Of a stretch of 64,000 nt of DNA, positions 1 to 64,000 are shown one piece after another; within the stretch, counting starts at the first letter, position 1, and each line of letters opens with the position of its first letter. The notes below the pieces were generated by a model. The model did no database searches, was not told the DNA's origin, and worked only from the letters and a program-made list of their open reading frames with translations. The position numbers and the translations under genes are program-made. This stretch comes from Paenibacillus sp. FSL H8-0548 (lineage in GTDB: Bacteria > Bacillota > Bacilli > Paenibacillales > Paenibacillaceae): NCBI RefSeq assembly GCF_038630985.1, contig NZ_CP152049.1, forward strand, positions 5,104,501 to 5,168,500, read 5' to 3'.

Positions 1-1
1 T

Positions 2-103
2 GTCTCACAGATGAACTTTATTATTGTCATGACTGTGTTTACTTTGTTCATTGTTGCGATGCTGACCAGCTCCTACAATGAAGACAAAACAAGTGGACTG
101 TAA
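2..103 (+). CDS. C-terminal end of an unidentified membrane protein (partial)
   Basis: The last 33 codons of a gene that begins before the window. The visible peptide has a hydrophobic stretch of about 20 residues (NFIIVMTVFTLFIVAML) followed by a short polar tail ending NEDKTSGL and TAA. This looks like a final transmembrane helix with a short soluble tail. A strong hairpin follows at 134-180, so this is the end of its transcript. The family cannot be named from this fragment. Confidence 0.5.
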   Translation, partial: VSQMNFIIVMTVFTLFIVAMLTSSYNEDKTSGL

Positions 104-133
104 GCTAAGCATCTTGCCGGCTTGCTCCACGCT

Positions 134-180
134 AAATAATAAAGAAGTATAGGGCATGTTCCTATACTTCTTTATTATTT
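134..180 (+). terminator. Rho-independent terminator of the upstream membrane gene
   Basis: A perfect 20-bp inverted repeat (134-153 with 161-180) with a 7-nt loop. The outer stem is A/T rich and ends in TTTATTATTT, as in a bidirectional terminator. Confidence 0.8.
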
Positions 181-183
181 ATA

Positions 184-240
184 AACGAAATAAAGCTTCC
201 TGCCGAGCATAGATGCTCTAGCCGGAAGCTTTATTTCGTT
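184..240 (-). terminator. Terminator hairpin downstream of the abrB-like gene
   Basis: Outer arms 184-200 and 224-240 are a perfect 17-bp inverted repeat, and the loop holds a second small stem (GAGCAT at 205-210 with ATGCTC at 213-218). It lies 24 nt past the abrB-like stop codon. Confidence 0.7.
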
Positions 241-263
241 AAAATAGCAAGCATTAACGCTTA

Positions 264-512
264 TTAGCGCTGAATAACTGCCATTTCTTCCATACATACG
301 CCACATACATAACGATCCTTAAAATCACGCACCTCAGCCATAGAGCCGCAAAAAACGCATTTCGGACGATAACGCTCCAAAATAATATGGTCACCTTGGA
401 CGAATATTTCTACTGGGTCGCCCTCGTTCATCAAATAACGTTTACGTAATGATTTTGGTAGGACAATACGGCCGAGTTGGTCCACTTTCCTTACTACACC
501 TGCTGGTTTCAT
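264..512 (-). CDS. AbrB-family transition-state regulator with four-cysteine tail
   Basis: An 82-residue DNA-binding protein. Residues 4-47 are the AbrB/SpoVT swapped-hairpin domain (GVVRKVDQLGRIVLPKSLR...), which in Bacillus AbrB represses post-exponential genes. AbrB normally continues with a multimerisation domain of about 45 residues. Here the tail is short and holds two CxxC pairs (C52/C55 and C70/C73), an arrangement expected to bind one Zn. I start it at ATG 512, which has AGAGG 8 nt upstream; a GTG three codons earlier (521) overlaps that ribosome site. It is a single-gene unit with its own terminator. The fold is clear; the target genes cannot be read from sequence. Confidence 0.85.
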   Translation of the reverse strand: MKPAGVVRKVDQLGRIVLPKSLRKRYLMNEGDPVEIFVQGDHIILERYRPKCVFCGSMAEVRDFKDRYVCGVCMEEMAVIQR

Positions 513-690
513 CACTTTCACCTCTTCTGTGTCTGGTTTCGCATGTCATTGATGAGAAACCTCTGCGTTATAGTGTTTCGATGGCTTATCCGTATATCCT
601 TCATTAATTCATAATTTCTTAATATCCTGCAACAAAAAAATGTTTCCAAAAGATAAAAATTACATAAAATGTATAATTTTTAATCTTTTT

Positions 691-1155
691 TCATTTTAGT
701 CCCGGGAAATCATTTTGCCTAAGCGCCTCATAAATGAAGATTGCTGCTGAATTGGATAAGTTAAGCGACCTAACGGTATCCGTCATCGGCATTCTTACAC
801 AGCTATCTATATTCGCTTCAATAAGCTCCTCCGGCAACCCCTTCGTTTCTTTGCCAAAAACGAAAAAGTCCCCATCCTTGTACTCAAACTGTGAATAGGT
901 TTTTTTTGCTTTCGTGCTGGCATAAAAAAAACGTCCCTCCGGGTAGCCTGCCAGCACCTCATCGAAGGAATCATGATACTCGATCTGGACAGAATGCCAA
1001 TAATCAAGACCTGCCCGCTTCAACGTACGGTCGTCCGTATCGAAGCCGAGCGGTCTAACTAAATGCAAAATCGTGCCTGTTGCTGCGCAGGTGCGCGAAA
1101 TATTCCCTGTGTTTGCCGGAATTTCCGGCTCTACCAAAACAATATGAAATGCCAT
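691..1155 (-). CDS. trmL: tRNA (cytidine/uridine-2'-O)-methyltransferase TrmL (CspR type)
   Basis: A 154-residue SPOUT-family enzyme, the usual length for TrmL, which methylates the wobble ribose of tRNA-Leu isoacceptors using SAM. The N terminus has the family motif LVEPEIPANTGNISR. The C-terminal knot is visible as FGKETKGLPEEL and PMTDTVRSLNLSNSAAI, where the SAM-binding trefoil knot forms. The ribosome site AGGTGAG lies about 10 nt before ATG 1155. It is a single gene divergent from the response regulator at 1305. Confidence 0.92.
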   Translation of the reverse strand: MAFHIVLVEPEIPANTGNISRTCAATGTILHLVRPLGFDTDDRTLKRAGLDYWHSVQIEYHDSFDEVLAGYPEGRFFYASTKAKKTYSQFEYKDGDFFVFGKETKGLPEELIEANIDSCVRMPMTDTVRSLNLSNSAAIFIYEALRQNDFPGLK

Positions 1156-1304
1156 GCTGTTCTATCTCACCTCTCATTTTGATAATTATACACGAAAATA
1201 ACGAATATTTTTACACTCACTTTACGTGCCGTTAATCTTAGGCATAATTTACACCGTCATAATAGAAAGCATAATAGGCTGAAAACATGAAGGAGAGCTG
1301 AACC

Positions 1305-2021
1305 TTGCGAAAAAAAATATTGGTTGTGGATGACGAACCATCCATTTCAATGCTGATTGAATTTAACTTAAAGCTAGCAGGCTATGATGTGCGTTGCGTA
1401 GGTGATGGTGAAGCTGTATTCGACATACTAAAGCCTTTTCGTCCCGACTTGATTGTTCTTGACCTTATGCTTCCCAAAATGGACGGCATCCAAGTATGTC
1501 GTGAGCTGCGTAAGCAGAGCAACGCCGTGCCAATTGTTATGCTTACCGCACTTCAGGATGTTACAGATAAAATAGCTGGACTAGACAACGGTGCTGATGA
1601 TTATATGACTAAACCGTTTAGCCCGCAAGAACTCGTATCCCGCATACAAGCGATATTGCGCCGCATGCAATCACTGCCAGGAATAACCGAGGAGACTGCT
1701 TTCGAGATTGGCCACTTAAAGGTCAAGGTTGAGCAGCGGGAGGTTTTCATTGATGGAAAGCCCGTAGAGCTTACGCCAAAAGAATTCGAGCTGCTCTTAT
1801 TCCTGTGCCGCCACAAAGGAAAGGTGCTTAGTCGCCAGCAGCTGCTTCATGGCGTTTGGGATTATCATTTTCTTGGTGATACTCGAATAGTCGACGTTCA
1901 TATTAGCCATCTGCGTGACAAAATCGAGAAAAACGCGCGAACGCCTGAGTATATCATGACCGTTCGCAATGTTGGCTACAAAATGAATGGACCTCAATTA
2001 GCAGAAGGCTCCTTAGCTTAG
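1305..2021 (+). CDS. OmpR/PhoB-type response regulator, orphan
   Basis: A 238-residue DNA-binding response regulator. The receiver domain (residues 3-118) shows the acidic pair (VVDDE), the phospho-acceptor Asp in LIVLDLMLP, the switch Thr (VMLTA) and the Lys in TKPF. The winged-helix output domain (about 135-232) contains LTPKEFELLLFL and DVHISHLRDKIE. The start is TTG 1305 with AGGAG 10 nt upstream. No histidine kinase gene is adjacent: a terminator and the convergent serC follow. The receiver resembles the PhoP/WalR group, but that does not identify its signal. Confidence 0.88.
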   Translation: MRKKILVVDDEPSISMLIEFNLKLAGYDVRCVGDGEAVFDILKPFRPDLIVLDLMLPKMDGIQVCRELRKQSNAVPIVMLTALQDVTDKIAGLDNGADDYMTKPFSPQELVSRIQAILRRMQSLPGITEETAFEIGHLKVKVEQREVFIDGKPVELTPKEFELLLFLCRHKGKVLSRQQLLHGVWDYHFLGDTRIVDVHISHLRDKIEKNARTPEYIMTVRNVGYKMNGPQLAEGSLA

Positions 2022-2029
2022 CTTGCGTA

Positions 2030-2186
2030 TCCAATTGAACTAGAAATTCACTTTTTTAGACGCTGCGCGAGTAGATCATTCTTACGATCGCTGTTGCAGC
2101 CAGATTCTTTGATTTCCTAAGACATTTGAAGGTAAGAATCCAGCTGCAAAGGCGAACACTCCGTTTCTCCAGAACGATCTTCTCGC
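2030..2186. repeat. Structured intergenic repeat, nested imperfect palindrome
   Basis: The outer arms GCGAGTAGATCATTCT (2067-2082) and AGAACGATCTTCTCGC (2171-2186) pair at 14 of 16 positions. The inner arms at 2094-2109 and 2134-2149 also pair at 14 of 16. The left part (2030-2100) recurs with roughly 75-80% identity at 15621-15690. This gives about a 120-nt hairpin present in at least one full and one half copy. No coding potential was seen. Confidence 0.6.
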
Positions 2187-2233
2187 TTCGCTAAAACTTC
2201 ATTTCCCACTATTTTCTTCCAATATTTCAAAAA

Positions 2234-2280
2234 AAGGGGTTGTTCCAAAGTAGTTTTATCTACTTTTGGAACAACCCCTT
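2234..2280. terminator. Convergent terminator between the orphan regulator and serC
   Basis: A near-perfect inverted repeat, AAGGGGTTGTTCCAAAGTA against 2261-2280, with a single-base bulge. The A-run on the left and CCCCTTT on the right let it serve both strands. Confidence 0.8.
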
Positions 2281-2310
2281 TAGCTTTGCTAGGTTTTTTC
2301 TTTAAAAGGA

Positions 2311-3396
2311 TTACCCGTTGCGCTTTTGGAAATCAAGCATAAATTGCGAAAGTGCCTGGCAGCTTTCCAGTGGAACTGCATTGTAGGTGGAAGCTCTTAG
2401 ACCGCCGACATCACGATGTCCCTTCAAGCCTACAAAACCTTCCTTCTCCGATTCTTTAACGAACTGCTTCTCCAGCTCCTCCGTTTGAATGCGGAACGTA
2501 ATATTCATGAGCGAGCGGTTTTGTGGCTGTGCGCAGCCGCTATAGAAGCCGCCGCTTTGGTCGATCGCATCGTAGATTAGTTTCGTTTTGTCATGGTTGA
2601 ATTGATCAAGCTGAGCTACGCCGCCCTTTTCCTTGATCCACTCCAGTACAAGCTTCATCATGTACACAGAGAAAGACGGTGGCGTGTTATAGAGCGATTT
2701 GCTCTTTGCATGTGTAGCGTAGCGGAACATAGCTGGAATCGTCTTAGGGCTATTCTCAGCAAGATCCTTGCGTATAATAACGACTGTAACGCCAGATGGT
2801 CCGAGATTTTTTTGTGCGCCTGCATAAATTACGCCAAATTTGCTCACATCAATCGGTCTGCTCAAAATATCGCTCGACATATCGGCGATAAGAGGCACAT
2901 CTCCTGTTTCAGGGAATTCCTTGAATTGCGTTCCGCCAATCGTTTCATTAGAAGTAAGATGCAAGTAAGCAGCGTTGTCAGGAACTACAATTTCCGACAA
3001 TGTCGGCATGCGCATAAATTTGTCAGCTTCTGTCGAAGCGGCAACAACCGCATCTCCGACAAGCTTCGCTTCTTTCAGCGCCTTCTCAGCCCATGCTCCA
3101 GTCATTACGTAAGCGCCTTGTTTGCCGGCTGTTAGAAAATTAAGCGGCAGCATCGCGAATTGCGTGCTGGCTCCGCCTTGCAAGAGAAGTACCTCATAGT
3201 TTTCTGGTACGCCGAACAATTCACGAAGCAAGGCTTGTGTTTCATTATTAACGTCCTCATACAGATTGCTGCGATGGGACATTTCCATAATAGACATGCC
3301 CGCACCCTTGTAATCAACAAATTGCTCCTGTGCCTGCTTCAGCACCTCAAGCGGGATTGCCGCTGGTCCTGCATTAAAATTAAACGCTCGTGTCAT
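2311..3396 (-). CDS. serC: Phosphoserine aminotransferase
   Basis: A 361-residue PLP-dependent class-V aminotransferase that converts 3-phosphohydroxypyruvate and glutamate to phosphoserine in serine synthesis (and acts in pyridoxine synthesis in some bacteria). The start MTRAFNFNAGPAAIP is typical of SerC. The PLP lysine lies in YAGAQKNLGPSG, and the C terminus has the conserved GHRDVGGLRAS. AAAGGTGG lies upstream of ATG 3396. It is a single gene with a terminator shared with the orphan regulator. An inverted repeat at about 3493-3536 loosely resembles a PurR-box pair. Confidence 0.96.
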   Translation of the reverse strand: MTRAFNFNAGPAAIPLEVLKQAQEQFVDYKGAGMSIMEMSHRSNLYEDVNNETQALLRELFGVPENYEVLLLQGGASTQFAMLPLNFLTAGKQGAYVMTGAWAEKALKEAKLVGDAVVAASTEADKFMRMPTLSEIVVPDNAAYLHLTSNETIGGTQFKEFPETGDVPLIADMSSDILSRPIDVSKFGVIYAGAQKNLGPSGVTVVIIRKDLAENSPKTIPAMFRYATHAKSKSLYNTPPSFSVYMMKLVLEWIKEKGGVAQLDQFNHDKTKLIYDAIDQSGGFYSGCAQPQNRSLMNITFRIQTEELEKQFVKESEKEGFVGLKGHRDVGGLRASTYNAVPLESCQALSQFMLDFQKRNG

Positions 3397-3565
3397 TTTC
3401 AGATAACCACCTTTTGCATCTTTATTATAATATCGTTATGATAGCAATTTTGGAGGTCCGCATCAAGTATATTCCTCATATTAAAATAACTAAAAGTCGA
3501 ACGTATGTCGTTTTCTCGACATAAACATTCGGATTTTATACATTTTTCATTCAAAATATATAAAA

Positions 3566-3590
3566 AAACGGGTCCCAATAGGACCCGTTT
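3566..3590 (-). terminator. glnA terminator
   Basis: A 10-bp stem, AAACGGGTCC/GGACCCGTTT, with a 5-nt loop. Read on the minus strand it is followed by a run of seven T, 22 nt past the glnA stop. Confidence 0.85.
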
Positions 3591-3611
3591 CTTATATTTC
3601 TTAACGATTGA

Positions 3612-5036
3612 TTAACAATCGTAGTAAAGGCTGAATTCATGAGGATGAATGCGAATAGCTACTGCTTTTGCTTCTGCACGTTTTACTGCAACATAGTTGT
3701 CAATGAAATCTTGCGAGAATACGCCAGCTTCTGTCAAGAACTCAGAGTCTGCTTCAAGAGCGTTAAGCGCCTCGTCAAGCGTTCCAGGAACACTGCGGAT
3801 TTCCTTTTTCTCTTCTTCAGGCAATTCGTAAATGTTTTTGTCGAAAGGACCATAACCAAGAGCAACTGGATCAAGCTTACGCTTAATACCGTCCAAACCA
3901 GCAAGCAGCATAGCTGCAAACGCAAGGTAAGGGTTAGCCGTGTTATCCGGTGTACGGAATTCAATACGACAGCCTTTAGCAGTTACAGCAGCAATCGGAA
4001 TACGTACTGCTGCGGAACGGTTACCTTTAGAGAATACAAGGTTAACCGGTGCTTCGTAACCAGGTACAAGACGTTTGAATGAGTTCGTGCTTGGATTAGT
4101 AATTGCGATCAGGGCTGGAGCGTGATAAAGTACGCCGCCGATGTAGTGCATAGCCATTTCGCTTAGGTTTGCATAAGCGCCTTTGTCATAGAACAAAGGA
4201 GTGTCGCCGTCAAAGATAGAAGCATGAACGTGCATACCGCTACCATTGTCACCGAATATCGGCTTCGGCATGAACGTAGCCGTTTTTCCGTATTGGCGAG
4301 CAGTGTTGTGAATAATATATTTGAATTTCAAAAGATTATCAGCTGTTTTTGTCAATGTGTCAAAACGGAAGTTGATTTCTGCTTGACCGGCAGTTGCAAC
4401 TTCATGGTGATGACGCTCAACGCGAAGGCCTGATTCCTGCAATAGGCGAACCATTTCGCTGCGGATATCTTGTTGGGAGTCAATTGGCGCTACAGGAACA
4501 TAGCCGCCTTTCACCGGAATTTTCGAACCAAGGTTTCCGCCTTCTTCTTTGCGATTCGTATTCCAGCCAGCTTCTTCGGATTCAACAACATAAGATGAAG
4601 AATTCATCGTGCTTTCAAAGCGAACTTCGTCGAAAATGAAAAACTCAGGCTCTGGTGCAAAAAATGCTGTCGTTCCGATTCCCGTAGTTTGAAGATATTC
4701 TTCAGCCTTCTGAGCAATGCTGCGCGGATCGCGGTCGTAACGATCGCCTTCAGGTGTATGAATATTACACATAATGTTTAGAGTAGGATGATCTGTGAAA
4801 GGATCAAAGAACACAGATTCCGTATCTGGCATCATAACCATATCTGAATTCTCAATACCACGGAAACCATGAATTGAAGAACCGTCAAAAGCTACTCCGT
4901 TTACAAAAGTATCAGCATCCACCTCAGCAGCAGGAAGCGTGATATGATGTGCATGACCAAGTAAATCTACAAAGCGGAAATCCACGAACATAATGCTGTT
5001 TTCTTTAATATTGTCCAAAACATTTTGAACTGACAT
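3612..5036 (-). CDS. glnA: Glutamine synthetase type I, long (beta-like) form
   Basis: A 474-residue ATP-dependent glutamate-ammonia ligase. It has the beta-grasp N-domain with VAFDGSSIHGF, metal-site motifs (FFAPEPEFFIFD), the His-rich GMHVHASIF and NPSTNSFKRLVPGYEAP. Firmicute GSI-alpha enzymes are about 444 residues. This one has the extra segment and, near the C terminus, KNIYELPEEE (Tyr403), aligning with the adenylylation loop of enterobacterial GSI-beta. ATG 5036 has GGAGGA 7 nt upstream; the GTG five codons earlier overlaps that site. The promoter is at 5115-5144 and a perfect GlnR/TnrA-consensus box at 5173-5189. No glnR lies adjacent in this window. Activity is certain; whether the Tyr is modified is unknown. 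Confidence 0.95.
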   Translation of the reverse strand: MSVQNVLDNIKENSIMFVDFRFVDLLGHAHHITLPAAEVDADTFVNGVAFDGSSIHGFRGIENSDMVMMPDTESVFFDPFTDHPTLNIMCNIHTPEGDRYDRDPRSIAQKAEEYLQTTGIGTTAFFAPEPEFFIFDEVRFESTMNSSSYVVESEEAGWNTNRKEEGGNLGSKIPVKGGYVPVAPIDSQQDIRSEMVRLLQESGLRVERHHHEVATAGQAEINFRFDTLTKTADNLLKFKYIIHNTARQYGKTATFMPKPIFGDNGSGMHVHASIFDGDTPLFYDKGAYANLSEMAMHYIGGVLYHAPALIAITNPSTNSFKRLVPGYEAPVNLVFSKGNRSAAVRIPIAAVTAKGCRIEFRTPDNTANPYLAFAAMLLAGLDGIKRKLDPVALGYGPFDKNIYELPEEEKKEIRSVPGTLDEALNALEADSEFLTEAGVFSQDFIDNYVAVKRAEAKAVAIRIHPHEFSLYYDC

Positions 5037-5072
5037 TATAATTTCCTCCACTTCCGAACATTAGCGTAATTA

Positions 5073-5089
5073 TGAACAGTTATTGTTCA
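5073..5089. promoter_or_regulatory. Palindrome in the glnA 5' leader
   Basis: TGAACA and TGTTCA separated by 5 nt, a perfect 6-bp inverted repeat between the predicted transcription start and the glnA start codon. It could be an operator or an RNA hairpin; the factor is unknown. Confidence 0.4.
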
Positions 5090-5114
5090 AGTATTTCTCC
5101 AAATCCATGACGTT

Positions 5115-5144
5115 ATTATAAAACTTGCCTTCAATCTCCGTCAA
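5115..5144 (-). promoter_or_regulatory. Predicted sigma-A promoter of glnA
   Basis: On the minus strand, TTGACG (5144-5139), an 18-nt spacer and a perfect TATAAT (5120-5115). This predicts a start near 5108 and a 5' leader of about 70 nt. Confidence 0.7.
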
Positions 5145-5172
5145 TAGCTATGTAAGGTATTTTTTGAATTCA

Positions 5173-5189
5173 TGTTAGGTATACTTACA
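5173..5189. promoter_or_regulatory. GlnR/TnrA box upstream of glnA
   Basis: TGTTAGGTATACTTACA matches the GlnR/TnrA consensus TGTNAN7TNACA at every defined position. It is centred about 73 bp upstream of the predicted transcription start, which fits nitrogen-dependent control of this gene. Confidence 0.75.
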
Positions 5190-5314
5190 AGTTTGAACAG
5201 TAAGTCACAAATACCATCTGAATAATAAACTCAAAAAACCTCACAGCCCTTTAGCAGCATAGGCTAATCTATCTTTTTTCCCATGTCAGCTTTTATAATT
5301 CATTATCGCAAATA

Positions 5315-5357
5315 AAAAAAGAACTCCGTCATTTTAACAATGACGGAATTCTTTTTT
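5315..5357 (-). terminator. aroF terminator
   Basis: Arms of about 19 nt (5315-5333 and 5339-5357) with one mismatch, flanked by A-runs and T-runs. It lies just past the aroF stop at 5370 in the minus direction. Confidence 0.85.
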
Positions 5358-5369
5358 CGATAGCCTACT

Positions 5370-6431
5370 TTAAATTTTCCATTCTTCGAATGCCTCGGCC
5401 GGCGCTTTTGGTGTATCAAATTGTTTGCCCACGATCGGAGCAAGCTTCTCAAGATCCTTGAGCAGATTAGCGAATTGGTTAGGGAACAATGATTGTACGC
5501 CGTCACCGGTCATCGAGTTGTCAGGATCGGTATGCATTTCTACGATCAAACCATTGGCACCGGCAGCTACCGATGCTTTGGACATTGGCTCTACCAGCTC
5601 GCGACGCCCCGTACCGTGACTTGGATCTGAAATTACAGGCAAATGGCTCAATGATTGCAGTACAGGAATAGCTGTTAAATCGAGCGTATTCCGCGTATAG
5701 GTTTCAAACGTCCGAATACCGCGCTCGCAAAGCATAACATTCGGATTTCCGCCTGCCAAAATGTACTCGGCAGCATTTAGAAATTCATCGTAGGTTGAAC
5801 TAAATCCACGCTTGAGCAGAACTGGCGTCTGGATCGTTCCCAGCTTGCGAAGCAGATCAAAGTTTTGCATGTTCCGTGTGCCCACCTGAAGGATATCCGC
5901 ATACTCCGCACAAACATCAACATACTCCGGCGTCATAACCTCAGTAATCGTCAGAAGCCCGTGCTTCTTCCCTGCCTCAGCCATCATTACGAGACCTTCT
6001 ACCCCTACGCCTTGGAAGCTATAAGGCCCTGTGCGCGGCTTAAACGCGCCTCCACGCAATACCTGACCGCCAGCTGCTTTCACTAAGCGAGCAATCTCAT
6101 CGATTTGCTCCGGTGTTTCAACCGCACATGGGCCGCCCATAATAACGAGATTGCTTCCTCCAATTTTCACCCCTTTGATATCAATGACTGTGTCATCTGG
6201 ATGGAAATCACGGCTGGCCAGCTTGTAGGACTTAGAAATTTTGATGACATTGTCTACACCCTTCATCTGACGCAAATGCTCGGCTAGCGTTGGCTCAGCT
6301 TGGCCGATAATGCCGATGACCGTGCGATCCGTCCCTCTCGATACATGTGCCTGTACACCGGCTCTTTCAATATGGGCAACAATTTCACTAATCCGCTCTT
6401 CCGCAATGTTTGCATTTGTTATAACGATCAT
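5370..6431 (-). CDS. aroF: DAHP synthase, type I-beta (3-deoxy-7-phosphoheptulonate synthase)
   Basis: About 353 residues. It catalyses the first step of the shikimate pathway, condensing phosphoenolpyruvate with erythrose-4-phosphate. Residues 1-70 form the ferredoxin/ACT-like N-terminal extension typical of the Thermotoga/Paenibacillus I-beta form. The barrel follows, with MGGPCAVE, RGGAFKPRTGPYSFQG, LLKRGFSST and SDPSHGTGRR. The best start is ATG 6431 with GGAGGA 8 nt upstream; the GTG at 6440 abuts that ribosome site. It is a single gene with its own terminator. The spacer upstream carries a run of short GCTTTTA-like repeats at 6507-6553. Confidence 0.95.
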   Translation of the reverse strand: MIVITNANIAEERISEIVAHIERAGVQAHVSRGTDRTVIGIIGQAEPTLAEHLRQMKGVDNVIKISKSYKLASRDFHPDDTVIDIKGVKIGGSNLVIMGGPCAVETPEQIDEIARLVKAAGGQVLRGGAFKPRTGPYSFQGVGVEGLVMMAEAGKKHGLLTITEVMTPEYVDVCAEYADILQVGTRNMQNFDLLRKLGTIQTPVLLKRGFSSTYDEFLNAAEYILAGGNPNVMLCERGIRTFETYTRNTLDLTAIPVLQSLSHLPVISDPSHGTGRRELVEPMSKASVAAGANGLIVEMHTDPDNSMTGDGVQSLFPNQFANLLKDLEKLAPIVGKQFDTPKAPAEAFEEWKI

Positions 6432-6613
6432 ATGGATCACTCCTCCAAAGTTTTTTTAAAAAAACTTACTTCGTAAACATATATTTTCCACTCATTCGCA
6501 CTTCAACGCTTATTCGCTTTATAGCTTTTATGCTTTTTAGCTTCTACGCTTTTAATCACTAAAGTAAATATACAAGAATAGTCCTCACTCGTCAACCCAT
6601 TTGTTTAAAAAAA

Positions 6614-6672
6614 TATGAGGCCAACATATTTTGCATGTATGTCATCTCATGCAAAATATATTAAACCTCATA
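6614..6672 (-). terminator. ispH terminator hairpin
   Basis: The inner stem ATATTTTGCATG/CATGCAAAATAT (6626-6637 with 6648-6659) is perfect, and the outer stem TATGAGG/CCTCATA pairs 6614-6620 with 6666-6672. On the minus strand it runs into a T-run (complement of 6605-6613). Confidence 0.75.
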
Positions 6673-6685
6673 TCGGTGGTTTGTA

Positions 6686-7672
6686 TTATTCCGACTTCTC
6701 CTCGACTGCAGTTGCTGCTGGGGAGGTTGTCGACTTAACACGAATATTCGGAAGCAGCTTATTCATTTTGACGGTACGCTCAATTTCCCACGTCGCCGGA
6801 TTCGCATGATCATACTTCTCCAAATAGGTAATAACCTCTTTTGTAAGCGGTGTAGGCGTAGATGCGCCTGAGGTTACAGCTACTCGGTCGACACCCTTCA
6901 GCCACTCCTGCTTAATCTCAGACACATCGGACACTCGGTACGCTTTAACCCCTGCAATTTCCTCAGACACCTGAGCAAGCCGATTAGAGTTGTTGCTGCG
7001 AGGATCTCCAACTACGATACATAGCTGCGCTTCGCCCGCTTGCTCCGCAACGGCCTCTTGACGCACCTGAGTCGCTAAGCAAATCTCATTATGAACCTCA
7101 GCTGTAGGGTAACATTCTTGAAGGCGACTGATGATGTGGCGAATATCCCACTGTGACATGGTCGTCTGGTTGGTTATGAGAATCTTTCCTTCAGGTACTT
7201 CGAGTGAAGCAATCTCCTCTTCACGCTCGATGAGATGAACCTGCTCCGGTGCAACACCAATGGCACCCTCCGGTTCAGGGTGGCCCTTCTTGCCAATATA
7301 AATAATATGGTAGCCCTCGGCTGATTTGTTGCGTATTAAATCATGTGTCCTAGTCACATCTGGGCAAGTCGCATCCACGACGGAGAGCCCTTTGTCACGA
7401 GCACGCTGACGTACCTCAGGCGACACGCCGTGTGCAGTAAATATAACAGTCCCCTGCTCAATCTGGTCCAAAATCTCAAGACGATTCTCGCCGTCCAGCG
7501 TAATAACGCCCTCCTGCTCAAATGCCTCCGTTACATGAGCATTATGAACAATCATGCCTAATATATAAATAGGGCGCGGCAGCTCTAAATTTTTGGCTGT
7601 CTGCAAAGCCAGCACCATCGCATCAACAACGCCATAACAATAGCCACGCGGTGATATTCTAACGATTTCCAC
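6686..7672 (-). CDS. ispH: 4-hydroxy-3-methylbut-2-enyl diphosphate reductase
   Basis: The terminal enzyme of the MEP isoprenoid pathway, producing IPP and DMAPP using a [4Fe-4S] cluster. The three cluster cysteines are in [17 protein letters not shown] and NEICLAT, and the HGVSPEV, KKGHPE and GASTPTPL motifs are present. Homologues start with a residue or two before I-x-[10 protein letters not shown], so I prefer GTG 7672 (AGGTG 6 nt upstream). An in-frame ATG at 7729 would add 19 residues, overlap the kinase gene and lacks a ribosome site. The C-terminal tail is Ser/Thr/Ala rich. It follows the two-component pair and may be co-transcribed. Confidence 0.93.
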
Positions 7673-7715
7673 TTGTAGCACCTGCTTTCTGACCGGATAT
7701 ACGTCATCATAATAA

Positions 7716-9233
7716 TTACTGCAATTCATCCGTTATTACCATTATAGACGAATGAGACGTGTCAGCAAAGACTATTGGCAGCCAGATCGTAAACTTCGTG
7801 CCATATCCCTCACGAGTTGTCACTTCTACAGACCCTTTATGCTCATCAATGATCCATTTCGCTATCGATAAGCCAAGACCCGTTCCAACGGTTACCCCTC
7901 GGGATTCGTCCGCCCGATAGAAGCGTTCAAAAATATGCGGAATTTCTTCCGGATTCATGCCAATGCCTGTATCTTGAATGATAAAACCGATTTGCTGTTC
8001 ATTCCTTACAGCAGCCAGCTCAATAGAGCCCTTTGGCGTATACTTGAAGCCATTTTCAATAAAGATAAACAGCAGCTGCTGCAAATAATTATGATTGGCA
8101 TTCACCCGTACTCCTTCTAGTGCAGAGAGATCCCCTACCTGCCATACAGCTGTACGAGGGAGCAGTTGGGCGCGACGAACAACCTCCTCTGTAAGCGGCA
8201 CTAAATCAAGCGCTGTCATCTCCATCGTATAGCCTGCATCAGCTCTTGCAAGCGCAAGCAAATCGTTGACTAAAGTACTCATACGAGTAGCCTCAGCAGA
8301 AATATCGCTCATCGATTCCTTAGACATCTCCCAGCGCTCCAAATCAAGCGGCATCCACTCTTCAGCATTAGAAGTGCTATTTGACTCCCGAACCTTATTC
8401 CACATTCGCTCTAACAGCTCAATATTGCCTCGAATCGTGGTAAGCGGCGTACGCAGCTCATGTGACGCATCGGATACGAATCTGCGCTGCGCCTTATATG
8501 CGTCATCGAGCTCATTATAGGCCATCTCTAATCGAGCTAGCATAACATTAAGCGTGCTTACAAGTCTTCCAATCTCATCCTTGGGACCCATAGCAGGAAT
8601 CCGCATGCTGAGATCAGCGCCGTTCTCGATCTGCTGTGTGGCTTGTATAACCTTCTCAATAGGACGCAGTGCTTGTCGCGCTATAAATAAACCGACAGTG
8701 AATGCAATAAGGACCACAATTAAAGACGCAAAAATAAGCGTTGTGCGGACTCCTTCTAGAAATCTTTCTTCATTGTAAGGGATTGTACCTACCTGAAGTA
8801 GCCCGACTAATGTTCCATCACTTAAATAGATCGGACGTTGATGGACCAGCATGCTGTACTTCACCTTACCAATCTCTACTTGAAGCTTGACTATCCCCTT
8901 CTCAGGATTCGTAGAAGAATCTGCATAAGGAATAACGTATTCCAGCTGTCGTAAATTATAGGATTGCTTAATCGCACCCTCTTTATAGTTTACAATCTGG
9001 ATATACATGTCTTTCTCTTCAATTCGCGATTGACGATCCACATCCAAATCAAGTTGATCCAGAAAATTGGTTCCGCCTGTAATTACTATATTGCGATCCT
9101 GTACTTTAAGCTGCTCTTTTAAATCGGAGTAAGTATTCCAATTGATAAACAAATAAATTGTAACGCCAAAAACAAGCAGAGTCACAGCAAGCAAGCCCGA
9201 ATACCAAAGCGTTAGCCGAAGTCTGATAGACAT
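7716..9233 (-). CDS. Membrane sensor histidine kinase (CssS-like context)
   Basis: 505 residues. TM1 is about 8-30, followed by an extracytoplasmic domain of about 130 residues and TM2 about 164-187. HAMP is 185-240, HisKA carries the phospho-His at H258 ([12 protein letters not shown]), and HATPase_c includes NGFKYTP, DTGIGM and [12 protein letters not shown]. It lies 5 nt downstream of its cognate response regulator gene. The htrA-type protease gene just upstream of the pair recalls B. subtilis CssRS/HtrB secretion stress, but the gene order differs and the link is inferred from proximity only. Confidence 0.9.
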
Positions 9234-9238
9234 ATTGC

Positions 9239-9931
9239 TTAACCTGCCTCTCCGCGCAGCACGTAGCCGGTGCCGCGAACCGTCTGAATAAGTCTATTTT
9301 TTCCTCCATCCTCTACCTTCTGGCGCAGCATCGCAATATACACCTCCAGCACATTCGATTCTCCGCTAAAGTCATAGCCCCATATTTTTTCCATAATCGC
9401 ATCGCGAGTGAGCACGCGGCGCGGATTTTGCATAAATAGCAGCAGCAAATCATATTCCTTGGAGGTCAGCTCAATTCGGCGTCCAGAGCGAACGGCTTCC
9501 CGCGCATCCATATCCAATATTAAATCTTCATAAAGAAGCTGATTGCTAGATTGATCAATCTTATCGGATTTACGGCGCAGCAATGCACGCGCCCGTGCAA
9601 GAAGCTCCTCAAGCGCAAATGGCTTAACAAGGTAATCATCTGCGCCCAGATCAAGCCCTTTAACGCGGTCAACGATGTCATCCTTTGCAGTAAGCATCAT
9701 AATCGGAACCGTGCTTCCGCTCTCCCGCACACGTCTGCAAACCTCCCAGCCATCTACTTGAGGCATCATAACGTCAAGAATAAGCAAATCCGGCTCTGTC
9801 TTAAGAAGTACCTTTAGTCCCTCCATTCCGTTAGAAGCCGTTGTCACCTCATAACCTTCAAATGCTAGACTTCTTCTCAATAAAGAAATAATTTTATCAT
9901 CATCATCTACCACTACAATATGCTGTCTCAT
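9239..9931 (-). CDS. OmpR-type response regulator, partner of the adjacent kinase
   Basis: About 230 residues. The receiver domain has VVDDDDKI, the phospho-Asp in LLILDVMMPQ, MLTAKDD and VKPFALEEL. The winged-helix domain includes ELTSKEYDLLLLF and EVYIAMLRQKVE. I start it at ATG 9931 (AGGGGG 8 nt upstream); a start at 9958 would run into the htrA terminator hairpin. The stop is 5 nt before the kinase start, so the two are co-translated. Confidence 0.92.
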   Translation of the reverse strand: MRQHIVVVDDDDKIISLLRRSLAFEGYEVTTASNGMEGLKVLLKTEPDLLILDVMMPQVDGWEVCRRVRESGSTVPIMMLTAKDDIVDRVKGLDLGADDYLVKPFALEELLARARALLRRKSDKIDQSSNQLLYEDLILDMDAREAVRSGRRIELTSKEYDLLLLFMQNPRRVLTRDAIMEKIWGYDFSGESNVLEVYIAMLRQKVEDGGKNRLIQTVRGTGYVLRGEAG

Positions 9932-9954
9932 CTGCATGTCCCCCTTCATTTGCA

Positions 9955-9994
9955 GCAAAAAGCACAGAGCCTGCTGTCTCTCTGCGCTTTTTGC
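9955..9994 (-). terminator. htrA terminator
   Basis: GCAAAAAGC...CAGAG pairs with CTCTG...GCTTTTTGC across an 8-9 nt loop, with one unpaired base per arm. It lies 29 nt past the htrA stop, separating the protease from the regulator/kinase pair, at least partly. Confidence 0.7.
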
Positions 9995-10022
9995 TACCCT
10001 TTCCTACATCGTCTAAGCGTTA

Positions 10023-11708
10023 TTACTGAGTAGGGTTATTTTTGTCGCCAATGACTACGTCGACATTTACGGCAGTGCCTTTACGAAGAACGTTTAATTG
10101 GACTTTATCGCCTACACTTTTTGCTTTAATAGCTTCAATTAATGCTGTTGTATTATCATATTTTTTTCCATCAATACCTGTAATTACATCGAATTGCTGC
10201 AGCCCGCCAAGATAAGCTGGTGAATTATAGTATACATTTTGAACAATAGAGCCTTCAACCGTCGTCATCCCTAGCTGCTTGGCAATATCAGCAGTTACAT
10301 CTCTCAGCTCAGCGCCGATGTAAGGTGCCGCAGGCTTCGGAATCTCTTTATCGTTTTTCAAGCTTTCCAATACTTCTTGAATTGTACTCGTAGGGATTGC
10401 AAAGCCGATGCCTTGTGCTTGTGAGCTTACAGCCGTATTGATGCCGACAACCTCACCTTTAATATTCATCAGCGGACCGCCGGAATTACCTGGATTGATG
10501 GAGGCATCCGTCTGCAGCAAGTGTTCGTAATTGCGCTCACCTTGTGTATCCTGAATATCAATCGGACGCTCCTTTGCGCTCAGAACGCCTACCGTTACCG
10601 TGTGGTCGAAGCCATATGGATTGCCAATCGCTACTACCCAGTCACCAATATTAATATTATCGGAGTTGCCAAGCGGCAGTGTCGGGAATGCTTCATCACC
10701 AGTAATCTTTAGTACTGCTAAGTCCAAATCATAGCTGGAGCCAAGCAATTCAGCCGTAAATGGTGTTTCATGGCCTTGTACAATGACTTTAATTTGATCA
10801 GAATCGCCAACTACATGCTGATTAGTTAATATATATCCCGTTGAATCGAAGAAAAAACCTGTTCCAATGCCCGATTGCTGCATGCTGTCCTTCTCGCCCC
10901 CCTGCCCTGCTTCCGGCTGAGTGGTGCCTGGGTAATTATCGCCAAAAAATTGACGAAAAAATGAATCGTCCAGCATACTGCTGCTGCTGCTTCGTTTTGC
11001 CGTATTGATATAGGTTTCGATTTTCACTACTGCCGGACTTGCGGTCTCGAACAATTGTGCAATATTATCCGGTCTTGCCGCGACTGTCGCTGCTCCACTT
11101 CCGGCAGCAGTGCCTGCTGAAGTTGAACCAGCGCCTGAGCCGCTAGATTGCGTGTTGGTAGTCAAAGTATTGCCATTCGTAAACCAATTGTTCATATCCG
11201 CTGCATACATCAAGGAGCCAACTAGCAATACCCCAACAAGAAAGGAGAGGAACATGGCTCTAAATGACGAGCGTCGCTGCTCACGCACCTGCCAAGGCCC
11301 CTTGGCGGATTGTGGAGACGGCGTGAAAGAACGAATTTGTGATTGCTGAGGGGCTCTTGGAGCGGCATTGCTAGGCTCGGCAATTGCTTCCTTCTGAACC
11401 TCCTGACCTAGACCAAACGCTGACGACGAGGAAGATGAGCCACCTGTATTTCCATAGGGCTGGTCTTGAATCAGCTTCGGCTGGTTAGCCTCACTGTCTG
11501 CTTGGGAAGATGCCCCATTCTCCTGAGAATTCGCTTTAAAAGGACCATATGAATAGTAATAAGATGGCTTAGCCGCTTGCTCCGGCGTCTCGTTCGAGAC
11601 CTCGGACTCCGCATTTATTCCACTTTCATTCTGATCAGCCGCACCTTGCGCATCTTCATTTTTACGAAAAAAATCATCAAAATCATTTTTTTTGTTTTGA
11701 TCATCCAT
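10023..11708 (-). CDS. htrA: HtrA-type membrane-anchored serine protease
   Basis: 561 residues. It has a long, low-complexity cytoplasmic N-terminal region (1-145, Gln/Asn/Ser rich), one TM helix (about 151-170), a Ser/Thr/Gly linker (about 180-215), a trypsin-like domain and one PDZ domain (about 440-550). The catalytic triad is intact: H298 (TNQHVVG), D329 (DLDLAVLK) and S409 (NPGNSGGPL). DegP/HtrA proteases degrade or refold misfolded secreted proteins at the cell surface. The N-terminal extension is longer than in B. subtilis HtrA/YyxA (about 400-450 residues). It precedes a two-component pair in the same orientation. Confidence 0.93.
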   Translation of the reverse strand: MDDQNKKNDFDDFFRKNEDAQGAADQNESGINAESEVSNETPEQAAKPSYYYSYGPFKANSQENGASSQADSEANQPKLIQDQPYGNTGGSSSSSSAFGLGQEVQKEAIAEPSNAAPRAPQQSQIRSFTPSPQSAKGPWQVREQRRSSFRAMFLSFLVGVLLVGSLMYAADMNNWFTNGNTLTTNTQSSGSGAGSTSAGTAAGSGAATVAARPDNIAQLFETASPAVVKIETYINTAKRSSSSSMLDDSFFRQFFGDNYPGTTQPEAGQGGEKDSMQQSGIGTGFFFDSTGYILTNQHVVGDSDQIKVIVQGHETPFTAELLGSSYDLDLAVLKITGDEAFPTLPLGNSDNINIGDWVVAIGNPYGFDHTVTVGVLSAKERPIDIQDTQGERNYEHLLQTDASINPGNSGGPLMNIKGEVVGINTAVSSQAQGIGFAIPTSTIQEVLESLKNDKEIPKPAAPYIGAELRDVTADIAKQLGMTTVEGSIVQNVYYNSPAYLGGLQQFDVITGIDGKKYDNTTALIEAIKAKSVGDKVQLNVLRKGTAVNVDVVIGDKNNPTQ

Positions 11709-11840
11709 GTACGTTCTCCTCCTTGAATCTTATTCCATCATGCCTCTAAACTGCTCTCGTTTAGACACATGCTCATTTAATATAGTTCTATCATGCACAT
11801 TCTACCTTAAAACAAACTTAAAAGGAATTTAAAAAGAAAT

Positions 11841-11878
11841 AAAAAAACGTATCCAATTGCATATGGATACGTTTTTTT
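11841..11878. terminator. Terminator between the YugN-like gene and htrA
   Basis: A perfect 15-bp stem (11841-11855 with 11864-11878) with an A7 run before and a T7 run after, so it can act in both directions. It lies 26 nt past the YugN-like stop. Confidence 0.85.
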
Positions 11879-11903
11879 CTCGAAAATCTATACGTATAAA
11901 ACA

Positions 11904-12317
11904 TCATTCAGGAAATAGCTGCTCAACCTCGTTCATCACTTGCTTAGCTTGCTCAACCCATTGCGACTCAACCTTCGCATCAGGATCTGAAGGAGATTGA
12001 AACTGATCGAATAGAGCGCCAACGACACGCACAGACGCTTCAGGGTCATTTCCTTCCCGGTATAAATGCTTAAGTACATAAGGCGTCCCGAGCTTGATCG
12101 TAGCATCAGTATCCTTATCTTCAATATCGATATGCCCTACAACGACACCAAACGGAATACGAAGCCATACTTTATGCTCTTCATCAAGCGAGCGATCAAA
12201 GGAGCCTCCATCGTATTCCCAGTTTCCGCCTAACGTAAACCGCTGCGATTCCAGCAGCTCCTTCGTCTCCAAAAAATGTTTCTCCCGTGACTCCAGCACG
12301 GATGAGATCGGTATCAT
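11904..12317 (-). CDS. YugN-like family protein
   Basis: A 137-residue soluble protein of unknown function. The pattern GGNWEYDGGSFDRSLD, then VWLRIPF, then a segment ATIKLGTPYVLKHLY and a C-terminal amphipathic helix, resembles the small Bacillus YugN family. It has no signal peptide or membrane segment. It lies 77 bp after liaR on the same strand with no obvious terminator in that gap, so it may be read through from the lia operon. The family call rests on motif memory, not a search. Confidence 0.65.
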   Translation of the reverse strand: MIPISSVLESREKHFLETKELLESQRFTLGGNWEYDGGSFDRSLDEEHKVWLRIPFGVVVGHIDIEDKDTDATIKLGTPYVLKHLYREGNDPEASVRVVGALFDQFQSPSDPDAKVESQWVEQAKQVMNEVEQLFPE

Positions 12318-12394
12318 GACAGCTACTCCTTTACACTAGCTTCGGGCTAATTCTTTTTTTTGCTAGTAGGTAGTATACCCGCCCTTATTAACCT

Positions 12395-13060
12395 TTATGT
12401 GCGATTAGCCCAACCTTTGCGGTGAGCAAGCACGGCAAGCTGTGTACGATCATCAAGCTCGCATTTCATCAACAAATTGCTGACATGGGTTTTTACCGTC
12501 TTAATGCTAATATGAAGTTCTTCTGCAATTTCTTTATTGGACTGGCCATCGGCAATTAGCAGGAGCACTTCCTTCTCTCGCTCCGTTAATCCCTCGTCGC
12601 CAGCTTTCGCTGTACGCTGTCTTAAGCCTCTCGTCAGCGCTTGAGATACATCAGCGGTCATTACTGGCATGCCCTTAAATGCACCGCTGATCGCATAAAT
12701 GAGCTCCTCCGCTGAAACGGTTTTGAGCACATAGCTGACAGCTCCTGCTTCGATGGCTCCATATACCTTCTCATCCTCGAGAAAGCTGGTCAGCATAACG
12801 ATTTTCATCGTTGGAAATCCAGCAATGATTTCTCTCGTCGCCTCGATCCCATCCATCCCCGGCATCATCAAATCCATCAAAATAATATCAGGCCGCTTCT
12901 CATCTGTACTGCCTTTCAACAAATCGATTGCCGCTTGTCCGTTGCTTGCTTCTGCAATAACCTCAAATCTCGGTTCCAGCATTAAATACGTTCGAAGTCC
13001 CGTTCTCACCATATCATGATCATCAACGATCATTATTTTTATGGACTCAGCTTCCTTCAT
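12395..13060 (-). CDS. liaR: LiaR-like NarL/FixJ response regulator
   Basis: 221 residues. The receiver domain has IVDDHDMVR, the phospho-Asp in IILMDLMMPGMDG and VMLTSF. The LuxR-type helix-turn-helix follows: GLTEREKEVLLLIADGQSNKEIAEELHISIKTVKTHV. The start overlaps the end of liaS by 14 nt, so the two are translationally coupled. In Bacillus the LiaFSR system responds to cell-wall antibiotics acting on the lipid II cycle. The order liaF-liaS-liaR is preserved; no liaIH effector operon is in the window. Confidence 0.9.
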   Translation of the reverse strand: MKEAESIKIMIVDDHDMVRTGLRTYLMLEPRFEVIAEASNGQAAIDLLKGSTDEKRPDIILMDLMMPGMDGIEATREIIAGFPTMKIVMLTSFLEDEKVYGAIEAGAVSYVLKTVSAEELIYAISGAFKGMPVMTADVSQALTRGLRQRTAKAGDEGLTEREKEVLLLIADGQSNKEIAEELHISIKTVKTHVSNLLMKCELDDRTQLAVLAHRKGWANRT

Positions 13061-14090
13061 CGTTCGTACTCCCCCGCAACATTTTAGGTATCGTTACTTT
13101 AACTCTTGTCCCGCTTCCAGGCTTACTCCATATTTCAGCCGAACCGCCCAGCTTCTGAGCACGCTCCTGCATCGTAGAAAGTCCATAGGAGCCTCGTCTC
13201 ACCTCATCTGGCTTAAACCCAATTCCGTCATCCTGCAATACCATAACAACCTGTCTTTCATTATCCGCGAGCGACAGCGTGCAACCGCTCGCTCCTGCAT
13301 GCTTCACAATGTTGGCCATCGCTTCCTGCGCAATAAGAAAAAACTGATGCTCCATCGCCTCTGAAGGGAGCTCCTTCATTCGCCATTCCAGCTCGCCCTG
13401 CAAATTGTTTTGACGGCAATAATCAGGAAACCATTTATCAAGCGCTTCATATAAAGTTCGTCCTTCAAGCTCCATTGGACGCAGCTGCGCAATAAAATTT
13501 CTCATTTGCTTCTGTGCCAGGTTTGACATATTGACGAGCTGCTCTAGTACAGAATCAGCCCGTTCACGATCAATCTGCTGAAGCTTTGGAAGTGAAGAGG
13601 CGCACATATGAATAGCAAATAGCTGCTGACTGACGGTATCATGCAAATCTCTCGCGAGCCGCTTCCGCTCCTCGAGCACAGCCGCCTCATTTGAAGCAGA
13701 CTCCGTCATCACATATTCTTCGCCGCGCATTTGCAGCCATTTCATCTTCTCTTCCATTTGCTCTGCCAGCTCGTTAAATTCTCGGTAAACTTCAATAAAG
13801 GAATTATGCCCGCCTTCCGTAATCCGAACGCCAAAATTACCATTTGCCGCTTGCTTTAAAGATAAATGAAGCGTGTCAATTCGCCGCCCGATACGCTGAG
13901 CAGCCCAGTAACCGAACGTTGCACTCACAAGAAGGAAGACGGAGGCGGCCAGCAGGCGCACCTCCGTCTTACCTGTTTCCTCCACAAGCCCTTTCCATAA
14001 GAGCGCTCCAAGCAATAAGGACGTGACAGAGGATATCATGAACATTCCGATGAGCTCCCATTTTCCGCTCCTCAAAAACCGCACCATCAT
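13047..14090 (-). CDS. liaS: LiaS-like sensor histidine kinase
   Basis: 347 residues. Two TM helices (about 13-32 and 45-63) are separated by only a short external loop, as in intramembrane-sensing kinases, followed by HAMP (about 66-120). A HisKA_3 dimerisation domain has the phospho-His in LARDLHDTVSQQLF. The HATPase domain has DDGIGF and GLSTMQERAQKLGG. It is located between liaF (6 nt gap) and liaR (14 nt overlap). The tiny sensor loop fits the model in which LiaF, not the kinase itself, senses envelope stress. Confidence 0.9.
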   Translation of the reverse strand: MMVRFLRSGKWELIGMFMISSVTSLLLGALLWKGLVEETGKTEVRLLAASVFLLVSATFGYWAAQRIGRRIDTLHLSLKQAANGNFGVRITEGGHNSFIEVYREFNELAEQMEEKMKWLQMRGEEYVMTESASNEAAVLEERKRLARDLHDTVSQQLFAIHMCASSLPKLQQIDRERADSVLEQLVNMSNLAQKQMRNFIAQLRPMELEGRTLYEALDKWFPDYCRQNNLQGELEWRMKELPSEAMEHQFFLIAQEAMANIVKHAGASGCTLSLADNERQVVMVLQDDGIGFKPDEVRRGSYGLSTMQERAQKLGGSAEIWSKPGSGTRVKVTIPKMLRGSTNDEGS

Positions 14091-14096
14091 GTCAGA

Positions 14097-15110
14097 TCAC
14101 CCTACCTTTGTAACACGAACGTCACCGATAAACGTACTGACAACCAGCTTTATTTTCTTGTCCGATTCTTGGTAGGATGGCGATTGGATATTGATATTCG
14201 TAAACAATCCGCCTTCCTTCTGGCCTAGAATTTTCACATCGCCGATAAATGCACTGGAAACGACCTGCACACCTACCTCATAGTCATTAGGAACAAAAAC
14301 CTTCACATCGCCGATAAAGGAAGAAACGTTAATTATTGTTTCACCTGCGGATACCTGCGCCTTAGTTAAATCCAGCACCGTATCGCCAATAAAATGAGAA
14401 ATGTTAAGCGGCTTCAAATCCCAATAATCTTGACCGATGTGAATATCGCCTATAAAACCAGACCGTGTCTGCACATTCGGATCGCTATGATTCCACCACT
14501 CCACATGCTCATGATTCTGTTTCTTCCACTCCTGGGCGTTTTTCTTATATTCAAACTTATGCTCTTTTTTCCATTCCTTAAATTCTTTCTTGTTAGTAGG
14601 AAAGCCCCCGAATCCATCCTCTCCCTTGTCTTCTTGCTTCTGCTCTTGCCCCTTCATGGTGAAAGACTCCTTAGTAGGATCAGGATGCAGCGGCGGTGCG
14701 GGTGGGACAGCGGTGTCCTCAGAAAAAGGACGGTACGACTTCCAGTCATCCTTCGGAGGCTCGTTGCGCTTCGATTTAGGCTTCCATATTAAATTAATTC
14801 CTATGAGAATAACGACAACCGGCCAAATGTAAGGAACAATGTCACCGACCGACCAATCGAACAGCTCTAGATTGCGGCCTAGGAATATACATCCGACAAG
14901 CAGAACGACCGCTCCCCACCAGCCTGAGCCATTCGAACGCTGGGACAGCAAGCCGCTTACCCCCCAAAAAATGAGGATGACGGGCCAATAGGTAGAAATG
15001 AGATTGCCAATATCAAAAGTCACATGACCTGTTTGCCTAAGCAGAAATAAAAGGCCAATTGCAATGATAACCAATCCAGTAAATACTCGGTTTGCAAAAT
15101 TACCGTTCAA
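14097..15110 (-). CDS. liaF: LiaF-like membrane regulator of cell-envelope stress
   Basis: 337 residues. Four TM helices lie in the first 100 residues. A charged linker (about 105-195) is rich in Lys/Glu/Trp, and the C-terminal beta-solenoid-like domain repeats an F-I-G-D motif five times at roughly 20-40 residue spacing (GFIGDIHIG, HFIGDTVLDL, SFIGDVKVF, AFIGDVKIL, TFIGDVRVT). In Bacillus LiaF inhibits LiaS in the absence of stress. It is the first gene of the liaFSR unit. Confidence 0.88.
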   Translation of the reverse strand: MNGNFANRVFTGLVIIAIGLLFLLRQTGHVTFDIGNLISTYWPVILIFWGVSGLLSQRSNGSGWWGAVVLLVGCIFLGRNLELFDWSVGDIVPYIWPVVVILIGINLIWKPKSKRNEPPKDDWKSYRPFSEDTAVPPAPPLHPDPTKESFTMKGQEQKQEDKGEDGFGGFPTNKKEFKEWKKEHKFEYKKNAQEWKKQNHEHVEWWNHSDPNVQTRSGFIGDIHIGQDYWDLKPLNISHFIGDTVLDLTKAQVSAGETIINVSSFIGDVKVFVPNDYEVGVQVVSSAFIGDVKILGQKEGGLFTNINIQSPSYQESDKKIKLVVSTFIGDVRVTKVG

Positions 15111-15620
15111 ACGGCACCAGCTCCTTACGATTCCATCGTTGTTTGATATTTTCAGTATAACGGACTGCAGCGAATAGAAAAAGGGACGTCCGGTTGAAAT
15201 TACAATCGGTCTCTAGACCGAGCAGCTGTACAATTTATCCAATTCAACTTATCTTCTATAAAAGATGAACTAGAAATTTCTAGCTGCGTACGACCCGAAA
15301 TTCGCTATTGCCTGCAATAAAGTCTCCGCTCGATTAAGGAGAAGCACCTACACTGCACTTTCTACAATGAAAACCCCACATGAGAGCTGTTTCAGACCGC
15401 TACATTGTACTTTTGCACTAGAATGAGCGCCAAATCAACGAATATCACCCTAGAATAGGCCATCTATTGCACAAACTACAGTGTACGTACCCTAGTTAGG
15501 CGAGTAACGTCGATTACGGTGTACAAACTGCAACGCAGCCTCTTCCTATAGCGCTGACCCCGTCGAGCTAGCACGACCAATCTAAAAACCAGAGAAAGAA
15601 AGCTAAAGTAACCCACTAGC
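15111..15620. other. Non-coding spacer with degenerate repeats
   Basis: No gene was found in this 510-bp stretch. It holds GGTCT/CTAGACC (around 15210), and repeated phrases built on CTACA-TG-ACTTT...AATGA at about 15348-15370 and 15399-15425, with further related CTACAGTGTACGT and ACGGTGTACAAACTGCA segments at about 15475-15535. The style resembles the intergenic repeats near 40.7 kb but is not the same sequence. Confidence 0.5.
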
Positions 15621-15690
15621 TCCGTTGAACAACAGATTTACGTTTTGGGCGCTGTGCGAGTAGAACATTCCTAAGGGTCGCGGTTGCAGC
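15621..15690. repeat. Second (half) copy of the 2.03-2.10 kb intergenic repeat
   Basis: The segment GCGCTGTGCGAGTAGAACAT and its flanks, up to GGTTGCAGC, aligns with 2030-2100 at roughly 75-80% identity. The right-hand arms of the palindrome seen at 2134-2186 are absent; the SASP terminator begins instead. Confidence 0.6.
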
Positions 15691-15698
15691 AAAAAAAA

Positions 15699-15719
15699 GA
15701 GGAGCCGTATAGGCTCCTC
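15699..15719 (-). terminator. Terminator of the SASP gene
   Basis: GAGGAGCC/GGCTCCTC with a 5-nt loop, followed on the minus strand by eight T residues. Confidence 0.85.
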
Positions 15720-15752
15720 CCTCATTCCTTGTTATGACACGCCAAAAAGAAT

Positions 15753-15881
15753 TTACTTTTCTGCTTTTTGTTGAGCATTGTTTGCTGCTTGTTTGCCAGC
15801 TGCATTGTTTTGATTTAGTTCCTGAGAGAATTCTGCATTGTATTGATTATTTTGTGCTTTATTATTTTTGTTTTTAGCCAT
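15753..15881 (-). CDS. Small acid-soluble spore protein, gamma type
   Basis: 42 residues, very rich in Asn, Gln, Ala and Lys, with no hydrophobic segment. It carries the element YNAEFSQELNQ, resembling the GTEFASETN repeats of gamma-type SASPs, which serve as an amino-acid store in the spore and are cleaved by GPR protease. The ribosome site GGGAGGTGA lies 8 nt upstream of ATG 15881, and a strong terminator follows. Composition and the start region (MAKNKNN) fit Paenibacillus SspE-like proteins. The family assignment is by pattern only. Confidence 0.7.
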   Translation of the reverse strand: MAKNKNNKAQNNQYNAEFSQELNQNNAAGKQAANNAQQKAEK

Positions 15882-15943
15882 TGTGTACTCACCTCCCGTT
15901 TCATTGATAGTATGGCAATATCATTGATTAATATACGGGCAAT

Positions 15944-16540
15944 TTATGATTCCAGATACGTCTGTGGAATCGGTTTTCCAGCTTCTACAGCCTGATTAAT
16001 TTGGTTCAGCCAAGCCTGCGATAGCTTTCCAGTGCCTATGCGCAGCACCTCTACATGAACGGTTCGCTTGCCCCATTGCTCATATACCTGCTTAATCGTT
16101 TCAAAATACAAATCGATCTTTTTACCCTTTATCGCCGAACCTGTATCTGCCACAACTCCATATCCGTATCCAGGGATATACAGCAAAGTGCCTATCGGAA
16201 ATAGCCTCGGATCTGCTGCAATCGTCGAAACCTGATCTCTACGAACCTTGACACCTGAATACGTAATGCCATATTGCGGATGACCAGGCCGTTTCCCTGT
16301 TGATTCTACACCTGCTGTATAACCGGTAGCGATGACTTCGACCGTATCCAGCCTGCCCTGCTTCGATATACGGGCGGCTGCTTCCAAATCATCATCGCGC
16401 TTGCCAGCTAGCTCGTTATGCTGCGGGGCAGCCCCCTCATTTGACGCTGAGCAGCTTATTGTATTTATACCTATCATGCTGAAACTCAAAAGCAATAAAG
16501 CGACCAATCCTTTTTTCATATCAAAAAAGCTTGTGACCAT
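15944..16540 (-). CDS. yuiC: 3D-domain protein, YuiC-like (secreted, peptidoglycan-related)
   Basis: About 198 residues. A signal peptide or N-terminal anchor ([18 protein letters not shown]...) starts at about residue 8. A 3D (Asp-Asp-Asp) domain follows: [61 protein letters not shown]. This fold is shared with MltA/EG45-type lytic enzymes, and YuiC-type proteins (Sps) cleave peptidoglycan in Firmicutes. ATG 16540 has GAGGAGG about 9 nt upstream; an earlier ATG at 16582 lacks one. It is located 58 nt downstream of thrS. Confidence 0.85.
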
Positions 16541-16598
16541 CGGGTACTTCCTCCTCAGAAGAATAATGCCCCAATGGCACAAGCTTTATGCGTTTCTA

Positions 16599-18536
16599 TT
16601 ATTGTTCTTTATCGGCAATTTGCTTTTGCAGCAGAGCAATTAGCTCTGTGACCGGCATCGCGCCTAGATCACCCTCACCGCGTTTACGCACGGATACTGC
16701 CTCTGCTTGCATTTCATTCTCGCCTACCACGAGCATATAAGGCGCCTTCTCCAGCTGTGCCTCGCGAATTTTGTAGCCTAGCTTCTCATTCCGCAAATCG
16801 CTCTCCACACGAATACCGCCCAGCTGAAGCTGCTCAGCAACTTGGCGGGCATAACCCTCGTACGCCGTCGATACCGGAATAACTTTCGCTTGAACGGGAG
16901 ACAGCCAGAGCGGAAGAGCGCCAGCAAAATTCTCAAGCAAGAATGCTGTCATTCGCTCCATCGTACTAATAATTCCACGGTGAATAACGACCGGACGATG
17001 CTTCTTGCCATCCTCGCCAACGTATTCAAGCTCAAAGCGCTCTGGAAGCAAGAAATCAAGCTGTGCAGTCGACAGTGTTTCTTCTTTGCCTAGTGCTGTT
17101 TTAATTTGAACGTCCAGCTTAGGGCCATAGAATGCTGCCTCGCCCTCTGCTTCGAAGAATGGAAGCTCAAGCTCCTCTACAACCTCGCGCAGCATGCGCT
17201 GCGACATTTCCCACATTTCATCGTTTTGGAAATATTTTTCTGTATCCTTAGGATCACGATACGATAAGCGGAAACGATATTCCTTGATGCCAAAATCCTC
17301 ATACACCTTGCGAATCAAGTTAACGACACGAGCAAATTCTTCTTTAATTTGATCCGGACGGCAAAAAATATGTGCGTCATTCAGCGTCATTGCGCGTACA
17401 CGATGCAGGCCTGTCAATGCGCCTGACATTTCGTAGCGGTGCATCGTACCAAGCTCAGCAATCCGTACCGGCAGATCGCGATAGCTGCGCATATCGCTTT
17501 TGAACACCATCATATGATGCGGACAGTTCATTGGACGAAGTACAAGCTCTTCGTTGTCCATAATCATTTTCGGGAACATATCCTCGCTGTAATGTTCCCA
17601 GTGACCAGACGTTTTGTATAGCTCAACATTGGCAAGTACAGGTGTATAGACATGATCATAGCCAAGTCTTTCTTCAAGATCAACGATATAGCGCTCCATC
17701 GTTCTGCGAACCTTAGCGCCATTTGGCAGCCATAGCGGCAAGCCTTGTCCAACCTCACGAGAGAAGGTGAACATTTTCAGCTCACGGCCCAGCTTCCGGT
17801 GATCGCGCTTCTTCGCTTCTTCTAGGAAGTGGAGATGCTCATCAAGCTGTGCTTTTTTTGGAAATGCTGTTCCATAAATACGCTGCAGCATTTTGTTTTT
17901 GGAATCCCCGCGCCAGTAAGCACCTGCCACGCTAAGCAGCTTAAATGCTTTGATTCGGCCAGTAGACGGCAAATGCGGTCCGCGACAAAGATCAAAAAAC
18001 TCGCCTTGATCGTACATTGTAATCACGGAATCCTCTGGAAGGTCACGAATCAGCTCCAGCTTTAAAGTATCATCCAGCTCTGTGAAGATAGCCAAAGCCT
18101 CGTTTCTGCTCACGACTCTACGACGAATATCGAGATTTTGCTGAACGATTTTGTCCATTTCCTTCTCGATCTTTACAAGATCCTCAGGCGTCAACGATTG
18201 CTCCATATCGATATCATAATAAAAGCCGTCCTCAATGACTGGGCCGATGCCCAGCTTAACATTAGAGTTGCCATATATGCGCTTGATGGCTTGCGCCAGC
18301 AAGTGAGCCGTACTATGTCGATACACTTCAAGCCCGTCTGCCGACTCAACGGTAACGATTTCGATCGCTGCATTTGCGTCGATCGGCGTATAAACATCAA
18401 CGACCTTCCCGTCAATTTTTCCGGCGATCGCATTTTTACGAAGTCCAGTGCTGATCGAGCCTGCTACTTCTTCAATTGTTGTGCCTGCGGCATATTCTCT
18501 AACGGCGCCATCTGGCAAAGTAATTTGAATCGACAT
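16599..18536 (-). CDS. thrS: Threonyl-tRNA synthetase
   Basis: 645 residues, the usual bacterial length. It has a TGS domain (2-62), an editing domain with [12 protein letters not shown] and [12 protein letters not shown], a class II catalytic core with [12 protein letters not shown] and [19 protein letters not shown], and an anticodon-binding domain (about 540-640). It charges tRNA-Thr and hydrolyses mis-charged Ser-tRNA-Thr. The leader carries a T-box with Thr specifier ACC. ytxC lies upstream, the thrS/ytxC adjacency also found in Bacillus. Confidence 0.98.
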
Positions 18537-18610
18537 TTTTACCCATCCTCCATTTTGTTTCTAAGCCAATCGCTTATATACATGATTCCAAGCAAAAAAG
18601 AACACAAAAA

Positions 18611-18910
18611 AAGCACGCATCCCTAAAAAGGGACGAGTGCTTGTGTGCTCGTGGTTCCACCCTACTTCAACTGCTTCAGCATGTTTGCAACAGCCTGGCA
18701 GTCCTCGTATTATCTGTTAACGGAGATTTCCGGTACGGCATACTGCTGCAGCTCTGCTCAAAGAAGAGAACACTACAGGTTGGGCCATACAGCTTCAAAG
18801 GGGTATATCTGCGGACATTGTGGAAGGAAATTACAGCCAAGTTTCCTCTCTCTGGGCCAAACATCATAAGCAGACACATATCTTTATCATTGCCGATTAG
18901 ATTTCATATG
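18611..18910 (-). ncRNA. T-box leader of thrS (specifier ACC, Thr)
   Basis: The canonical T-box AGGGTGGAACCACG reads on the minus strand at 18663-18650. The AG-bulge segment AGAGAGAGGAAAC lies in stem I (around 18853). The specifier ACC (18804-18802) follows GCAGATAT, which pairs with TGTCTGC on the 5' side. The terminator arms AAGCAC...CCC/GGG...GTGCTT at 18611-18642 end in a T-run. Uncharged tRNA-Thr should favour the antiterminator and allow thrS expression. Confidence 0.93.
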
Positions 18911-18916
18911 CTTGTA

Positions 18917-18945
18917 ATTATAGCCTGACTTCATTATTTGGTCAA
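18917..18945 (-). promoter_or_regulatory. thrS promoter
   Basis: TTGACC (18945-18940), a 17-nt spacer and a perfect TATAAT (18922-18917) on the minus strand, overlapping the 3' end of ytxC. It predicts a leader of about 370 nt containing the T-box. Confidence 0.75.
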
Positions 18946-19874
18946 GGCTGAACAAGCTCATCCAAGCTGCTGTTGCAGGCTGCGCACTGTACACATACGG
19001 TTACCCGTTGATCAAATATCGTCTCAATCGTCCGTATGACTTGCATATCGGGCTGCCTTGTATGAATCGTTATATGCTTTGGAGAAACCGCAATCAAGGA
19101 GCTGATAACCATATCCTCGATATTCATTTCCGTTTCAAGCATTTCCGCTACTATGCGGTCTGTTGGCGGATTAGGGTCAAGCTGTTTAAAGCTTTCATCA
19201 TACAGCATAAAGTCATACGCGCCTTTATGCAGCAGATGAACCATCGACAGCTTCGTATCCTGAAGAAAAACAAAATATTTTAACAGGGAAATAAACTCCT
19301 GATATTGTTTATCAAGCACATATTCATCTAATGCATACTCAACAACCTCAGCTAATTCCTTTCGATAGGGCTCTAGCCTAAAGCTAGTAAAGCCTTTAAT
19401 ATTAATCTGCGTGTGCTCCTGCAAAAACAGCTCAACCTCTGAAGCAACCTTGTTTTTGCGTCTCAAACGATCAGCTTCATGAAACTTTGCACCTAAGCCA
19501 TCCCACTCCTTCCCATGCAGCAAATCATGGCAGTAGCGCTCGATAGCAGCGGCTTCGCTAGGCATATGGTTTCGATACTTTCTGCGTATAATTGACGCCA
19601 GCATCGCTGGCTCCAGCTCGCTCACTACAAACTCGGCAATAGCCAATGAAGCGGCTTTATAGACAGCTGGACCATGAACCTTCAGCTGAAACTGTGGAAA
19701 TCTGGCCTGACACCTTATATCGTGCTCCGATATTTGTATAAACTCGACAATGGCTGACTGAGCAGCATTTGAGTCAATATGTAAATCAACAATCGCTTGT
19801 TCGGTCAGCAGCTTTGTCAATTGATCAACTGACGCATGCAAGCTTGCAGGCAACGAAACTGTATATAGCTCCAT
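18942..19874 (-). CDS. ytxC: YtxC-like sporulation-associated protein
   Basis: About 310 residues, soluble. ATG 19874 has AGGGGTGA just upstream; longer in-frame starts lack one. The protein begins MELYTVSLPASLH and contains helical segments such as YALDEYVLDKQYQEFISLLKYFV, typical of the YtxC family. In Bacillus ytxC sits between dnaI and thrS. Here it is directly upstream of thrS, while dnaB-dnaI is 27 kb away. The molecular function is unknown; the sporulation label comes from family annotation. Confidence 0.8.
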   Translation of the reverse strand: MELYTVSLPASLHASVDQLTKLLTEQAIVDLHIDSNAAQSAIVEFIQISEHDIRCQARFPQFQLKVHGPAVYKAASLAIAEFVVSELEPAMLASIIRRKYRNHMPSEAAAIERYCHDLLHGKEWDGLGAKFHEADRLRRKNKVASEVELFLQEHTQINIKGFTSFRLEPYRKELAEVVEYALDEYVLDKQYQEFISLLKYFVFLQDTKLSMVHLLHKGAYDFMLYDESFKQLDPNPPTDRIVAEMLETEMNIEDMVISSLIAVSPKHITIHTRQPDMQVIRTIETIFDQRVTVCVQCAACNSSLDELVQP

Positions 19875-19968
19875 TAGCTCACCCCTTTCTTTCCTTATCA
19901 GTATATGGTGCTGCGCACAGGGATATACGATGAAGACTTTGGAATGTAAGGGAGCAAGCAATAAAAAA

Positions 19969-20018
19969 GCGTTTGTCAATTGTTCCTGCCTGTTTAAAGG
20001 GGAACGATCAACAAACGC
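19969..20018 (-). terminator. mqnC terminator
   Basis: GCGTTTGT...TGTTCC pairs with GGAACG...ACAAACGC across a loop of 14 nt, with A-runs and T-runs flanking. It lies 37 nt past the mqnC stop on the minus strand. Confidence 0.7.
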
Positions 20019-20054
20019 TGCTTTTTATTTAACATTTAAGTCATAGCAACCAGC

Positions 20055-21191
20055 TTAATTCTGCATAACAAAATCAAGCTCAGCTTTGTCTAACTCATTG
20101 TATATTTTCAAAATATTATATTTTGTATCGCGCTGCGCAGGAATTTTGCCGCATTCGCGAATGAGCTGAAGGATGAGTTCGATATTTACTTTGTGCGTGG
20201 TGCCCGCGGCTGATACTACGTTCTCCTCAATCATCGTGCTTCCGAAGTCATTGCAGCCATAAGAGAGCGACAGCTTACCCATTTCTGGCCCCATCGTTAC
20301 CCAAGACGATTGGAAGTTCGGTATATTATCAAGCATAATACGGCTAGCTGCAACGATTCGCAAATACTCCTCAGGCTTCGCCTTCTCAAGCTTAAGATTC
20401 GTATTATCCGGCTGGAAAGGCCACGAAATGAAAGCCAAGAAGCCTGTTGAATCATATTGGTTAGCGATGCATTCATCTTGAGCGTCACGAATGCGCAGCA
20501 TATGTAATGCACGCTCTTCGACGGTTTCGCCAAGTCCATACACCATAGTCGCAGTCGTATTCATGCCATGACGGTGAGCAGACTTCATCACATCCATCCA
20601 ATCCGTCCACGAGCCCTTCATACGGCTGATCTTACGCCTAGTCCGGTCATCCAAAATTTCGGCGCCGCCGCCAGGCAATGAATCCAGCCCTGCTTCATGC
20701 AGCTGCCTAATGACCTCATCCAATGACAAACCTTCGGATACAACCTTCATCTTCTGAATTTCAGCTGGCGAGAAGGAATGCATCGTAATGTTTGGAAAAT
20801 GCTGTTTGATTTTGCGAAGCAGATCCAAATAATACGTAAACGACAAATTCGGATTTGTACCGCCTTGCATCAAAATCTCGGTGCCTCCAACGTCAATCGT
20901 TTCTTGAATTTTTGCTAATATCGTCTCATCCGGAAGAACATAACCTTCTTTAGAGCCTGGTGCGCGATAAAACGCGCAGAAACGGCAATAAACATCGCAT
21001 ACGTTCGTATAGTTTACATTACGGCCTACAACAAAGGTCGTGATAGGGTCAGGATGGTGTCTCAGCATAATCTGATTAGCCACATGTCCCATTTTCTCTA
21101 TTTGATCCGACGCTAACAGCTCCATGCCCTCTTCGAGCGAGACTCGCTCGCCGCGCAATGCTTTATCCAAAATATGGTCTAACGTTCCCAT
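20055..21191 (-). CDS. mqnC: Cyclic dehypoxanthinyl futalosine synthase, radical SAM
   Basis: 378 residues. The radical SAM cluster motif CDVYCRFC (CxxxCxxC) follows GRNVNYTNVC. Motifs of the MqnC/MqnE/CofH group are present (ILMQGGTNP, HSFSPAEI, LPGGGAEIL, ATMVYGLGET, SYGCNDFGSTMIEENV). MqnC cyclises dehypoxanthine futalosine in the alternative menaquinone pathway. GGAGG lies 8 nt upstream of ATG 21191. It is a single-gene unit; mqnA, mqnB and mqnD are not in the window. CofH or MqnE are the main alternatives, but the length and overall motif set favour MqnC. Confidence 0.9.
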   Translation of the reverse strand: MGTLDHILDKALRGERVSLEEGMELLASDQIEKMGHVANQIMLRHHPDPITTFVVGRNVNYTNVCDVYCRFCAFYRAPGSKEGYVLPDETILAKIQETIDVGGTEILMQGGTNPNLSFTYYLDLLRKIKQHFPNITMHSFSPAEIQKMKVVSEGLSLDEVIRQLHEAGLDSLPGGGAEILDDRTRRKISRMKGSWTDWMDVMKSAHRHGMNTTATMVYGLGETVEERALHMLRIRDAQDECIANQYDSTGFLAFISWPFQPDNTNLKLEKAKPEEYLRIVAASRIMLDNIPNFQSSWVTMGPEMGKLSLSYGCNDFGSTMIEENVVSAAGTTHKVNIELILQLIRECGKIPAQRDTKYNILKIYNELDKAELDFVMQN

Positions 21192-21301
21192 TCCGCAAGA
21201 CCTCCTTAGTTCATTCTAGGTATTCACTCTTCTTTTTATCCTAACATATATGTCTACTACAAGTCACTTGCCGTATGCTGCCCTATCGGTCTAAAATAAG
21301 C

Positions 21302-21339
21302 AAAAACACGACGTGCCTTATAGACATGCCGTGCTTTTC
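21302..21339 (-). terminator. Terminator of the met operon
   Basis: An imperfect hairpin (AAAACACGACGTGCC with ACATGCCGTGCTTTT) about 20 nt past the metC stop, with T-rich sequence on the minus strand. Confidence 0.6.
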
Positions 21340-21355
21340 TTTAATTTTGTCGCTT

Positions 21356-22525
21356 TTATGAACGAAGCGCGTTATCCAAATCCTCAAGCAGATCTTCGAT
21401 ATCCTCAAGTCCTACCGAGTAGCGAACAAGTCCGTCCGTAATGCCGCGAGCGTGGCGAACTTCTCTTGGCATAGCTGCATGGGACATCATTGCCGGATAG
21501 GAGAGAATGCTCTCCACCGCCCCTAAGCTTACAGCGACCAACGGAATTTTCACTTTGCTAAGCAGCGCCTTGGCACGTTCTCCGCTGCCTACATCAAACG
21601 ATACGACCGCACCGTACCCAAGTGATTGCTTCTCATGAATCTCTCTGCCTGGATGATTCGCGAGGCCTGGATAAAAGACCGCTTCTACTTCCTTGTGCTC
21701 TGAGAGCCACTCCGCCAATCTCCGGGCACTGTGCTCGCTTTGCTCCATACGAGTTTTCAGCGTCTTCATACCGCGCATTAACAGCCATGACTCCTGCGCA
21801 CTCAGAACCGTCCCCATTCCGTTCTGAAGCTGCTTCAAGCGTTTGCCCAGACTCTCGTCTGCGGTAACCGCAAGCCCTGCAAGCACATCGCTATGTCCGC
21901 CTAGAAACTTCGTCGCGCTGTGCAGCACGATATCAACGCCATGCTCTATCGGACGCTGGTGATACGGTGTCATAAACGTATTATCAAGCATCGTGAGCAG
22001 TCCATGCTCCTTCGCCCATGCTGTCGTTTGTGCAATGTCTGTTATTTTAAGTGTTGGATTGGACGGCGTCTCCATGAATACAGCTTTTGTATTCGGTTTA
22101 AGCGCGGCTTTAATCGCCTCAAAATCAGTCATATCTACAAACGTTGTTTCAATGCCAAGTCGATCAAGAATCGAAGTAAGCAAGCGATACGTACCGCCGT
22201 ACACATCCTCGGTTACGATAACATGCTCACCAGCGGAGAGCAGTAGAAAAGTAGTCGATATCGCGGCCATGCCAGAGGCGAATGCAAAACCGCGGTTTCC
22301 ACCCTCAAGCAAAGCAATATAATCCTCAAGCGCTTGACGGGTAGGATTGCCCGAGCGACTGTAATCGTACTGAGGAGGGTTGAAAATATCATGGTGATGG
22401 AACGTTGAAGCTTGATAAATCGGTACGCTGGAAGCGCCTGTATGCTCATCTATTTCAGAACCAAAATGAATTAGCTTAGTTGCAAATCGGCGATCCTGGG
22501 GTGATTTCTCTTTATCGTGGCTCAT
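21356..22525 (-). CDS. metC: Cystathionine beta-lyase
   Basis: A 389-residue Cys/Met-metabolism PLP enzyme. The PLP lysine is in HSATKFLGGHSD, with the family signature region around GLAVTADESLG. N-terminal substrate motifs are YDYSRSGNPTR and ASGMAAIS. It cleaves cystathionine to homocysteine, pyruvate and ammonia. It is adjacent to metI (1-nt spacing) in an operon with metA under a SAM riboswitch. Cystathionine gamma-lyase is the alternative assignment by sequence alone; the operon favours the beta-lyase in methionine synthesis. Confidence 0.88.
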   Translation of the reverse strand: MSHDKEKSPQDRRFATKLIHFGSEIDEHTGASSVPIYQASTFHHHDIFNPPQYDYSRSGNPTRQALEDYIALLEGGNRGFAFASGMAAISTTFLLLSAGEHVIVTEDVYGGTYRLLTSILDRLGIETTFVDMTDFEAIKAALKPNTKAVFMETPSNPTLKITDIAQTTAWAKEHGLLTMLDNTFMTPYHQRPIEHGVDIVLHSATKFLGGHSDVLAGLAVTADESLGKRLKQLQNGMGTVLSAQESWLLMRGMKTLKTRMEQSEHSARRLAEWLSEHKEVEAVFYPGLANHPGREIHEKQSLGYGAVVSFDVGSGERAKALLSKVKIPLVAVSLGAVESILSYPAMMSHAAMPREVRHARGITDGLVRYSVGLEDIEDLLEDLDNALRS

Positions 22526-23689
22526 TTACAATACCTCCCCAATCTCTTCTCTTGCTGCTGTCAGCGCTTGCTCTAGATCTGCAATCAAGTCATCCGCATG
22601 CTCAATGCCAACAGAGAAGCGAAGCAGCCGATCATCAACGCCGATCGCTTGACGGATTTCCAGTGGAATATCCGCGTGCGTCTGAACAGCAGGATATGTC
22701 ATTAACGATTCTACGCCGCCCAAGCTCTCTGCAAAAGCAATTAATTTAATATGACGCAGAATCGGCTCCACATAACGCGAGTCCTTTAGTCGGAAGGAGA
22801 AAATACCAGTATTTCCAGAGGATTGCTTGTTCTGCACCTCATGTCCTGGATGGTGCGGCAGCGCTGGATAATATACATCCTCGACTGCCGAGTGCCCAAG
22901 CAAATAGTTGGCGATAGTAGTCGCGTTATATTGATGGCGTTCCATGCGCAGCGCCAGCGTCTTCATGCCTCTCATGAGAAGCCATGAATCCTGCGGGCCG
23001 AGCACCGCTCCGATAGAGTTGTGCAGAAATGCCATTTCATCGGAAAGCTCCTTGCCCTTGGTTACAATCAGACCAGCCAGCACATCATTGTGGCCGCCCA
23101 AATATTTGGTCGCGCTGTGAATGATTATATCTGCACCCAGCTCAATTGGCCGTTGGAAGAATGGCGTTAAAAGCGTATTGTCAACGATGGTAAGCAAGCC
23201 TTTGGACTTTGCCCAAGCAGCTACACGCTCGATGTCTGTAATCATCATCAGCGGGTTTGTCGGCGTTTCAATAAGTACGGCCTTCGTGTTAGGCGTATAT
23301 AATGTTGACATCGCATCGATATCGTTCGTATCCACGTAAGACGCTGTTACGCCAAATCTGGACATGATCCGCTCCAGCAGCCGGTATGTGCCACCGTATA
23401 AGTCAAGTGATACGATCAAATGATCGCCTTGGCTGAATAAGGCAAATATCGTTTGCAAAGCAGCCATGCCAGAGCTGCACGCAAACGCTGCATCGCCAGA
23501 CTCTAGTTGTGCTGCCGCTTCCTCGAGCACTGCTCTTGTCGGGCTTTTGGTACGAGCGTAATCAAATCCTGTGCTTTGGCCGAGCTTAGGATGACGGAAT
23601 GCGGTAGATTGGTACACCGGGAAGCTCACTGCGCCGGTAACAGGTTCTTTTATAGATCCTATCTGAGCTAGCTGACTTTCAATTTTCAT
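22526..23689 (-). CDS. metI: Cystathionine gamma-synthase / O-acetylhomoserine thiolyase
   Basis: About 387 residues, a paralogue of the downstream metC. The PLP lysine is in HSATKYLGGHNDVLAG. It joins an acylated homoserine with cysteine (or sulfide). GGGAG lies 12 nt upstream of ATG 23689; the frame also opens at 23713 but that start has no ribosome site. The MetA upstream has a Glu at the position diagnostic of acetyltransferases, so the likely substrate is O-acetylhomoserine. Confidence 0.87.
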   Translation of the reverse strand: MKIESQLAQIGSIKEPVTGAVSFPVYQSTAFRHPKLGQSTGFDYARTKSPTRAVLEEAAAQLESGDAAFACSSGMAALQTIFALFSQGDHLIVSLDLYGGTYRLLERIMSRFGVTASYVDTNDIDAMSTLYTPNTKAVLIETPTNPLMMITDIERVAAWAKSKGLLTIVDNTLLTPFFQRPIELGADIIIHSATKYLGGHNDVLAGLIVTKGKELSDEMAFLHNSIGAVLGPQDSWLLMRGMKTLALRMERHQYNATTIANYLLGHSAVEDVYYPALPHHPGHEVQNKQSSGNTGIFSFRLKDSRYVEPILRHIKLIAFAESLGGVESLMTYPAVQTHADIPLEIRQAIGVDDRLLRFSVGIEHADDLIADLEQALTAAREEIGEVL

Positions 23690-23717
23690 CGTAAAAATAC
23701 ACTCCCTCATCAAAATG

Positions 23718-24635
23718 TTAAATGCCTGAACCTAGATCATAAGGTGTCTGTTGATACACGTAGTAGTTAAGCCAGTTCGAGAACAAAAGGTTTGCATGTG
23801 CACGCCAGCTGGATACCGGCACGCCTTCCGGATTATCTCCCGGGAAATAATTTTTCGGAACATCTATGCTCATCCCTTTGGCTTTATCTCGGTCATACTC
23901 ATACTTAAGCGAGGTTGGATCATATTCTGAATGGCCGGTAACATAAATTTGCTTGCCGTCCTTTGACGCAACGATATATACGCCAGAGTCAGCTGACTCT
24001 GACAAAATATCCAACTCTTCAATCTGCTCAATATCCTCGCGGCGCACCTCAGTATGACGAGACTGCGGTACAAAAAACATTTCATCGAAGCCGCGTAGCA
24101 GGTTCACATTGCGTTTTTCGATTGTATGAGGGTAAACGCCGAACATTTTTTCATCTAAATTATATTTAGGTATATTGAAATGATGGTATAAACCCGCTTG
24201 GGCCGCCCAACAGATATGGAACGTAGAAGTTACACGCCTAGCGCTCCAGTCCATAATTTCTTTGAGCTCTTCCCAGTAATTCACTTCATCAAAAGGCATA
24301 TGCTCAACTGGCGCGCCGGTAATGATCAGCCCATCATAATACTCATGCGAAATTTCATCGAACGTTTTGTAAAAGGATTCCAGATGATCGGCTGATGTAT
24401 TTTTGGACGTATGTGTTCTTGGGTGCAGCAGCACGACTTCAACCTGAAGCGGCGTATTCCCGATCAGTCTTAATAACTGTGTCTCTGTTGTTTCCTTCGT
24501 CGGCATTAAGTTAAGAATGGCAATGCGAAGCGGTCTAATATCCTGTTGATAAGCGACGCTCTCGTCCATGACGAAAATATTCTCATTGTTTAAGATTTCT
24601 TTAGCCGGCAGGTTGTCGGGTACTTTAATTGGCAT
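23718..24635 (-). CDS. metA: Homoserine O-acyltransferase (MetA type, predicted acetyl-specific)
   Basis: About 305 residues, starting [15 protein letters not shown] as in MetA, with AGGAG upstream of ATG 24635. It transfers an acyl group to the hydroxyl of homoserine, the first committed step to methionine. The catalytic Cys is in [10 protein letters not shown]. In the motif [15 protein letters not shown] the residue after Val is Glu, where E. coli MetA has Gly; known work on B. cereus MetA links this Glu to acetyl-CoA use. It is the first gene of the metA-metI-metC operon. Confidence 0.93.
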
Positions 24636-24674
24636 TATCTTCACTCCTCTTTAGGCAGTATGACCGCTTGAACA

Positions 24675-24848
24675 TGAAAAAGACCCTTTCTGCTGTGAGA
24701 AAAGGTCGTATGCTCAATAAATAAGCCATCCGCCTCTCTCATCTCTCAGAAACATAAATGTTTCCGCAAGAATTAGCACCGTACGTATTGTACGCCGGTT
24801 GCCGGGCTTCATCGGGCTAGTCCCTCCGCCTGCTCTTGATAAGAAAGT
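24675..24848 (-). ncRNA. SAM-I (S-box) riboswitch upstream of metA
   Basis: Minus-strand conserved elements in order: CTTATCAAGAG, GGAGGGACT, CCCGATGAAGCCCGGCAACC, GGTGCTAATTCTTGC and GAGAGATGAGAGA. A terminator hairpin (GACCTTTTCT...AGAAAGGGTC then TTTTTC, 24706-24677) follows. SAM binding should stabilise the terminator and reduce metA-metI-metC expression. Confidence 0.95.
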
Positions 24849-24964
24849 AGTCTATTCAATTTTCCGCGGTTACATTTCTTTCAACTTTAATGCATTCTGA
24901 CAATCGCGTCAAGGAGTTCATTTGCATATTGTGAAGAATAGCAGATAAAGTACAGTTTTCATGC

Positions 24965-24994
24965 TTGAATGTAAAGCCGATGCGGGAGTATACT
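24965..24994 (+). promoter_or_regulatory. Predicted corA promoter
   Basis: TTGAAT (24965-24970), an 18-nt spacer and TATACT (24989-24994). It would give a 5' leader of about 150 nt before the corA start. Confidence 0.5.
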
Positions 24995-25087
24995 AGACAA
25001 GAATTAGGATGACAAAATTTGCGAATAAGGGGTGCAAACGGACATGGAAGGCGACAGACCTAAGCCCGAAATCAGTCGAATACGGTT

Positions 25088-25118
25088 ACTGCCGGCCAAG
25101 TCCATTTCAGCCGGCAGT
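25088..25118 (+). promoter_or_regulatory. Hairpin in the corA leader, possible attenuator
   Basis: ACTGCCGGC and GCCGGCAGT form a perfect 9-bp GC-rich stem with a 13-nt loop, followed by TTTCCTCT. It lies 33 nt before the corA start codon. It resembles a weak intrinsic terminator. I did not find the conserved elements of the M-box Mg riboswitch. Confidence 0.45.
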
Positions 25119-25150
25119 TTCCTCTAACAGAATTTAAGGAGTGACTCCGG

Positions 25151-26086
25151 ATGAAAATACGCCTCGTTAGCAATGGTATTTTTACGACAATTGAAGATAT
25201 TAATGAAACACTTATTCCAGCGAAAGAAGGCTTTTACTGGATTGATGCTGATGTAGAAGACCTAGCTGTATTGCAGCCGCTGTTCAGCATGCATGATTTG
25301 GCTGTTGAGGATTGTCTCAGTGAAGAAGAGCAGCGTCCAAAAATTGAAATTTACGAAAGTCATTATTTTATCGTTATTAACAGCATTCGTTTCGATGATG
25401 AGGAAATTTTCCTAAGGGCGCTGAACATTTTTCTCGGACGCCACTTTATTATAACGGTTACTAAACAAAAAATTAACGAGCTACGTTCCTTGAAGCCCCT
25501 GCTATGGGAGCAGGAAGTCAGCAGACCCGATTATTTTCTGTATCACCTTGTTGATATTGTCGTGGACAATTATTTTCTTGTTGGCGATCGAATTGATACT
25601 CGCATCGAAGCGCTGGAAGAAGATATTTTGATGCATACAAAAAAATCGCATTTGAACGAAATCATCGGTTTGCGCGGCGAAATTTTATGGCTGAAGAAGG
25701 TGCTTGGCCCGCAGCGCGATGTCATTGCAACGCTAAACAAAAAAGATTTGAAGCTCATTGACGATCAGCTGCAAAAATATTTTAGCGATATTTATGAAAA
25801 TGCGCTGAAGATCGCCGAATCCTTCGACACCTACCGCGACCTTATGGGAAACTTGCGGGAGGCTTATCAGTCCAGTGTCTCCAACCGCGCCAATGAAATT
25901 ATGCGCGTGTTTACTGCGATTACGACGATTTTCATGCCGCTCACCTTTATAACAGGGATATACGGAATGAACTTCGACTTTATTCCTGGCCTTCACCTCA
26001 AGATGGGCTCTTACATTTTACTTGGCATTATGATGATTCTCGGCATAAGCATGTTTTTTATATTCCGCAAGAAGGAATGGCTATAG
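25151..26086 (+). CDS. corA: CorA-family magnesium/divalent cation transporter
   Basis: 311 residues. A large cytoplasmic N-terminal domain and coiled-coil region (about 150-245) precede two C-terminal TM helices (about 253-273 and 286-305). The CorA signature YGMNF lies at the end of TM1. It forms pentameric channels for Mg2+ (some members move Co2+ or Zn2+). AAGGAG precedes ATG 25151. It has a single-gene transcript with a terminator at 26103-26150. The last residues, RKKEWL, form a basic cytoplasmic tail. Confidence 0.93.
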   Translation: MKIRLVSNGIFTTIEDINETLIPAKEGFYWIDADVEDLAVLQPLFSMHDLAVEDCLSEEEQRPKIEIYESHYFIVINSIRFDDEEIFLRALNIFLGRHFIITVTKQKINELRSLKPLLWEQEVSRPDYFLYHLVDIVVDNYFLVGDRIDTRIEALEEDILMHTKKSHLNEIIGLRGEILWLKKVLGPQRDVIATLNKKDLKLIDDQLQKYFSDIYENALKIAESFDTYRDLMGNLREAYQSSVSNRANEIMRVFTAITTIFMPLTFITGIYGMNFDFIPGLHLKMGSYILLGIMMILGISMFFIFRKKEWL

Positions 26087-26102
26087 CCGCCTGCTCCGCT
26101 CT

Positions 26103-26150
26103 ACTGCAATCGCTTGGCATCATGCCAAAGTCGGCTGCAGTCTTTTTTTT
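26103..26150 (+). terminator. corA terminator
   Basis: ACTGCA...TTGGCAT pairs with ATGCCAA...TGCAGT, and is followed by CTTTTTTTT. Confidence 0.85.
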
Positions 26151-26225
26151 GCTGTAGTCCTGTCAATCCATTATAATAGCATAATGAGAACCTGAGCATT
26201 ATGTAATTTTGAAAGGAGGTTTGAC

Positions 26226-27128
26226 GTGAATATCAGCCAGCTTGAAACACTCCAAACGATATCCAAGACGATGAGCTTCCGAAAAGCAGGTGAACTGCTA
26301 AACCTAACACAGCCTGCTGTATCGGCGCAAATAAAAAGCCTTGAGGATGAATACAAAACCGTACTTATCAATCGTAATCAACCCATCACCTTAACCGAGC
26401 ATGGACAAGTTTTTTTGGCGCATGCAGAGCAAATCCTTACCGTTGTGGAAGAGTTAAAACAGAAGCTGTCCGATATGAACTTAACGCCACAAGGCCATAT
26501 TCTACTGGGTACAACTTCATCCATCGCCATTCAAATTTTGCCACGTGTGCTGTCCTATTTTCAAAATCAATTTCCTTTAATTAAAACAACCATACATTCC
26601 ATGCCCTCATCACAAGTTATGACCAGCGTCGAGAACGGATCTGTTGATATCGGAATTACGTACCTGACCGAGAAAAATCCCAATGTTGCCTCTTCTGTCC
26701 TTTATTATGATACATTTGAGCTCGTTGTTCCTCCCGCGCATTCGATGAGCAAGCTAACACATACGACAGTGGACACACTGAAGGATATTCCGATGATCAT
26801 GCTCGCACCTGATACACTGGGACGAAAATTCGTCGATCAAATATTTCGCAAGTACAATATACAGCCTAATATTGTGATGGAGGTCTCAAGCAGTGAAGAA
26901 GTAAAGCGAATGGTTGAGATTAATTTAGGTGCTGCTGTCGTGTCGAAGCTCTCCATTGCCAATGAGCTAAGATTGGGCACTCTAAAGATGATTAAAGTAA
27001 ATGAGCTTGAAACCAGTCATCCTGTAGGGGTGGTCTACAAATCAGGACGCTACATTAATACCGCATTGCAGCAATTTTTAAGCGACCTTAAGGGCATGCC
27101 TGAGGATCATTTCATCAGCAGTGAATAA
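26226..27128 (+). CDS. LysR-family transcriptional regulator
   Basis: 300 residues. The N-terminal winged HTH (NISQLETLQTISKTMSFRKAGELLNLTQPAVSAQIKSLE, about 1-60) is followed by a periplasmic-binding-like effector domain (about 90-290). The start is GTG 26226 with AAAGGAGG upstream. The effector domain resembles the CysB/CbbR group, with VMTSVENGSVDIGITY. A histidinol phosphatase follows 36 nt downstream on the same strand; regulators of this family usually control a divergent neighbour, and none is evident here. The target is unknown. Confidence 0.88.
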   Translation: MNISQLETLQTISKTMSFRKAGELLNLTQPAVSAQIKSLEDEYKTVLINRNQPITLTEHGQVFLAHAEQILTVVEELKQKLSDMNLTPQGHILLGTTSSIAIQILPRVLSYFQNQFPLIKTTIHSMPSSQVMTSVENGSVDIGITYLTEKNPNVASSVLYYDTFELVVPPAHSMSKLTHTTVDTLKDIPMIMLAPDTLGRKFVDQIFRKYNIQPNIVMEVSSSEEVKRMVEINLGAAVVSKLSIANELRLGTLKMIKVNELETSHPVGVVYKSGRYINTALQQFLSDLKGMPEDHFISSE

Positions 27129-27164
27129 TGAGCAGTGATAACAACGAGATAGGGAGAGATTATT

Positions 27165-27974
27165 ATGAAATTCGACTTACATACCCACCATATCAGATGC
27201 GGCCATGCGGACGGCAACATTGAAGATTATATCCTTGCAGGCATTGATGCTGGTCTTCAAGTCATCGGTATCTCCGATCACTCGCCATACTTCTATCATG
27301 ATGAGGATCAGCCTTCCCAAGGAATCGCAATGGCTAGAAGTGATTTTGCCAACTATGTCAATGAAGTACTGCGCTTAAAGGAGAAATATACGGGGAAAAT
27401 TGAAGTTCTGCTAGGTATGGAGTCTGACTTTTTCCCTGAATATGCAGACGTTTATCGTAAAGCCTACGAAGGTATTCCCTTCGATTATTTGATCGGTTCC
27501 GTTCATCAAGTTGGCGGTGTCAGCATTTTTAATCGCAATCGCTGGAAAGCTTTAAACGAACAACAGCATGTAAGCGTGAAACAAAGCTATTATGATTTAA
27601 TTAAGCAATCTGCTCGCAGCGGGATGTTCGATATTTTGGGACATATTGATGCCATGAAGGGCTATTATCCCGCGTTCTCTGACATTCCAGCAAGTCTAGA
27701 AATTGATGATACGTTAAAAACGATTGCGGAGTGCAGCGTTTCAATCGAAATTAATACATCCGGCAGCACCAAATATGTGGGCGGCTGGTATCCATCAGAT
27801 TCTATTTTAGAGCGTGCTCTTCATTTTGGAGTGAATGTTACGTTCGGCTCAGATGCGCATGTACCAAGCAGAGTTGGGGATGAGTGGGAGCTTGTTGAGA
27901 AGAGGTTGAAGGAAATTGGCTTCAAGCAATGGGTGTTTTATCGCCAGCGCCAGCCAGTGGTTGTACCGATCTAA
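27165..27974 (+). CDS. hisK: Histidinol-phosphatase, PHP family
   Basis: 269 residues. PHP-domain metal-binding motifs are DLHTHHIRCGHADG, ISDHSPYF, LGMESDF, GSVHQVGG, GHIDAM and the C-terminal SDAHVPSRVGD. The trinuclear metal site hydrolyses histidinol phosphate to histidinol, the penultimate step of histidine synthesis. It is not located with other his genes. The family also contains uncharacterised phosphoesterases, so the substrate is by homology. A short spacer joins it to the LysR gene, suggesting co-transcription. Confidence 0.85.
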   Translation: MKFDLHTHHIRCGHADGNIEDYILAGIDAGLQVIGISDHSPYFYHDEDQPSQGIAMARSDFANYVNEVLRLKEKYTGKIEVLLGMESDFFPEYADVYRKAYEGIPFDYLIGSVHQVGGVSIFNRNRWKALNEQQHVSVKQSYYDLIKQSARSGMFDILGHIDAMKGYYPAFSDIPASLEIDDTLKTIAECSVSIEINTSGSTKYVGGWYPSDSILERALHFGVNVTFGSDAHVPSRVGDEWELVEKRLKEIGFKQWVFYRQRQPVVVPI

Positions 27975-27997
27975 GCAAGGCAGTAAACAAAAAAAGT

Positions 27998-28018
27998 GGA
28001 CCTGCACGCTGCAGGTCC
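27998..28018 (-). terminator. Hairpin after hisK with minus-strand terminator polarity
   Basis: GGACCTGCA/TGCAGGTCC, a perfect 9-bp stem with a 3-nt loop, lies 24 nt after the hisK stop. The A-run precedes it on the + strand, so the T-run is on the minus strand, opposite to the neighbouring genes. It may still help end hisK transcription. Confidence 0.45.
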
Positions 28019-28130
28019 CAAAAGTTTATATTAAAAAAGGGGGTCTTGTTTATTATAATAGCCCATTAATGTGATGAGACGGTAACAGAACTATTTCATT
28101 TGTGTAACAAATTCGAGGGGTTGAACAACC

Positions 28131-28976
28131 ATGTGGCTTATTACAGCCATCAGCAGCGCAATTTTATTCGGACTCGCAGGCTTGTGGATGAAGGTATCCC
28201 AAATGCGCGGCGGCTCAACAAGAATGCTGCTTCTTGGCCTATATGCATCCGGTACATTCGGCTTTGGCTTACATGCTGCGCTCGAAGGAAATCTCGGATT
28301 TTTAACTCATTCTCACGTGTGGATCGCCGGCATCGTGATTGGGGCAGGCTCCGCATGGGGCAATGCTTTGTTTATGAAGGCCTTGCAATTTGGCCCTGCC
28401 AGCTTAACCTCCCCGCTTACCAATATGAATATTATATTAGTTATCGCCCTTGCCACTTGGTGGTATAAGGAGCCGCTCAGCGCCCCACAAGCGGTCGGTA
28501 TCACCTTGCTCCTGCTCTCTGTCGTCTTTATAGCCCATAAACGCAAGGAACCGCTCACGATTAAGGAGAAACGCTGGTTCGTTCTCGTCGGAGCAGCCAT
28601 TGTTATGTTCGCCCTTCGGAATGGCGGCCTCAAAATTACTGGCGAACTGGGTCTGCCCAGCGCCCCGATTCTTTTCATTGCCTATGCTCTCTCGCTAGCA
28701 TGGTTTCTTATTCCGGCTAAAGCCGCAGCTGAGCGCTCAGCCAATCGAACAGGTCTATGGCTCGGCATTATAGCAGGACTTTTCTCCTATGGAGGGTTGC
28801 AGCTTTATGCGATGGCGCTTGTATCGGGACAGGCCAACCTTGCAGCACCGATATTTGCAACAAATAGCCTTGTCGTTGCGGCAGGCGCTATTATTTTCTA
28901 TAAGGAAAAGCTTACGAGCGTTCAGTGGATAGCCTTTACTTGCACGATTGCTGGTTTAGTTGTTATTCGAATGTGA
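28131..28976 (+). CDS. EamA/DMT-superfamily membrane transporter
   Basis: 281 residues, about ten TM helices in two EamA-type halves (about 1-135 and 140-281). Members export metabolites, amino acids or drugs. The first half has ILFGLAGLWMKVSQM and LTNMNIILVIALATWWYKEPLS; the second has NLAAPIFATNSLVVAAGAIIFYKEKLT, the paired end-of-half motif of the family. GAGGGGTT lies upstream of ATG 28131. An HxlR regulator follows with its own promoter. The substrate is unknown. Confidence 0.82.
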   Translation: MWLITAISSAILFGLAGLWMKVSQMRGGSTRMLLLGLYASGTFGFGLHAALEGNLGFLTHSHVWIAGIVIGAGSAWGNALFMKALQFGPASLTSPLTNMNIILVIALATWWYKEPLSAPQAVGITLLLLSVVFIAHKRKEPLTIKEKRWFVLVGAAIVMFALRNGGLKITGELGLPSAPILFIAYALSLAWFLIPAKAAAERSANRTGLWLGIIAGLFSYGGLQLYAMALVSGQANLAAPIFATNSLVVAAGAIIFYKEKLTSVQWIAFTCTIAGLVVIRM

Positions 28977-29011
28977 AAAAAGACGAATCATTTATTCCCA
29001 CTCATATTAAC

Positions 29012-29040
29012 TTACTTTTAGTTTGTTCATATGCTACAAT
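29012..29040 (+). promoter_or_regulatory. Predicted promoter of the HxlR regulator gene
   Basis: TTACTT (29012-29017), a 17-nt spacer and TACAAT (29035-29040). A start near 29046 excludes the longer in-frame start at 29023 and supports TTG 29068. Confidence 0.5.
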
Positions 29041-29067
29041 AGAATTACAAAAAGCGGGGTGATACGG

Positions 29068-29376
29068 TTGGATTATTCGACAATGTGCCCAAAGTATGAA
29101 GCCGCAGCCGACATATTAGGTAAGAAGTGGACAGGCAGAATTATACGGGTATTGCTTGGAGGACCAAAAAGGTTCAAAGAGATTAAGGAACAAATTCCCG
29201 AAATGAGCGACAAGATGCTAACGGACCGGATGAAAGAGCTGGAGTCTTTAACGATTATTAAACGTCAGGTTTACCCTGAGATGCCCGTACGCATTGAGTA
29301 TGAGCTTACTCGCAAAGGACGGGAGCTTGAGCCTGTTATTGAGACCATTCAAACATGGGGCGAGCATTGGATGTAA
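29068..29376 (+). CDS. HxlR-family winged-helix regulator
   Basis: 102 residues, starting at TTG 29068 with GGGGTGA 7 nt upstream. It has the HxlR pattern: an N-terminal Cys (TMCPKYEAAADILGKKWTGRIIRVLLGGPKRFKEIKE), then MSDKMLTDRMKELESL and a wing YELTRKGRELEPVI. The Cys early in the sequence is the redox or electrophile-sensing residue in several HxlR proteins. It lies after the EamA transporter and may control it; this is inference from position only. Confidence 0.87.
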   Translation: MDYSTMCPKYEAAADILGKKWTGRIIRVLLGGPKRFKEIKEQIPEMSDKMLTDRMKELESLTIIKRQVYPEMPVRIEYELTRKGRELEPVIETIQTWGEHWM

Positions 29377-29433
29377 ATCAAGGTGAAACGGCTATCGCCG
29401 TCCTTTGGCGGCGCTGCGCGTTTCATTCCGGAG

Positions 29434-29477
29434 AAATATAGAGAAAGTATGGCGAAATGATATGCTTTCCTATATTT
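29434..29477. repeat. Palindromic element with GCTTTCCTATATTT arm
   Basis: AAATATAGAGAAAGTAT (29434-29450) pairs with ATGCTTTCCTATATTT (29462-29477), with two bulges. The core GCTTTCCTATATTT recurs unpaired at 43094-43107, hinting at a dispersed short repeat. Confidence 0.4.
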
Positions 29478-29481
29478 TAAG

Positions 29482-29508
29482 AAACCGCTGAGGCGGTTTT
29501 TTTATTTT
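29482..29508 (+). terminator. Terminator of the EamA/HxlR unit
   Basis: AAACCGC/GCGGTTT with a 4-nt loop, followed by a run of T on the + strand. Confidence 0.8.
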
Positions 29509-29538
29509 TATCCACGATTAGCCATCATCAAAACGTAA

Positions 29539-29582
29539 TTGACAAAGGTTTATCTATCTATTATCATTGATAATAATAATCA
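29539..29582 (+). promoter_or_regulatory. Promoter with Fur-like box, directed into sdhB antisense strand
   Basis: TTGACA (29539-29544), a 17-nt spacer and TATCAT (29562-29567) form a good sigma-A promoter on the + strand. Immediately downstream TGATAATAATAATCA (29568-29582) matches the 7-1-7 Fur consensus TGATAATNATTATCA at 13 of the 14 defined positions, over the expected start site. No + strand gene follows: the transcript would enter sdhB antisense. Confidence 0.5.
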
Positions 29583-29604
29583 ATATCAGAAGGAAAAGAA
29601 GAAA

Positions 29605-29630
29605 GAAGCCCTCGCATATACGAGGACTTC
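29605..29630 (-). terminator. sdhCAB terminator
   Basis: GAAGCCCTCG/CGAGGACTTC with one mismatch and a 6-nt loop. On the minus strand it runs into CTTTCTTCTTTTCC. It lies 19 nt past the sdhB stop. Confidence 0.65.
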
Positions 29631-29648
29631 CAGGTTAAGGCAGCTGTA

Positions 29649-30416
29649 CTACATGCCCAGCCATTTTTTGAATAGATGTTTTGTCGTGTCCTTGTTGATT
29701 GCTGCAATTGAAGTCGTGAGCGGAATGCCCTTCGGACATGCGCGAACACAGTTTTGCGAGTTGCCGCAGCCTTCAATACCGCCATCGGTCATAAGCTCGT
29801 CCAACCGTTCCTCTTTGTTCATCTCGCCTGTTGGGTGAGCATTGAACAAACGAACTTGTGAAATAGCCGCAGGACCGATGAAGCTGTTCCGATCGTTAAC
29901 GTTCGGGCAAGCCTCAAGGCAAACACCGCAGGTCATACATTTGGAAAGCTCGTACGCCCATTGACGCTTCGTTTCAGCCATCCTTGGTCCAGGACCAAGA
30001 TCATACGTACCATCAATCGGAATCCATGCTTTAACGCGCTTCAGGGCGCCAAACATACGCTCACGATTAATAACAAGGTCACGTACAACCGGGAAAGTGC
30101 TCATAGGCTCGAGACGAATAGGCTGTTCCAGCTTATCGATGAGTGCGCTGCACGCTTGACGCGGTTTGCCGTTAATGACCATGGAGCATGCGCCGCATAC
30201 TTCTTCCAAGCAATTGGAATCCCAGCATACAGGTGCTGTACTCGCACCATCAGTCTTCTTCGGATTCCTTTGAATTTCCATCAATCCGCTAATTACGTTC
30301 ATATTGGCGCGATAAGGAATTTCAAATTCTTCTGTATAAGGTGTTGAATCAGGAGTATCTTGACGTTTGATGATAAACTTAACCGATTTTGTAGCAACAG
30401 TCGTTTCAGCCATCAT
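29649..30416 (-). CDS. sdhB: Succinate dehydrogenase iron-sulfur subunit
   Basis: 255 residues. The N-terminal 2Fe-2S domain has cysteines in CWDSNCLEEVCGACSMVINGKPRQAC, and the C-terminal domain has CMTCGVCLEACP and CVRACPKGIP for the 4Fe-4S and 3Fe-4S clusters. It passes electrons from SdhA flavin to the quinone site at SdhC. It starts within the TAA of sdhA (TAATG), so the two are translationally coupled. It is the last gene of sdhCAB. Confidence 0.97.
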   Translation of the reverse strand: MMAETTVATKSVKFIIKRQDTPDSTPYTEEFEIPYRANMNVISGLMEIQRNPKKTDGASTAPVCWDSNCLEEVCGACSMVINGKPRQACSALIDKLEQPIRLEPMSTFPVVRDLVINRERMFGALKRVKAWIPIDGTYDLGPGPRMAETKRQWAYELSKCMTCGVCLEACPNVNDRNSFIGPAAISQVRLFNAHPTGEMNKEERLDELMTDGGIEGCGNSQNCVRACPKGIPLTTSIAAINKDTTKHLFKKWLGM

Positions 30417-32173
30417 TATTCTCCTTTCTTCTTGTCGCTCGAGTAATCGCGTTTACGAGGCTTGATTAAGCTGACGTCGATATCCTCGTAGGAAATTTTC
30501 GGGCCTTCCTTCGTCCATGTCGCAATCGTTGATTTCATAAAATGATCATCATCGCGCTCTGGGAAATCCGGCTTGTAATGAGCTCCGCGGCTTTCGTTGC
30601 GCAGCAATCCGCCAAGCGTCATCGCTTCCGAAAGCTCCAGCATGTTCCATAGCTGACGGGTAAAGGCCACACCGGCATTGTTCCACTGCGCAGTATCGTT
30701 AATGTTGATATTCGCATAACGCTGCTTCAGCTCTTTAATCTTGTGGATCGTTTGCTCAAGCTTATCATTAAAGCGAACAACCGTCATATTGTTAGTCATC
30801 CATTCGCCAAGCTCTTTGTGAATGACATACGCATTCTCATTGCCGCTCATGTTTAGGATGCTGTTGTATTTATCTGTTTGATGCTTGTTCTCGCGATCAA
30901 ATACGGAGGAAGCCACGTCTTCAGCCGATTTCTTCAAGCCCTTGATATACTCAACCGCTTTTGGTCCAGCAACCATACCGCCATAAATCGCGGATAGCAA
31001 GGAGTTCGCGCCCAGACGATTCGCACCATGATATTGATAATCGCATTCACCAGCTGCAAATAGACCAGGAATATTCGTCATTTGATTGTAATCTACCCAC
31101 ATGCCGCCCATAGAATAATGAACCGCTGGGAAGATTTTCATCGGAATTTTACGCGGGTCATCGCCTGTGAACTTCTCATAAATTTCGATGATGCCGCCAA
31201 GCTTAACATCAAGCTCCTTCGGATCCTTATGAGATAGATCAAGGTAAACCATGTTTTCTTGATTGATGCCGAGCTTCTGATCGACACAAACGCTGAAAAT
31301 TTCACGTGTCGCAATATCACGCGGCACTAGGTTTCCGTAAGCAGGATATTTTTCCTCTAGGAAGTACCAAGGCTTGCCGTCTTTGTACGTCCAGATCCGT
31401 CCGCCCTCACCACGAGCAGATTCTGACATCAAGCGCAGCTTGTCATCGCCCGGAATGGCTGTTGGATGAATTTGGATGAACTCGCCGTTCGCATAATTAA
31501 CACCTTGCTGGTACACTGCACTTGCTGCCGTACCTGTGTTAATAACCGAGTTTGTTGTTTTTCCGAAAATAATACCAGGACCGCCTGATGCAAGAATGAC
31601 TGCATCCCCGCGTACTGTATGAACCTCCATCGTGCGCAAATCCTGTGCAGAGACACCGCGGCAAATGCCGTCGTCATCTACAACAGCGCCAAGGAATTCC
31701 CAATGCTCGAATTTGTTGACTAACCCAGCTGCTTCCCAGCGGCGAACTTGCTCATCAAGTGCATATAGCAGCTGTTGACCAGTTGTAGCGCCCGCGAAAG
31801 CTGTACGGGAATGCTTTGTACCGCCAAAGCGACGGAAGTCCAACAAGCCCTCTGAGGTACGGCTGAACATAACGCCCATCCGGTCCATAAGATGAATAAT
31901 ACCTGGTGCTGCATCACACATTGCTTTTACTGGCGGCTGATTTGCTAAGAAATCTCCACCATATACGGTATCGTCGAAATGCTCCCATGGAGAATCGCCT
32001 TCTCCTTTTGTATTAACAGCGCCATTGATGCCGCCCTGCGCACATACTGAGTGGGAACGTTTGACTGGTACGATTGAAAACAAATCAACATGTACGCCTG
32101 CCTCTGCTGCTTTGATGGTAGCCATCAAGCCGGCAAGGCCGCCGCCAATGATGATAATTTTATTTTTAGCCAT
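30416..32173 (-). CDS. sdhA: Succinate dehydrogenase flavoprotein subunit
   Basis: 585 residues, the Bacillus-type length. The Rossmann FAD motif is GGGLAGLMATI. The covalent-FAD and active-site segment is KRSHSVCAQGGINGAVN, and HPTAIPG, AVHYSMGGMWVDYNQ and GANRLGANSLL are conserved. It oxidises succinate to fumarate in the TCA cycle. It lies 24 nt after sdhC and overlaps sdhB. Confidence 0.98.
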   Translation of the reverse strand: MAKNKIIIIGGGLAGLMATIKAAEAGVHVDLFSIVPVKRSHSVCAQGGINGAVNTKGEGDSPWEHFDDTVYGGDFLANQPPVKAMCDAAPGIIHLMDRMGVMFSRTSEGLLDFRRFGGTKHSRTAFAGATTGQQLLYALDEQVRRWEAAGLVNKFEHWEFLGAVVDDDGICRGVSAQDLRTMEVHTVRGDAVILASGGPGIIFGKTTNSVINTGTAASAVYQQGVNYANGEFIQIHPTAIPGDDKLRLMSESARGEGGRIWTYKDGKPWYFLEEKYPAYGNLVPRDIATREIFSVCVDQKLGINQENMVYLDLSHKDPKELDVKLGGIIEIYEKFTGDDPRKIPMKIFPAVHYSMGGMWVDYNQMTNIPGLFAAGECDYQYHGANRLGANSLLSAIYGGMVAGPKAVEYIKGLKKSAEDVASSVFDRENKHQTDKYNSILNMSGNENAYVIHKELGEWMTNNMTVVRFNDKLEQTIHKIKELKQRYANININDTAQWNNAGVAFTRQLWNMLELSEAMTLGGLLRNESRGAHYKPDFPERDDDHFMKSTIATWTKEGPKISYEDIDVSLIKPRKRDYSSDKKKGE

Positions 32174-32197
32174 AACGCTTCGCTCCTTATCTACAAC

Positions 32198-32869
32198 CTA
32201 GCCGATATTTGTAAGTGTCAGTATCGCACTTGCAGCTTCCTTGAATTCATCGCCTCTAAACGCAACAAGCGAAAGAATGAACAGCGCAGAAACGATAACA
32301 AAAATGCCCATGCAAATGTAAGAAGAAACACGCTGCGCCTTAGGACCGATGGTAATGCCCCAGCTGATCAAAAATGCCCAAAGTCCATTGCTAAAATGGA
32401 ATACAGCTGCAAGCACACCCACAACATACAACACAAAATAAACGGGGCTGCTAGCAATTAAATTCATCGTAGACCCTAGCTCTTCATGAGTGATGTTGCC
32501 AAGATATACTTGAAAACGTGTTTGGTATACGTGCCAAAATACGAAAATGAAGGTTAATACCCCCGTTACACGCTGTGCGGTGAACGCCCAGTTCCTTCCG
32601 TATTTAAAGCGTCCCGTATTTGTGTTTGATTGGTACGCTACGTACAAGCCGTAAATACCATGAAACAACAACGGGAGATAAATGCCGAAAATCTCGAGCA
32701 GCGGGATCATAGGCAAGCTGTTGATAAAATGTACACCGTTGCTAAAGCCTTCGGGTCCGCGTTCAAACGCCTGGTAGTTGGTCAATCCATGTACGACGAT
32801 GAAACCGCCGAGGGGAATGATTCCTAGAAGCGAGTGAAGCTTACGCGAGAAATACGAATTTCCTTTCAT
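32198..32869 (-). CDS. sdhC: Succinate dehydrogenase cytochrome b558 subunit
   Basis: 223 residues, five TM helices, similar to the B. subtilis cytochrome b558 subunit that binds two haems and reduces menaquinone. Candidate axial histidines are in FIVVHGLTN, LLFHGIYGLYV, FVFWHVYQTRF and AAVFHFSNGLW. Residues RKLHSLLGIIPLG at the N terminus match the family. It is the first gene of sdhCAB. Confidence 0.94.
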   Translation of the reverse strand: MKGNSYFSRKLHSLLGIIPLGGFIVVHGLTNYQAFERGPEGFSNGVHFINSLPMIPLLEIFGIYLPLLFHGIYGLYVAYQSNTNTGRFKYGRNWAFTAQRVTGVLTFIFVFWHVYQTRFQVYLGNITHEELGSTMNLIASSPVYFVLYVVGVLAAVFHFSNGLWAFLISWGITIGPKAQRVSSYICMGIFVIVSALFILSLVAFRGDEFKEAASAILTLTNIG

Positions 32870-33172
32870 GTCATTCCTTCTCCTTTCAAAACTGTGAGTG
32901 CTAGCATGCTTTTCTTTAAAATATAAGAATGTATTGGAATCCCTGTATACATTGCTTATATTTCAGCGCAAAACAAACGCTATACCGCCAAAGGCATAAA
33001 ATAGCTGTTTACGCTAGGCAAATCATTCTACATTGTACCCCTAGCAAAGACCTCCGTCAACAAAAGTCGACACATATTAGCCACACTTCCCATCCTACTC
33101 CTTTTAAGCTTATAATGGAATTGCTTATTTTTTATAATTTCTTATAACAAAACAACATAAGGAGCTCCTTTA
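32870..33172. other. Divergent intergenic region between sdhC and a LysR gene
   Basis: A 303-bp A/T-rich region holding the promoters of both transcripts. I looked for a CcpC-type ATAA-N7-TTAT dyad and found none. There is a palindromic AAGGAGCTCCTT at 33161-33172 that includes the LysR gene's ribosome site. Confidence 0.5.
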
Positions 33173-34081
33173 ATGAATGAAGAAATGCATATCTTTACCG
33201 TTATTGTTGAGCAATCCAGCATGAATAAAGCGTCAGCGCTCCTTAATCTGTCGCAGCCAGCGATCTCTAGGAAAATCGCAAAGCTTGAACAGGAAATCGG
33301 TTCTCCTTTATTTCGACGAATTGGCAAACGGCTTGAGCTGACTCGGATAGGTCAGCTGACCTATGAGTACGCGCTTGAGCTGCGCCAGCTGCATCGTAAA
33401 TATTTACAGACCGTCTCCGATTTTAACTGGGCAGGACATACGACACTGACGATCGGCGCAAGCTTGACGACGCTGCAAACGACATTGCCGGATTTAATCC
33501 AAACTTTGACGGCGACACATCCTGAAATCGATATTAAAGCGATCACAGGCAAAACGCATGAAATCGTATCGCTTGTTAGGGATCATAAAGCGGATATTGG
33601 AATCGTCGCCTCCAGCATTGAAGATTCAACACTGCGCTGCATCCCCTTGTTTGAGGATCATTTGTCGCTCGTGCTGCCGCGAAATCAGCTCATAACCGAC
33701 AAAGGAACACTTGGCATTCAATATTTGACCGGTATGCCAATGATTCTGTTCTCCAAGGGAACTTGGTACAGGCTGCTCACCGACGAGCTGTTCGATAAGT
33801 ATCACCTTCAGCCCGACGTCCGCATGGAAATTGATTCGTTTGAAGCTATACTGCGGCTGCTTCATACGTGCAGAGCGGCCACCCTTCTTCCACGCTCCTA
33901 TATGCGCAAGCAGCTGCTCGATGACAACGATCTTACCGTCATACCGATTCGCGAGCTCGAGGATACAAAGCGTACCACCTCGCTCATTCATGCGGATTCA
34001 GCAGCGCTAAGCCCGTCGGTTCGTCTCTGGATCAGCGAGCTGCCCATGCGTTTTAACAACAAAAAGGACAGAAGCTTCTAA
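33173..34081 (+). CDS. LysR-family regulator divergent from sdhCAB
   Basis: 302 residues. An N-terminal HTH (MNKASALLNLSQPAISRKIAKLEQEIGSPLF, about 15-60) is followed by an effector-binding domain (about 88-295) with VSLVRDHKADIGIVA and PMILFSKGTWYRLLTDELF. LysR proteins often control a divergent gene, here sdhCAB. In Bacillus the LysR protein CcpC represses citrate-cycle genes, which makes it a possible counterpart, but neither a CcpC site nor closer evidence was found. AAGGAG lies upstream of ATG 33173. Confidence 0.87.
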   Translation: MNEEMHIFTVIVEQSSMNKASALLNLSQPAISRKIAKLEQEIGSPLFRRIGKRLELTRIGQLTYEYALELRQLHRKYLQTVSDFNWAGHTTLTIGASLTTLQTTLPDLIQTLTATHPEIDIKAITGKTHEIVSLVRDHKADIGIVASSIEDSTLRCIPLFEDHLSLVLPRNQLITDKGTLGIQYLTGMPMILFSKGTWYRLLTDELFDKYHLQPDVRMEIDSFEAILRLLHTCRAATLLPRSYMRKQLLDDNDLTVIPIRELEDTKRTTSLIHADSAALSPSVRLWISELPMRFNNKKDRSF

Positions 34082-34097
34082 ATAAAAGCTGCTGTCC
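34066..34097. terminator. Convergent terminator after the LysR gene
   Basis: GGACAGAAGCTT pairs with AAGCTGCTGTCC (11 of 12) across an 8-nt loop. It overlaps the last codons of the LysR gene and faces ktrA. Confidence 0.65.
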
Positions 34098-34141
34098 TCA
34101 GCATTTCCAATATATCGCATATAAAACCACATCATAAAGCC

Positions 34142-34810
34142 TTAACGAATAACCGCTGCCTCAAAGTTCTCGATTTGCTCATTCGTGCCAATGATGACCA
34201 TAACATCACGTTCAGAAAGTACATCCGTCGCTGTTGGCGCAATAATGATGCCATCGGGTTTATTAATAGCGACGATGCTGCATCCGAATCTTGCTCGCGG
34301 ATTAATATCATGCAGCGACTTCCCATTCAAGCAAGCGGGAACTGCCAGCTCGGCAATTGTATATTCCTTGGATAGCTCAATATAATCCAGCAGGTTTGGA
34401 GAAACGAGCTGGTGCGCAACTCGAATTCCCATATCTCTCTCCGGATAAACGACCCGGTCGACACCTATTTTCTCCAGCACACGCCCATGCAGTTCGCTTA
34501 TTGCCTTCGCTACAACTTGTTTTACGCCTAAATCCTTCAGCAATATCGTTGTCAAAATGCTGGCTTGAATGTCATCTCCGATGGCTACAACTCCGCAATC
34601 GAAGTTCCGAACACCAAGCGAGCGCAGTGATTCCTCATCTGTGCAATCCGCTGATACCGCATAAGTGAGTGCGCCGCTCATTTCCTGGACGGCCTCCTCA
34701 TCCTTATCGATGCCCAGCACCTCGTTGCCAAGCTGGATAAGCTCTCTGCCCAAGCTTGAGCCAAATCTTCCAAGCCCAATGATTACAAATTGCTTCTTTT
34801 TTGTCGCCAC
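34142..34810 (-). CDS. ktrA: Ktr potassium-uptake regulatory subunit
   Basis: 222 residues. An N-terminal RCK Rossmann domain with IIGLGRFGSSLGREL (GxGxxG) and the acidic residue at the end of beta-2 (VLGIDKDEE) bind nucleotides. A C-terminal RCK_C domain (about 140-220) follows; in KtrA/KtrC it binds c-di-AMP. It gates the KtrB channel from the cytoplasmic side. It is encoded 12 nt downstream of ktrB in one operon under a c-di-AMP riboswitch. Confidence 0.93.
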   Translation of the reverse strand: MATKKKQFVIIGLGRFGSSLGRELIQLGNEVLGIDKDEEAVQEMSGALTYAVSADCTDEESLRSLGVRNFDCGVVAIGDDIQASILTTILLKDLGVKQVVAKAISELHGRVLEKIGVDRVVYPERDMGIRVAHQLVSPNLLDYIELSKEYTIAELAVPACLNGKSLHDINPRARFGCSIVAINKPDGIIIAPTATDVLSERDVMVIIGTNEQIENFEAAVIR

Positions 34811-34822
34811 TTACTGTATCTC

Positions 34823-36163
34823 CTAACCAATTGTAATTTTACCTTCTGGATACCGGTACAATTCTTTTTCTGTACGAGGCCCTAGCGCGTAAGCTAACGT
34901 CAGTGGGCCTAGTCGTCCGGCAAACATCGTAAATGCAATCACTATTTTTCCAACTGCGCTTAACTCGGGCGTAACACCTATCGATAAGCCTACCGTGCCG
35001 AATGCCGAGGTAGCTTCGAACAACAAAAACAAGAATGGCTGCTTCTCCGTCATGGACAGGACCATCGTTGCGATAATGACAAGTCCTAGTGAAATCAACG
35101 TAATCGTCAGCGCTTTAAAAATTCTATCCTTGCCGAGCCTATGCCGGAAAAACACGATGTCCTCGCGTCCGCGAATCATGGCAAGCACTGCACCGACCAA
35201 GGTCGTAAAGGTAGTCGTCTTAATCCCGCCGCCTGTGGAGCCTGGAGAGGCGCCAATAAACATCAATATAATGGTGAAGAACATCGTCGCCTGCCGCAGC
35301 GCCGTATAATCAAGCGTATTGGCACCCGCGGTCCTCGGCGTTACCGATTGGAAGAAGGAGGACAAGATTTTCCCACCAAAATCCATGGAACCAAGCGTCT
35401 TCGTATTGGAAAACTCGAATATAAAAATAACGATCGTGCCCACAGCAATTAACGTGCCCGTCATCGACAATACAACCTTGCTGTGCAATGAAAGCTTCCG
35501 TTTTTTGTTATATTCCATTAGATCCGATAGAACGATAAATCCTAAGCCGCCAGTAATAATAAGCAGCACAGCTGTTAAATTGACCATTGGGTCGGAAGCA
35601 TACTCCGTTAAGCTGCGATACTCGCCAAAAATATCAAACCCGGCATTATTAAATAAGGATACCGCATGAAATGCGCCAAAATACAAGGCTCGACCAAGCG
35701 GCATATCAAAAGCAAATCGAATAGCAAAAAGCACAGCACCTGCAAGCTCAATCGTTAAGGAATAAACGATTACCCGCTGAATCAGACGCACGATGCCTTC
35801 CATACTCGTCTGATTCATCGCTTCCTGAAGCAAAAGCCGCTCACGCAGTGAAATCCTTTTGCGCAGCGCAAGTGCTACCAAGGTGGCCATCGTCATGAAG
35901 CCTAGACCGCCAAGCTGAAATAAACACATTAAGATGACTTGACCAGGAACGGAAAAATAGGTTCCCGTATCGACGACAACCAGCCCTGTCACACAAGTGG
36001 CCGACGTCGCTGTAAACAGCGCATCGAGAAAAGGCAGCCGCTGCCCCTCTACCGATGCAAATGGCATGGATAATAACAGAGCACCCAGTAATATAATAAG
36101 AGCAAACCCACTGACAAGTATCCGTGGGGGCGACCACTTTAGAACATTCCAGTTTACCTTCAT
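34823..36163 (-). CDS. ktrB: Ktr potassium-uptake channel subunit (KtrB/TrkH type)
   Basis: 446 residues. Four M1-P-M2 repeats form the K+ pathway, with pore-loop sequences TSATCVTGL, NNAGFDIFG, GASPGSTGGGI and TSAFGTVGLSIG. The four pore motifs are intact. KtrB works as a dimer with an octameric KtrA ring. It is the first gene after the c-di-AMP riboswitch. Confidence 0.95.
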   Translation of the reverse strand: MKVNWNVLKWSPPRILVSGFALIILLGALLLSMPFASVEGQRLPFLDALFTATSATCVTGLVVVDTGTYFSVPGQVILMCLFQLGGLGFMTMATLVALALRKRISLRERLLLQEAMNQTSMEGIVRLIQRVIVYSLTIELAGAVLFAIRFAFDMPLGRALYFGAFHAVSLFNNAGFDIFGEYRSLTEYASDPMVNLTAVLLIITGGLGFIVLSDLMEYNKKRKLSLHSKVVLSMTGTLIAVGTIVIFIFEFSNTKTLGSMDFGGKILSSFFQSVTPRTAGANTLDYTALRQATMFFTIILMFIGASPGSTGGGIKTTTFTTLVGAVLAMIRGREDIVFFRHRLGKDRIFKALTITLISLGLVIIATMVLSMTEKQPFLFLLFEATSAFGTVGLSIGVTPELSAVGKIVIAFTMFAGRLGPLTLAYALGPRTEKELYRYPEGKITIG

Positions 36164-36211
36164 TAAGCAGCCTCATCTTCGTTATGGTAAGGTAAGAAAT
36201 CGCTTTTTAAG

Positions 36212-36412
36212 CATAAAAAAAAGCACTGAAACTCAAGTGCTCTGTGCGATGAGTCCTGTTCCAGATGCCTACGAGGTTAGCTGTCGGATTCGGGCCTGGA
36301 CAGGCAGCCCTATTTTGCAGCAGGATAAATCCCGCTTTAAAAATTCACCCCATGCTGTCAATGCTGACAGCTTTATGGTTCCCCCGTTTTCCTTAGGAAA
36401 TTCGGCGTAGCT
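36212..36412 (-). ncRNA. ydaO/yuaA-type c-di-AMP riboswitch upstream of ktrB
   Basis: On the minus strand the conserved elements are in order: CGGGGGAACCA, GGGGTGAA, an AGGGCTGCCTG...CAGGCCCGAA segment and CCGACAGCTAACCTCGTAGGC. A terminator (AGCACTTGAG/TTTCAGTGCT, then T8 at 36220-36213) closes it. c-di-AMP binding is expected to turn off ktrBA, in line with c-di-AMP lowering K+ uptake at RNA and protein levels. Confidence 0.92.
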
Positions 36413-36475
36413 ATGCGATTAGTATGATGTTAACGATTATAATCCCAAAGCGGTCTTAATTTAAAGGAGGGCTTT

Positions 36476-36624
36476 ATGACATTAAGCACGATTTTAGCTC
36501 AAAAACAGGCATGGGAAGCATACAGCCCGCCTTAAGCTTGGTGGACATCGTTATTTCGCGTGTTATTGAAGGAAATGATGCTTTTGCATTGGATAATTCA
36601 GGGATTTATATGTTAATGTTATAG
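36476..36624 (+). pseudogene. Small reading frame with strong ribosome site, possibly frameshifted
   Basis: AAAGGAGG lies 7 nt before ATG 36476, but that frame ends after 19 codons (MTLSTILAQKQAWEAYSPP). The overlapping frame that is open from 36460 to the TAG at 36622-36624 has a more protein-like sequence (GMGSIQPALSLVDIVISRV then IEGNDAFALDNSGIYMLML). One extra base right after the ATG would join the two into about 50 residues. Either a short peptide gene or a recent single-base frameshift is possible. I do not recognise the family. Confidence 0.4.
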
Positions 36625-36662
36625 GATATGCTTTTCATTATATCGATAGTTGAGGTGAACCA

Positions 36663-38294
36663 ATGATTGATTCAATTAAGCCTAGCGAATGGAAACGTTT
36701 TCTATGGGCTGCTGTAGCTTGCTTTATTATTTATGCCGGAGTTGAGATTTATCCAATGATCTCTTCAATGATTTCCGGTGAATTGAACATGAAGGTCATT
36801 GAAAAATCCACAGCCGAGAACAGAGCCGCTGCCTTTGCTGAGAAGGAAACCGGAATAAAGGTGAAGTCAGCCAAAGCGGTACACCAAACCGATAAAATCT
36901 TTTATGGCTATTTATCCAAAAACAAGCTGCTTGAAACGTACAGCGACAAATTTGACCAAAGCTTTCCAACGGATACCTATCAGGTCGATTTGAAATTTAC
37001 AAATGGCAACTACGGGCATGTATATGTTCATATGCAAAGCGAAAAAATTGTCGCATGGAATCTGAAAGTCTCTGGAGAGGAGCTAACTGAAGCCGATAAA
37101 ACCAAAGATATCATCGCTTTTCTGACCGCACAAAGCTTCAGTGGTATCGATTTTAATAATAGTCAGATTAATTCAGCAGGGGAATGGCAGGGTAAGGCAT
37201 CCGAGAAATACAGCATCGAAGAGGCTAAACTCGCTCTTACTGTCGATGCTATAAGCTTGAATGGTAGAACTGTGATTACTAAATATAAGCCTGCCTTCGT
37301 TGCTCCTGATGACTATATCAGCTATGTGAAAAATCAGGATAAAATAGCGGGTTACCTAACCGGCTTCGGCTACTTTTTAATGAGCTTCGTGCTATTTGTT
37401 CTCGCCATTATTTATGCCGTATTATACCGAAGATTTACATCGTTCAAATACGGAGTTATTTTGACCATCGTCTATTTTATTACATATCTAATCATGAATT
37501 TAAATGTGCTGGACGGCATTCGAGCCTCGCTCGGGGAAAATGAAATCGCTGGCCAAGCGACGATGATTACTGCAATCTTCACCGTTCTGCTAACCATACC
37601 GATGGCTGCATCCATCTACTTCTCGATCGTCGCGGGCGATGCTCTCTGGAAGGCGCAGGGCCGCTCGTTGTGGCCGCGTTTTGGACAAAAGGGCTACGGC
37701 GACTATGTTTGGCGCAGCGTCGGATTAGCTTATTTGTTCGCGATCATTCTATTCGCGGTGCAGGCCGTTATCTTTATCGGTTTAAAGCTATCGATCGGTA
37801 CCTGGGATACAACAGACGTTACGCAGTCTCCGTACAATATCGGTATTTTGTGGCTCATGCCAGTGCTCGCTTGGGCTGCCGCTATTTCTGAAGAGGCTGT
37901 ATTCCGCTTCTTCGGTATCGGATTATTCCGCAAATGGTTCAAAAACACGTTCGCTGCAGCGCTGCTGCCAACCTTGTTTTGGGCGCTTGGGCATGTGACC
38001 TATCCGTTCTATCCATCTTCGACAAGGTTGATCGAGCTGATCATTATCGGACTGGCGTTCAGCTTTATTTTTGTCAGATACGGCTTCATTACAGCGATGT
38101 TCACACATGCTATCTTTAACAGCATAGCCGTGGGCCTATCCTTGCTCACCATTGGCCAGGCACCAAATATCATCTCAGCCATCTTTTTCTCGGTGCTGCC
38201 TGTCATCATAGCTTTTGTACTGAAATATTTCAGCCACAAAAAAGAGAAGAAACCGCCAGTTACGACGGCTCCTCCTCATTTAGAGCAGCTATAA
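36663..38294 (+). CDS. CPBP-family intramembrane metalloprotease with extracytoplasmic N-domain
   Basis: 543 residues. TM1 (about 12-33) is followed by a soluble region of about 190 residues (about 40-225) with features of PepSY-like domains, then about eight TM helices. CPBP (Abi) active-site motifs are E410-E411...R415 (SEEAVFRFF), H444 (WALGHVTYP) and H482...N486 (THAIFNSI). Relatives include Rce1 and bacteriocin-immunity proteases; substrates are usually unknown. GAGGTG precedes ATG 36663. Its stop lies 35 nt inside the convergent uvrC gene. Confidence 0.87.
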
Positions 38295-40167
38295 TTTGCG
38301 AAGCTAATTTATCCCCAATAGATAGAGGCCGAAAGTCTTCGACTGAGGCCTCTTTTATTTTTTTGATCGAGCCAAAATGCTTGAGCAGCAGCTTCCGGCG
38401 CTTCTCTCCAATGCCCGGAATCGAGTCGAGCTTCGATTCGACCATCGACTTGCCGCGCTGCTCGCGGTGGAACGTAATGGCAAAGCGATGCACCTCATCT
38501 TGAATGCGCTGCAGCAAATAAAACTCTTGGCTGTCCCGGGGCAGGGGCACGATCTCAGCCGGATCTCCAGTCATGAGCTGTGCCGTTTTGTGCTTGGCAT
38601 CCTTCACCAAGCCGCATACCGGAATAGATAAGCCAAGCTCATTCTCAAGCACATCAAGCGCAGCCGATATTTGTCCCTTCCCGCCATCGACCACGATCAG
38701 ATCAGGAGGTGCAAGCTCCTCCTTCACCACACGCTCGTAGCGGCGCCGTATGACCTCGCGCATCGTTTCGTAATCATCTGGTCCTTGAACCGTCTTCACC
38801 TTGTATTTGCGGTATTCCCTGCGGTCTGGCTTGCCATCGATGAACACGACCATTGCCGACACGGGATTCGTCCCTTGAATGTTCGAGTTATCGAACGCTT
38901 CGATCCGATGCACCGCATCAAGCCCCAACCAGCCTGCGAGCGATTCTGACGCCTTGACGCTGCGCTCCTCATCCCGCTCAATGAGACGGAATTTCTCATC
39001 TAGCATCACCTTCGCATTGTTCGTCGCCATCGTTACTACCTCGCTCTTGCGACCGCGCTGCGGCATAAGCACCTTCACCTTCAGCCAGCTGTGCAGCGAG
39101 GCAATCACATCATCAGCATGCGACGATGCTGCTTCATCCTCTTCTGACTTTGCTGCTCCTTCAGCTTCATCGTGCTCCAGCTCCTCAGGCAGCGGCAGCA
39201 AGATTTGCTTTGGCAGCGCTGGATTATCACTATAGTATTGGGTCACAAACGTAATGAAGTCATCGTAAGCCTCGCCATAATACGGAAAAGTAGACCCATG
39301 CCGCTCAATAAGCTTGCCTTGCCGCATGTACAAAATTTGCACGCACATCCAGCCCTTATCCACGGCAAAGCCAAACACATCACGATCAAGCGCATCCGAC
39401 ATCGTAATCTTCTGCTTCTCCATTACCGCATCGATAGCGATTAACTGATCACGGAATTCCTTGGCTCGTTCAAATTCAAGATTTTCCGCAGCCTCCTCCA
39501 TTTTCCGCTGAAGCTCAATTTTCACTACATCCTGTCCGCCATTAAGAAAACGTGATATTTCTTGGATCATCCGATCATATTCCGTCTGCTCTACGTCGAA
39601 CTCACAAGGCGCGATACATTGTCCAAGATGGTAATACAAGCACACCTTCTCAGGAAGCGTCTTGCACTTGCGCAGCGGATAAAGCCTATCGAGCAGCTTC
39701 TTCGTCTGCTGAGCCGCGTAGGCGTTCGGGTAGGGACCGAAATACTTTCCTTTATCCTTGACGATCCGCCTCGTAACCTCAAGCTTCGGATGCTTCTCGT
39801 TCGTTATTTTGATATATGGAAAAGTTTTGTCATCCTTCAGCAGAACATTATATCTGGGGTGATATTGTTTAATTAAATTACATTCTAGAATGAGTGCTTC
39901 CATATTGCTAGAGGTAACAATAAACTCGAAATCGCGTATTTCCGATACAAGACGCTGTGTTTTCCCATTATGGCTGCCGTTAAAATAAGAGCGTACGCGG
40001 TGCTTGAGCACCTTCGCCTTGCCCACATAAATAATGACGCCCTCGCTGTTTTTCATGAGGTAACAGCCTGATTGATCGGGGAGCAAGGCTAGCTTGTTCC
40101 GTATCGTCGCTTTTGCCTCTGCAAGCTGCTGCTCTGCCAGCTCCCGATCCGTCTGTTGATGTTCCAT
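38260..40167 (-). CDS. uvrC: UvrABC excinuclease subunit C
   Basis: 635 residues. The GIY-YIG domain (about 30-110, [19 protein letters not shown]) makes the 3' cut. The UVR motif (about 215-250, [22 protein letters not shown]) binds UvrB. The RNase H-like domain ([21 protein letters not shown]) makes the 5' cut, and C-terminal helix-hairpin-helix motifs end the protein ([20 protein letters not shown]). An acidic insertion of about 25 residues ([20 protein letters not shown]) sits near residue 350. GGAGG lies 7 nt before ATG 40167. Confidence 0.97.
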
Positions 40168-40373
40168 GCTCTCGCCTCCGACTGCCTAAAGATTCTGTAC
40201 ACATTTTAGCATAAATAAGCCGCTCTTTGTCTTACAATTGTCACCTGTAGATGCTTTACAACTGTTTGGCTGTTTGGGTATACTAATATAAGTTGAATAA
40301 ACCGATACTACATAAAGACGGCCGTATAGGTTGTGATTGAAGCAGTCGGTCTTTTTCAAGGAGGACGTCAACG

Positions 40374-40520
40374 ATGGAAAACGTAAGAGACCCGCGCGAG
40401 CATTATAACGAAGAGCCTCGCCATGACTTGATGGATGTCGTATTCGGCTTTGGCGGAATGCTCGGTTTTATGACCGTCATTTTCGCTGCAGCGGTTATCG
40501 TGAAATTCATCATTTCATAA
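40374..40520 (+). CDS. YqzM-like single-pass membrane microprotein
   Basis: 48 residues. It has an acidic and charged N terminus with DPREHYNEEPRHDLMD and one TM helix (about 22-45: VVFGFGGMLGFMTVIFAAAV). AAGGAGGA precedes ATG 40374 by 8-9 nt and a strong terminator follows, so this is a genuine transcribed gene. The layout resembles Bacillus YqzM-type small proteins, whose function is unknown. The family assignment is tentative. Confidence 0.65.
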   Translation: MENVRDPREHYNEEPRHDLMDVVFGFGGMLGFMTVIFAAAVIVKFIIS

Positions 40521-40522
40521 GG

Positions 40523-40556
40523 AAAAAGGAGCAGCCTGCTGCTCCTTTTTTTATTG
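40523..40556 (+). terminator. Terminator of the YqzM-like gene
   Basis: AAAAAGGAGCAG/CTGCTCCTTTTT, a perfect 12-bp stem with a 4-nt loop, then TTTATT. Confidence 0.9.
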
Positions 40557-40675
40557 CCCTCGAATCGGGCATAACGGCTGTTCACGTTCCTCGGTTTTTT
40601 AAGACTACCGCCGCAATAGAATAGTATCATAGATTGCGAACGTTATCCGTAAAGCTGCTGCCTCCTCCTATTCTC

Positions 40676-40908
40676 CACTCCTGCAGTAACTTCGTGTATT
40701 TGAGCCACTATGAGGGATCTATCCTGCACTCCTGCAGTAACTTCGTGTATTTGAGCCACTATGAGGGATCTATCCTGCATAATCGCAGTAGAATCGATTA
40801 TCATAGATCCTTTTCGCTCGTAATCAGAGGTCTATCCTGCATGGAGTGCAACATAGGCCTCTGCAAGCGCGAATAAATGGCATCTATCCTGCTAGAGTGC
40901 AGGATAGA
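40676..40908. repeat. 51-bp tandem repeat followed by degenerate units
   Basis: Two identical 51-bp units begin at 40676 and 40727. They are followed by diverged units that keep the phrase TCTATCCTGCA (at about 40719, 40770, 40831 and 40883). The array ends in TCTATCCTGC...GCAGGATAGA, a perfect 10-bp hairpin at 40883-40908. It fills the spacer between a convergent pair of genes. The + strand frame through it repeats 17 residues but has no ribosome site. Confidence 0.75.
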
Positions 40909-40991
40909 CGCCATACACAGTAGTGCTTATACGTTGCTAAATACGCATTCTTCAGCTTTATCCGCTGGTACTACTCCACTTCCGCAGCCGT

Positions 40992-42983
40992 TTAGCTTGC
41001 GTTCACTTCACTAGGCAATGGCTTGGAATAAGCTCCTCTTGACCCGCTTCCCATCAAATAAGGATACAATAATATAAGTCCGAGCACATAAAGCAGCAGC
41101 GCAAATAATGCCGGAGATAGATGCAAAAAATCAACATATCCAATAGATAAATGTACGCTGAGGCCCGCATAAAAGCCTGGAATTCCCCCAAGCAGAAGCG
41201 TCCACCATAACCATCTTGCTCCCGGCTGAATCCCCCATAAGGCAATGATCAGAATAGCGAGCGCATCGCATAGAAGCGCGCCGCCAAAGCCCGCTCTATC
41301 ATGAGCGATCAGCGGAATCAGCTTCAAATTCGTTTCGTTCAGCTCGGCATGCGAGGTGTTCAAATAAACAAGATCCGACTGAACGAACACCTGCGAAATA
41401 CCAACCCCCGAAATCGTTAACCCACCAATTGCGAGCGCAAAGCCTAGTACAACTAAGCATAGCTGACCCCACATCGCACGGCGCCACGTCGAATCATTCC
41501 TTACATTGACAGGCAACCGATATGGCTGATCCGGATTTCTTCGCATCGATAGCAGAAACATCGGTAATAAGAGAACAGCGGCAAGTGCATGCAGCGGATC
41601 AAAATAGCCATAGCCAAGGTACAAAAAGAAGCTCAAAAAACCAACTATTCCCGATACAGCCAGCGCCGTCCTCGCCCAGTGGAGACCGTGCCGCAATCCA
41701 TGCCTAGCAAGCTGAAAATAAATAATTCCTATGGAGATCATCGTGCCCGAGAGCGTAATTCGATCATGGGACATAAAATGCAGCAAATTGTGGTTCACCA
41801 GATGCAGCTCGTCCAACGTCATATTTAAAAATAACAAATCGTAAGGCAGCAGTACCGTCGTTGCTGCAACTATCCAAGAGATCACGCCACCGATAATCAT
41901 CCCGATGCCAAGCAGGCACATCCAGCCCCAATGCTTCCAGAAGGAAGGTGCCGTCTGGGCCGGCTCATGCTGAATCTGCTCGTAGATGATAGCCTCATTC
42001 ATTCTCTTCGGCAGCCCTGGCCCTGCATAAACGAGACCGCTATGAAGCATAATCGCATTCGCGCCAGCCTGCAGCAGGTCCAGCGCATCCTGCGGCTCAT
42101 GTGCGCCACCACCGGCCTTAATGATGAAATCAGATGTAATAGTATCTTGGCTGCGGAGAAGCTTTATTTTGGACAAGGTAGACGCTTTAGCAGCTTTCCC
42201 TACCACTGAGCGATATCCTTCTTCTGCTCCAGCACAAATCGCCTCGCCAATAACTACTCCACTCCACATCTCCAGCCCCGTTATATCCAGCAGCGCGACA
42301 AGCTGCTCATCTGGAAGCTCCGGAGGAACATATAGAAATAAAGGCTTCTTCTGATGGGGTTGCGATGATCGATAGCTAGACAATCCTGTTAGGATAGCTG
42401 CAGCATCTGCCCAGCTCCGTGAAGCCTGCAGCACATCAACGTAAAAGCCAGCTGCCCCAGCATCGCTTAGCTTGATCAGCAGCCTTTCAAGCTCATGAAG
42501 AGCCTGCTCAGGCGCAGCGAGCGGCATTGGCGATATACGCGCCAGCTGCGGCAGCCGATGCCTGGGCTTTGCGATATATTCAGCGAATCGCTCTCCCCCT
42601 TCATTCTCAAAGTAATTCGGATATTGAATATTTTCGTGTGCGATGTCATTCACGATCGGCACAGCATTGTGAATAGGCGCTATCGTAATCGGTCCATATT
42701 CAATGAAACCAATTCCGAACTGCGCTAAGGCTCCATGCGCTATCGCTTGCGGGTCTAATCCGCCGGACAGCCCAATGGGCGTTTCGACAGCAATGCCTGC
42801 TAAGCTCCGCTTCAGCAGCGGTGACGGCTCCATGTGGCCAAGCGTCTTAATAACGAATGTGCCGCCTGGTATTTTGCTTAGTGTACCGATTGCTGTTAAG
42901 GTTAGTGCTCTGCTCAAACGGGATGGAAGCTTAAATAAAAGCGGTCGAAACAACGTTTGGTACGACCAATCCGGCATCGTCAT
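40992..42983 (-). CDS. DHODH-derived domain fused to a duplicated four-helix membrane domain
   Basis: 663 residues. Residues 1-335 resemble class-2 dihydroorotate dehydrogenase: an N-terminal helical region, ETPIGLSGGLDPQAIAHGALAQFG-type strand 1, GFIEYGPITI, and the C-terminal FMN-phosphate region IIKAGGGAHEPQDALDLL with SGLVYAGPGL. The Lys of the GLDKNG motif is replaced (GLDPQA) and the NxSSPNTPGLR catalytic segment is not seen (VDVLQASRSW). Residues 349-480 and 503-640 are two homologous units of about four TM helices, each with LN-x-T...EL...N, then HDR (406-408 and 561-563), and GF...GY-x-D-x-LH. No neighbour suggests a pathway. I do not assign pyrD. Confidence 0.8.
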   Translation of the reverse strand: MTMPDWSYQTLFRPLLFKLPSRLSRALTLTAIGTLSKIPGGTFVIKTLGHMEPSPLLKRSLAGIAVETPIGLSGGLDPQAIAHGALAQFGIGFIEYGPITIAPIHNAVPIVNDIAHENIQYPNYFENEGGERFAEYIAKPRHRLPQLARISPMPLAAPEQALHELERLLIKLSDAGAAGFYVDVLQASRSWADAAAILTGLSSYRSSQPHQKKPLFLYVPPELPDEQLVALLDITGLEMWSGVVIGEAICAGAEEGYRSVVGKAAKASTLSKIKLLRSQDTITSDFIIKAGGGAHEPQDALDLLQAGANAIMLHSGLVYAGPGLPKRMNEAIIYEQIQHEPAQTAPSFWKHWGWMCLLGIGMIIGGVISWIVAATTVLLPYDLLFLNMTLDELHLVNHNLLHFMSHDRITLSGTMISIGIIYFQLARHGLRHGLHWARTALAVSGIVGFLSFFLYLGYGYFDPLHALAAVLLLPMFLLSMRRNPDQPYRLPVNVRNDSTWRRAMWGQLCLVVLGFALAIGGLTISGVGISQVFVQSDLVYLNTSHAELNETNLKLIPLIAHDRAGFGGALLCDALAILIIALWGIQPGARWLWWTLLLGGIPGFYAGLSVHLSIGYVDFLHLSPALFALLLYVLGLILLYPYLMGSGSRGAYSKPLPSEVNAS

Positions 42984-43431
42984 TCTCCTTATCCAAATCT
43001 CAATTGCTTTACACCATTCTAGAAAACAAATAAGCGTTGTGCAATATAAAGCTTTGCGAAGGTTTTACAGAAAAGGATAAATGTGATACTTACGCTTTCC
43101 TATATTTCAGAACAAAATCACCCTTACGGATGATTGGAAATCGCGGTCGCGTCAGCTCACACTTCTAACGGAAACCACAGACGCTAAATCGCCTTTATTT
43201 TTCGTTTCAAGATTCTAACGGAAACACGCGCCTCTATTTGTACCCTACATGCCCGATTTCGCTTCATTTCTGAGGAATAGTGTCTCTGGCTTCCGTTAAA
43301 ATGTGACGCTAACCCAAAATGCAACTTTAGCGTCTCTGGCTTCCGTTAGCTTTCGTTATCTGCTCACTGGCTGCTGCCGTAGCATCATGATCAACAGGTT
43401 CAGAGGATGCATAGTTTCCTATACACAAATA
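42984..43431. other. Non-coding spacer upstream of the DHODH-fusion gene
   Basis: It contains the GCTTTCCTATATTT copy (43094-43107) and the nested inverted repeats at 43163-43350; no gene was found. The promoter of the DHODH-fusion gene should lie in 42990-43080. Confidence 0.5.
43163..43350. repeat. Nested inverted repeats, four copies of a TAACGGAA motif
   Basis: Copies in one direction at 43163-43185 and 43213-43232 (TTCTAACGGAAAC...), and in the opposite direction at 43280-43299 and 43330-43350 (GCGTCTCTGGCTTCCGTTAG). Copy 1 and copy 4 pair at 18 of 20 positions, and copy 2 pairs with copy 3. It could fold into a long branched hairpin of about 190 nt. Confidence 0.65.
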
Positions 43432-43465
43432 AAACGACTCTATGCCCGTAGGCATAGAGTCGTTT
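43432..43465 (-). terminator. Terminator of the sulfate uptake operon
   Basis: AAACGACTCTATGCC/GGCATAGAGTCGTTT, a perfect 15-bp stem with a 4-nt loop, about 58 nt past the stop of the YezD-like gene. Confidence 0.8.
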
Positions 43466-43523
43466 CTTAACGTATGATGATCATTCGCTCTAATCCATTA
43501 CGCCCCTTTATCGAATAAAGGAA

Positions 43524-43766
43524 TTACTGAACGATACGAAGCGCATCGCCTGAGGACTGGCTCTCACGCTGCTTCGATTGCTGCTGCAGTCCGGACGGAG
43601 CCTGCTGCTTCTGAGAGGGGCTGTCATAACGCGTTCTTTCCGTCCGGTCAATTTGTACGATTCTTCCATCATGAACGGTTATCGTCACATGTCCATAATG
43701 AAGACCGCTTACCTGCTCTGCGATTCGCTCCAGCCACTGCTGATCCACTTCCAACGGCTTTGACAT
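43524..43766 (-). CDS. yezD: YezD-like (DUF2292) small protein
   Basis: About 80 residues. The pattern WLERIAEQVSGLHYGHVTITVHDGRIVQIDRTERTRYD matches the YezD/DUF2292 family, small proteins of unknown function often encoded with sulfate or cysteine genes. The C-terminal third is Gln/Ser-rich and low complexity. GGAGGG lies 7-8 nt before ATG 43766. It follows cysW by 26 nt and so belongs to the sulfate operon. Confidence 0.75.
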   Translation of the reverse strand: MSKPLEVDQQWLERIAEQVSGLHYGHVTITVHDGRIVQIDRTERTRYDSPSQKQQAPSGLQQQSKQRESQSSGDALRIVQ

Positions 43767-43792
43767 TTTGTATCCCTCCATCAGAATTCATT

Positions 43793-44677
43793 TTAATCGG
43801 TTACTTCTACTGACTTTTGTTGGCCGGACTTCCATTCCACTATGCTTTTCACGATCAAAGTAACGACCGCAAGCATAACTAGCAAGGAAGCAACGGCGAA
43901 TGAAGCCGAGAATTGATACTCATTGTACAAAATCTCAATATGCAGCGGCAGCGTATTCGTTTCTCCGCGAATATGGCCTGAAACGACCGACACAGCGCCA
44001 AATTCGCCCATTGCACGAGCATTACATAAGATTACGCCGTACAATAATCCCCATTTGATATTAGGCAAGGTTACCTTCCAAAAGATTTGCCAGCCCTTAG
44101 CGCCTAAGCTCGCGGCTGCTTCCTCCTCTTGGACACCTTGTGCCTGCATAAGCGGAATAAGCTCACGGGCTACAAAAGGAACGGTAACGAACACGGTGGC
44201 AAGCACGATACCCGGAACAGCGAATATGATCTGAATGCCCCGCTCATCGAGCCAAGGTCCGAGAAAGCCTTGTGCGCCAAACAGCAGCACATAAATCAAG
44301 CCCGAAATGACTGGCGACACAGCGAATGGCAAATCGATTAATGTTATCAAAATATTTTTGCCGCGAAAACGAAATTTGCTTATGGCCCAAGCGGCTGCCA
44401 CGCCAAAAACCGTATTGACAGGAACAGCGACCAAGGCAACGATCAATGTAAGTTTAAGTGCCGATAAAGCATCGGGCTCCGTAATAGCGGCGATGTATAC
44501 GCCTACGCCCTTCTTAAAGGCTTCAATGAACACCGATGCCAGCGGCAGCAGCACGACGAGTGCTAGAAACAGCAGCGCAATTCCAATTAATATCCATTGT
44601 ACAGGAGCAGACTCTGTAACATGTTTCGGGCGTTTCGATGCTTCATTATTGGTATGAACCGTAATTGCTCCAGCCAT
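43793..44677 (-). CDS. cysW: Sulfate/thiosulfate ABC transporter permease CysW
   Basis: 294 residues, six TM helices. The permease EAA motif is visible near the centre of the C-terminal half ([31 protein letters not shown]). It pairs with CysT to form the channel; energy comes from a CysA-type ATPase that is not encoded here. It is located 18 nt after cysT. Confidence 0.92.
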
Positions 44678-44695
44678 AGTGATGATGCTCCCTTC

Positions 44696-45529
44696 TTAGT
44701 CCGATACTGTGCGGCGATTCATTCGCCACTGCAGCAAATTAATGACTAGCAGCATGAGGAAGGAAACAACCAGCATAACGAGAGCAATGGCAGTAGCACC
44801 CGCATAATCGTACTGCTCCAACTTCGTCATAATAAGCAGCGGCGTAATCTCTGTCTTGAGGGGCATATTGCCGGAAATGAAGACGACCGAGCCGTACTCT
44901 CCGATGCCTCTTGCAAATGCCAGCGCAAAGCCGGTTAAGAGTGCTGGCATGAGCTCAGGCAATATGACCTTCCAGAAGGTTCGCAGCCGATAGGCGCCAA
45001 GCATAACTGCCGCTTCCTCCGTCTCCTTCTCCATATCCTGCAGCACCGGCTGCACAGTACGAACGACAAACGGAAGACCTATAAAGATTAGGGCTATCGT
45101 AATTCCGATTGGAGTGTACGCAACCTTAACGCCTAATGGAGCGAGCAACGAGCCTACCCATCCGTTTGGGGCATAAATAGCCGTTAAGGCTATGCCTGCT
45201 ACTGCTGTTGGCAGTGCAAAGGGCAAATCTACAAGGCTGTCAATGATCTTCTTTCCCGGAAACCGATAACGCACCAGCACCCATGCGATCAATAGGCCGA
45301 ACACGGCATTAACCAGCCCTGCAAAAAAAGCGGTAAAGAAACTGATCCGATAGGACGCAACGACACGCGCATTCGTAATCGTACTCCAAAACTCGGACCA
45401 AGTGAGCTCTGTCGTTTTGAAAAAAACGGCAGTCAGCGGAATCAGAACGATGAGGCTCAGGTAGAACAATGTAAATCCTAGTGATATGCCAAAACCCGGA
45501 AGAACGTTACGGGACTTGGAACCTTTCAT
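44696..45529 (-). CDS. cysT: Sulfate/thiosulfate ABC transporter permease CysT
   Basis: 277 residues, six TM helices, with the EAA motif [30 protein letters not shown]. It has the [23 protein letters not shown] segment typical of CysT/CysU. It is encoded 34 nt downstream of the binding protein. Confidence 0.92.
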
Positions 45530-45563
45530 GTGAAGTCAGCCCCAATCTTGTTCAATTCGCATA

Positions 45564-46670
45564 TTATGAGCCAGGTGTATAGATTTTATCGAATACCCCA
45601 TCGTCAGCAAAATGCTTCGTTTGCGCTTCTTCCCAGCCGCCAAAGTCTTTGTCGATTGTAAGCAGCTCAAGCGTTTTAAACTGTTCTGTATACTTTGCTG
45701 CCACTGCTTCAGAAATCGGACGGTAGTAGTTTTCAGCGGCAATTTCTTGACCTTCCTCTGTATAGAGGTATTTCAAGTAAGCCTCGGCAACTTCACGAGT
45801 ACCACGGCTATCAACCACCTTGTCAACAACAGCTACCGGCGGCTCTGCCAAAATGCTCAGCGATGGATATACAATTTCAAATTTATCTGGTCCAAGCTCA
45901 TTAATGGAAAGGAATGCTTCATTCTCCCATGCAAGCAACACATCGCCAATTCCGCGTTCTACGAAAGTAGTTGTTGATCCGCGTGCGCCGGAATCGAGCA
46001 CTGGCACATTCTTGAACAGAGCAGCAACAAACTCCTGTGCTTTCGCTTCATCGTTGCCGTTTTGCTTCAAAGCATAGCCCCATGCAGCCAAGTAGTTCCA
46101 GCGTGCACCGCCTGAGGTTTTCGGATTAGGCGTTATGACCTCAACTTTATCCTGGATCAGATCATTCCAATCCTTAATTCCTTTCGGATTTCCTTTGCGA
46201 ACAAGAAATACGATAGTGGATGTATAGGGTGCGCTGTTATGCTCGAATTGGGACTGCCAATCAGCCTTGATCAAGCCAGGCTCTACAATAGCGTCGATAT
46301 CATAGCCAAGAGCGAGCGTTACAACATCCGCTTTCAGACCATCGATAACTGCGCGGCCTTGCTTGCCAGATCCGCCATGCGATTGCTTGATAGTAACGTC
46401 TTGACCTGTCTCAGCCTTCCAATGCTTCGAGAAAGCGTCGTTAAATGCTACGTAAAGCTCACGAGTTGGATCATACGATACATTGAGCAGCTCCACTGGA
46501 GGCTTAGGCTCTTCTTTTACCGGTGCATCCGTTGCTGCTGTATTTGTTGCCGCAGGTTTATTCGTTTGTTTGTTTGATGAATTATTGCCTCCTTGACCGC
46601 AAGCAGCCAAAACAAGCACCAAAGCCAATAGGATAACGACCGAACGAATATAAGACACTTTTTTCAACAT
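45564..46670 (-). CDS. sbp: Sulfate-binding lipoprotein of the ABC transporter
   Basis: About 368 residues. A signal peptide ends in the lipobox LVLAACGQ, so the mature protein is a lipoprotein with an N-terminal Cys. An Asn/Ala/Thr/Pro-rich linker precedes the sulfate-binding fold, with [42 protein letters not shown] and [21 protein letters not shown] lies about 8 nt upstream of ATG 46670; an ATG three codons earlier is too close to it. It is the first gene of the operon. Confidence 0.95.
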
Positions 46671-46785
46671 TCCATACACCCCTTTTGATTTTTACAGGCT
46701 AATAAGAAACACTTGCACATCTGTACTAAACGTCTTTTGCGTGCTTCTTCCAAAATTGGTGTTTACTCCGGTTCGTCCGGTCGGA

Positions 46786-46814
46786 AACCACTAATCCTAC
46801 CCGTTTAGTTGGTT
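46786..46814. promoter_or_regulatory. Operator-like dyad at the sulfate operon start site
   Basis: AACCACTAA (46786-46794) and TTAGTTGGTT (46805-46814) form an inverted repeat with one bulged base. It overlaps the predicted transcription start. The factor may be CymR- or CysL-like, but the known consensus is not matched exactly. Confidence 0.45.
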
Positions 46815-46822
46815 ATGAAAGA

Positions 46823-46852
46823 ATCTTACCAGCGCTCCCCATATACTGTCAA
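46823..46852 (-). promoter_or_regulatory. Predicted promoter of the sulfate uptake operon
   Basis: Minus-strand TTGACA (46852-46847), an 18-nt spacer and TAAGAT (46828-46823). It gives a 5' leader of about 145 nt. Confidence 0.65.
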
Positions 46853-47036
46853 TACTTAATTTCAAAAAAATGATAAGTTTGATAAGATCGCCTTATAATC
46901 TAGCTAAATTAGCTTACTTTTGCGTAACATCACTAAACTTGTTCGTATTTCCCATTCATTTGGAAGCCCTTTCATCCGTTGCGGAATAAAGAAGCTGATT
47001 TTTATTTATGAATATTAGGGTGCGATCATCTCTGAT

Positions 47037-47107
47037 AAAACAATAATAGCTCTGGTTAGACAGATCCTTATAAGCAGGATTCTGCCAACCAAAGCTATTG
47101 TTGTTTT
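47037..47107 (-). terminator. dnaB-dnaI terminator
   Basis: A long hairpin of about 30 bp, AACAATAATAGCTCTGGTT...ATCCT against AGGAT...AACCAAAGCTATTGTTGTT with a few mismatches. It begins at the dnaI stop codon and ends in TTTT on the minus strand. Confidence 0.75.
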
Positions 47108-48066
47108 TATTTACGTCCACGCTTATTCTCGCCTTTTACCATAACAACCTCTACATAGGGGCGTATACGATCCATCAGCCTTTGTCCCTTATGCTGCTCA
47201 TCGCCGTCCTTGCTCGTGAAGCTGAAATGCTTCTCCAGCGCATCCAACTCGTAATTCGATGTGTAAAAAGTCGGCTTTCGCTGCATCCGATAATTCAAAA
47301 TTGCGCCAAGCACGTGATCCCTAACCCAAGGGTTCAAATTTTCCGCCCCCATATCATCAAAGATAAGCAGATCGGTCTCCTTCATCATCTCGACGGTTTC
47401 CTTCAGCTTACCCGGCTCATGCATCAGCGACTTCAAATCCTCAACAAAATCAGGCATATAGACGATTACGCCAGAGTAACCGGCTTTGGCCAGCTCGTGC
47501 AGCAGGTAGCACATCAGATAAGTCTTGCCTGTTCCGAAGCGTCCCGCCAAATACAAGCCTTCTTCTTGCAAGCCATTCTCTTTTGTTCGATCAATATAAC
47601 GAAGGATCTGACCAACAGCCTTTGTTCGCTCTTTGTCACTTTCCAAGATCTCGTCCAAGGAGTAGCCGCGCTGCAGCGCCTTCTCATCAATATAGAAGCT
47701 GCGCACACGGCTGCGGATCTGATTTTCGGTTTGACGGGCATTGAATTTTTTACAGGCTACCTTGCGGTCATTTAGCTGCGTAAGGCCATTTAACGTTTCC
47801 GAGCTCAGCAATGTATAATGTCCCTCAAAATCATTCGGGCATAGATCAAGCCCTGGACAATTCGTACAATTGCGATATTCTGTTACATATTGATACACAC
47901 GGTTCAAATTCAGACGGATCGTCTGATTATCCAAATCCGGATATTTTAATTTCAGCTTCTCGACAAGCGGATCTGCAAGCAGTTCAGTCAGCTTATGCTC
48001 CGCTTGCTCTGTAATGGCTTTGCCCGACGGCCAAGCCTTCAGCAAATCGCCCATGGATTCCATCAT
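47107..48066 (-). CDS. dnaI: Primosomal protein DnaI (helicase loader)
   Basis: 319 residues. The N-terminal domain has a Cys/His zinc site (CTNCPGLDLCPNDFEGH) that binds the DnaB-type helicase (DnaC in Bacillus). The AAA+ domain has Walker A GRFGTGKT and Walker B LLIFDDMG. It loads the replicative helicase at oriC and restart forks. It starts 15 nt after dnaB. In B. subtilis ytxC and thrS follow; here they do not. Confidence 0.95.
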   Translation of the reverse strand: MMESMGDLLKAWPSGKAITEQAEHKLTELLADPLVEKLKLKYPDLDNQTIRLNLNRVYQYVTEYRNCTNCPGLDLCPNDFEGHYTLLSSETLNGLTQLNDRKVACKKFNARQTENQIRSRVRSFYIDEKALQRGYSLDEILESDKERTKAVGQILRYIDRTKENGLQEEGLYLAGRFGTGKTYLMCYLLHELAKAGYSGVIVYMPDFVEDLKSLMHEPGKLKETVEMMKETDLLIFDDMGAENLNPWVRDHVLGAILNYRMQRKPTFYTSNYELDALEKHFSFTSKDGDEQHKGQRLMDRIRPYVEVVMVKGENKRGRK

Positions 48067-48081
48067 CTGCCCACACCGCCT

Positions 48082-49617
48082 CTATCCTTTGCCTTCTAAT
48101 TTGCGCGCCAGCTTGCGGAGCTCTTCCAACTCATCAGCCGAAACCTCCGAAGACGCATGATCCTCCTGTACGATCGGGATCGAAGGCTTGCGCGAGGTGC
48201 CACGATTGCCGCCTCCGCTGCGCACACCGCCCTTGGCACTGTTATAACCACCGCCGGCATAGCTGAGCGCCGCTTCCTTGCGGCGCTCCTTGTCCTGCTC
48301 GACCTGCGCTTGCTCACGCACATAGATGACAGCCTTCTCGAAATTATCGATTTGTTTAACGAGCATATTCGAGGCTACCGCATCCAGAAAAGTTTTCGTC
48401 ACACGCTGTGCATCATTTGCTCCAATTACATAATGAATGAGTACATTTATAACAGGTCCTGCTAATTTATAATTAAGATCAATGCGTTCGAATACTCTCT
48501 CGATCCAATCTGGAATCGCTCCTGGAAAGAATCGCTGCAAAAACCGGGTATGCGGCTCATTTCTCATCAGCATATTGTACTGCTGAACATCGCAGCGTCC
48601 AAGCAGCTGATTAGGCACTTCCAAATAATGCTGCTCCTGCACTTCAAATTCTTCGGTTAATTCATCAGAATCAGCAGGCTCCTCATTTGCCTTAACTTGA
48701 ATGCGCGAAAGCTTGCGCTGCTGCTCGCCCTCCCGCTTCTTATCCTGCCGATAAAATTGATTGGCACGCAATTGAAGCTCATCAATATTAAGCGCTCCGC
48801 TCTCACTAAAAATACCGTCCTCATCAAGCAATCGACAAATATCTACAACCGTTAAATTGTATTTGTACGCCACGTAGTTCACCTGCGAGAGCTGCTCTTC
48901 GTCGCTCCTTAGACGCTCAACGAATCTGCGATTCGCTGAATTGCGAGGAAAACGCAAAATAATTTCCCCATAGGGTATGCCCGCTGTCGCTTGTACAGGT
49001 CTTGCAGAAGCTTGACGTGAAGGTGCAACCTCGGTGAGCGCCTGCTCAAGCTCATCATCTACCGATTGCATATTAAGCTTAAACAGCTCGTAGAAGGGCA
49101 CAGATATATCTTCTTTCGTCAGCTGTGAACCTGCGAGCTCATCGGGTTCATTTGAGCCAAAGGATTCCCGCAGCGATATGACCGCATACTTCCCTACCTT
49201 ATCGCGCAGCAGCATCGTCAAATGCATATTGCGAAAAAATTCTGACGGCGATAAAGGCTGTGCAAGCTCGTATTCATATATAACATCTGCATTTTCAGGC
49301 ACACCTAGTCTTGATGTTTGAAGAAGACCTACCGCCTCGAGCTTCGAAGCCTGCTCAATCAGATGCTTGCGGCCGCGCTCGTTCATCTCCAGCCCAAGTC
49401 CGAGAAACAGCTTTCGCTGCGGTTCTATAGAAGAATAACCTGACGTGCCCTCAGCAATTCCGTGATAAAGCTGCTGGTAAAAAGCGACTGCAAAAGCACC
49501 AATCATCGGTTGATAGATTAGCGACATCATTTTGTAGTCCAAGCTGCTTAGCGAAAAATCACGAAATATGTAATATCGATGATGTTCCGTATATTGCAAT
49601 ATATTATTGATGCGCAT
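48082..49617 (-). CDS. dnaB: Replication initiation and membrane attachment protein DnaB
   Basis: About 511 residues. An N-terminal DnaB-I winged helix-like domain (MRINNILQYTEHHRYYIF, SLDYKMMSLIYQPMIGAFAV) and a C-terminal DnaD-like domain (about 350-450) bind DNA during primosome assembly at oriC. ATG 49617 has GGAG 8 nt upstream; the longer start at 49644 has none. A Gly/Ser/Arg-rich linker lies near residue 465-490. Confidence 0.93.
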   Translation of the reverse strand: MRINNILQYTEHHRYYIFRDFSLSSLDYKMMSLIYQPMIGAFAVAFYQQLYHGIAEGTSGYSSIEPQRKLFLGLGLEMNERGRKHLIEQASKLEAVGLLQTSRLGVPENADVIYEYELAQPLSPSEFFRNMHLTMLLRDKVGKYAVISLRESFGSNEPDELAGSQLTKEDISVPFYELFKLNMQSVDDELEQALTEVAPSRQASARPVQATAGIPYGEIILRFPRNSANRRFVERLRSDEEQLSQVNYVAYKYNLTVVDICRLLDEDGIFSESGALNIDELQLRANQFYRQDKKREGEQQRKLSRIQVKANEEPADSDELTEEFEVQEQHYLEVPNQLLGRCDVQQYNMLMRNEPHTRFLQRFFPGAIPDWIERVFERIDLNYKLAGPVINVLIHYVIGANDAQRVTKTFLDAVASNMLVKQIDNFEKAVIYVREQAQVEQDKERRKEAALSYAGGGYNSAKGGVRSGGGNRGTSRKPSIPIVQEDHASSEVSADELEELRKLARKLEGKG

Positions 49618-49695
49618 AGCATCAGCTCCATCCTTTACTTTCATTCTATCATTTTAGCATAAAAACCTCGGTTCATGATGACTCAAAAAATAGAA

Positions 49696-49717
49696 AAATC
49701 CCCCGAATGAGGGATTT
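49696..49717 (-). terminator. Terminator of the YuiB-like gene
   Basis: AAATCCC/GGGATTT with an 8-nt loop, followed on the minus strand by T-rich sequence (TTTTTCTATTTTTT). Confidence 0.7.
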
Positions 49718-49722
49718 CCCGA

Positions 49723-50013
49723 TTAAAACATTTTGTAGCCGCCCTTGCGAAGCGCCTGAATGGCCCAGCCGCTCACATAAGCGCCGATCAGCGCTCCAAT
49801 GACGGGTATGTAGTCGATGACCGTGTAATGGGCGAAATTCTCTATCGTAGCTGTCGCTGAGTCATCCCACGGCGCCCAAATGCCTAGCGGGATCAAGACG
49901 AGAATAAATAAATATATTGGAAACCAAGTCGTTTTTAATAGCATATTCAGAATAAATCCAATACCAAACATCATAACTAAAAACAACACTGTCGCTATAA
50001 TTAATTGAAGCAT
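49723..50013 (-). CDS. yuiB: YuiB-like membrane protein
   Basis: 96 residues, about three TM helices (about 3-24, 31-48 and 69-88). It begins MLQLIIATVLFLVMMFGIGFILNMLLKTTW and resembles the Bacillus YuiB family, whose function is unknown. In B. subtilis yuiB is near yuiC; here the yuiC-like gene is 34 kb away. It is a single-gene unit with a terminator that begins in the last codons. Confidence 0.7.
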   Translation of the reverse strand: MLQLIIATVLFLVMMFGIGFILNMLLKTTWFPIYLFILVLIPLGIWAPWDDSATATIENFAHYTVIDYIPVIGALIGAYVSGWAIQALRKGGYKMF

Positions 50014-50177
50014 TCGAACTTCCCTCCTCAGACTCTCGTTTATTAGTTTAATTAATGGTTAAGAGGAAGTCAATTGGCCGCGGGCAAATGTCACAAGACC
50101 GCCATTTGCTCAGCTCACCCTGATTACGATACAATGAGGGCAGCATCATTATCGAGCTTGAAAGGAGCATTAATTCA

Positions 50178-50924
50178 ATGAGTGAAGCAGCACAAACATT
50201 AGAAGGCTGGTACGCGCTGCATGATTTCCGCAGCATCGACTGGACCGCTTGGCGATTGGCTGATGAAAGCGAGCGCAGCCGCGCGCAGGACGAGCTGCAA
50301 TCATTCCTGCAGCAATGGGCAGCCGTAGAAGAAAATAAAGAAGGCAGTACAGCTGTCTATTCCATTGTAGGACAGAAGGCTGATTTTGTATTCATGCATT
50401 TGCGTGAAACGCTGGAGGAGCTAAACGCGATTGAGACGGCCTTCAACAAAACAACCTTCGCAAGCTTCACCTACCCTGTGCACTCCTATGTAAGCATCGT
50501 GGAGCTTAGCAACTACATGGCACAGCCAGGCACTGATCCGTTGCAAAATCCGGACATCATCGCAAGGTTGAAGCCTACGCTGCCTAAAGCGAAGCATATC
50601 TGCTTCTATCCAATGAACAAGCGGCGCGATGGACAAGACAACTGGTACATGCTTGCAATGGACGAGCGCAAGACGCTTATGCGCAGCCATGGCATGATTG
50701 GCCGTACTTACGCAGGCAAGGTTAAACAAATCATTACCGGCTCTGTCGGCTTCGACAACTGGGAATGGGGCGTTACGCTGTTTGCAGACGATGCACTGCA
50801 ATTCAAAAAGCTGATCTATGAAATGCGATTTGATGAAGTGAGCGCGCGCTATGCGGACTTCGGCGAGTTTTATGTCGGAAATATTTTGGACAGCGAGAAG
50901 TTTTCTGCTTTGCTTGCACTATAG
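50178..50924 (+). CDS. hemQ: Coproheme decarboxylase (HemQ/ChdC)
   Basis: 248 residues, chlorite-dismutase fold. It converts coproheme III to haem b in the Gram-positive haem pathway. The proximal haem His is in [14 protein letters not shown], and the redox-active Tyr in FYPMNKRR. The distal Arg of true chlorite dismutase is not expected here, and the [12 protein letters not shown] start is typical of HemQ. A ribosome site GAAAGGAGC precedes ATG 50178. A terminator hairpin follows at 50959-50995. Confidence 0.95.
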
Positions 50925-50958
50925 AAACTGCTGCCTCCCTTTTTTAGAAAAGGGTAGT

Positions 50959-50995
50959 AAGCTCGCTATTAGTGGATTAAAGTAGAGCTTTTTTT
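50959..50995 (+). terminator. hemQ terminator
   Basis: AAGCTC (50959-50964) pairs with GAGCTT (50985-50990) across a 20-nt loop and is followed by TTTTT. Confidence 0.5.
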
Positions 50996-50997
50996 AA

Positions 50998-51012
50998 AAA
51001 ATGGCGGTGCAG
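50998..51012 (-). terminator. Left half of a terminator split by the IS element
   Basis: AAAATGGCGGTGCAG; its perfect complement lies at 52696-52710, on the far side of the IS. Joined, they would form a 15-bp stem with a 7-nt loop and a T-run on the minus strand, the expected terminator of the ABC operon. Confidence 0.7.
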
Positions 51013-51067
51013 TTCATTCCTGTGAACTGCGCCCCGTCAAGTAGACAGTACAAAAAATAAAAGTTAG

Positions 51068-51982
51068 TTAAGCGGCCTTTGTCCTGAATTCCATGGGACT
51101 GAGGCCGTTTAGTTTTGCCTGAAACCGTTCATTATTGTAAAAGTGAATGTAGTCATCGATATCCTTCTTTAGTTCCTCATATGTGTGATAGGTATGCAAA
51201 TAATACTTTTCACATTTCAGGGTCCCCCAGAAAGATTCCATCGGACCGTTATCAATGCAACGGCCCACTCGGGACATACTCTGCGTCATTTCAGCCTTGT
51301 CCAGCATTTCTTTAAACCGCAGTGACGTGTACTGGTAACCACGGTCGCTATGAATCATAGGTTTGCTATGAGGTGCTGCCTGCAAAGCCAACTCCAACGT
51401 TTGAAAGACGAGAGGATTATTATTCGAGTGACCGAGTACATAGGAAACAATCGATTTATCATTAAGATCGAGGATGGCGCTTAAATAAGCCTTCTGGCTA
51501 TGGCCAAACTTAAACTCCGTGACATCCGTAACCCACTTTTCATTCGGCGCTTCCGCTTGAAAGTTGCGGTTAAGCACGTTTTCAGCTACTTGCTGCGGCG
51601 TAGAACGATTATACTTCTTTTTCTTTCTGCGGATGACAGACTGGATCCCCTTAATTCTCATCAGTCTTTGCACTCGCTTATGATTAATCGGATGTGGCCA
51701 TTCTCGACGCATATGCAACGTTAATTGTCGGTAACCAAAGGTACCCTCAACCTTCTCGTACAAAGACATCATTATCTCCGTCAGCTCTCTGTTCTCCACC
51801 TCACGTGTACTAGGTGTTCGATTAAGCCACTTGTAATAGCTCGACCTCGGAATCCCAGCAACGCTGCATAAGAGCTGTATGGTTATTGACTCCGTTTGCT
51901 GGATGGCTTGAATGGCAAGGTAGATGTTCTCTTGTCGGTGTTGGCTTAAGGTCGCCCCCTTTCGAACTCCTGTAACTTTTTT
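51068..51982 (-). CDS. IS3-family transposase OrfB (DDE integrase core)
   Basis: About 305 codons counted from the frameshift site. The DDE triad is visible: Asp in WVTDVTEFKF, Asp in MIHSDRGYQY and Glu in PMESFWGTLK. The HTH/linker region VEGTFGYRQLTLHMRREW is typical. It has no start with a ribosome site of its own; it is expressed as OrfAB by -1 slippage at AAAAAAG (51982-51976). The frame is exactly consistent with that shift. Confidence 0.85.
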   Translation of the reverse strand, partial: KKVTGVRKGATLSQHRQENIYLAIQAIQQTESITIQLLCSVAGIPRSSYYKWLNRTPSTREVENRELTEIMMSLYEKVEGTFGYRQLTLHMRREWPHPINHKRVQRLMRIKGIQSVIRRKKKKYNRSTPQQVAENVLNRNFQAEAPNEKWVTDVTEFKFGHSQKAYLSAILDLNDKSIVSYVLGHSNNNPLVFQTLELALQAAPHSKPMIHSDRGYQYTSLRFKEMLDKAEMTQSMSRVGRCIDNGPMESFWGTLKCEKYYLHTYHTYEELKKDIDDYIHFYNNERFQAKLNGLSPMEFRTKAA

Positions 51983-52623
51983 AAGAAAGCATTCTCAGCC
52001 CGGAGTCGCTCGATTTCGTACCCCAGCTTCTTCATCGCGAGCTTTTGCTCATCAACTTCGGTTAACTCTTCAGGCGTCTTGGTACGCCCTCTACCATCTT
52101 GCAAAGCATCCTGGCCGCCCTCTGTATACTTTCTCATCCATCCGTACACTTGCTGGTAAGATACCTGGAAATACTTTGCTGTCTTCGTGTAGTCTTGTCC
52201 ATTCGCAAGGCAGTACAGTACAATGTCGATCCTCTCCTGCCATGTTGTCTTGCGTCCCGTGGTCATAGCTGTTGTTCCCCCTGTATAGGTTTTTAAGCTG
52301 CTATGACCATTATACTTATTAATCCAATGAAAGAGAGCTGCTCGACTAGCGATCCTGTACTTATCTATGACTTGGTTCTGCGACAACCCCCCGTTTAGAT
52401 AATCCATAACCGCTTGATGCTTAATTTCTTTGGAATAACTACGATTGTGTGTGCGGACCTCTAATCCCTCGTAACCGTATAACCGATAACGACGTTGCCA
52501 ATTTGCAAGCGTAGACATGGCACAGCCATACTTCTTAATAGCTGCCCTTACTCCAATGTGACCAGCTTCGATCTCTTGAAGGATAGCCAATTTTTCCGAG
52601 GCGTTCAGTTTATTTCTAGGCAT
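51946..52623 (-). CDS. IS3-family transposase OrfA (double HTH)
   Basis: 225 residues. There are two helix-turn-helix modules (about 8-60, KLAILQEIEAGHIGVRAAIKKYGCAMSTLANWQRRY, and 108-165, TTWQERIDIVLYCLANGQDY...VYGWMRKYTEGG), then a leucine-zipper-like region (VDEQKLAMKKLGYEIERLRAENAFLKKLQEF). It binds the IS ends and provides the DNA-binding part of the OrfAB transposase. Confidence 0.85.
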   Translation of the reverse strand: MPRNKLNASEKLAILQEIEAGHIGVRAAIKKYGCAMSTLANWQRRYRLYGYEGLEVRTHNRSYSKEIKHQAVMDYLNGGLSQNQVIDKYRIASRAALFHWINKYNGHSSLKTYTGGTTAMTTGRKTTWQERIDIVLYCLANGQDYTKTAKYFQVSYQQVYGWMRKYTEGGQDALQDGRGRTKTPEELTEVDEQKLAMKKLGYEIERLRAENAFLKKLQEFERGRP

Positions 52624-52695
52624 AAAAAATGCTCCCCCTACAGTAAACAGGCTTTAATTATTTCACCTGTCTACCGTATGGGGAGCATATCATTC

Positions 52696-52710
52696 CTGCA
52701 CCGCCATTTT
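52696..52710 (-). terminator. Right half of the split terminator
   Basis: CTGCACCGCCATTTT, the reverse complement of 50998-51012, lying just beyond the IS end and its flanking repeat. It is about 140 nt past the stop of the downstream ABC binding-protein gene. Confidence 0.7.
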
Positions 52711-52852
52711 CCTTTATTTATTCTCGGCTGCTTTCATAAGCAGATTATGGACAAGTGAAAGCCACCCGCCCGAATGACCATAACCCGCCGCTAATTGGAA
52801 CCAATAAGAGGGTACACTAGCCGAATTTATCGCTTTTGGCACACCCTCAGCA

Positions 52853-53866
52853 TCATTTCTTCTGTAGCACTTCATTTTTCCATTTCGTTATTAAACGCTC
52901 ACGATTGCTTCCTGCCCAATTAAAGTCATAGGTTATAACATTTATGGATTGAAGTGAAATAGCTTCCTCTGGCGGTATAGCATCCTGATTTGTAAGCATC
53001 TGATAGTTGCCAACCTGCTTGCCGATTTCTTGAGCCTGCTTAGTCAGTGACCAATCGACGAATTTCCGGGCTTCTTCCATGTTCGGCCCATTCTTAATAA
53101 TTCCGACTCCGCCGATCTCATAGCCTGTCCCTTCCTTCGGAAACGAGATGACGATGTTTTGAAAGCCTTCCTTGTACAATTTAATGGCATCATGCGAAAA
53201 AGCAATTGCTGTTCCGACATCTCCCATGCCTGCGGCCCGTCCAGATGTGCTTCCGGAGCTCGTGTATACCGGACTTAATTGATTCAGCTTACGAAAATAG
53301 TCAAAGCCCTTCTCTTCCCCAAGCAGCTGTATGATCGTAGCAAGCACCGTATATCCTGTTCCGGATAAATTCGGTGAACCCATTGCGATCATTGTACGAT
53401 ATTCAGGCTTTAATAGATCCTCCCATGATTGCGGTACACTAAGCCCGGTCTGCTGAAGCCATGTCTTGTTAGAAATAAATGCTATCGAGCCAATATAAAT
53501 ACCCGTCCAGTAGCCTTCGGCATCCTTGTATTCCGGATCTATCATTCGTGCATTTATTGATTCATAGGGCTCAAGCAAGCCTTCCTGCTTAGCTTGAACG
53601 AAAGTATCCGCTGTTCCGCCAAACCAGACACTAGCGTTCGGATTATCCTTCTCCTTGCGTATGCGCTCCAGCACCTCTCCAGCAGACAATCTGGTGTAGG
53701 ATACTTTGATCCCCGTTTCCTTCTGAAACATTTCTATCGCTCTAATGGCATGATCCTCATACAAGCCTGCATAAATAACAAGACTTCCTGAAGATTTCAT
53801 GCTGCAAGAAGCTAGAAAGAGAGTAAGGATAGCAAGCAGCAACACACTTCGTATCATACGTATCAT
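52853..53866 (-). CDS. ABC transporter substrate-binding lipoprotein (FbpA/AfuA type), second copy
   Basis: 337 residues. The signal peptide ends in the lipobox LFLASCSMK. The type II periplasmic-binding fold contains LVIYAGLYEDHAIRAIEMFQ, VWFGGTADTF, DAEGYWTGIY and TSSGSTSGRAAGMGDVG. It is a paralogue of the protein at 56664-57728 (common motifs DHA-AI, GGxADTFVQA, GYWTG, PEEA/PEQA). It is the fourth and last gene of the ABC operon. The substrate could be iron, a phosphonate or a sugar phosphate; nothing in the sequence decides. Confidence 0.85.
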   Translation of the reverse strand: MIRMIRSVLLLAILTLFLASCSMKSSGSLVIYAGLYEDHAIRAIEMFQKETGIKVSYTRLSAGEVLERIRKEKDNPNASVWFGGTADTFVQAKQEGLLEPYESINARMIDPEYKDAEGYWTGIYIGSIAFISNKTWLQQTGLSVPQSWEDLLKPEYRTMIAMGSPNLSGTGYTVLATIIQLLGEEKGFDYFRKLNQLSPVYTSSGSTSGRAAGMGDVGTAIAFSHDAIKLYKEGFQNIVISFPKEGTGYEIGGVGIIKNGPNMEEARKFVDWSLTKQAQEIGKQVGNYQMLTNQDAIPPEEAISLQSINVITYDFNWAGSNRERLITKWKNEVLQKK

Positions 53867-53903
53867 TGCTTCCCCTCCCCCTCTTTCTTTATGGCCTTAT
53901 CAT

Positions 53904-54965
53904 TTAAATGACGTGCAAAGAATGTTCAGCGAATTGAAGAGATACACGTTCGCCTTCTTTGAAAACATTTTCTTGAACCGGATTATGCTCAGAAATTTGA
54001 ATGATCTGTCCGTCATATTCCACTTCATACTCCTGGGAACGACCCATAAATACACTTTTTTGCACGACTCCAATATGAGTTTGACCTCTTGTTAGCGATA
54101 CGGCCTCAGGACGAATAACGACAGTTACATGATCATTCACCTTAAAGCCGGTTCGGAACACCTTTAACACTCCAGATGCTGAGCTAACCAGTATATGATC
54201 CGATTCTACAGCCTTTACGACTCCATCAATGAAGTTTGCTGTGCCGATAAAGTCCGCTACAAACTTTGATTTAGGTCTTTGATAAATTTCCATCGGACTG
54301 CCATACTGCTCAATTTTCCCTTTATTCATAACGATAATTAAATCGCTCATGCTCATCGCTTCGCTTTGATCATGCGTTACATAAATGGCTGTAATGCCAA
54401 TTTGCTGCTGTATTCTGCGAATTTCATCCCTCATGACAACTCTAAGCTTTGCATCAAGATTGGACAAGGGCTCATCGAATAAAAGCACCCCAGGCTCCAT
54501 AACAAGCGCGCGTGCCAACGCAACACGCTGCTGCTGACCGCCAGACAGCTGAGACGGCATCCGCTCTTTATAATCCCCTAAGTTCATAATATCCAGCACA
54601 CCGTTAACCTTCGATAAAATCATATCTTTGGATAACTTTTTAATTCGAAGGCCATATGCAATATTATCAAAAATATTCATATGCGGGAATAACGCATAGG
54701 ATTGGAATACCATCGTGCAATCGCGCTGGTTAGGTGGAATATCATTTACTTTCTCATCACCAAAATAAATTTCTCCATCGGAAATTTCCTCAAAGCCTGC
54801 TACCATGCGGAGCGTTGTCGTTTTACCACAGCCAGAAGGACCGAGCAGCGTAACGAATTGACCAGCCTTTATTTCAAGATTGACATCCTCAACCGCATAT
54901 TTCGATTTACCTTGATCTGTGCCATATGATTTGCAAATGTTTTTTAAACTAACTGTTTTTGCCAT
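53904..54965 (-). CDS. ABC transporter ATP-binding protein (FbpC/PotA type)
   Basis: About 353 residues. Walker A is GPSGCGKTT, the Q-loop is VFQSYALFPHM, the signature is LSGGQQQRVALARA, Walker B is GVLLFDEPLSNLDA and the H-loop is VTHDQ. A C-terminal TOBE-type domain (about 240-350) follows. AGGAGG lies 6 nt before ATG 54965, and the gene overlaps the permease gene by 17 nt. It energises the permease encoded upstream. Confidence 0.93.
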   Translation of the reverse strand: MAKTVSLKNICKSYGTDQGKSKYAVEDVNLEIKAGQFVTLLGPSGCGKTTTLRMVAGFEEISDGEIYFGDEKVNDIPPNQRDCTMVFQSYALFPHMNIFDNIAYGLRIKKLSKDMILSKVNGVLDIMNLGDYKERMPSQLSGGQQQRVALARALVMEPGVLLFDEPLSNLDAKLRVVMRDEIRRIQQQIGITAIYVTHDQSEAMSMSDLIIVMNKGKIEQYGSPMEIYQRPKSKFVADFIGTANFIDGVVKAVESDHILVSSASGVLKVFRTGFKVNDHVTVVIRPEAVSLTRGQTHIGVVQKSVFMGRSQEYEVEYDGQIIQISEHNPVQENVFKEGERVSLQFAEHSLHVI

Positions 54966-56622
54966 ATTGTTTCCTCCTATTCGTTCCACTCAGCCAATTC
55001 ACCAACAAGTTCAACAATATTAGCGCGATCACCATAATAATGATAAGAATGGTACAGTAAGCACTGGCAGCGCCAATACGTCCGGCTTCAACTTGAGCCA
55101 TAATGGATGCTGTAATTAGGTTGTATTTAGCTGATATTAGAAAGATTACCGCGCTCATAGCTGTCATGCTTTTTACAAAGCTGTTCACTAGCCCGCTGAA
55201 AAAAGCAGATTTTATTAACGGCAATACCACACTTGTAAATACCTTCGTCTGGCCTGCCCCCAAATTAGTAGCCGCTTCTTCAATGCTCGGATCTATTTGC
55301 TGCAATGCGGCTACACCAGATCTTATCCCTACCGGCATTGCACGTACAACGAAAGCTGCGACGATAATGATACCAGTCCCCGTCAGTGCCAAAGGAGCTT
55401 TGTTAAAAGCAAGAATGTAGCCAATACCGATTACCGTACCTGGAACTGCGATAGACAGCATGCTTACGGCTTCGAGTGCCTTCTTGCCGACGAACTTTTT
55501 ACGAACGATTAAATAAGCAAATATCATACCTAGCAATCCAGCTATCGGAGTCGCAATTAAAGCAAGCATCAATGTGTCCTTAATCGCTTTCTCACCGAGG
55601 GTTAGAACATATTTATAGTGATCCAGCGTAAAGCTGTTGTTTATCCCCCAAAGCTTGATAAACGATCCTACTGGAACTAATGCATAGAAAGCAATAACGA
55701 CAACCGTAATGATCAAACAAATAACGAACAGAACATTTTTAATGGGCCCTGACTCGATCATGCGACGAGCACCCGTAGGTTTCCCCGTAACCGTTACATA
55801 GCTTTTTTTGCCGACCCAGAAGTTTTGCAAAATATAAATAATAATCGTAATCGTTAACAGAAGCATTGCGAGCGCTGCGCCTGCTTGCATATTATAACTT
55901 CCGACAGCTTGCAGATAGATTTCACGAGCAACCGTCGAATAGTTTCCTCCAATCGTCATCGGATTGCCGAAATCGGCAAGCGATTGGACGAAAACGAGCA
56001 GAAACGCATTGGCAATCCCCGGAATGGAGAGCGGAAGCGTGACAGAAACGAACGTTTTCCATTTGCCTGCGCCCATATTTTGACTCGCTTCTTCAAGCGA
56101 AGGGCTGATCGAACGTAGCAGTCCAGATAACGTAAGAAAGGCTATAGGAAAGAAAGATAACGTTTGAACAAGTACTAGACCGTGCAGACCATAAATGTTG
56201 GCATTTTCAAATCCGAATAAATGTTTCGTTATTAAACCTTGTTTGCCTAACAAAAGCATAGCGGATAGTGCGATTACAAATGGCGGTGAAATAACCGGCA
56301 GGATAGCAATGGCATTAAACAACCTTTTAAAAGGAACATTTACATAAGCAAAGGTATAAGCAAACATATAGGCAATTGCAGTAGACAACGTTGCAGAAAT
56401 CGTGGCTAATAGTAAAGAGTTAGTCAGGGAGCGAAATAGCCCCCCGCCTGACAACACCCTCTCATAGCCTTCCATCCCGAATTGCCCATCGTTCCCCGCA
56501 AAGCTTGATTTTAGTATTTGAAACAAAGGGAATACTATAAATACAACTAAACTGAGCGTGACCAACACGATTAAAATCGGCAGGAGCGGCTCGCGCTTGA
56601 ATCTTTTAAACATTGCGCTCAT
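54949..56622 (-). CDS. ABC transporter permease, fused double (FbpB type)
   Basis: 557 residues, about twelve TM helices in two homologous halves. Each half has an EAA motif: EEASQNMGAGKWKTFVSVTLPLSIPGI and EEAATNLGAGQTKVFTSVVLPLIKSAF. This single-chain double permease is characteristic of the Fbp/Afu family. It is co-transcribed between the first binding protein and the ATPase. Confidence 0.93.
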   Translation of the reverse strand: MSAMFKRFKREPLLPILIVLVTLSLVVFIVFPLFQILKSSFAGNDGQFGMEGYERVLSGGGLFRSLTNSLLLATISATLSTAIAYMFAYTFAYVNVPFKRLFNAIAILPVISPPFVIALSAMLLLGKQGLITKHLFGFENANIYGLHGLVLVQTLSFFPIAFLTLSGLLRSISPSLEEASQNMGAGKWKTFVSVTLPLSIPGIANAFLLVFVQSLADFGNPMTIGGNYSTVAREIYLQAVGSYNMQAGAALAMLLLTITIIIYILQNFWVGKKSYVTVTGKPTGARRMIESGPIKNVLFVICLIITVVVIAFYALVPVGSFIKLWGINNSFTLDHYKYVLTLGEKAIKDTLMLALIATPIAGLLGMIFAYLIVRKKFVGKKALEAVSMLSIAVPGTVIGIGYILAFNKAPLALTGTGIIIVAAFVVRAMPVGIRSGVAALQQIDPSIEEAATNLGAGQTKVFTSVVLPLIKSAFFSGLVNSFVKSMTAMSAVIFLISAKYNLITASIMAQVEAGRIGAASAYCTILIIIMVIALILLNLLVNWLSGTNRRKQYGKNS

Positions 56623-56663
56623 ACAAGCTCTCTCCCCTTTCAGGATGTTAAACTAGCTAATTA

Positions 56664-57728
56664 TTATTTGCTTACATCTGAATTCCATTTATCAATGATA
56701 CGTTGACGCTGCGAGCCAGCCTCTGCAATGTCATAATCGATGAGAGTGATTTTGCTCATGTCCACAGCTTGTTCAGGACCTACTGCATCGCGGTTCGTAA
56801 TATTTTGGAAGCTGCCCACTGTTTTACCGATTTCTTGTGCCGGAGGCGACAAAGCCCAGTCAACGAACGCTTTAGCAAGATCTTGGTTTTTCGAGTTTTT
56901 GATGATGCCAATCGAGCCTGTTTCATAACCCGTACCATCTTCAGGGAATGACATAACAAGATTATCGAAGCCTTCTTCTTGGTACTTGATAATGTCATGT
57001 GCGAACAAGATGCCTACGCCGGCTTCGCCCATGCCGACCATACGTCCAGGTGCCGCTCCGCTGGTTGTGTACTGCTGTACTTGGGGATGAAGCTGTTTCA
57101 AATAATCAAAGCCCCTCTCTTCATCGCCAAACGCTTTAAGAATACTGTAAATCGCTGTATACGCTGTTCCTGATGAGGCAGGAGAAGCCATTACAATTTC
57201 ACCTTTAAGCTTCGGATCAGTCAAATCAGACCATTTGGTTGGAGCTTCAAGCCCTTTCTTTGCCAAAAACTCTTTGTTGGATGCAAAAGCAACCGCCCCT
57301 ACATAAACGCCTGTCCAGTAACCATCTGGATCTTTATATTTGGCCTCAATTTTATCTGCTACAGGAGATACATAAGGCTCCAGCAGGTCTTCCGTTACAG
57401 CTTGTACAAAAGTATCGGCAGGGCCGCCGTACCAAACGCTTGCTTGGGGATTATCCTTTTCCGCACGTATTTTAGCTAAAATTTCACCAGCGGACATCCG
57501 AATCATTTCAGCTTGAATGCCTGTGTCTTTCGTAAATTGATCAATAGCTTTAACGGCATGATCCTCTTGGAATCCGATATAAACGGTCAGCTTTCCTTTT
57601 GGTTTCGAAGCTTCAGGCTGGCCTGTGCTGTTCGCAGCATTGCCTGCGTTCCCATTTGAACTACAACCTACGAACATTGTCGCTGCTAATGCAACTGTCG
57701 CTAATTTCCCAATCCAACTTTTCTTCAT
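56664..57728 (-). CDS. ABC transporter substrate-binding lipoprotein (FbpA/AfuA type), first copy
   Basis: 354 residues. The signal peptide ends in FVGCSSNG, a lipobox Cys. Binding-domain motifs are LTVYIGFQEDHAVKAIDQF, VWYGGPADTFVQA, GYWTGVYVGAVAF and TSGAAPGRMVGMGEAG. A Ser/Gly/Asn linker follows the lipid-anchor Cys. GGAGG precedes ATG 57728. It is the first gene of the operon and a paralogue of the fourth. An A/T-framed dyad at 57803-57825 lies upstream. Confidence 0.87.
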   Translation of the reverse strand: MKKSWIGKLATVALAATMFVGCSSNGNAGNAANSTGQPEASKPKGKLTVYIGFQEDHAVKAIDQFTKDTGIQAEMIRMSAGEILAKIRAEKDNPQASVWYGGPADTFVQAVTEDLLEPYVSPVADKIEAKYKDPDGYWTGVYVGAVAFASNKEFLAKKGLEAPTKWSDLTDPKLKGEIVMASPASSGTAYTAIYSILKAFGDEERGFDYLKQLHPQVQQYTTSGAAPGRMVGMGEAGVGILFAHDIIKYQEEGFDNLVMSFPEDGTGYETGSIGIIKNSKNQDLAKAFVDWALSPPAQEIGKTVGSFQNITNRDAVGPEQAVDMSKITLIDYDIAEAGSQRQRIIDKWNSDVSK

Positions 57729-57802
57729 TACTGACGACCTCCTCTATTTGTTTGAACAAGACCTATTATATTGGTTCCGCTTACAGTATTGGTAGATTAA
57801 CG

Positions 57803-57825
57803 TTTTGCCGTTTCGTTCGGCAAAA
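57803..57825. promoter_or_regulatory. Operator-like palindrome upstream of the ABC operon
   Basis: TTTTGCCG and CGGCAAAA with a 7-nt spacer, a perfect 8-bp inverted repeat about 75 bp upstream of the first binding-protein gene. A TATAAT (minus strand, near 57770) lies between it and the gene. The factor is unknown. Confidence 0.45.
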
Positions 57826-57896
57826 AAGTACACAATTGCGCAGACCGTAAACCCTTAATCTCGGCCACACCCAACGCTTAAGTGGACACAGCAAAA

Positions 57897-57918
57897 AAGG
57901 GCTCCAGAGGGAGCCCTT
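57897..57918 (-). terminator. Terminator of the PTS operon
   Basis: AAGGGCTCC/GGAGCCCTT with a 4-nt loop, then six T on the minus strand, about 20 nt past the UlaA-type stop. Confidence 0.85.
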
Positions 57919-57937
57919 TCAGGGGAATTAGCAGCAT

Positions 57938-59203
57938 CTAAAAAATCCAATTCAATAGATTGCTGACTATGATGCCGACAATAGAGAAGTCGCTATCTGC
58001 AAACGTCGTTCTTAAATAGCCCAAATTGGATAGTAAGGGGACAAGAAATACAGGCAGCAGCGTCAATATGAAGCCATGGATGAGCGATGCGGCAACTAGC
58101 CCTCTTTTTCCACCCATCTGATAAGCAATAACTCCAGCAGCTCCGCCAGAAAAAAAATTCGGAATGATTCCAGGTATAATAACGGTATATTGCAGCTGCA
58201 TCATCATCATCATAGCCGCAAATCCACCGGCAAAGCTAAGGAGAAAGCCTGTAACCGCTGCTACTGGAGCATAGCTATATAGCACCGGGCAATCCAAGGC
58301 GGGAATGGCACCTGGCACGATACGGTCAGCTATGCCCTTAAATGCAGGAACAATCTCAGAGAGCATCATGCGTACGCCTGCGAGCACGATAAAGCAGCCA
58401 CCAGCAAACCAAGTCGCTTGAATAACGGATACTATAATAAAATGCCGCCCTGCAAACATATTTTCAATGCTGCCTGCAGGAGAAAATATGCTAGCAATCA
58501 CAAAGAGGATGAAAGTAAAGCAGAAGATAACGACCATATGGTCTTGAAATAACACCGTCAGCTTCGTCTTCTTTAAAGGCTTCTCCTGCGGTTTCTTCGT
58601 TTTTAGGAGTGAGCCTACAAAACCTGCCACTAAATAACCGACGCTGTTAAAGTGTCCAATTGCAAATTGATCTCCCCCAATAACCTTTCTAACATAACGC
58701 TGCGATAACATGGGGGCGGCAGACATGCTTCCGGCCAAAATAATACCGCCGAAAAGCATCGTCTCCCATGTTTCCATCGAGCCCGATACCAGCAAGCCAG
58801 CAAGCAGTGCTGCCATAAACAGCATATGATGGCCGGATAAAAAAATATATTTAACTGGAGTGAATCTTGCAATTACCAAATGAACGATCATTCCTATGAG
58901 TAAAATAACGGCCATCTCTTTGCCATAGTTAATTTGCGTCATCGCAGCAATCGTTTCGTTATGCGGAATGATGCCAATAATTTGAAAGCTATTTTGAATA
59001 ACCGCAGATAAATTTGACAAGGAGGAGCCCGTCTCATTGGCTCCGATCTGCATGAGCTTAAAACCAATCATTGTTTTTATCGTTCCACTTAGCAGCTTTT
59101 GAACCGGATGCTTTTGCAGAGAAAGCCCGATAAAAGCAATTAATCCAAGCATGATTGCAGGCTCACCAAATAAGCCATTGTTAAACCACTGGGAGACGTT
59201 CAT
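57938..59203 (-). CDS. ulaA: PTS ascorbate-type EIIC (UlaA/SgaT family)
   Basis: About 421 residues, about ten TM helices, in the SgaT/UlaA transporter family that imports L-ascorbate as its phosphate. Motifs include GFKLMQIGA, IPHNETIAAM, the FAIGHFNSVGYLVAG region and GGFAAMMMMMQLQYTVIIPG. ATG 59203 has AGGTG 7 nt upstream. No ulaD/E/F genes are present, so the sugar is unproven. The order is regulator-EIIB-EIIC. Confidence 0.9.
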   Translation of the reverse strand: MNVSQWFNNGLFGEPAIMLGLIAFIGLSLQKHPVQKLLSGTIKTMIGFKLMQIGANETGSSLSNLSAVIQNSFQIIGIIPHNETIAAMTQINYGKEMAVILLIGMIVHLVIARFTPVKYIFLSGHHMLFMAALLAGLLVSGSMETWETMLFGGIILAGSMSAAPMLSQRYVRKVIGGDQFAIGHFNSVGYLVAGFVGSLLKTKKPQEKPLKKTKLTVLFQDHMVVIFCFTFILFVIASIFSPAGSIENMFAGRHFIIVSVIQATWFAGGCFIVLAGVRMMLSEIVPAFKGIADRIVPGAIPALDCPVLYSYAPVAAVTGFLLSFAGGFAAMMMMMQLQYTVIIPGIIPNFFSGGAAGVIAYQMGGKRGLVAASLIHGFILTLLPVFLVPLLSNLGYLRTTFADSDFSIVGIIVSNLLNWIF

Positions 59204-59214
59204 GTCCACTCACC

Positions 59215-59514
59215 TTATTCTGTCTCGGATAGCCATTGCTGAAAAACAACACTCTTCATCAATTCCTGCTTCACATACTGTCGATTCATAATATCATCTA
59301 ATCCAATAATTTCAACATCTCCTACATCCTCAATAGAATCCTTAATGAATGACGAGCAAACGATTAATTGTGGTTGATACGAATTTAAAGATGATAAATC
59401 TGTATGCACAATAGAAACATTAACATTTAGTTCGACAAGGATAGCTTCAATGTTAATTCTTATCATTAAGCTTGTACCAAGTCCACTATTGCAAGCAACT
59501 ATAATTTGTCTCAT
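59215..59514 (-). CDS. ulaB: PTS ascorbate-type EIIB
   Basis: 99 residues. The phosphocysteine is in IIVACNSGLGTSLMI (C8), the P-loop-like site of the lactose/ascorbate EIIB fold. It passes phosphate from EIIA to the sugar in EIIC. The start overlaps the regulator stop by 4 nt (ATGA), so they are coupled. Confidence 0.9.
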   Translation of the reverse strand: MRQIIVACNSGLGTSLMIRINIEAILVELNVNVSIVHTDLSSLNSYQPQLIVCSSFIKDSIEDVGDVEIIGLDDIMNRQYVKQELMKSVVFQQWLSETE

Positions 59515-61604
59515 TTACCCTCCATATTCTGTAACCGCTCCCATAAATCATTTGAATCGTTCGCCGTTTTTAAGTAGCTGATAAAGTTAGTATCACTCAG
59601 CACTTCTAGAAGCGTACTGAGTGCTGCAATATGCTTCTCCTTATCGACTGCAGCAAGGGTTATCATAAGCCATATCGGATGCTTAGAGGGACCAAATAAG
59701 ATAGGCTCGTTAAATGTAATCAGACTAAAGGCAGTTTGCGTTACATCCTCCGGCATATAGGCATGCGGAAAATAAATGCCCTGTTGAATAAGAAAAGAGT
59801 GCTTATTTAAATGGATCATATCGATAAGCTTCTGCTCATATTGCAGACCAGATGCTCCTCTTTCGATTAATAATTGACTCCCGAAACGAACGGCTGCTTC
59901 CCAGTCCATCGTTTGTAATTGCAATTGAATCGATGGTTTTGGCAATAACGAAGTCAATAAAAGTGCCGAATCCGTCTCATCCTCGCTGATGCTCCCGCCC
60001 TGATGCAGCAGCAACAGTTCCTCTAATAGCTTATTTCGGTTGGTGACAACCGCGTTACGCTCCACAATATTTATAATATCATTGACGGATTGTATAGCCG
60101 TTGCTGTTACCGTCTCTGCTCTGTACGTAATTCCAAAGAAGTTGGCAATGATTTGCTGATCCTTTACGGCGAGCAAAGGCGATACCTTTAACCATGGCAC
60201 AGCAATCGTATGACCGATATCAATAGTCGTCAGAACGGCATCCGTTTCTGAGGACGTCAATAATGTAGAGTCTTTATAGGAGCATGTTCTCACAATCTCT
60301 AATTGCGGAAAAATATAAGAGAGTCTCCGTTTTATGATCGCTGATGTACCAATGCCTGAACCACAAACAATAATGACTCGTTTATTGGCATGAGTTAAAT
60401 GCGGAGCAATCCCACTCGCCACATGCAGCATAATGTAGCCGATCTCGTTTTGGTCAAACGTAATGGATATGCTGCTCATCACATCGTTCACGACACGCTC
60501 TAATATTTTCATTAAAGAACCATATTGCTGCTGAAGCTGACCGAGAAGCGGATTTTTGGATTGAAGGTTAAACTTCGCACGGTAAACCGCGGGCTTCAAA
60601 TGAATCGACAATCCTTGAATGACTTGCTCCGCTAGCTGCAGCCTGTAGCCCGATTCCTTCTCCACTCTAATGATAATTTCTTTCGCCAGCTCAACGAACA
60701 ATGTATCCCTAGTCGGCAATTGCTGCTTTTGGGCGCCAAGAATATGCTGGGTGATATAACCAATTTCCGAATGCGGCAATTCGACTTGAAACTGCTGCTC
60801 GATCGCCGGAATGACATGCTGCTTGATTAAATGAAACATCTCTGTTCGTTCAAGCTCCTGCAATAGGCTCGAATCAATGTCGATGGAATGGTCATGCTTG
60901 ATACGTTCCATTGCCATAAGAATATGAAGCGTAACCGTTACATAGCCTGCATCCGCAAACTGCATCTTCATCAATTGCTCCAGCCTCTGAATAGCATCAA
61001 AAATCACTTTAACGTCATCAACTCTAAACCAAATATTTTCAGTTGATAACGGCTGCTCTTGACTATCCTTCCGATCAAACATGTAACGAAGAAGCTTGTC
61101 CTCCGTAATTTCAGCACGAAGAATTTCCAAGTAGGCGCTTCGCTTCGATTGCTCGCTTCCCGAAACCGATAAATCCCCCTTTTTCTTATTGAATTCCAGA
61201 TTACGCTGCACAAGCCATTCTTTAATATCTTGCAAATCAACTAAAAGCGTACTTTTGCTAATGCTGTAATCCGCCATAATCATATCCATGGTGACATGAA
61301 TTTCTTGCAGCAATAACTTTAATAGCAAAGTAACACGCTGCTTCGCATCCATGAAAACAGGCCTTTGGCGTATTTTATCCTCCAGCAATTGCATCTGCTC
61401 TGGTGCATGGTTAAGTCTTACGCCATTCGTACGATGCCGTTCAAGTACCACATCATGGCTTCGCAGCCAATCCTCCAGCTGGAGTAAATCATGACGTACT
61501 GTACGATCGGATATCCCATATTGATCAATAAGCTGATGAAACGATATATAATCGTCTGCTTCCATAAGCTGCTTAAGAATGCGCTGCTGCCTGCTTGTGA
61601 TCAT
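59511..61604 (-). CDS. PRD-containing transcription regulator with EIIB- and EIIA-like domains
   Basis: About 697 residues, BglG/MtlR/LicR type. The N terminus has HTH domains (MITSRQQRILKQLMEADDYISFHQL). Two PRDs (about 180-400) contain conserved His residues that PTS proteins phosphorylate. An EIIB-like domain follows, with VIIVCGSGIGTSAIIKR (about 405-495). The C-terminal EIIA domain (about 550-695) has the active His region IYFPHAYMPEDV. It is probably both the operon activator and the EIIA donor, since no separate EIIA gene is here. The start may be ATG 61604 (AGG 8 nt upstream) or 61610. Confidence 0.88.
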   Translation of the reverse strand: MITSRQQRILKQLMEADDYISFHQLIDQYGISDRTVRHDLLQLEDWLRSHDVVLERHRTNGVRLNHAPEQMQLLEDKIRQRPVFMDAKQRVTLLLKLLLQEIHVTMDMIMADYSISKSTLLVDLQDIKEWLVQRNLEFNKKKGDLSVSGSEQSKRSAYLEILRAEITEDKLLRYMFDRKDSQEQPLSTENIWFRVDDVKVIFDAIQRLEQLMKMQFADAGYVTVTLHILMAMERIKHDHSIDIDSSLLQELERTEMFHLIKQHVIPAIEQQFQVELPHSEIGYITQHILGAQKQQLPTRDTLFVELAKEIIIRVEKESGYRLQLAEQVIQGLSIHLKPAVYRAKFNLQSKNPLLGQLQQQYGSLMKILERVVNDVMSSISITFDQNEIGYIMLHVASGIAPHLTHANKRVIIVCGSGIGTSAIIKRRLSYIFPQLEIVRTCSYKDSTLLTSSETDAVLTTIDIGHTIAVPWLKVSPLLAVKDQQIIANFFGITYRAETVTATAIQSVNDIINIVERNAVVTNRNKLLEELLLLHQGGSISEDETDSALLLTSLLPKPSIQLQLQTMDWEAAVRFGSQLLIERGASGLQYEQKLIDMIHLNKHSFLIQQGIYFPHAYMPEDVTQTAFSLITFNEPILFGPSKHPIWLMITLAAVDKEKHIAALSTLLEVLSDTNFISYLKTANDSNDLWERLQNMEGK

Positions 61605-61645
61605 CTTCATCACCTTTTGTCATTTATGTCATTATGATAGCATAA

Positions 61646-61691
61646 AAGGCTCTCGACAAGCAGTAACTCATTACTGTTTGACGAAAGCCTT
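61646..61691 (-). terminator. Terminator of the ndh operon
   Basis: AAGGCTCTCG...CAGTAA pairs with TTACTG...CGAAAGCCTT across a CTCA loop, followed by a T-run on the minus strand. Confidence 0.7.
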
Positions 61692-61698
61692 ATACAAT

Positions 61699-61962
61699 TT
61701 AAATGTCTTCTTCCTCATCTTCGTCCAAGCCAAGACGCTTGGCTTCCAAATATTGCTGAGTAGCCCGGTCGCGTTCACGGCCTTTGTCCTTTAACCGTTC
61801 GATTGCCGGCTGAATGAGCAGGTCAACTTCCTTCTGCACCGTATAAGCCAAGTCGTAACGTGTTTGTGATTCAAGGAAGGAACCGACCTCCATCAAAGCG
61901 TTATAGCGATCCAGCTCATCTCTTGTCAGCAAGCCTCGAACTTGTACGCTGCAGTGTCTCAT
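61699..61962 (-). CDS. Conserved small protein of unknown function, acidic C terminus
   Basis: 87 residues. It has helical segments LLTRDELDRYNALMEVGSFLESQTRYDLAYTVQKEVD and ERLKDKGRERDRATQQYLEAKRLG, then a DEDEEEDI acidic tail; no TM or signal. AAAGGA lies 8-9 nt before ATG 61962, and the ATG overlaps the ndh TAA (TAATG), so it is co-translated with ndh. I do not recognise the family. Confidence 0.75.
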   Translation of the reverse strand: MRHCSVQVRGLLTRDELDRYNALMEVGSFLESQTRYDLAYTVQKEVDLLIQPAIERLKDKGRERDRATQQYLEAKRLGLDEDEEEDI

Positions 61963-63155
61963 TATAGAAATTTTCCTTTTCGTAGAACGAGTGGAATGCC
62001 TCCGATAATGAACAGGTAGCGCAAATCGATTGCTTTTTTCAGCCAAGCAGCCGTGCGGCCTTTATATTTTTTGCCAAAAGCAACACCGATCGCTTCGCCT
62101 TTGCCAAGCGAGGCAACGGTTCCCTTATTGCTGAACGTAAAGTTTTTCAGCGGCTGATTGCGAATGGAAGCAACCAGATTGTGCGCGCAAACTACACCTT
62201 GCTGCATGGCAATTTGAGCAGTCGGCGGATACGGACGGCCTTCCTCATTGAACATCAGCGAATTGTCACCGACAATATAAATATTTTCATTGCTTGGCGA
62301 ACGCAAATATTCATCAACCTTGACGCGGCCGCGCATCGTTTCGAAGCCAGCCTCTTCAATCAAGCGATTACCGCGGATACCGCCAGTCCAAATAACAGTT
62401 GCAGATTTGATTTCTTCGCCTTCGCCGACAATAACGCCCTCAGGTGAGCATTCTTTGATCGCCGTGCCAATACGGAACGTAACACCCTTCTTCGTCAATA
62501 CGTCCATGCCGTACTCAACAAGCTCAGGATCAAAGCCAGGAAGCGCCGTAGGAGCTGCCTCGATATTGTAGAGCTTCACTAGCGCCGGATCTACGTCGAA
62601 TTGCTTGCAGAGCTCTGGAATACGATCGGAGAGCTCACCAACGAACTCGATTCCCGTAAAGCCAGCACCGCCTACAACAAATGTCAAATAGTCCGTACGG
62701 TGCGGCTCGCGTTTATAGCGTGCGAATTGGTACTCGATATGCTCACGTATCAAACGAACCGAGTTAATGCTGCGAATGTTCATCGCATGCTCGCCCAAAC
62801 CTGGAATACCAAAGGTTTCAGGCTCGCCACCTAGACCAATGACCAAATAATCGTACGATAGTGTGCCGTCCTCAAGAATAACTTTTTTATCCTGTGGACG
62901 AATTTGTACCACGGTCGATTTAACAAAATCTATTTTAAATTCATCAATCAATTTGGAAATGCTTACTCGGGCATTTTCCGGATTGTCCGTACCTGCTGCA
63001 GGCATATGAAGATGTGTTGTAATATAATGATAATCATGCTTATTAACTAGTGTAACGTCAGCTTCATTGTAATTTAATTCTTTTTGCAGACGTAAGGCAG
63101 TCAAAATTCCTCCGTACCCTGCGCCAAGAATGACGATTTTAGGTATGTTGCTCAT
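61962..63155 (-). CDS. ndh: Type II NADH dehydrogenase
   Basis: 397 residues. FAD-binding motif VILGAGYGGI, NADH-binding motif FVVGGAGFTGIEFVGEL, then the C-terminal FAD motif IYIVGDNSL and AQIAMQQGVVCAHNL. It oxidises NADH and reduces menaquinone without pumping protons; the C-terminal helix region (LRYLFIIGGIPLVLRKGKF) anchors it to the membrane. Most similar to the YumB/Ndh group. It is divergent from a YumC-type gene and has a Rex box upstream at 63197-63214. Confidence 0.94.
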   Translation of the reverse strand: MSNIPKIVILGAGYGGILTALRLQKELNYNEADVTLVNKHDYHYITTHLHMPAAGTDNPENARVSISKLIDEFKIDFVKSTVVQIRPQDKKVILEDGTLSYDYLVIGLGGEPETFGIPGLGEHAMNIRSINSVRLIREHIEYQFARYKREPHRTDYLTFVVGGAGFTGIEFVGELSDRIPELCKQFDVDPALVKLYNIEAAPTALPGFDPELVEYGMDVLTKKGVTFRIGTAIKECSPEGVIVGEGEEIKSATVIWTGGIRGNRLIEEAGFETMRGRVKVDEYLRSPSNENIYIVGDNSLMFNEEGRPYPPTAQIAMQQGVVCAHNLVASIRNQPLKNFTFSNKGTVASLGKGEAIGVAFGKKYKGRTAAWLKKAIDLRYLFIIGGIPLVLRKGKFL

Positions 63156-63485
63156 CGTATGATCCCATCCATTCCTCTTATCTTTGTATTTAAATATTGT
63201 GAAAAATTACACAAGACAATCCAAGTATTTATTATTATTAGAATAGTCTCTACTATTTAAAACCATTTTATCAATAATTTCGTCGCTTATAAGCGACATT
63301 TTTCGACACTGGACACATGCCGTTCTGTAAACAACATACATCAGAAATTCTACATAGTTTTCATAGAAAGTTCAAGAGCAAAATGTACGAAATTGTTTAG
63401 AGTTCTATACAAATTATTTATTTCCTTCTTCTCGCACGAAAGTCTATAATTATAATTGTAAACTTAAAAAGTGGAGGTGGCTGCA
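63156..63485. other. Divergent promoter region between ndh and yumC
   Basis: A 330-bp A/T-rich region. It holds a Rex box (63197-63214), a perfect 16-bp palindrome GTCGCTTATAAGCGAC (63282-63297), and a TATAAT near 63445 that may serve yumC. No gene was found. Confidence 0.6.
63197..63214. promoter_or_regulatory. Rex box upstream of ndh
   Basis: TTGTGAAAAATTACACAA matches the Rex consensus TTGTGAANNNNTTCACAA at 13 of its 14 defined positions. It is 42 bp upstream of the ndh start and overlaps the likely -35/-10 region. Rex releases DNA when NADH is high, so ndh would be induced by NADH. Confidence 0.75.
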
Positions 63486-64000
63486 TTGTCTAACCCTGAA
63501 ACAACAATTAACCCTGTCGATATTCTTATCATCGGAGGTGGGCCTGCAGGATTGTTCGCGGCTTTCTATGGCGGAATGAGGCAAGCATCAGTCAAACTTA
63601 TCGAGAGTATGCCTCAGCTGGGCGGTCAGCTAGCGGCACTATACCCTGAAAAATATATTTATGATGTGGCTGGCTTTCCAAAAGTGACTGCGCAAGAGCT
63701 TGTCGAACGTCTGAAGGAACAGCTATCCCATTTTAAACAGGAAATTTGTCTCGAGGAGAAAGTCGTCAGCGTCATCAAGCAAGACGAACGTCTATTTAAA
63801 ATTATAACTGATAAAGCTATACATTATGCTAAAGCTATAATCATTACAGCGGGCGTAGGAGCGTTTGAGCCTCGTCGGTTAGAATTACCGGAAGCAGCTA
63901 AATTCGAGAAAAGCAACCTGCATTATTTTGTAGGTGATTTACAGCGCTTTAAAGGACAGAGGGTACTGATTAGCGGTGGCGGCGATTCAGCTGTTGATTG
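63486..64000 (+). CDS. yumC: Ferredoxin-NADP+ reductase, YumC type (partial)
   Basis: The first 171 codons of a thioredoxin-reductase-like flavoprotein; the 3' end is outside the window. TTG 63486 has GGAGG 8 nt upstream. The FAD motif is [20 protein letters not shown], then [16 protein letters not shown] second nucleotide motif, [12 protein letters not shown], starts as the window ends. There is no CxxC, separating it from thioredoxin reductase. It is divergent from ndh, as is a yumB/yumC-like arrangement in Bacillus. Confidence 0.9.

What the first reader, a model, noticed from the sequence alone, without database searches (positions are those of the whole stretch)
40992..42983. DHODH-derived protein fused to a duplicated membrane domain with conserved HDR motifs
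The N-terminal 335 residues retain the FMN-phosphate region of class-2 DHODH (GGGAHEPQDAL, SGLVYAGPGL) but have GLDPQA for GLDKNG and lack the NxSSPNT catalytic segment. The C-terminal 290 residues are two homologous units of about four TM helices, each with LN-T...EL...N, HDR and GF...GY-D-LH in the same order. A true pyrD would not need this. I infer a membrane-bound flavin or ligand-binding protein with a different reaction; the paired HDR motifs may form one site at the interface of the two units.
Basis: partly seen in the sequence, partly recalled or inferred. Interest (0 to 1): 0.72.

Follow-up and report, generated by a model that had tools for sequence, protein, structure and literature searches.

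The report
Membrane protein with retired DHODH domain
A bacterial membrane protein, found in many genomes but apparently undescribed, has as its front half a pyrimidine-making enzyme fold without its catalytic residues, while its back half is a duplicated membrane domain with nearly unchanging paired charged-and-histidine sites that probably do the real work.

The parts
40992..42977 (-). CDS, 661 aa from the family start MPDWSY (the longer ORF starts at 42983)
   Evidence: PDWSY in 37 of 38 relatives
42985..42990 (-). ribosome-binding site AAGGAG, 7 nt before the ATG at 42977
   Evidence: read directly
43016..43043 (-). promoter-like site TGCACA-16-TAGAAT (weak; the scan found 7 in the region where shuffles gave 4.8)
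43431..43466 (-). terminator-like 16-pair hairpin between cysW and the gene; suggests a separate transcript (the scan found 5 where shuffles gave 3.8)
41979..42983 (-). residues 1-335: class-2 DHODH fold with the N-terminal helical cap; reactive residues replaced
41049..41936 (-). residues 350-645: 8-TM membrane domain, no named family
   Evidence: pLDDT 93.8, pTM 0.92
41544..41936 (-). unit 1 (residues 350-480): four TM helices
41049..41492 (-). unit 2 (residues 498-645): four TM helices
41760..41768 (-). H406 D407 R408 (308, 306, 308 of 308)
41589..41591 (-). H465, start of TM4 (307 of 308)
41295..41303 (-). H561 D562 R563 (308 of 308 each)
41151..41153 (-). H611 (308 of 308), no His counterpart in unit 1
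41121..41123 (-). H621, start of TM8 (307 of 308)

Best explanation
A solitary membrane protein whose working part is the C-terminal tandem 4+4-helix domain. SHOWN by sequence: the DHODH-derived barrel lacks the class-2 DHODH reactive residues, and the membrane domain is clearly better conserved. PREDICTED from loop charges and the model: the barrel sits inside the cell; D382, HDR 406-408, H465 and D537, HDR 561-563, H611, Y616, H621 lie near the outer face. INFERRED: each unit holds a cofactor between the HDR histidine (TM2, TM6) and the PLH/FLH histidine (TM4, TM8), most likely a b-type haem, with D and R placing propionates or moving protons; the pair works on quinol or a small substrate at the outer face, in the manner of haem A synthase. 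The barrel is a cytoplasmic cap or docking part that some relatives have shortened or lack.
For: Conservation in 308 domains and in both units. Mean identity to the window protein in 83/4/43 Bacilli proteins: N-domain 48.9/36.7/31.6 %, C-domain 67.1/56.8/46.3 %; columns at least 95 % conserved: 33 of 342 (five of them, PDWSY, lie in the motif used to pick the rows) against 64 of 301. N-domain under 250 residues in 12 of 143 true-start proteins. Mean net loop charge: TM2-3 +1.8, TM4-5 +3.0, TM6-7 +1.0, C-terminus +1.1; TM1-2 -1.7, TM3-4 -1.0, TM5-6 -1.7, TM7-8 -0.9 (from the K+R and D+E means). His at domain positions 65, 124, 220, 280 on helices 2, 4, 6, 8; CtaA of this genome has conserved His at 61, 127, 216, 281 (and 185) in 311 residues. 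Cox15/CtaA: 8 TM, two 4-helix bundles, four invariant His, active site predicted on the outer (IMS) side (PMC7140478, section 3.3.2 read).
Against: No haem, metal or activity is shown. CtaA's profile does not match (P 0.2 %, E 0.27; by halves E 0.23-0.62, while CtaA's own halves match at 2e-19). CtaA's Glu three residues before its first His is absent here. CtaA (6a2j, held in the PDB copy) was not among the rows shown by Foldseek or VIA. An invariant D right after the His is unusual for a haem ligand (recalled). H611 breaks the 2+2 pattern. Barrel positions G71, D77, G90, G97, G321, P322, G323, K326, R327 are invariant in 131 Bacilli proteins, so the barrel may still do something. hmp beside the gene in one clade is the only haem-related neighbour I identified.
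Confidence: 0.35

Rival explanations
1. The outer-face D/HDR/Y/H clusters bind metal ions (Zn, Fe, Cu) and form a membrane-embedded hydrolase or lipid-headgroup enzyme; the two units make one two-metal site.
For: Clusters of invariant D, H, R and Y in both units; membrane enzymes with outer-face Asp/His/Arg sites are common (recalled).
Against: The window's domain matches no Pfam or NCBIfam family; no lipid or cell-wall gene was seen to recur among the neighbour clusters I looked at (most neighbours were not identified).
Confidence: 0.2
2. One reading: a membrane-bound flavin or ligand-binding enzyme with a new reaction in the barrel, the HDR motifs adding to its site.
For: Phosphate loop kept in 35-38 of 38 close relatives; within that group the replacements are themselves conserved (Y121 37 of 38, Y218 36 of 38, acid at 183 in 38 of 38); an S175-column Ser in 17 of 38.
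Against: Those replacements are not kept in other Bacilli; the barrel is strongly shortened or missing in other relatives; HDR sites lie on the opposite face by the charge rule.
Confidence: 0.15
3. A transporter or channel (for example for an oxyanion or small acid) with the HDR pair as its outer gate.
For: Two direct 4-TM repeats; sulfate ABC genes lie next to it in the window clade (window and 6 of 80 fetched loci) and, divergently and of another subtype, in an unrelated family (L187); a chromate transporter is the second gene downstream in Cytobacillus spongiae.
Against: In 53 of 54 further Bacilli loci where the gene was found (one is the window's own), no neighbour cluster lies near it in more than 6; the neighbours were noticed after the fact; no meaningful fold match to a transporter.
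Confidence: 0.15
4. A sensor or assembly factor: the outer site senses a ligand and the barrel signals or docks partners inside.
For: Patchy, solitary gene; hmp and a Crp/Fnr regulator lie beside it in one clade (13 and 12 of 80 loci; one protein of each scanned).
Against: Some relatives have little or no barrel; this pair was not seen in the other lineages' recurrent neighbours.
Confidence: 0.13
5. A second, working dihydroorotate dehydrogenase.
For: Class-2 fold; some records carry that name.
Against: Eight reactive positions replaced in the window protein; no NxSSPN loop; 110 bits against a cut-off of 267; another PF01180 protein at E 4.4e-89 in the genome.
Confidence: 0.02

Closest known systems
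Class-2 (quinone-dependent) dihydroorotate dehydrogenase, PyrD (1f76, E. coli)
   Different: K66, N111, N172, S175, N177, K217, N246, T247 all replaced in the window protein; fused to 8 TM helices; the barrel is strongly shortened in 12 of 143 true-start relatives.
Haem A synthase CtaA/Cox15 (PF02628; 6a2j)
   Same: About 310 residues, 8 TM, two homologous 4-helix units, one His on each of helices 2, 4, 6, 8 near the outer face (PMC7140478).
   Different: No profile similarity; HDR instead of ExxHR; extra invariant Asp, Tyr and His; not shown to bind haem.
8xqw chain O (subunit of the Chlamydomonas Ycf2-FtsHi complex; protein name not found)

Membership tests
Class-2 DHODH (PyrD) | DHODH barrel with N-terminal quinone-site helices | tested here: met
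Class-2 DHODH (PyrD) | Catalytic Ser in the NxSSPNT loop | tested here: not met
   loop motif in 0 of 318 proteins; Q186 in the window protein (Ser at this column in 17 of 38 relatives, loop not conserved)
Class-2 DHODH (PyrD) | Lys and Asn that hold FMN and orotate (K66, N111, N172, K217, N246) | tested here: not met
   P, Y, D, Y, E in the window protein
Class-2 DHODH (PyrD) | FMN phosphate loop (G297, S319, G320) | tested here: met
   35, 35, 38 of 38; S319 is S in only 5 of 43 of the other Bacilli
Class-2 DHODH (PyrD) | NCBIfam equivalog cut-off | tested here: not met
   best 110.4 bits against 267
Class-2 DHODH (PyrD) | FMN content and DHODH activity | not testable with these tools
   needs purified protein
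Haem A synthase (CtaA/Cox15) | 8 TM as two homologous 4-helix bundles | tested here: met
   (prediction)
Haem A synthase (CtaA/Cox15) | Four invariant His on helices 2, 4, 6, 8, outer side | tested here: met
   (H465 and H621 307 of 308, the other two 308 of 308); side by loop charge only
Haem A synthase (CtaA/Cox15) | ExxHR motif with catalytic Glu | tested here: not met
   FMSHDR and LIAHDR in the window protein; the 30 CtaA sequences have E58, H61, R62 at 100 %
Haem A synthase (CtaA/Cox15) | Sequence-profile kinship | tested here: not met
   P at most 0.3 %; positive control (CtaA halves) P 99.2 %
Haem A synthase (CtaA/Cox15) | Same three-dimensional fold | tested here: inconclusive
   6a2j not among the listed rows; no direct superposition possible
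Haem A synthase (CtaA/Cox15) | Bound haem | not testable with these tools
   needs purified protein
8xqw chain O | Common fold | tested here: inconclusive

The most novel reading that the evidence does not exclude
An undescribed family of two-bundle haem (or metal) redox proteins with outer-face sites, in five bacterial phyla by record names, that reached the haem A synthase layout independently or diverged from it beyond recognition. It captured a class-2 DHODH, silenced it as a cytoplasmic cap, and in at least one lineage has whittled that cap to as little as about a third of its size, so stages of losing an enzyme domain can be seen in living species.
Probability: 0.25. Interest if true: 0.72.

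Novelty: new variant of a known kind. Interest (0 to 1): 0.5.

Why it matters
About a fifth of sampled genomes in the window's own family (61 of 295) and in another Bacilli order (42 of 199) carry a match. Some records label the protein 'dihydroorotate dehydrogenase', although the residues for that reaction are gone; the label can mislead pathway models. The membrane domain has paired invariant outer-face sites and no named family; if it binds haem or metal it is a new bacterial redox or metal enzyme. Relatives with full, shortened and apparently absent barrels make the loss of an enzyme domain testable.

Tried and rejected
Repeated shrinking of the barrel: my first tree (114 rows) needed 4 changes for the shortened form, but it contained fragments wrongly labelled as lacking a barrel. 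A second, quicker tree of true-start rows (101 rows) puts the 12 strongly shortened proteins in one group (support 76, long-branch warning); the second change there comes from one row (L182) whose label is an artefact of the domain hit. So one origin of the strong shortening is not excluded, and I dropped 'several times'. Bacillales barrels are moderately shorter (278-309 residues in most of the 53 rows).

The barrel-less clade: 23 metagenome rows, support 99/90, starting from 20 residues inside the domain model to 41 before it; 6 of them begin at offset 17 exactly. Negative offsets are probably fragments. One row with a barrel end (P0152) has its nearest relative in this clade, and no DNA was available to see whether a separate barrel gene lies upstream.

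Single-unit (4-TM) relatives: a search with both units as a profile (208 proteins at E <= 0.001, best 120 listed) gave, in the 16 sequences I read, apparent fragments or truncated frames and no clear single-unit protein.

Conserved partner gene: neighbours of the 80 fetched loci and of 54 further Bacilli loci (53 with the gene found, one of them the window's own) were clustered. Apart from the gene itself, no cluster occurs in more than 14 of the 80 loci or lies within four genes in more than 6 of the 54. Sulfate ABC, OsmC, hmp/Crp and chromate-transporter neighbours are each local to one or two lineages and were noticed after the fact.

Literature: five searches of the PMC library combining dihydroorotate dehydrogenase with fusion, membrane, pseudoenzyme or Paenibacillus terms returned 0 papers; they were strict combinations. 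Two searches on Ycf2-FtsHi were seen as listings only and named no chain O. led to PMC7140478 (passages; section 3.3.2). Two papers asked for by identifier, meant for 8xqw (identifier from memory) and 6a2j, were not held.

Weak points of my counts: the 318 proteins are the best 120 of each of two searches, 82 ORFs of the cluster and 2 plasmid proteins, less duplicates, the window's own included; 10 were left out of the 308 as incomplete. The 131 rows and the 143 were picked by the PDW start, so that motif's conservation there is by construction. The 'paeni' group also holds a few rows from other families.

Full report
1. Observation. The ORF at 40992-42983 (minus) encodes 663 residues. An AAGGAG lies 7 nt before the second ATG and 37 of 38 aligned relatives start with PDWSY after the initiator, so the protein probably has 661 residues. 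A 16-pair terminator-like hairpin at 43466-43431 separates it from cysW upstream, and a weak promoter-like site lies at 43043-43016, so it is probably transcribed alone.

3. The barrel is the less conserved part. In 131 full-length Bacilli proteins (picked by the PDW start) the N-domain is on average 48.9, 36.7 and 31.6 % identical to the window's in three groups (83, 4, 43 proteins), against 67.1, 56.8 and 46.3 % for the C-domain; 33 of 342 N-domain columns (five in the picking motif) but 64 of 301 C-domain columns are at least 95 % conserved. The old ligand columns drift: Y218 becomes A or S, Y121 becomes F, G or L in other Bacilli. What stays in the N-domain includes G71, D77, G90, G97 and G321, P322, G323, K326, R327, so part of the barrel is still under constraint. 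Among 143 proteins with a PDW start, 130 have an N-domain of 320 residues or more, C. spongiae has 280, and 12 have 119-245, among them Mycobacterium branderi (191) and Nonomuraea (243; name from the source). The 12 group together on a tree of true-start rows (support 76), so one shortening event is enough. A clade of 23 metagenome rows (support 99/90) has no N-domain, with the caveats under Tried and rejected.

5. Spread. Source names show Mycobacterium and Nonomuraea (Actinomycetota), Thermoanaerobaculia, Myxococcota and Dormibacteraeota. Matches in pieces or covering only part of the domain in G564, G458, G387, a second place in G531, G634 and G950 hint at decay or assembly breaks; I did not follow them.

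6. Neighbours. In the window's clade sbp-cysT-cysW lie upstream (window and 6 of 80 fetched loci). cysT/cysW of a different subtype also stand divergently 233 bp away in an unrelated family (L187). hmp and a Crp/Fnr gene lie beside it in one Paenibacillus clade (13 and 12 of 80). An OsmC-family gene ends 2 nt before it in L185, with similar-looking genes also upstream in L182 and L196 (only the L185 protein was scanned, E 7e-29 but below the cut-off). No neighbour recurs widely (at most 14 of 80 and 6 of 54 loci). The gene seems to stand alone.

7. Mechanism. The layout (two homologous 4-helix units, one His on each of helices 2, 4, 6 and 8, outer side) is that of haem A synthase. The review PMC7140478 (section 3.3.2 read) gives for Cox15/CtaA eight TM helices, two 4-helix bundles joined by about 20 residues, possible gene duplication, four invariant His, and an active site predicted on the IMS side. 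CtaA of this genome has conserved His at 61, 127, 216, 281 (and 185); here they are at 65, 124, 220, 280 of the domain, plus 270. Yet profile comparison finds no kinship (E 0.27 whole, 0.23-0.62 by halves) although CtaA's own halves match at 2e-19, and the ExxHR glutamate is missing. I therefore propose that it works like a two-haem or two-site bundle of the CtaA kind (0.35) but do not call it a CtaA. A metal-site enzyme, a transporter, a sensor, or a barrel that still binds a ligand remain open.

8. Novelty. Five searches of the held PMC library returned no paper; they were strict term combinations and most subscription papers are not held. The front half is a known fold in a silenced form; the back half has no named family. 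I rate it a new variant of a known kind, with a possibly new membrane domain.

Noticed in passing
window 36251-36417 (-): c-di-AMP riboswitch (85 bits) just upstream of a KtrB-like potassium transporter gene 34823-36163 (-) (gene name from inspection).
   Followed up: no
window 24736-24845 (-): SAM riboswitch (83 bits) upstream of a MetA-like gene 23718-24644 (-) (gene name from inspection).
   Followed up: no
window 20055-21191 (-): MqnC (futalosine menaquinone route) passes its NCBIfam cut-off (478.8 against 428.1 bits).
   Followed up: partly
window 52853-57728 (-): Two related PhnS2-like binding proteins flank a fused PhnU2-like permease and an ATPase-like gene; the PhnS2/PhnU2 scores are below the NCBIfam cut-offs, so the substrate is uncertain.
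   Followed up: partly
window 38260-38294: uvrC (-) and a CPBP-protease-like gene (+) overlap tail to tail by 35 bp (names from inspection).
   Followed up: no
L187:10323-11965 and window 43793-45529: Sulfate ABC permease genes stand next to this gene in two unrelated lineages, in different orientation and of different subtype.
   Followed up: partly
L185:7223-7651: An OsmC-family gene ends 2 nt before the start of the family gene.
   Followed up: partly
L088:11323-12840: Mycobacterium branderi plasmid copy with the barrel cut to about 190 residues; an IS110 transposase gene lies just downstream.
   Followed up: partly
G564, G458, G387, G531; G634, G950: The family gene is matched only in pieces or in part; decay or assembly breaks.
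   Followed up: no
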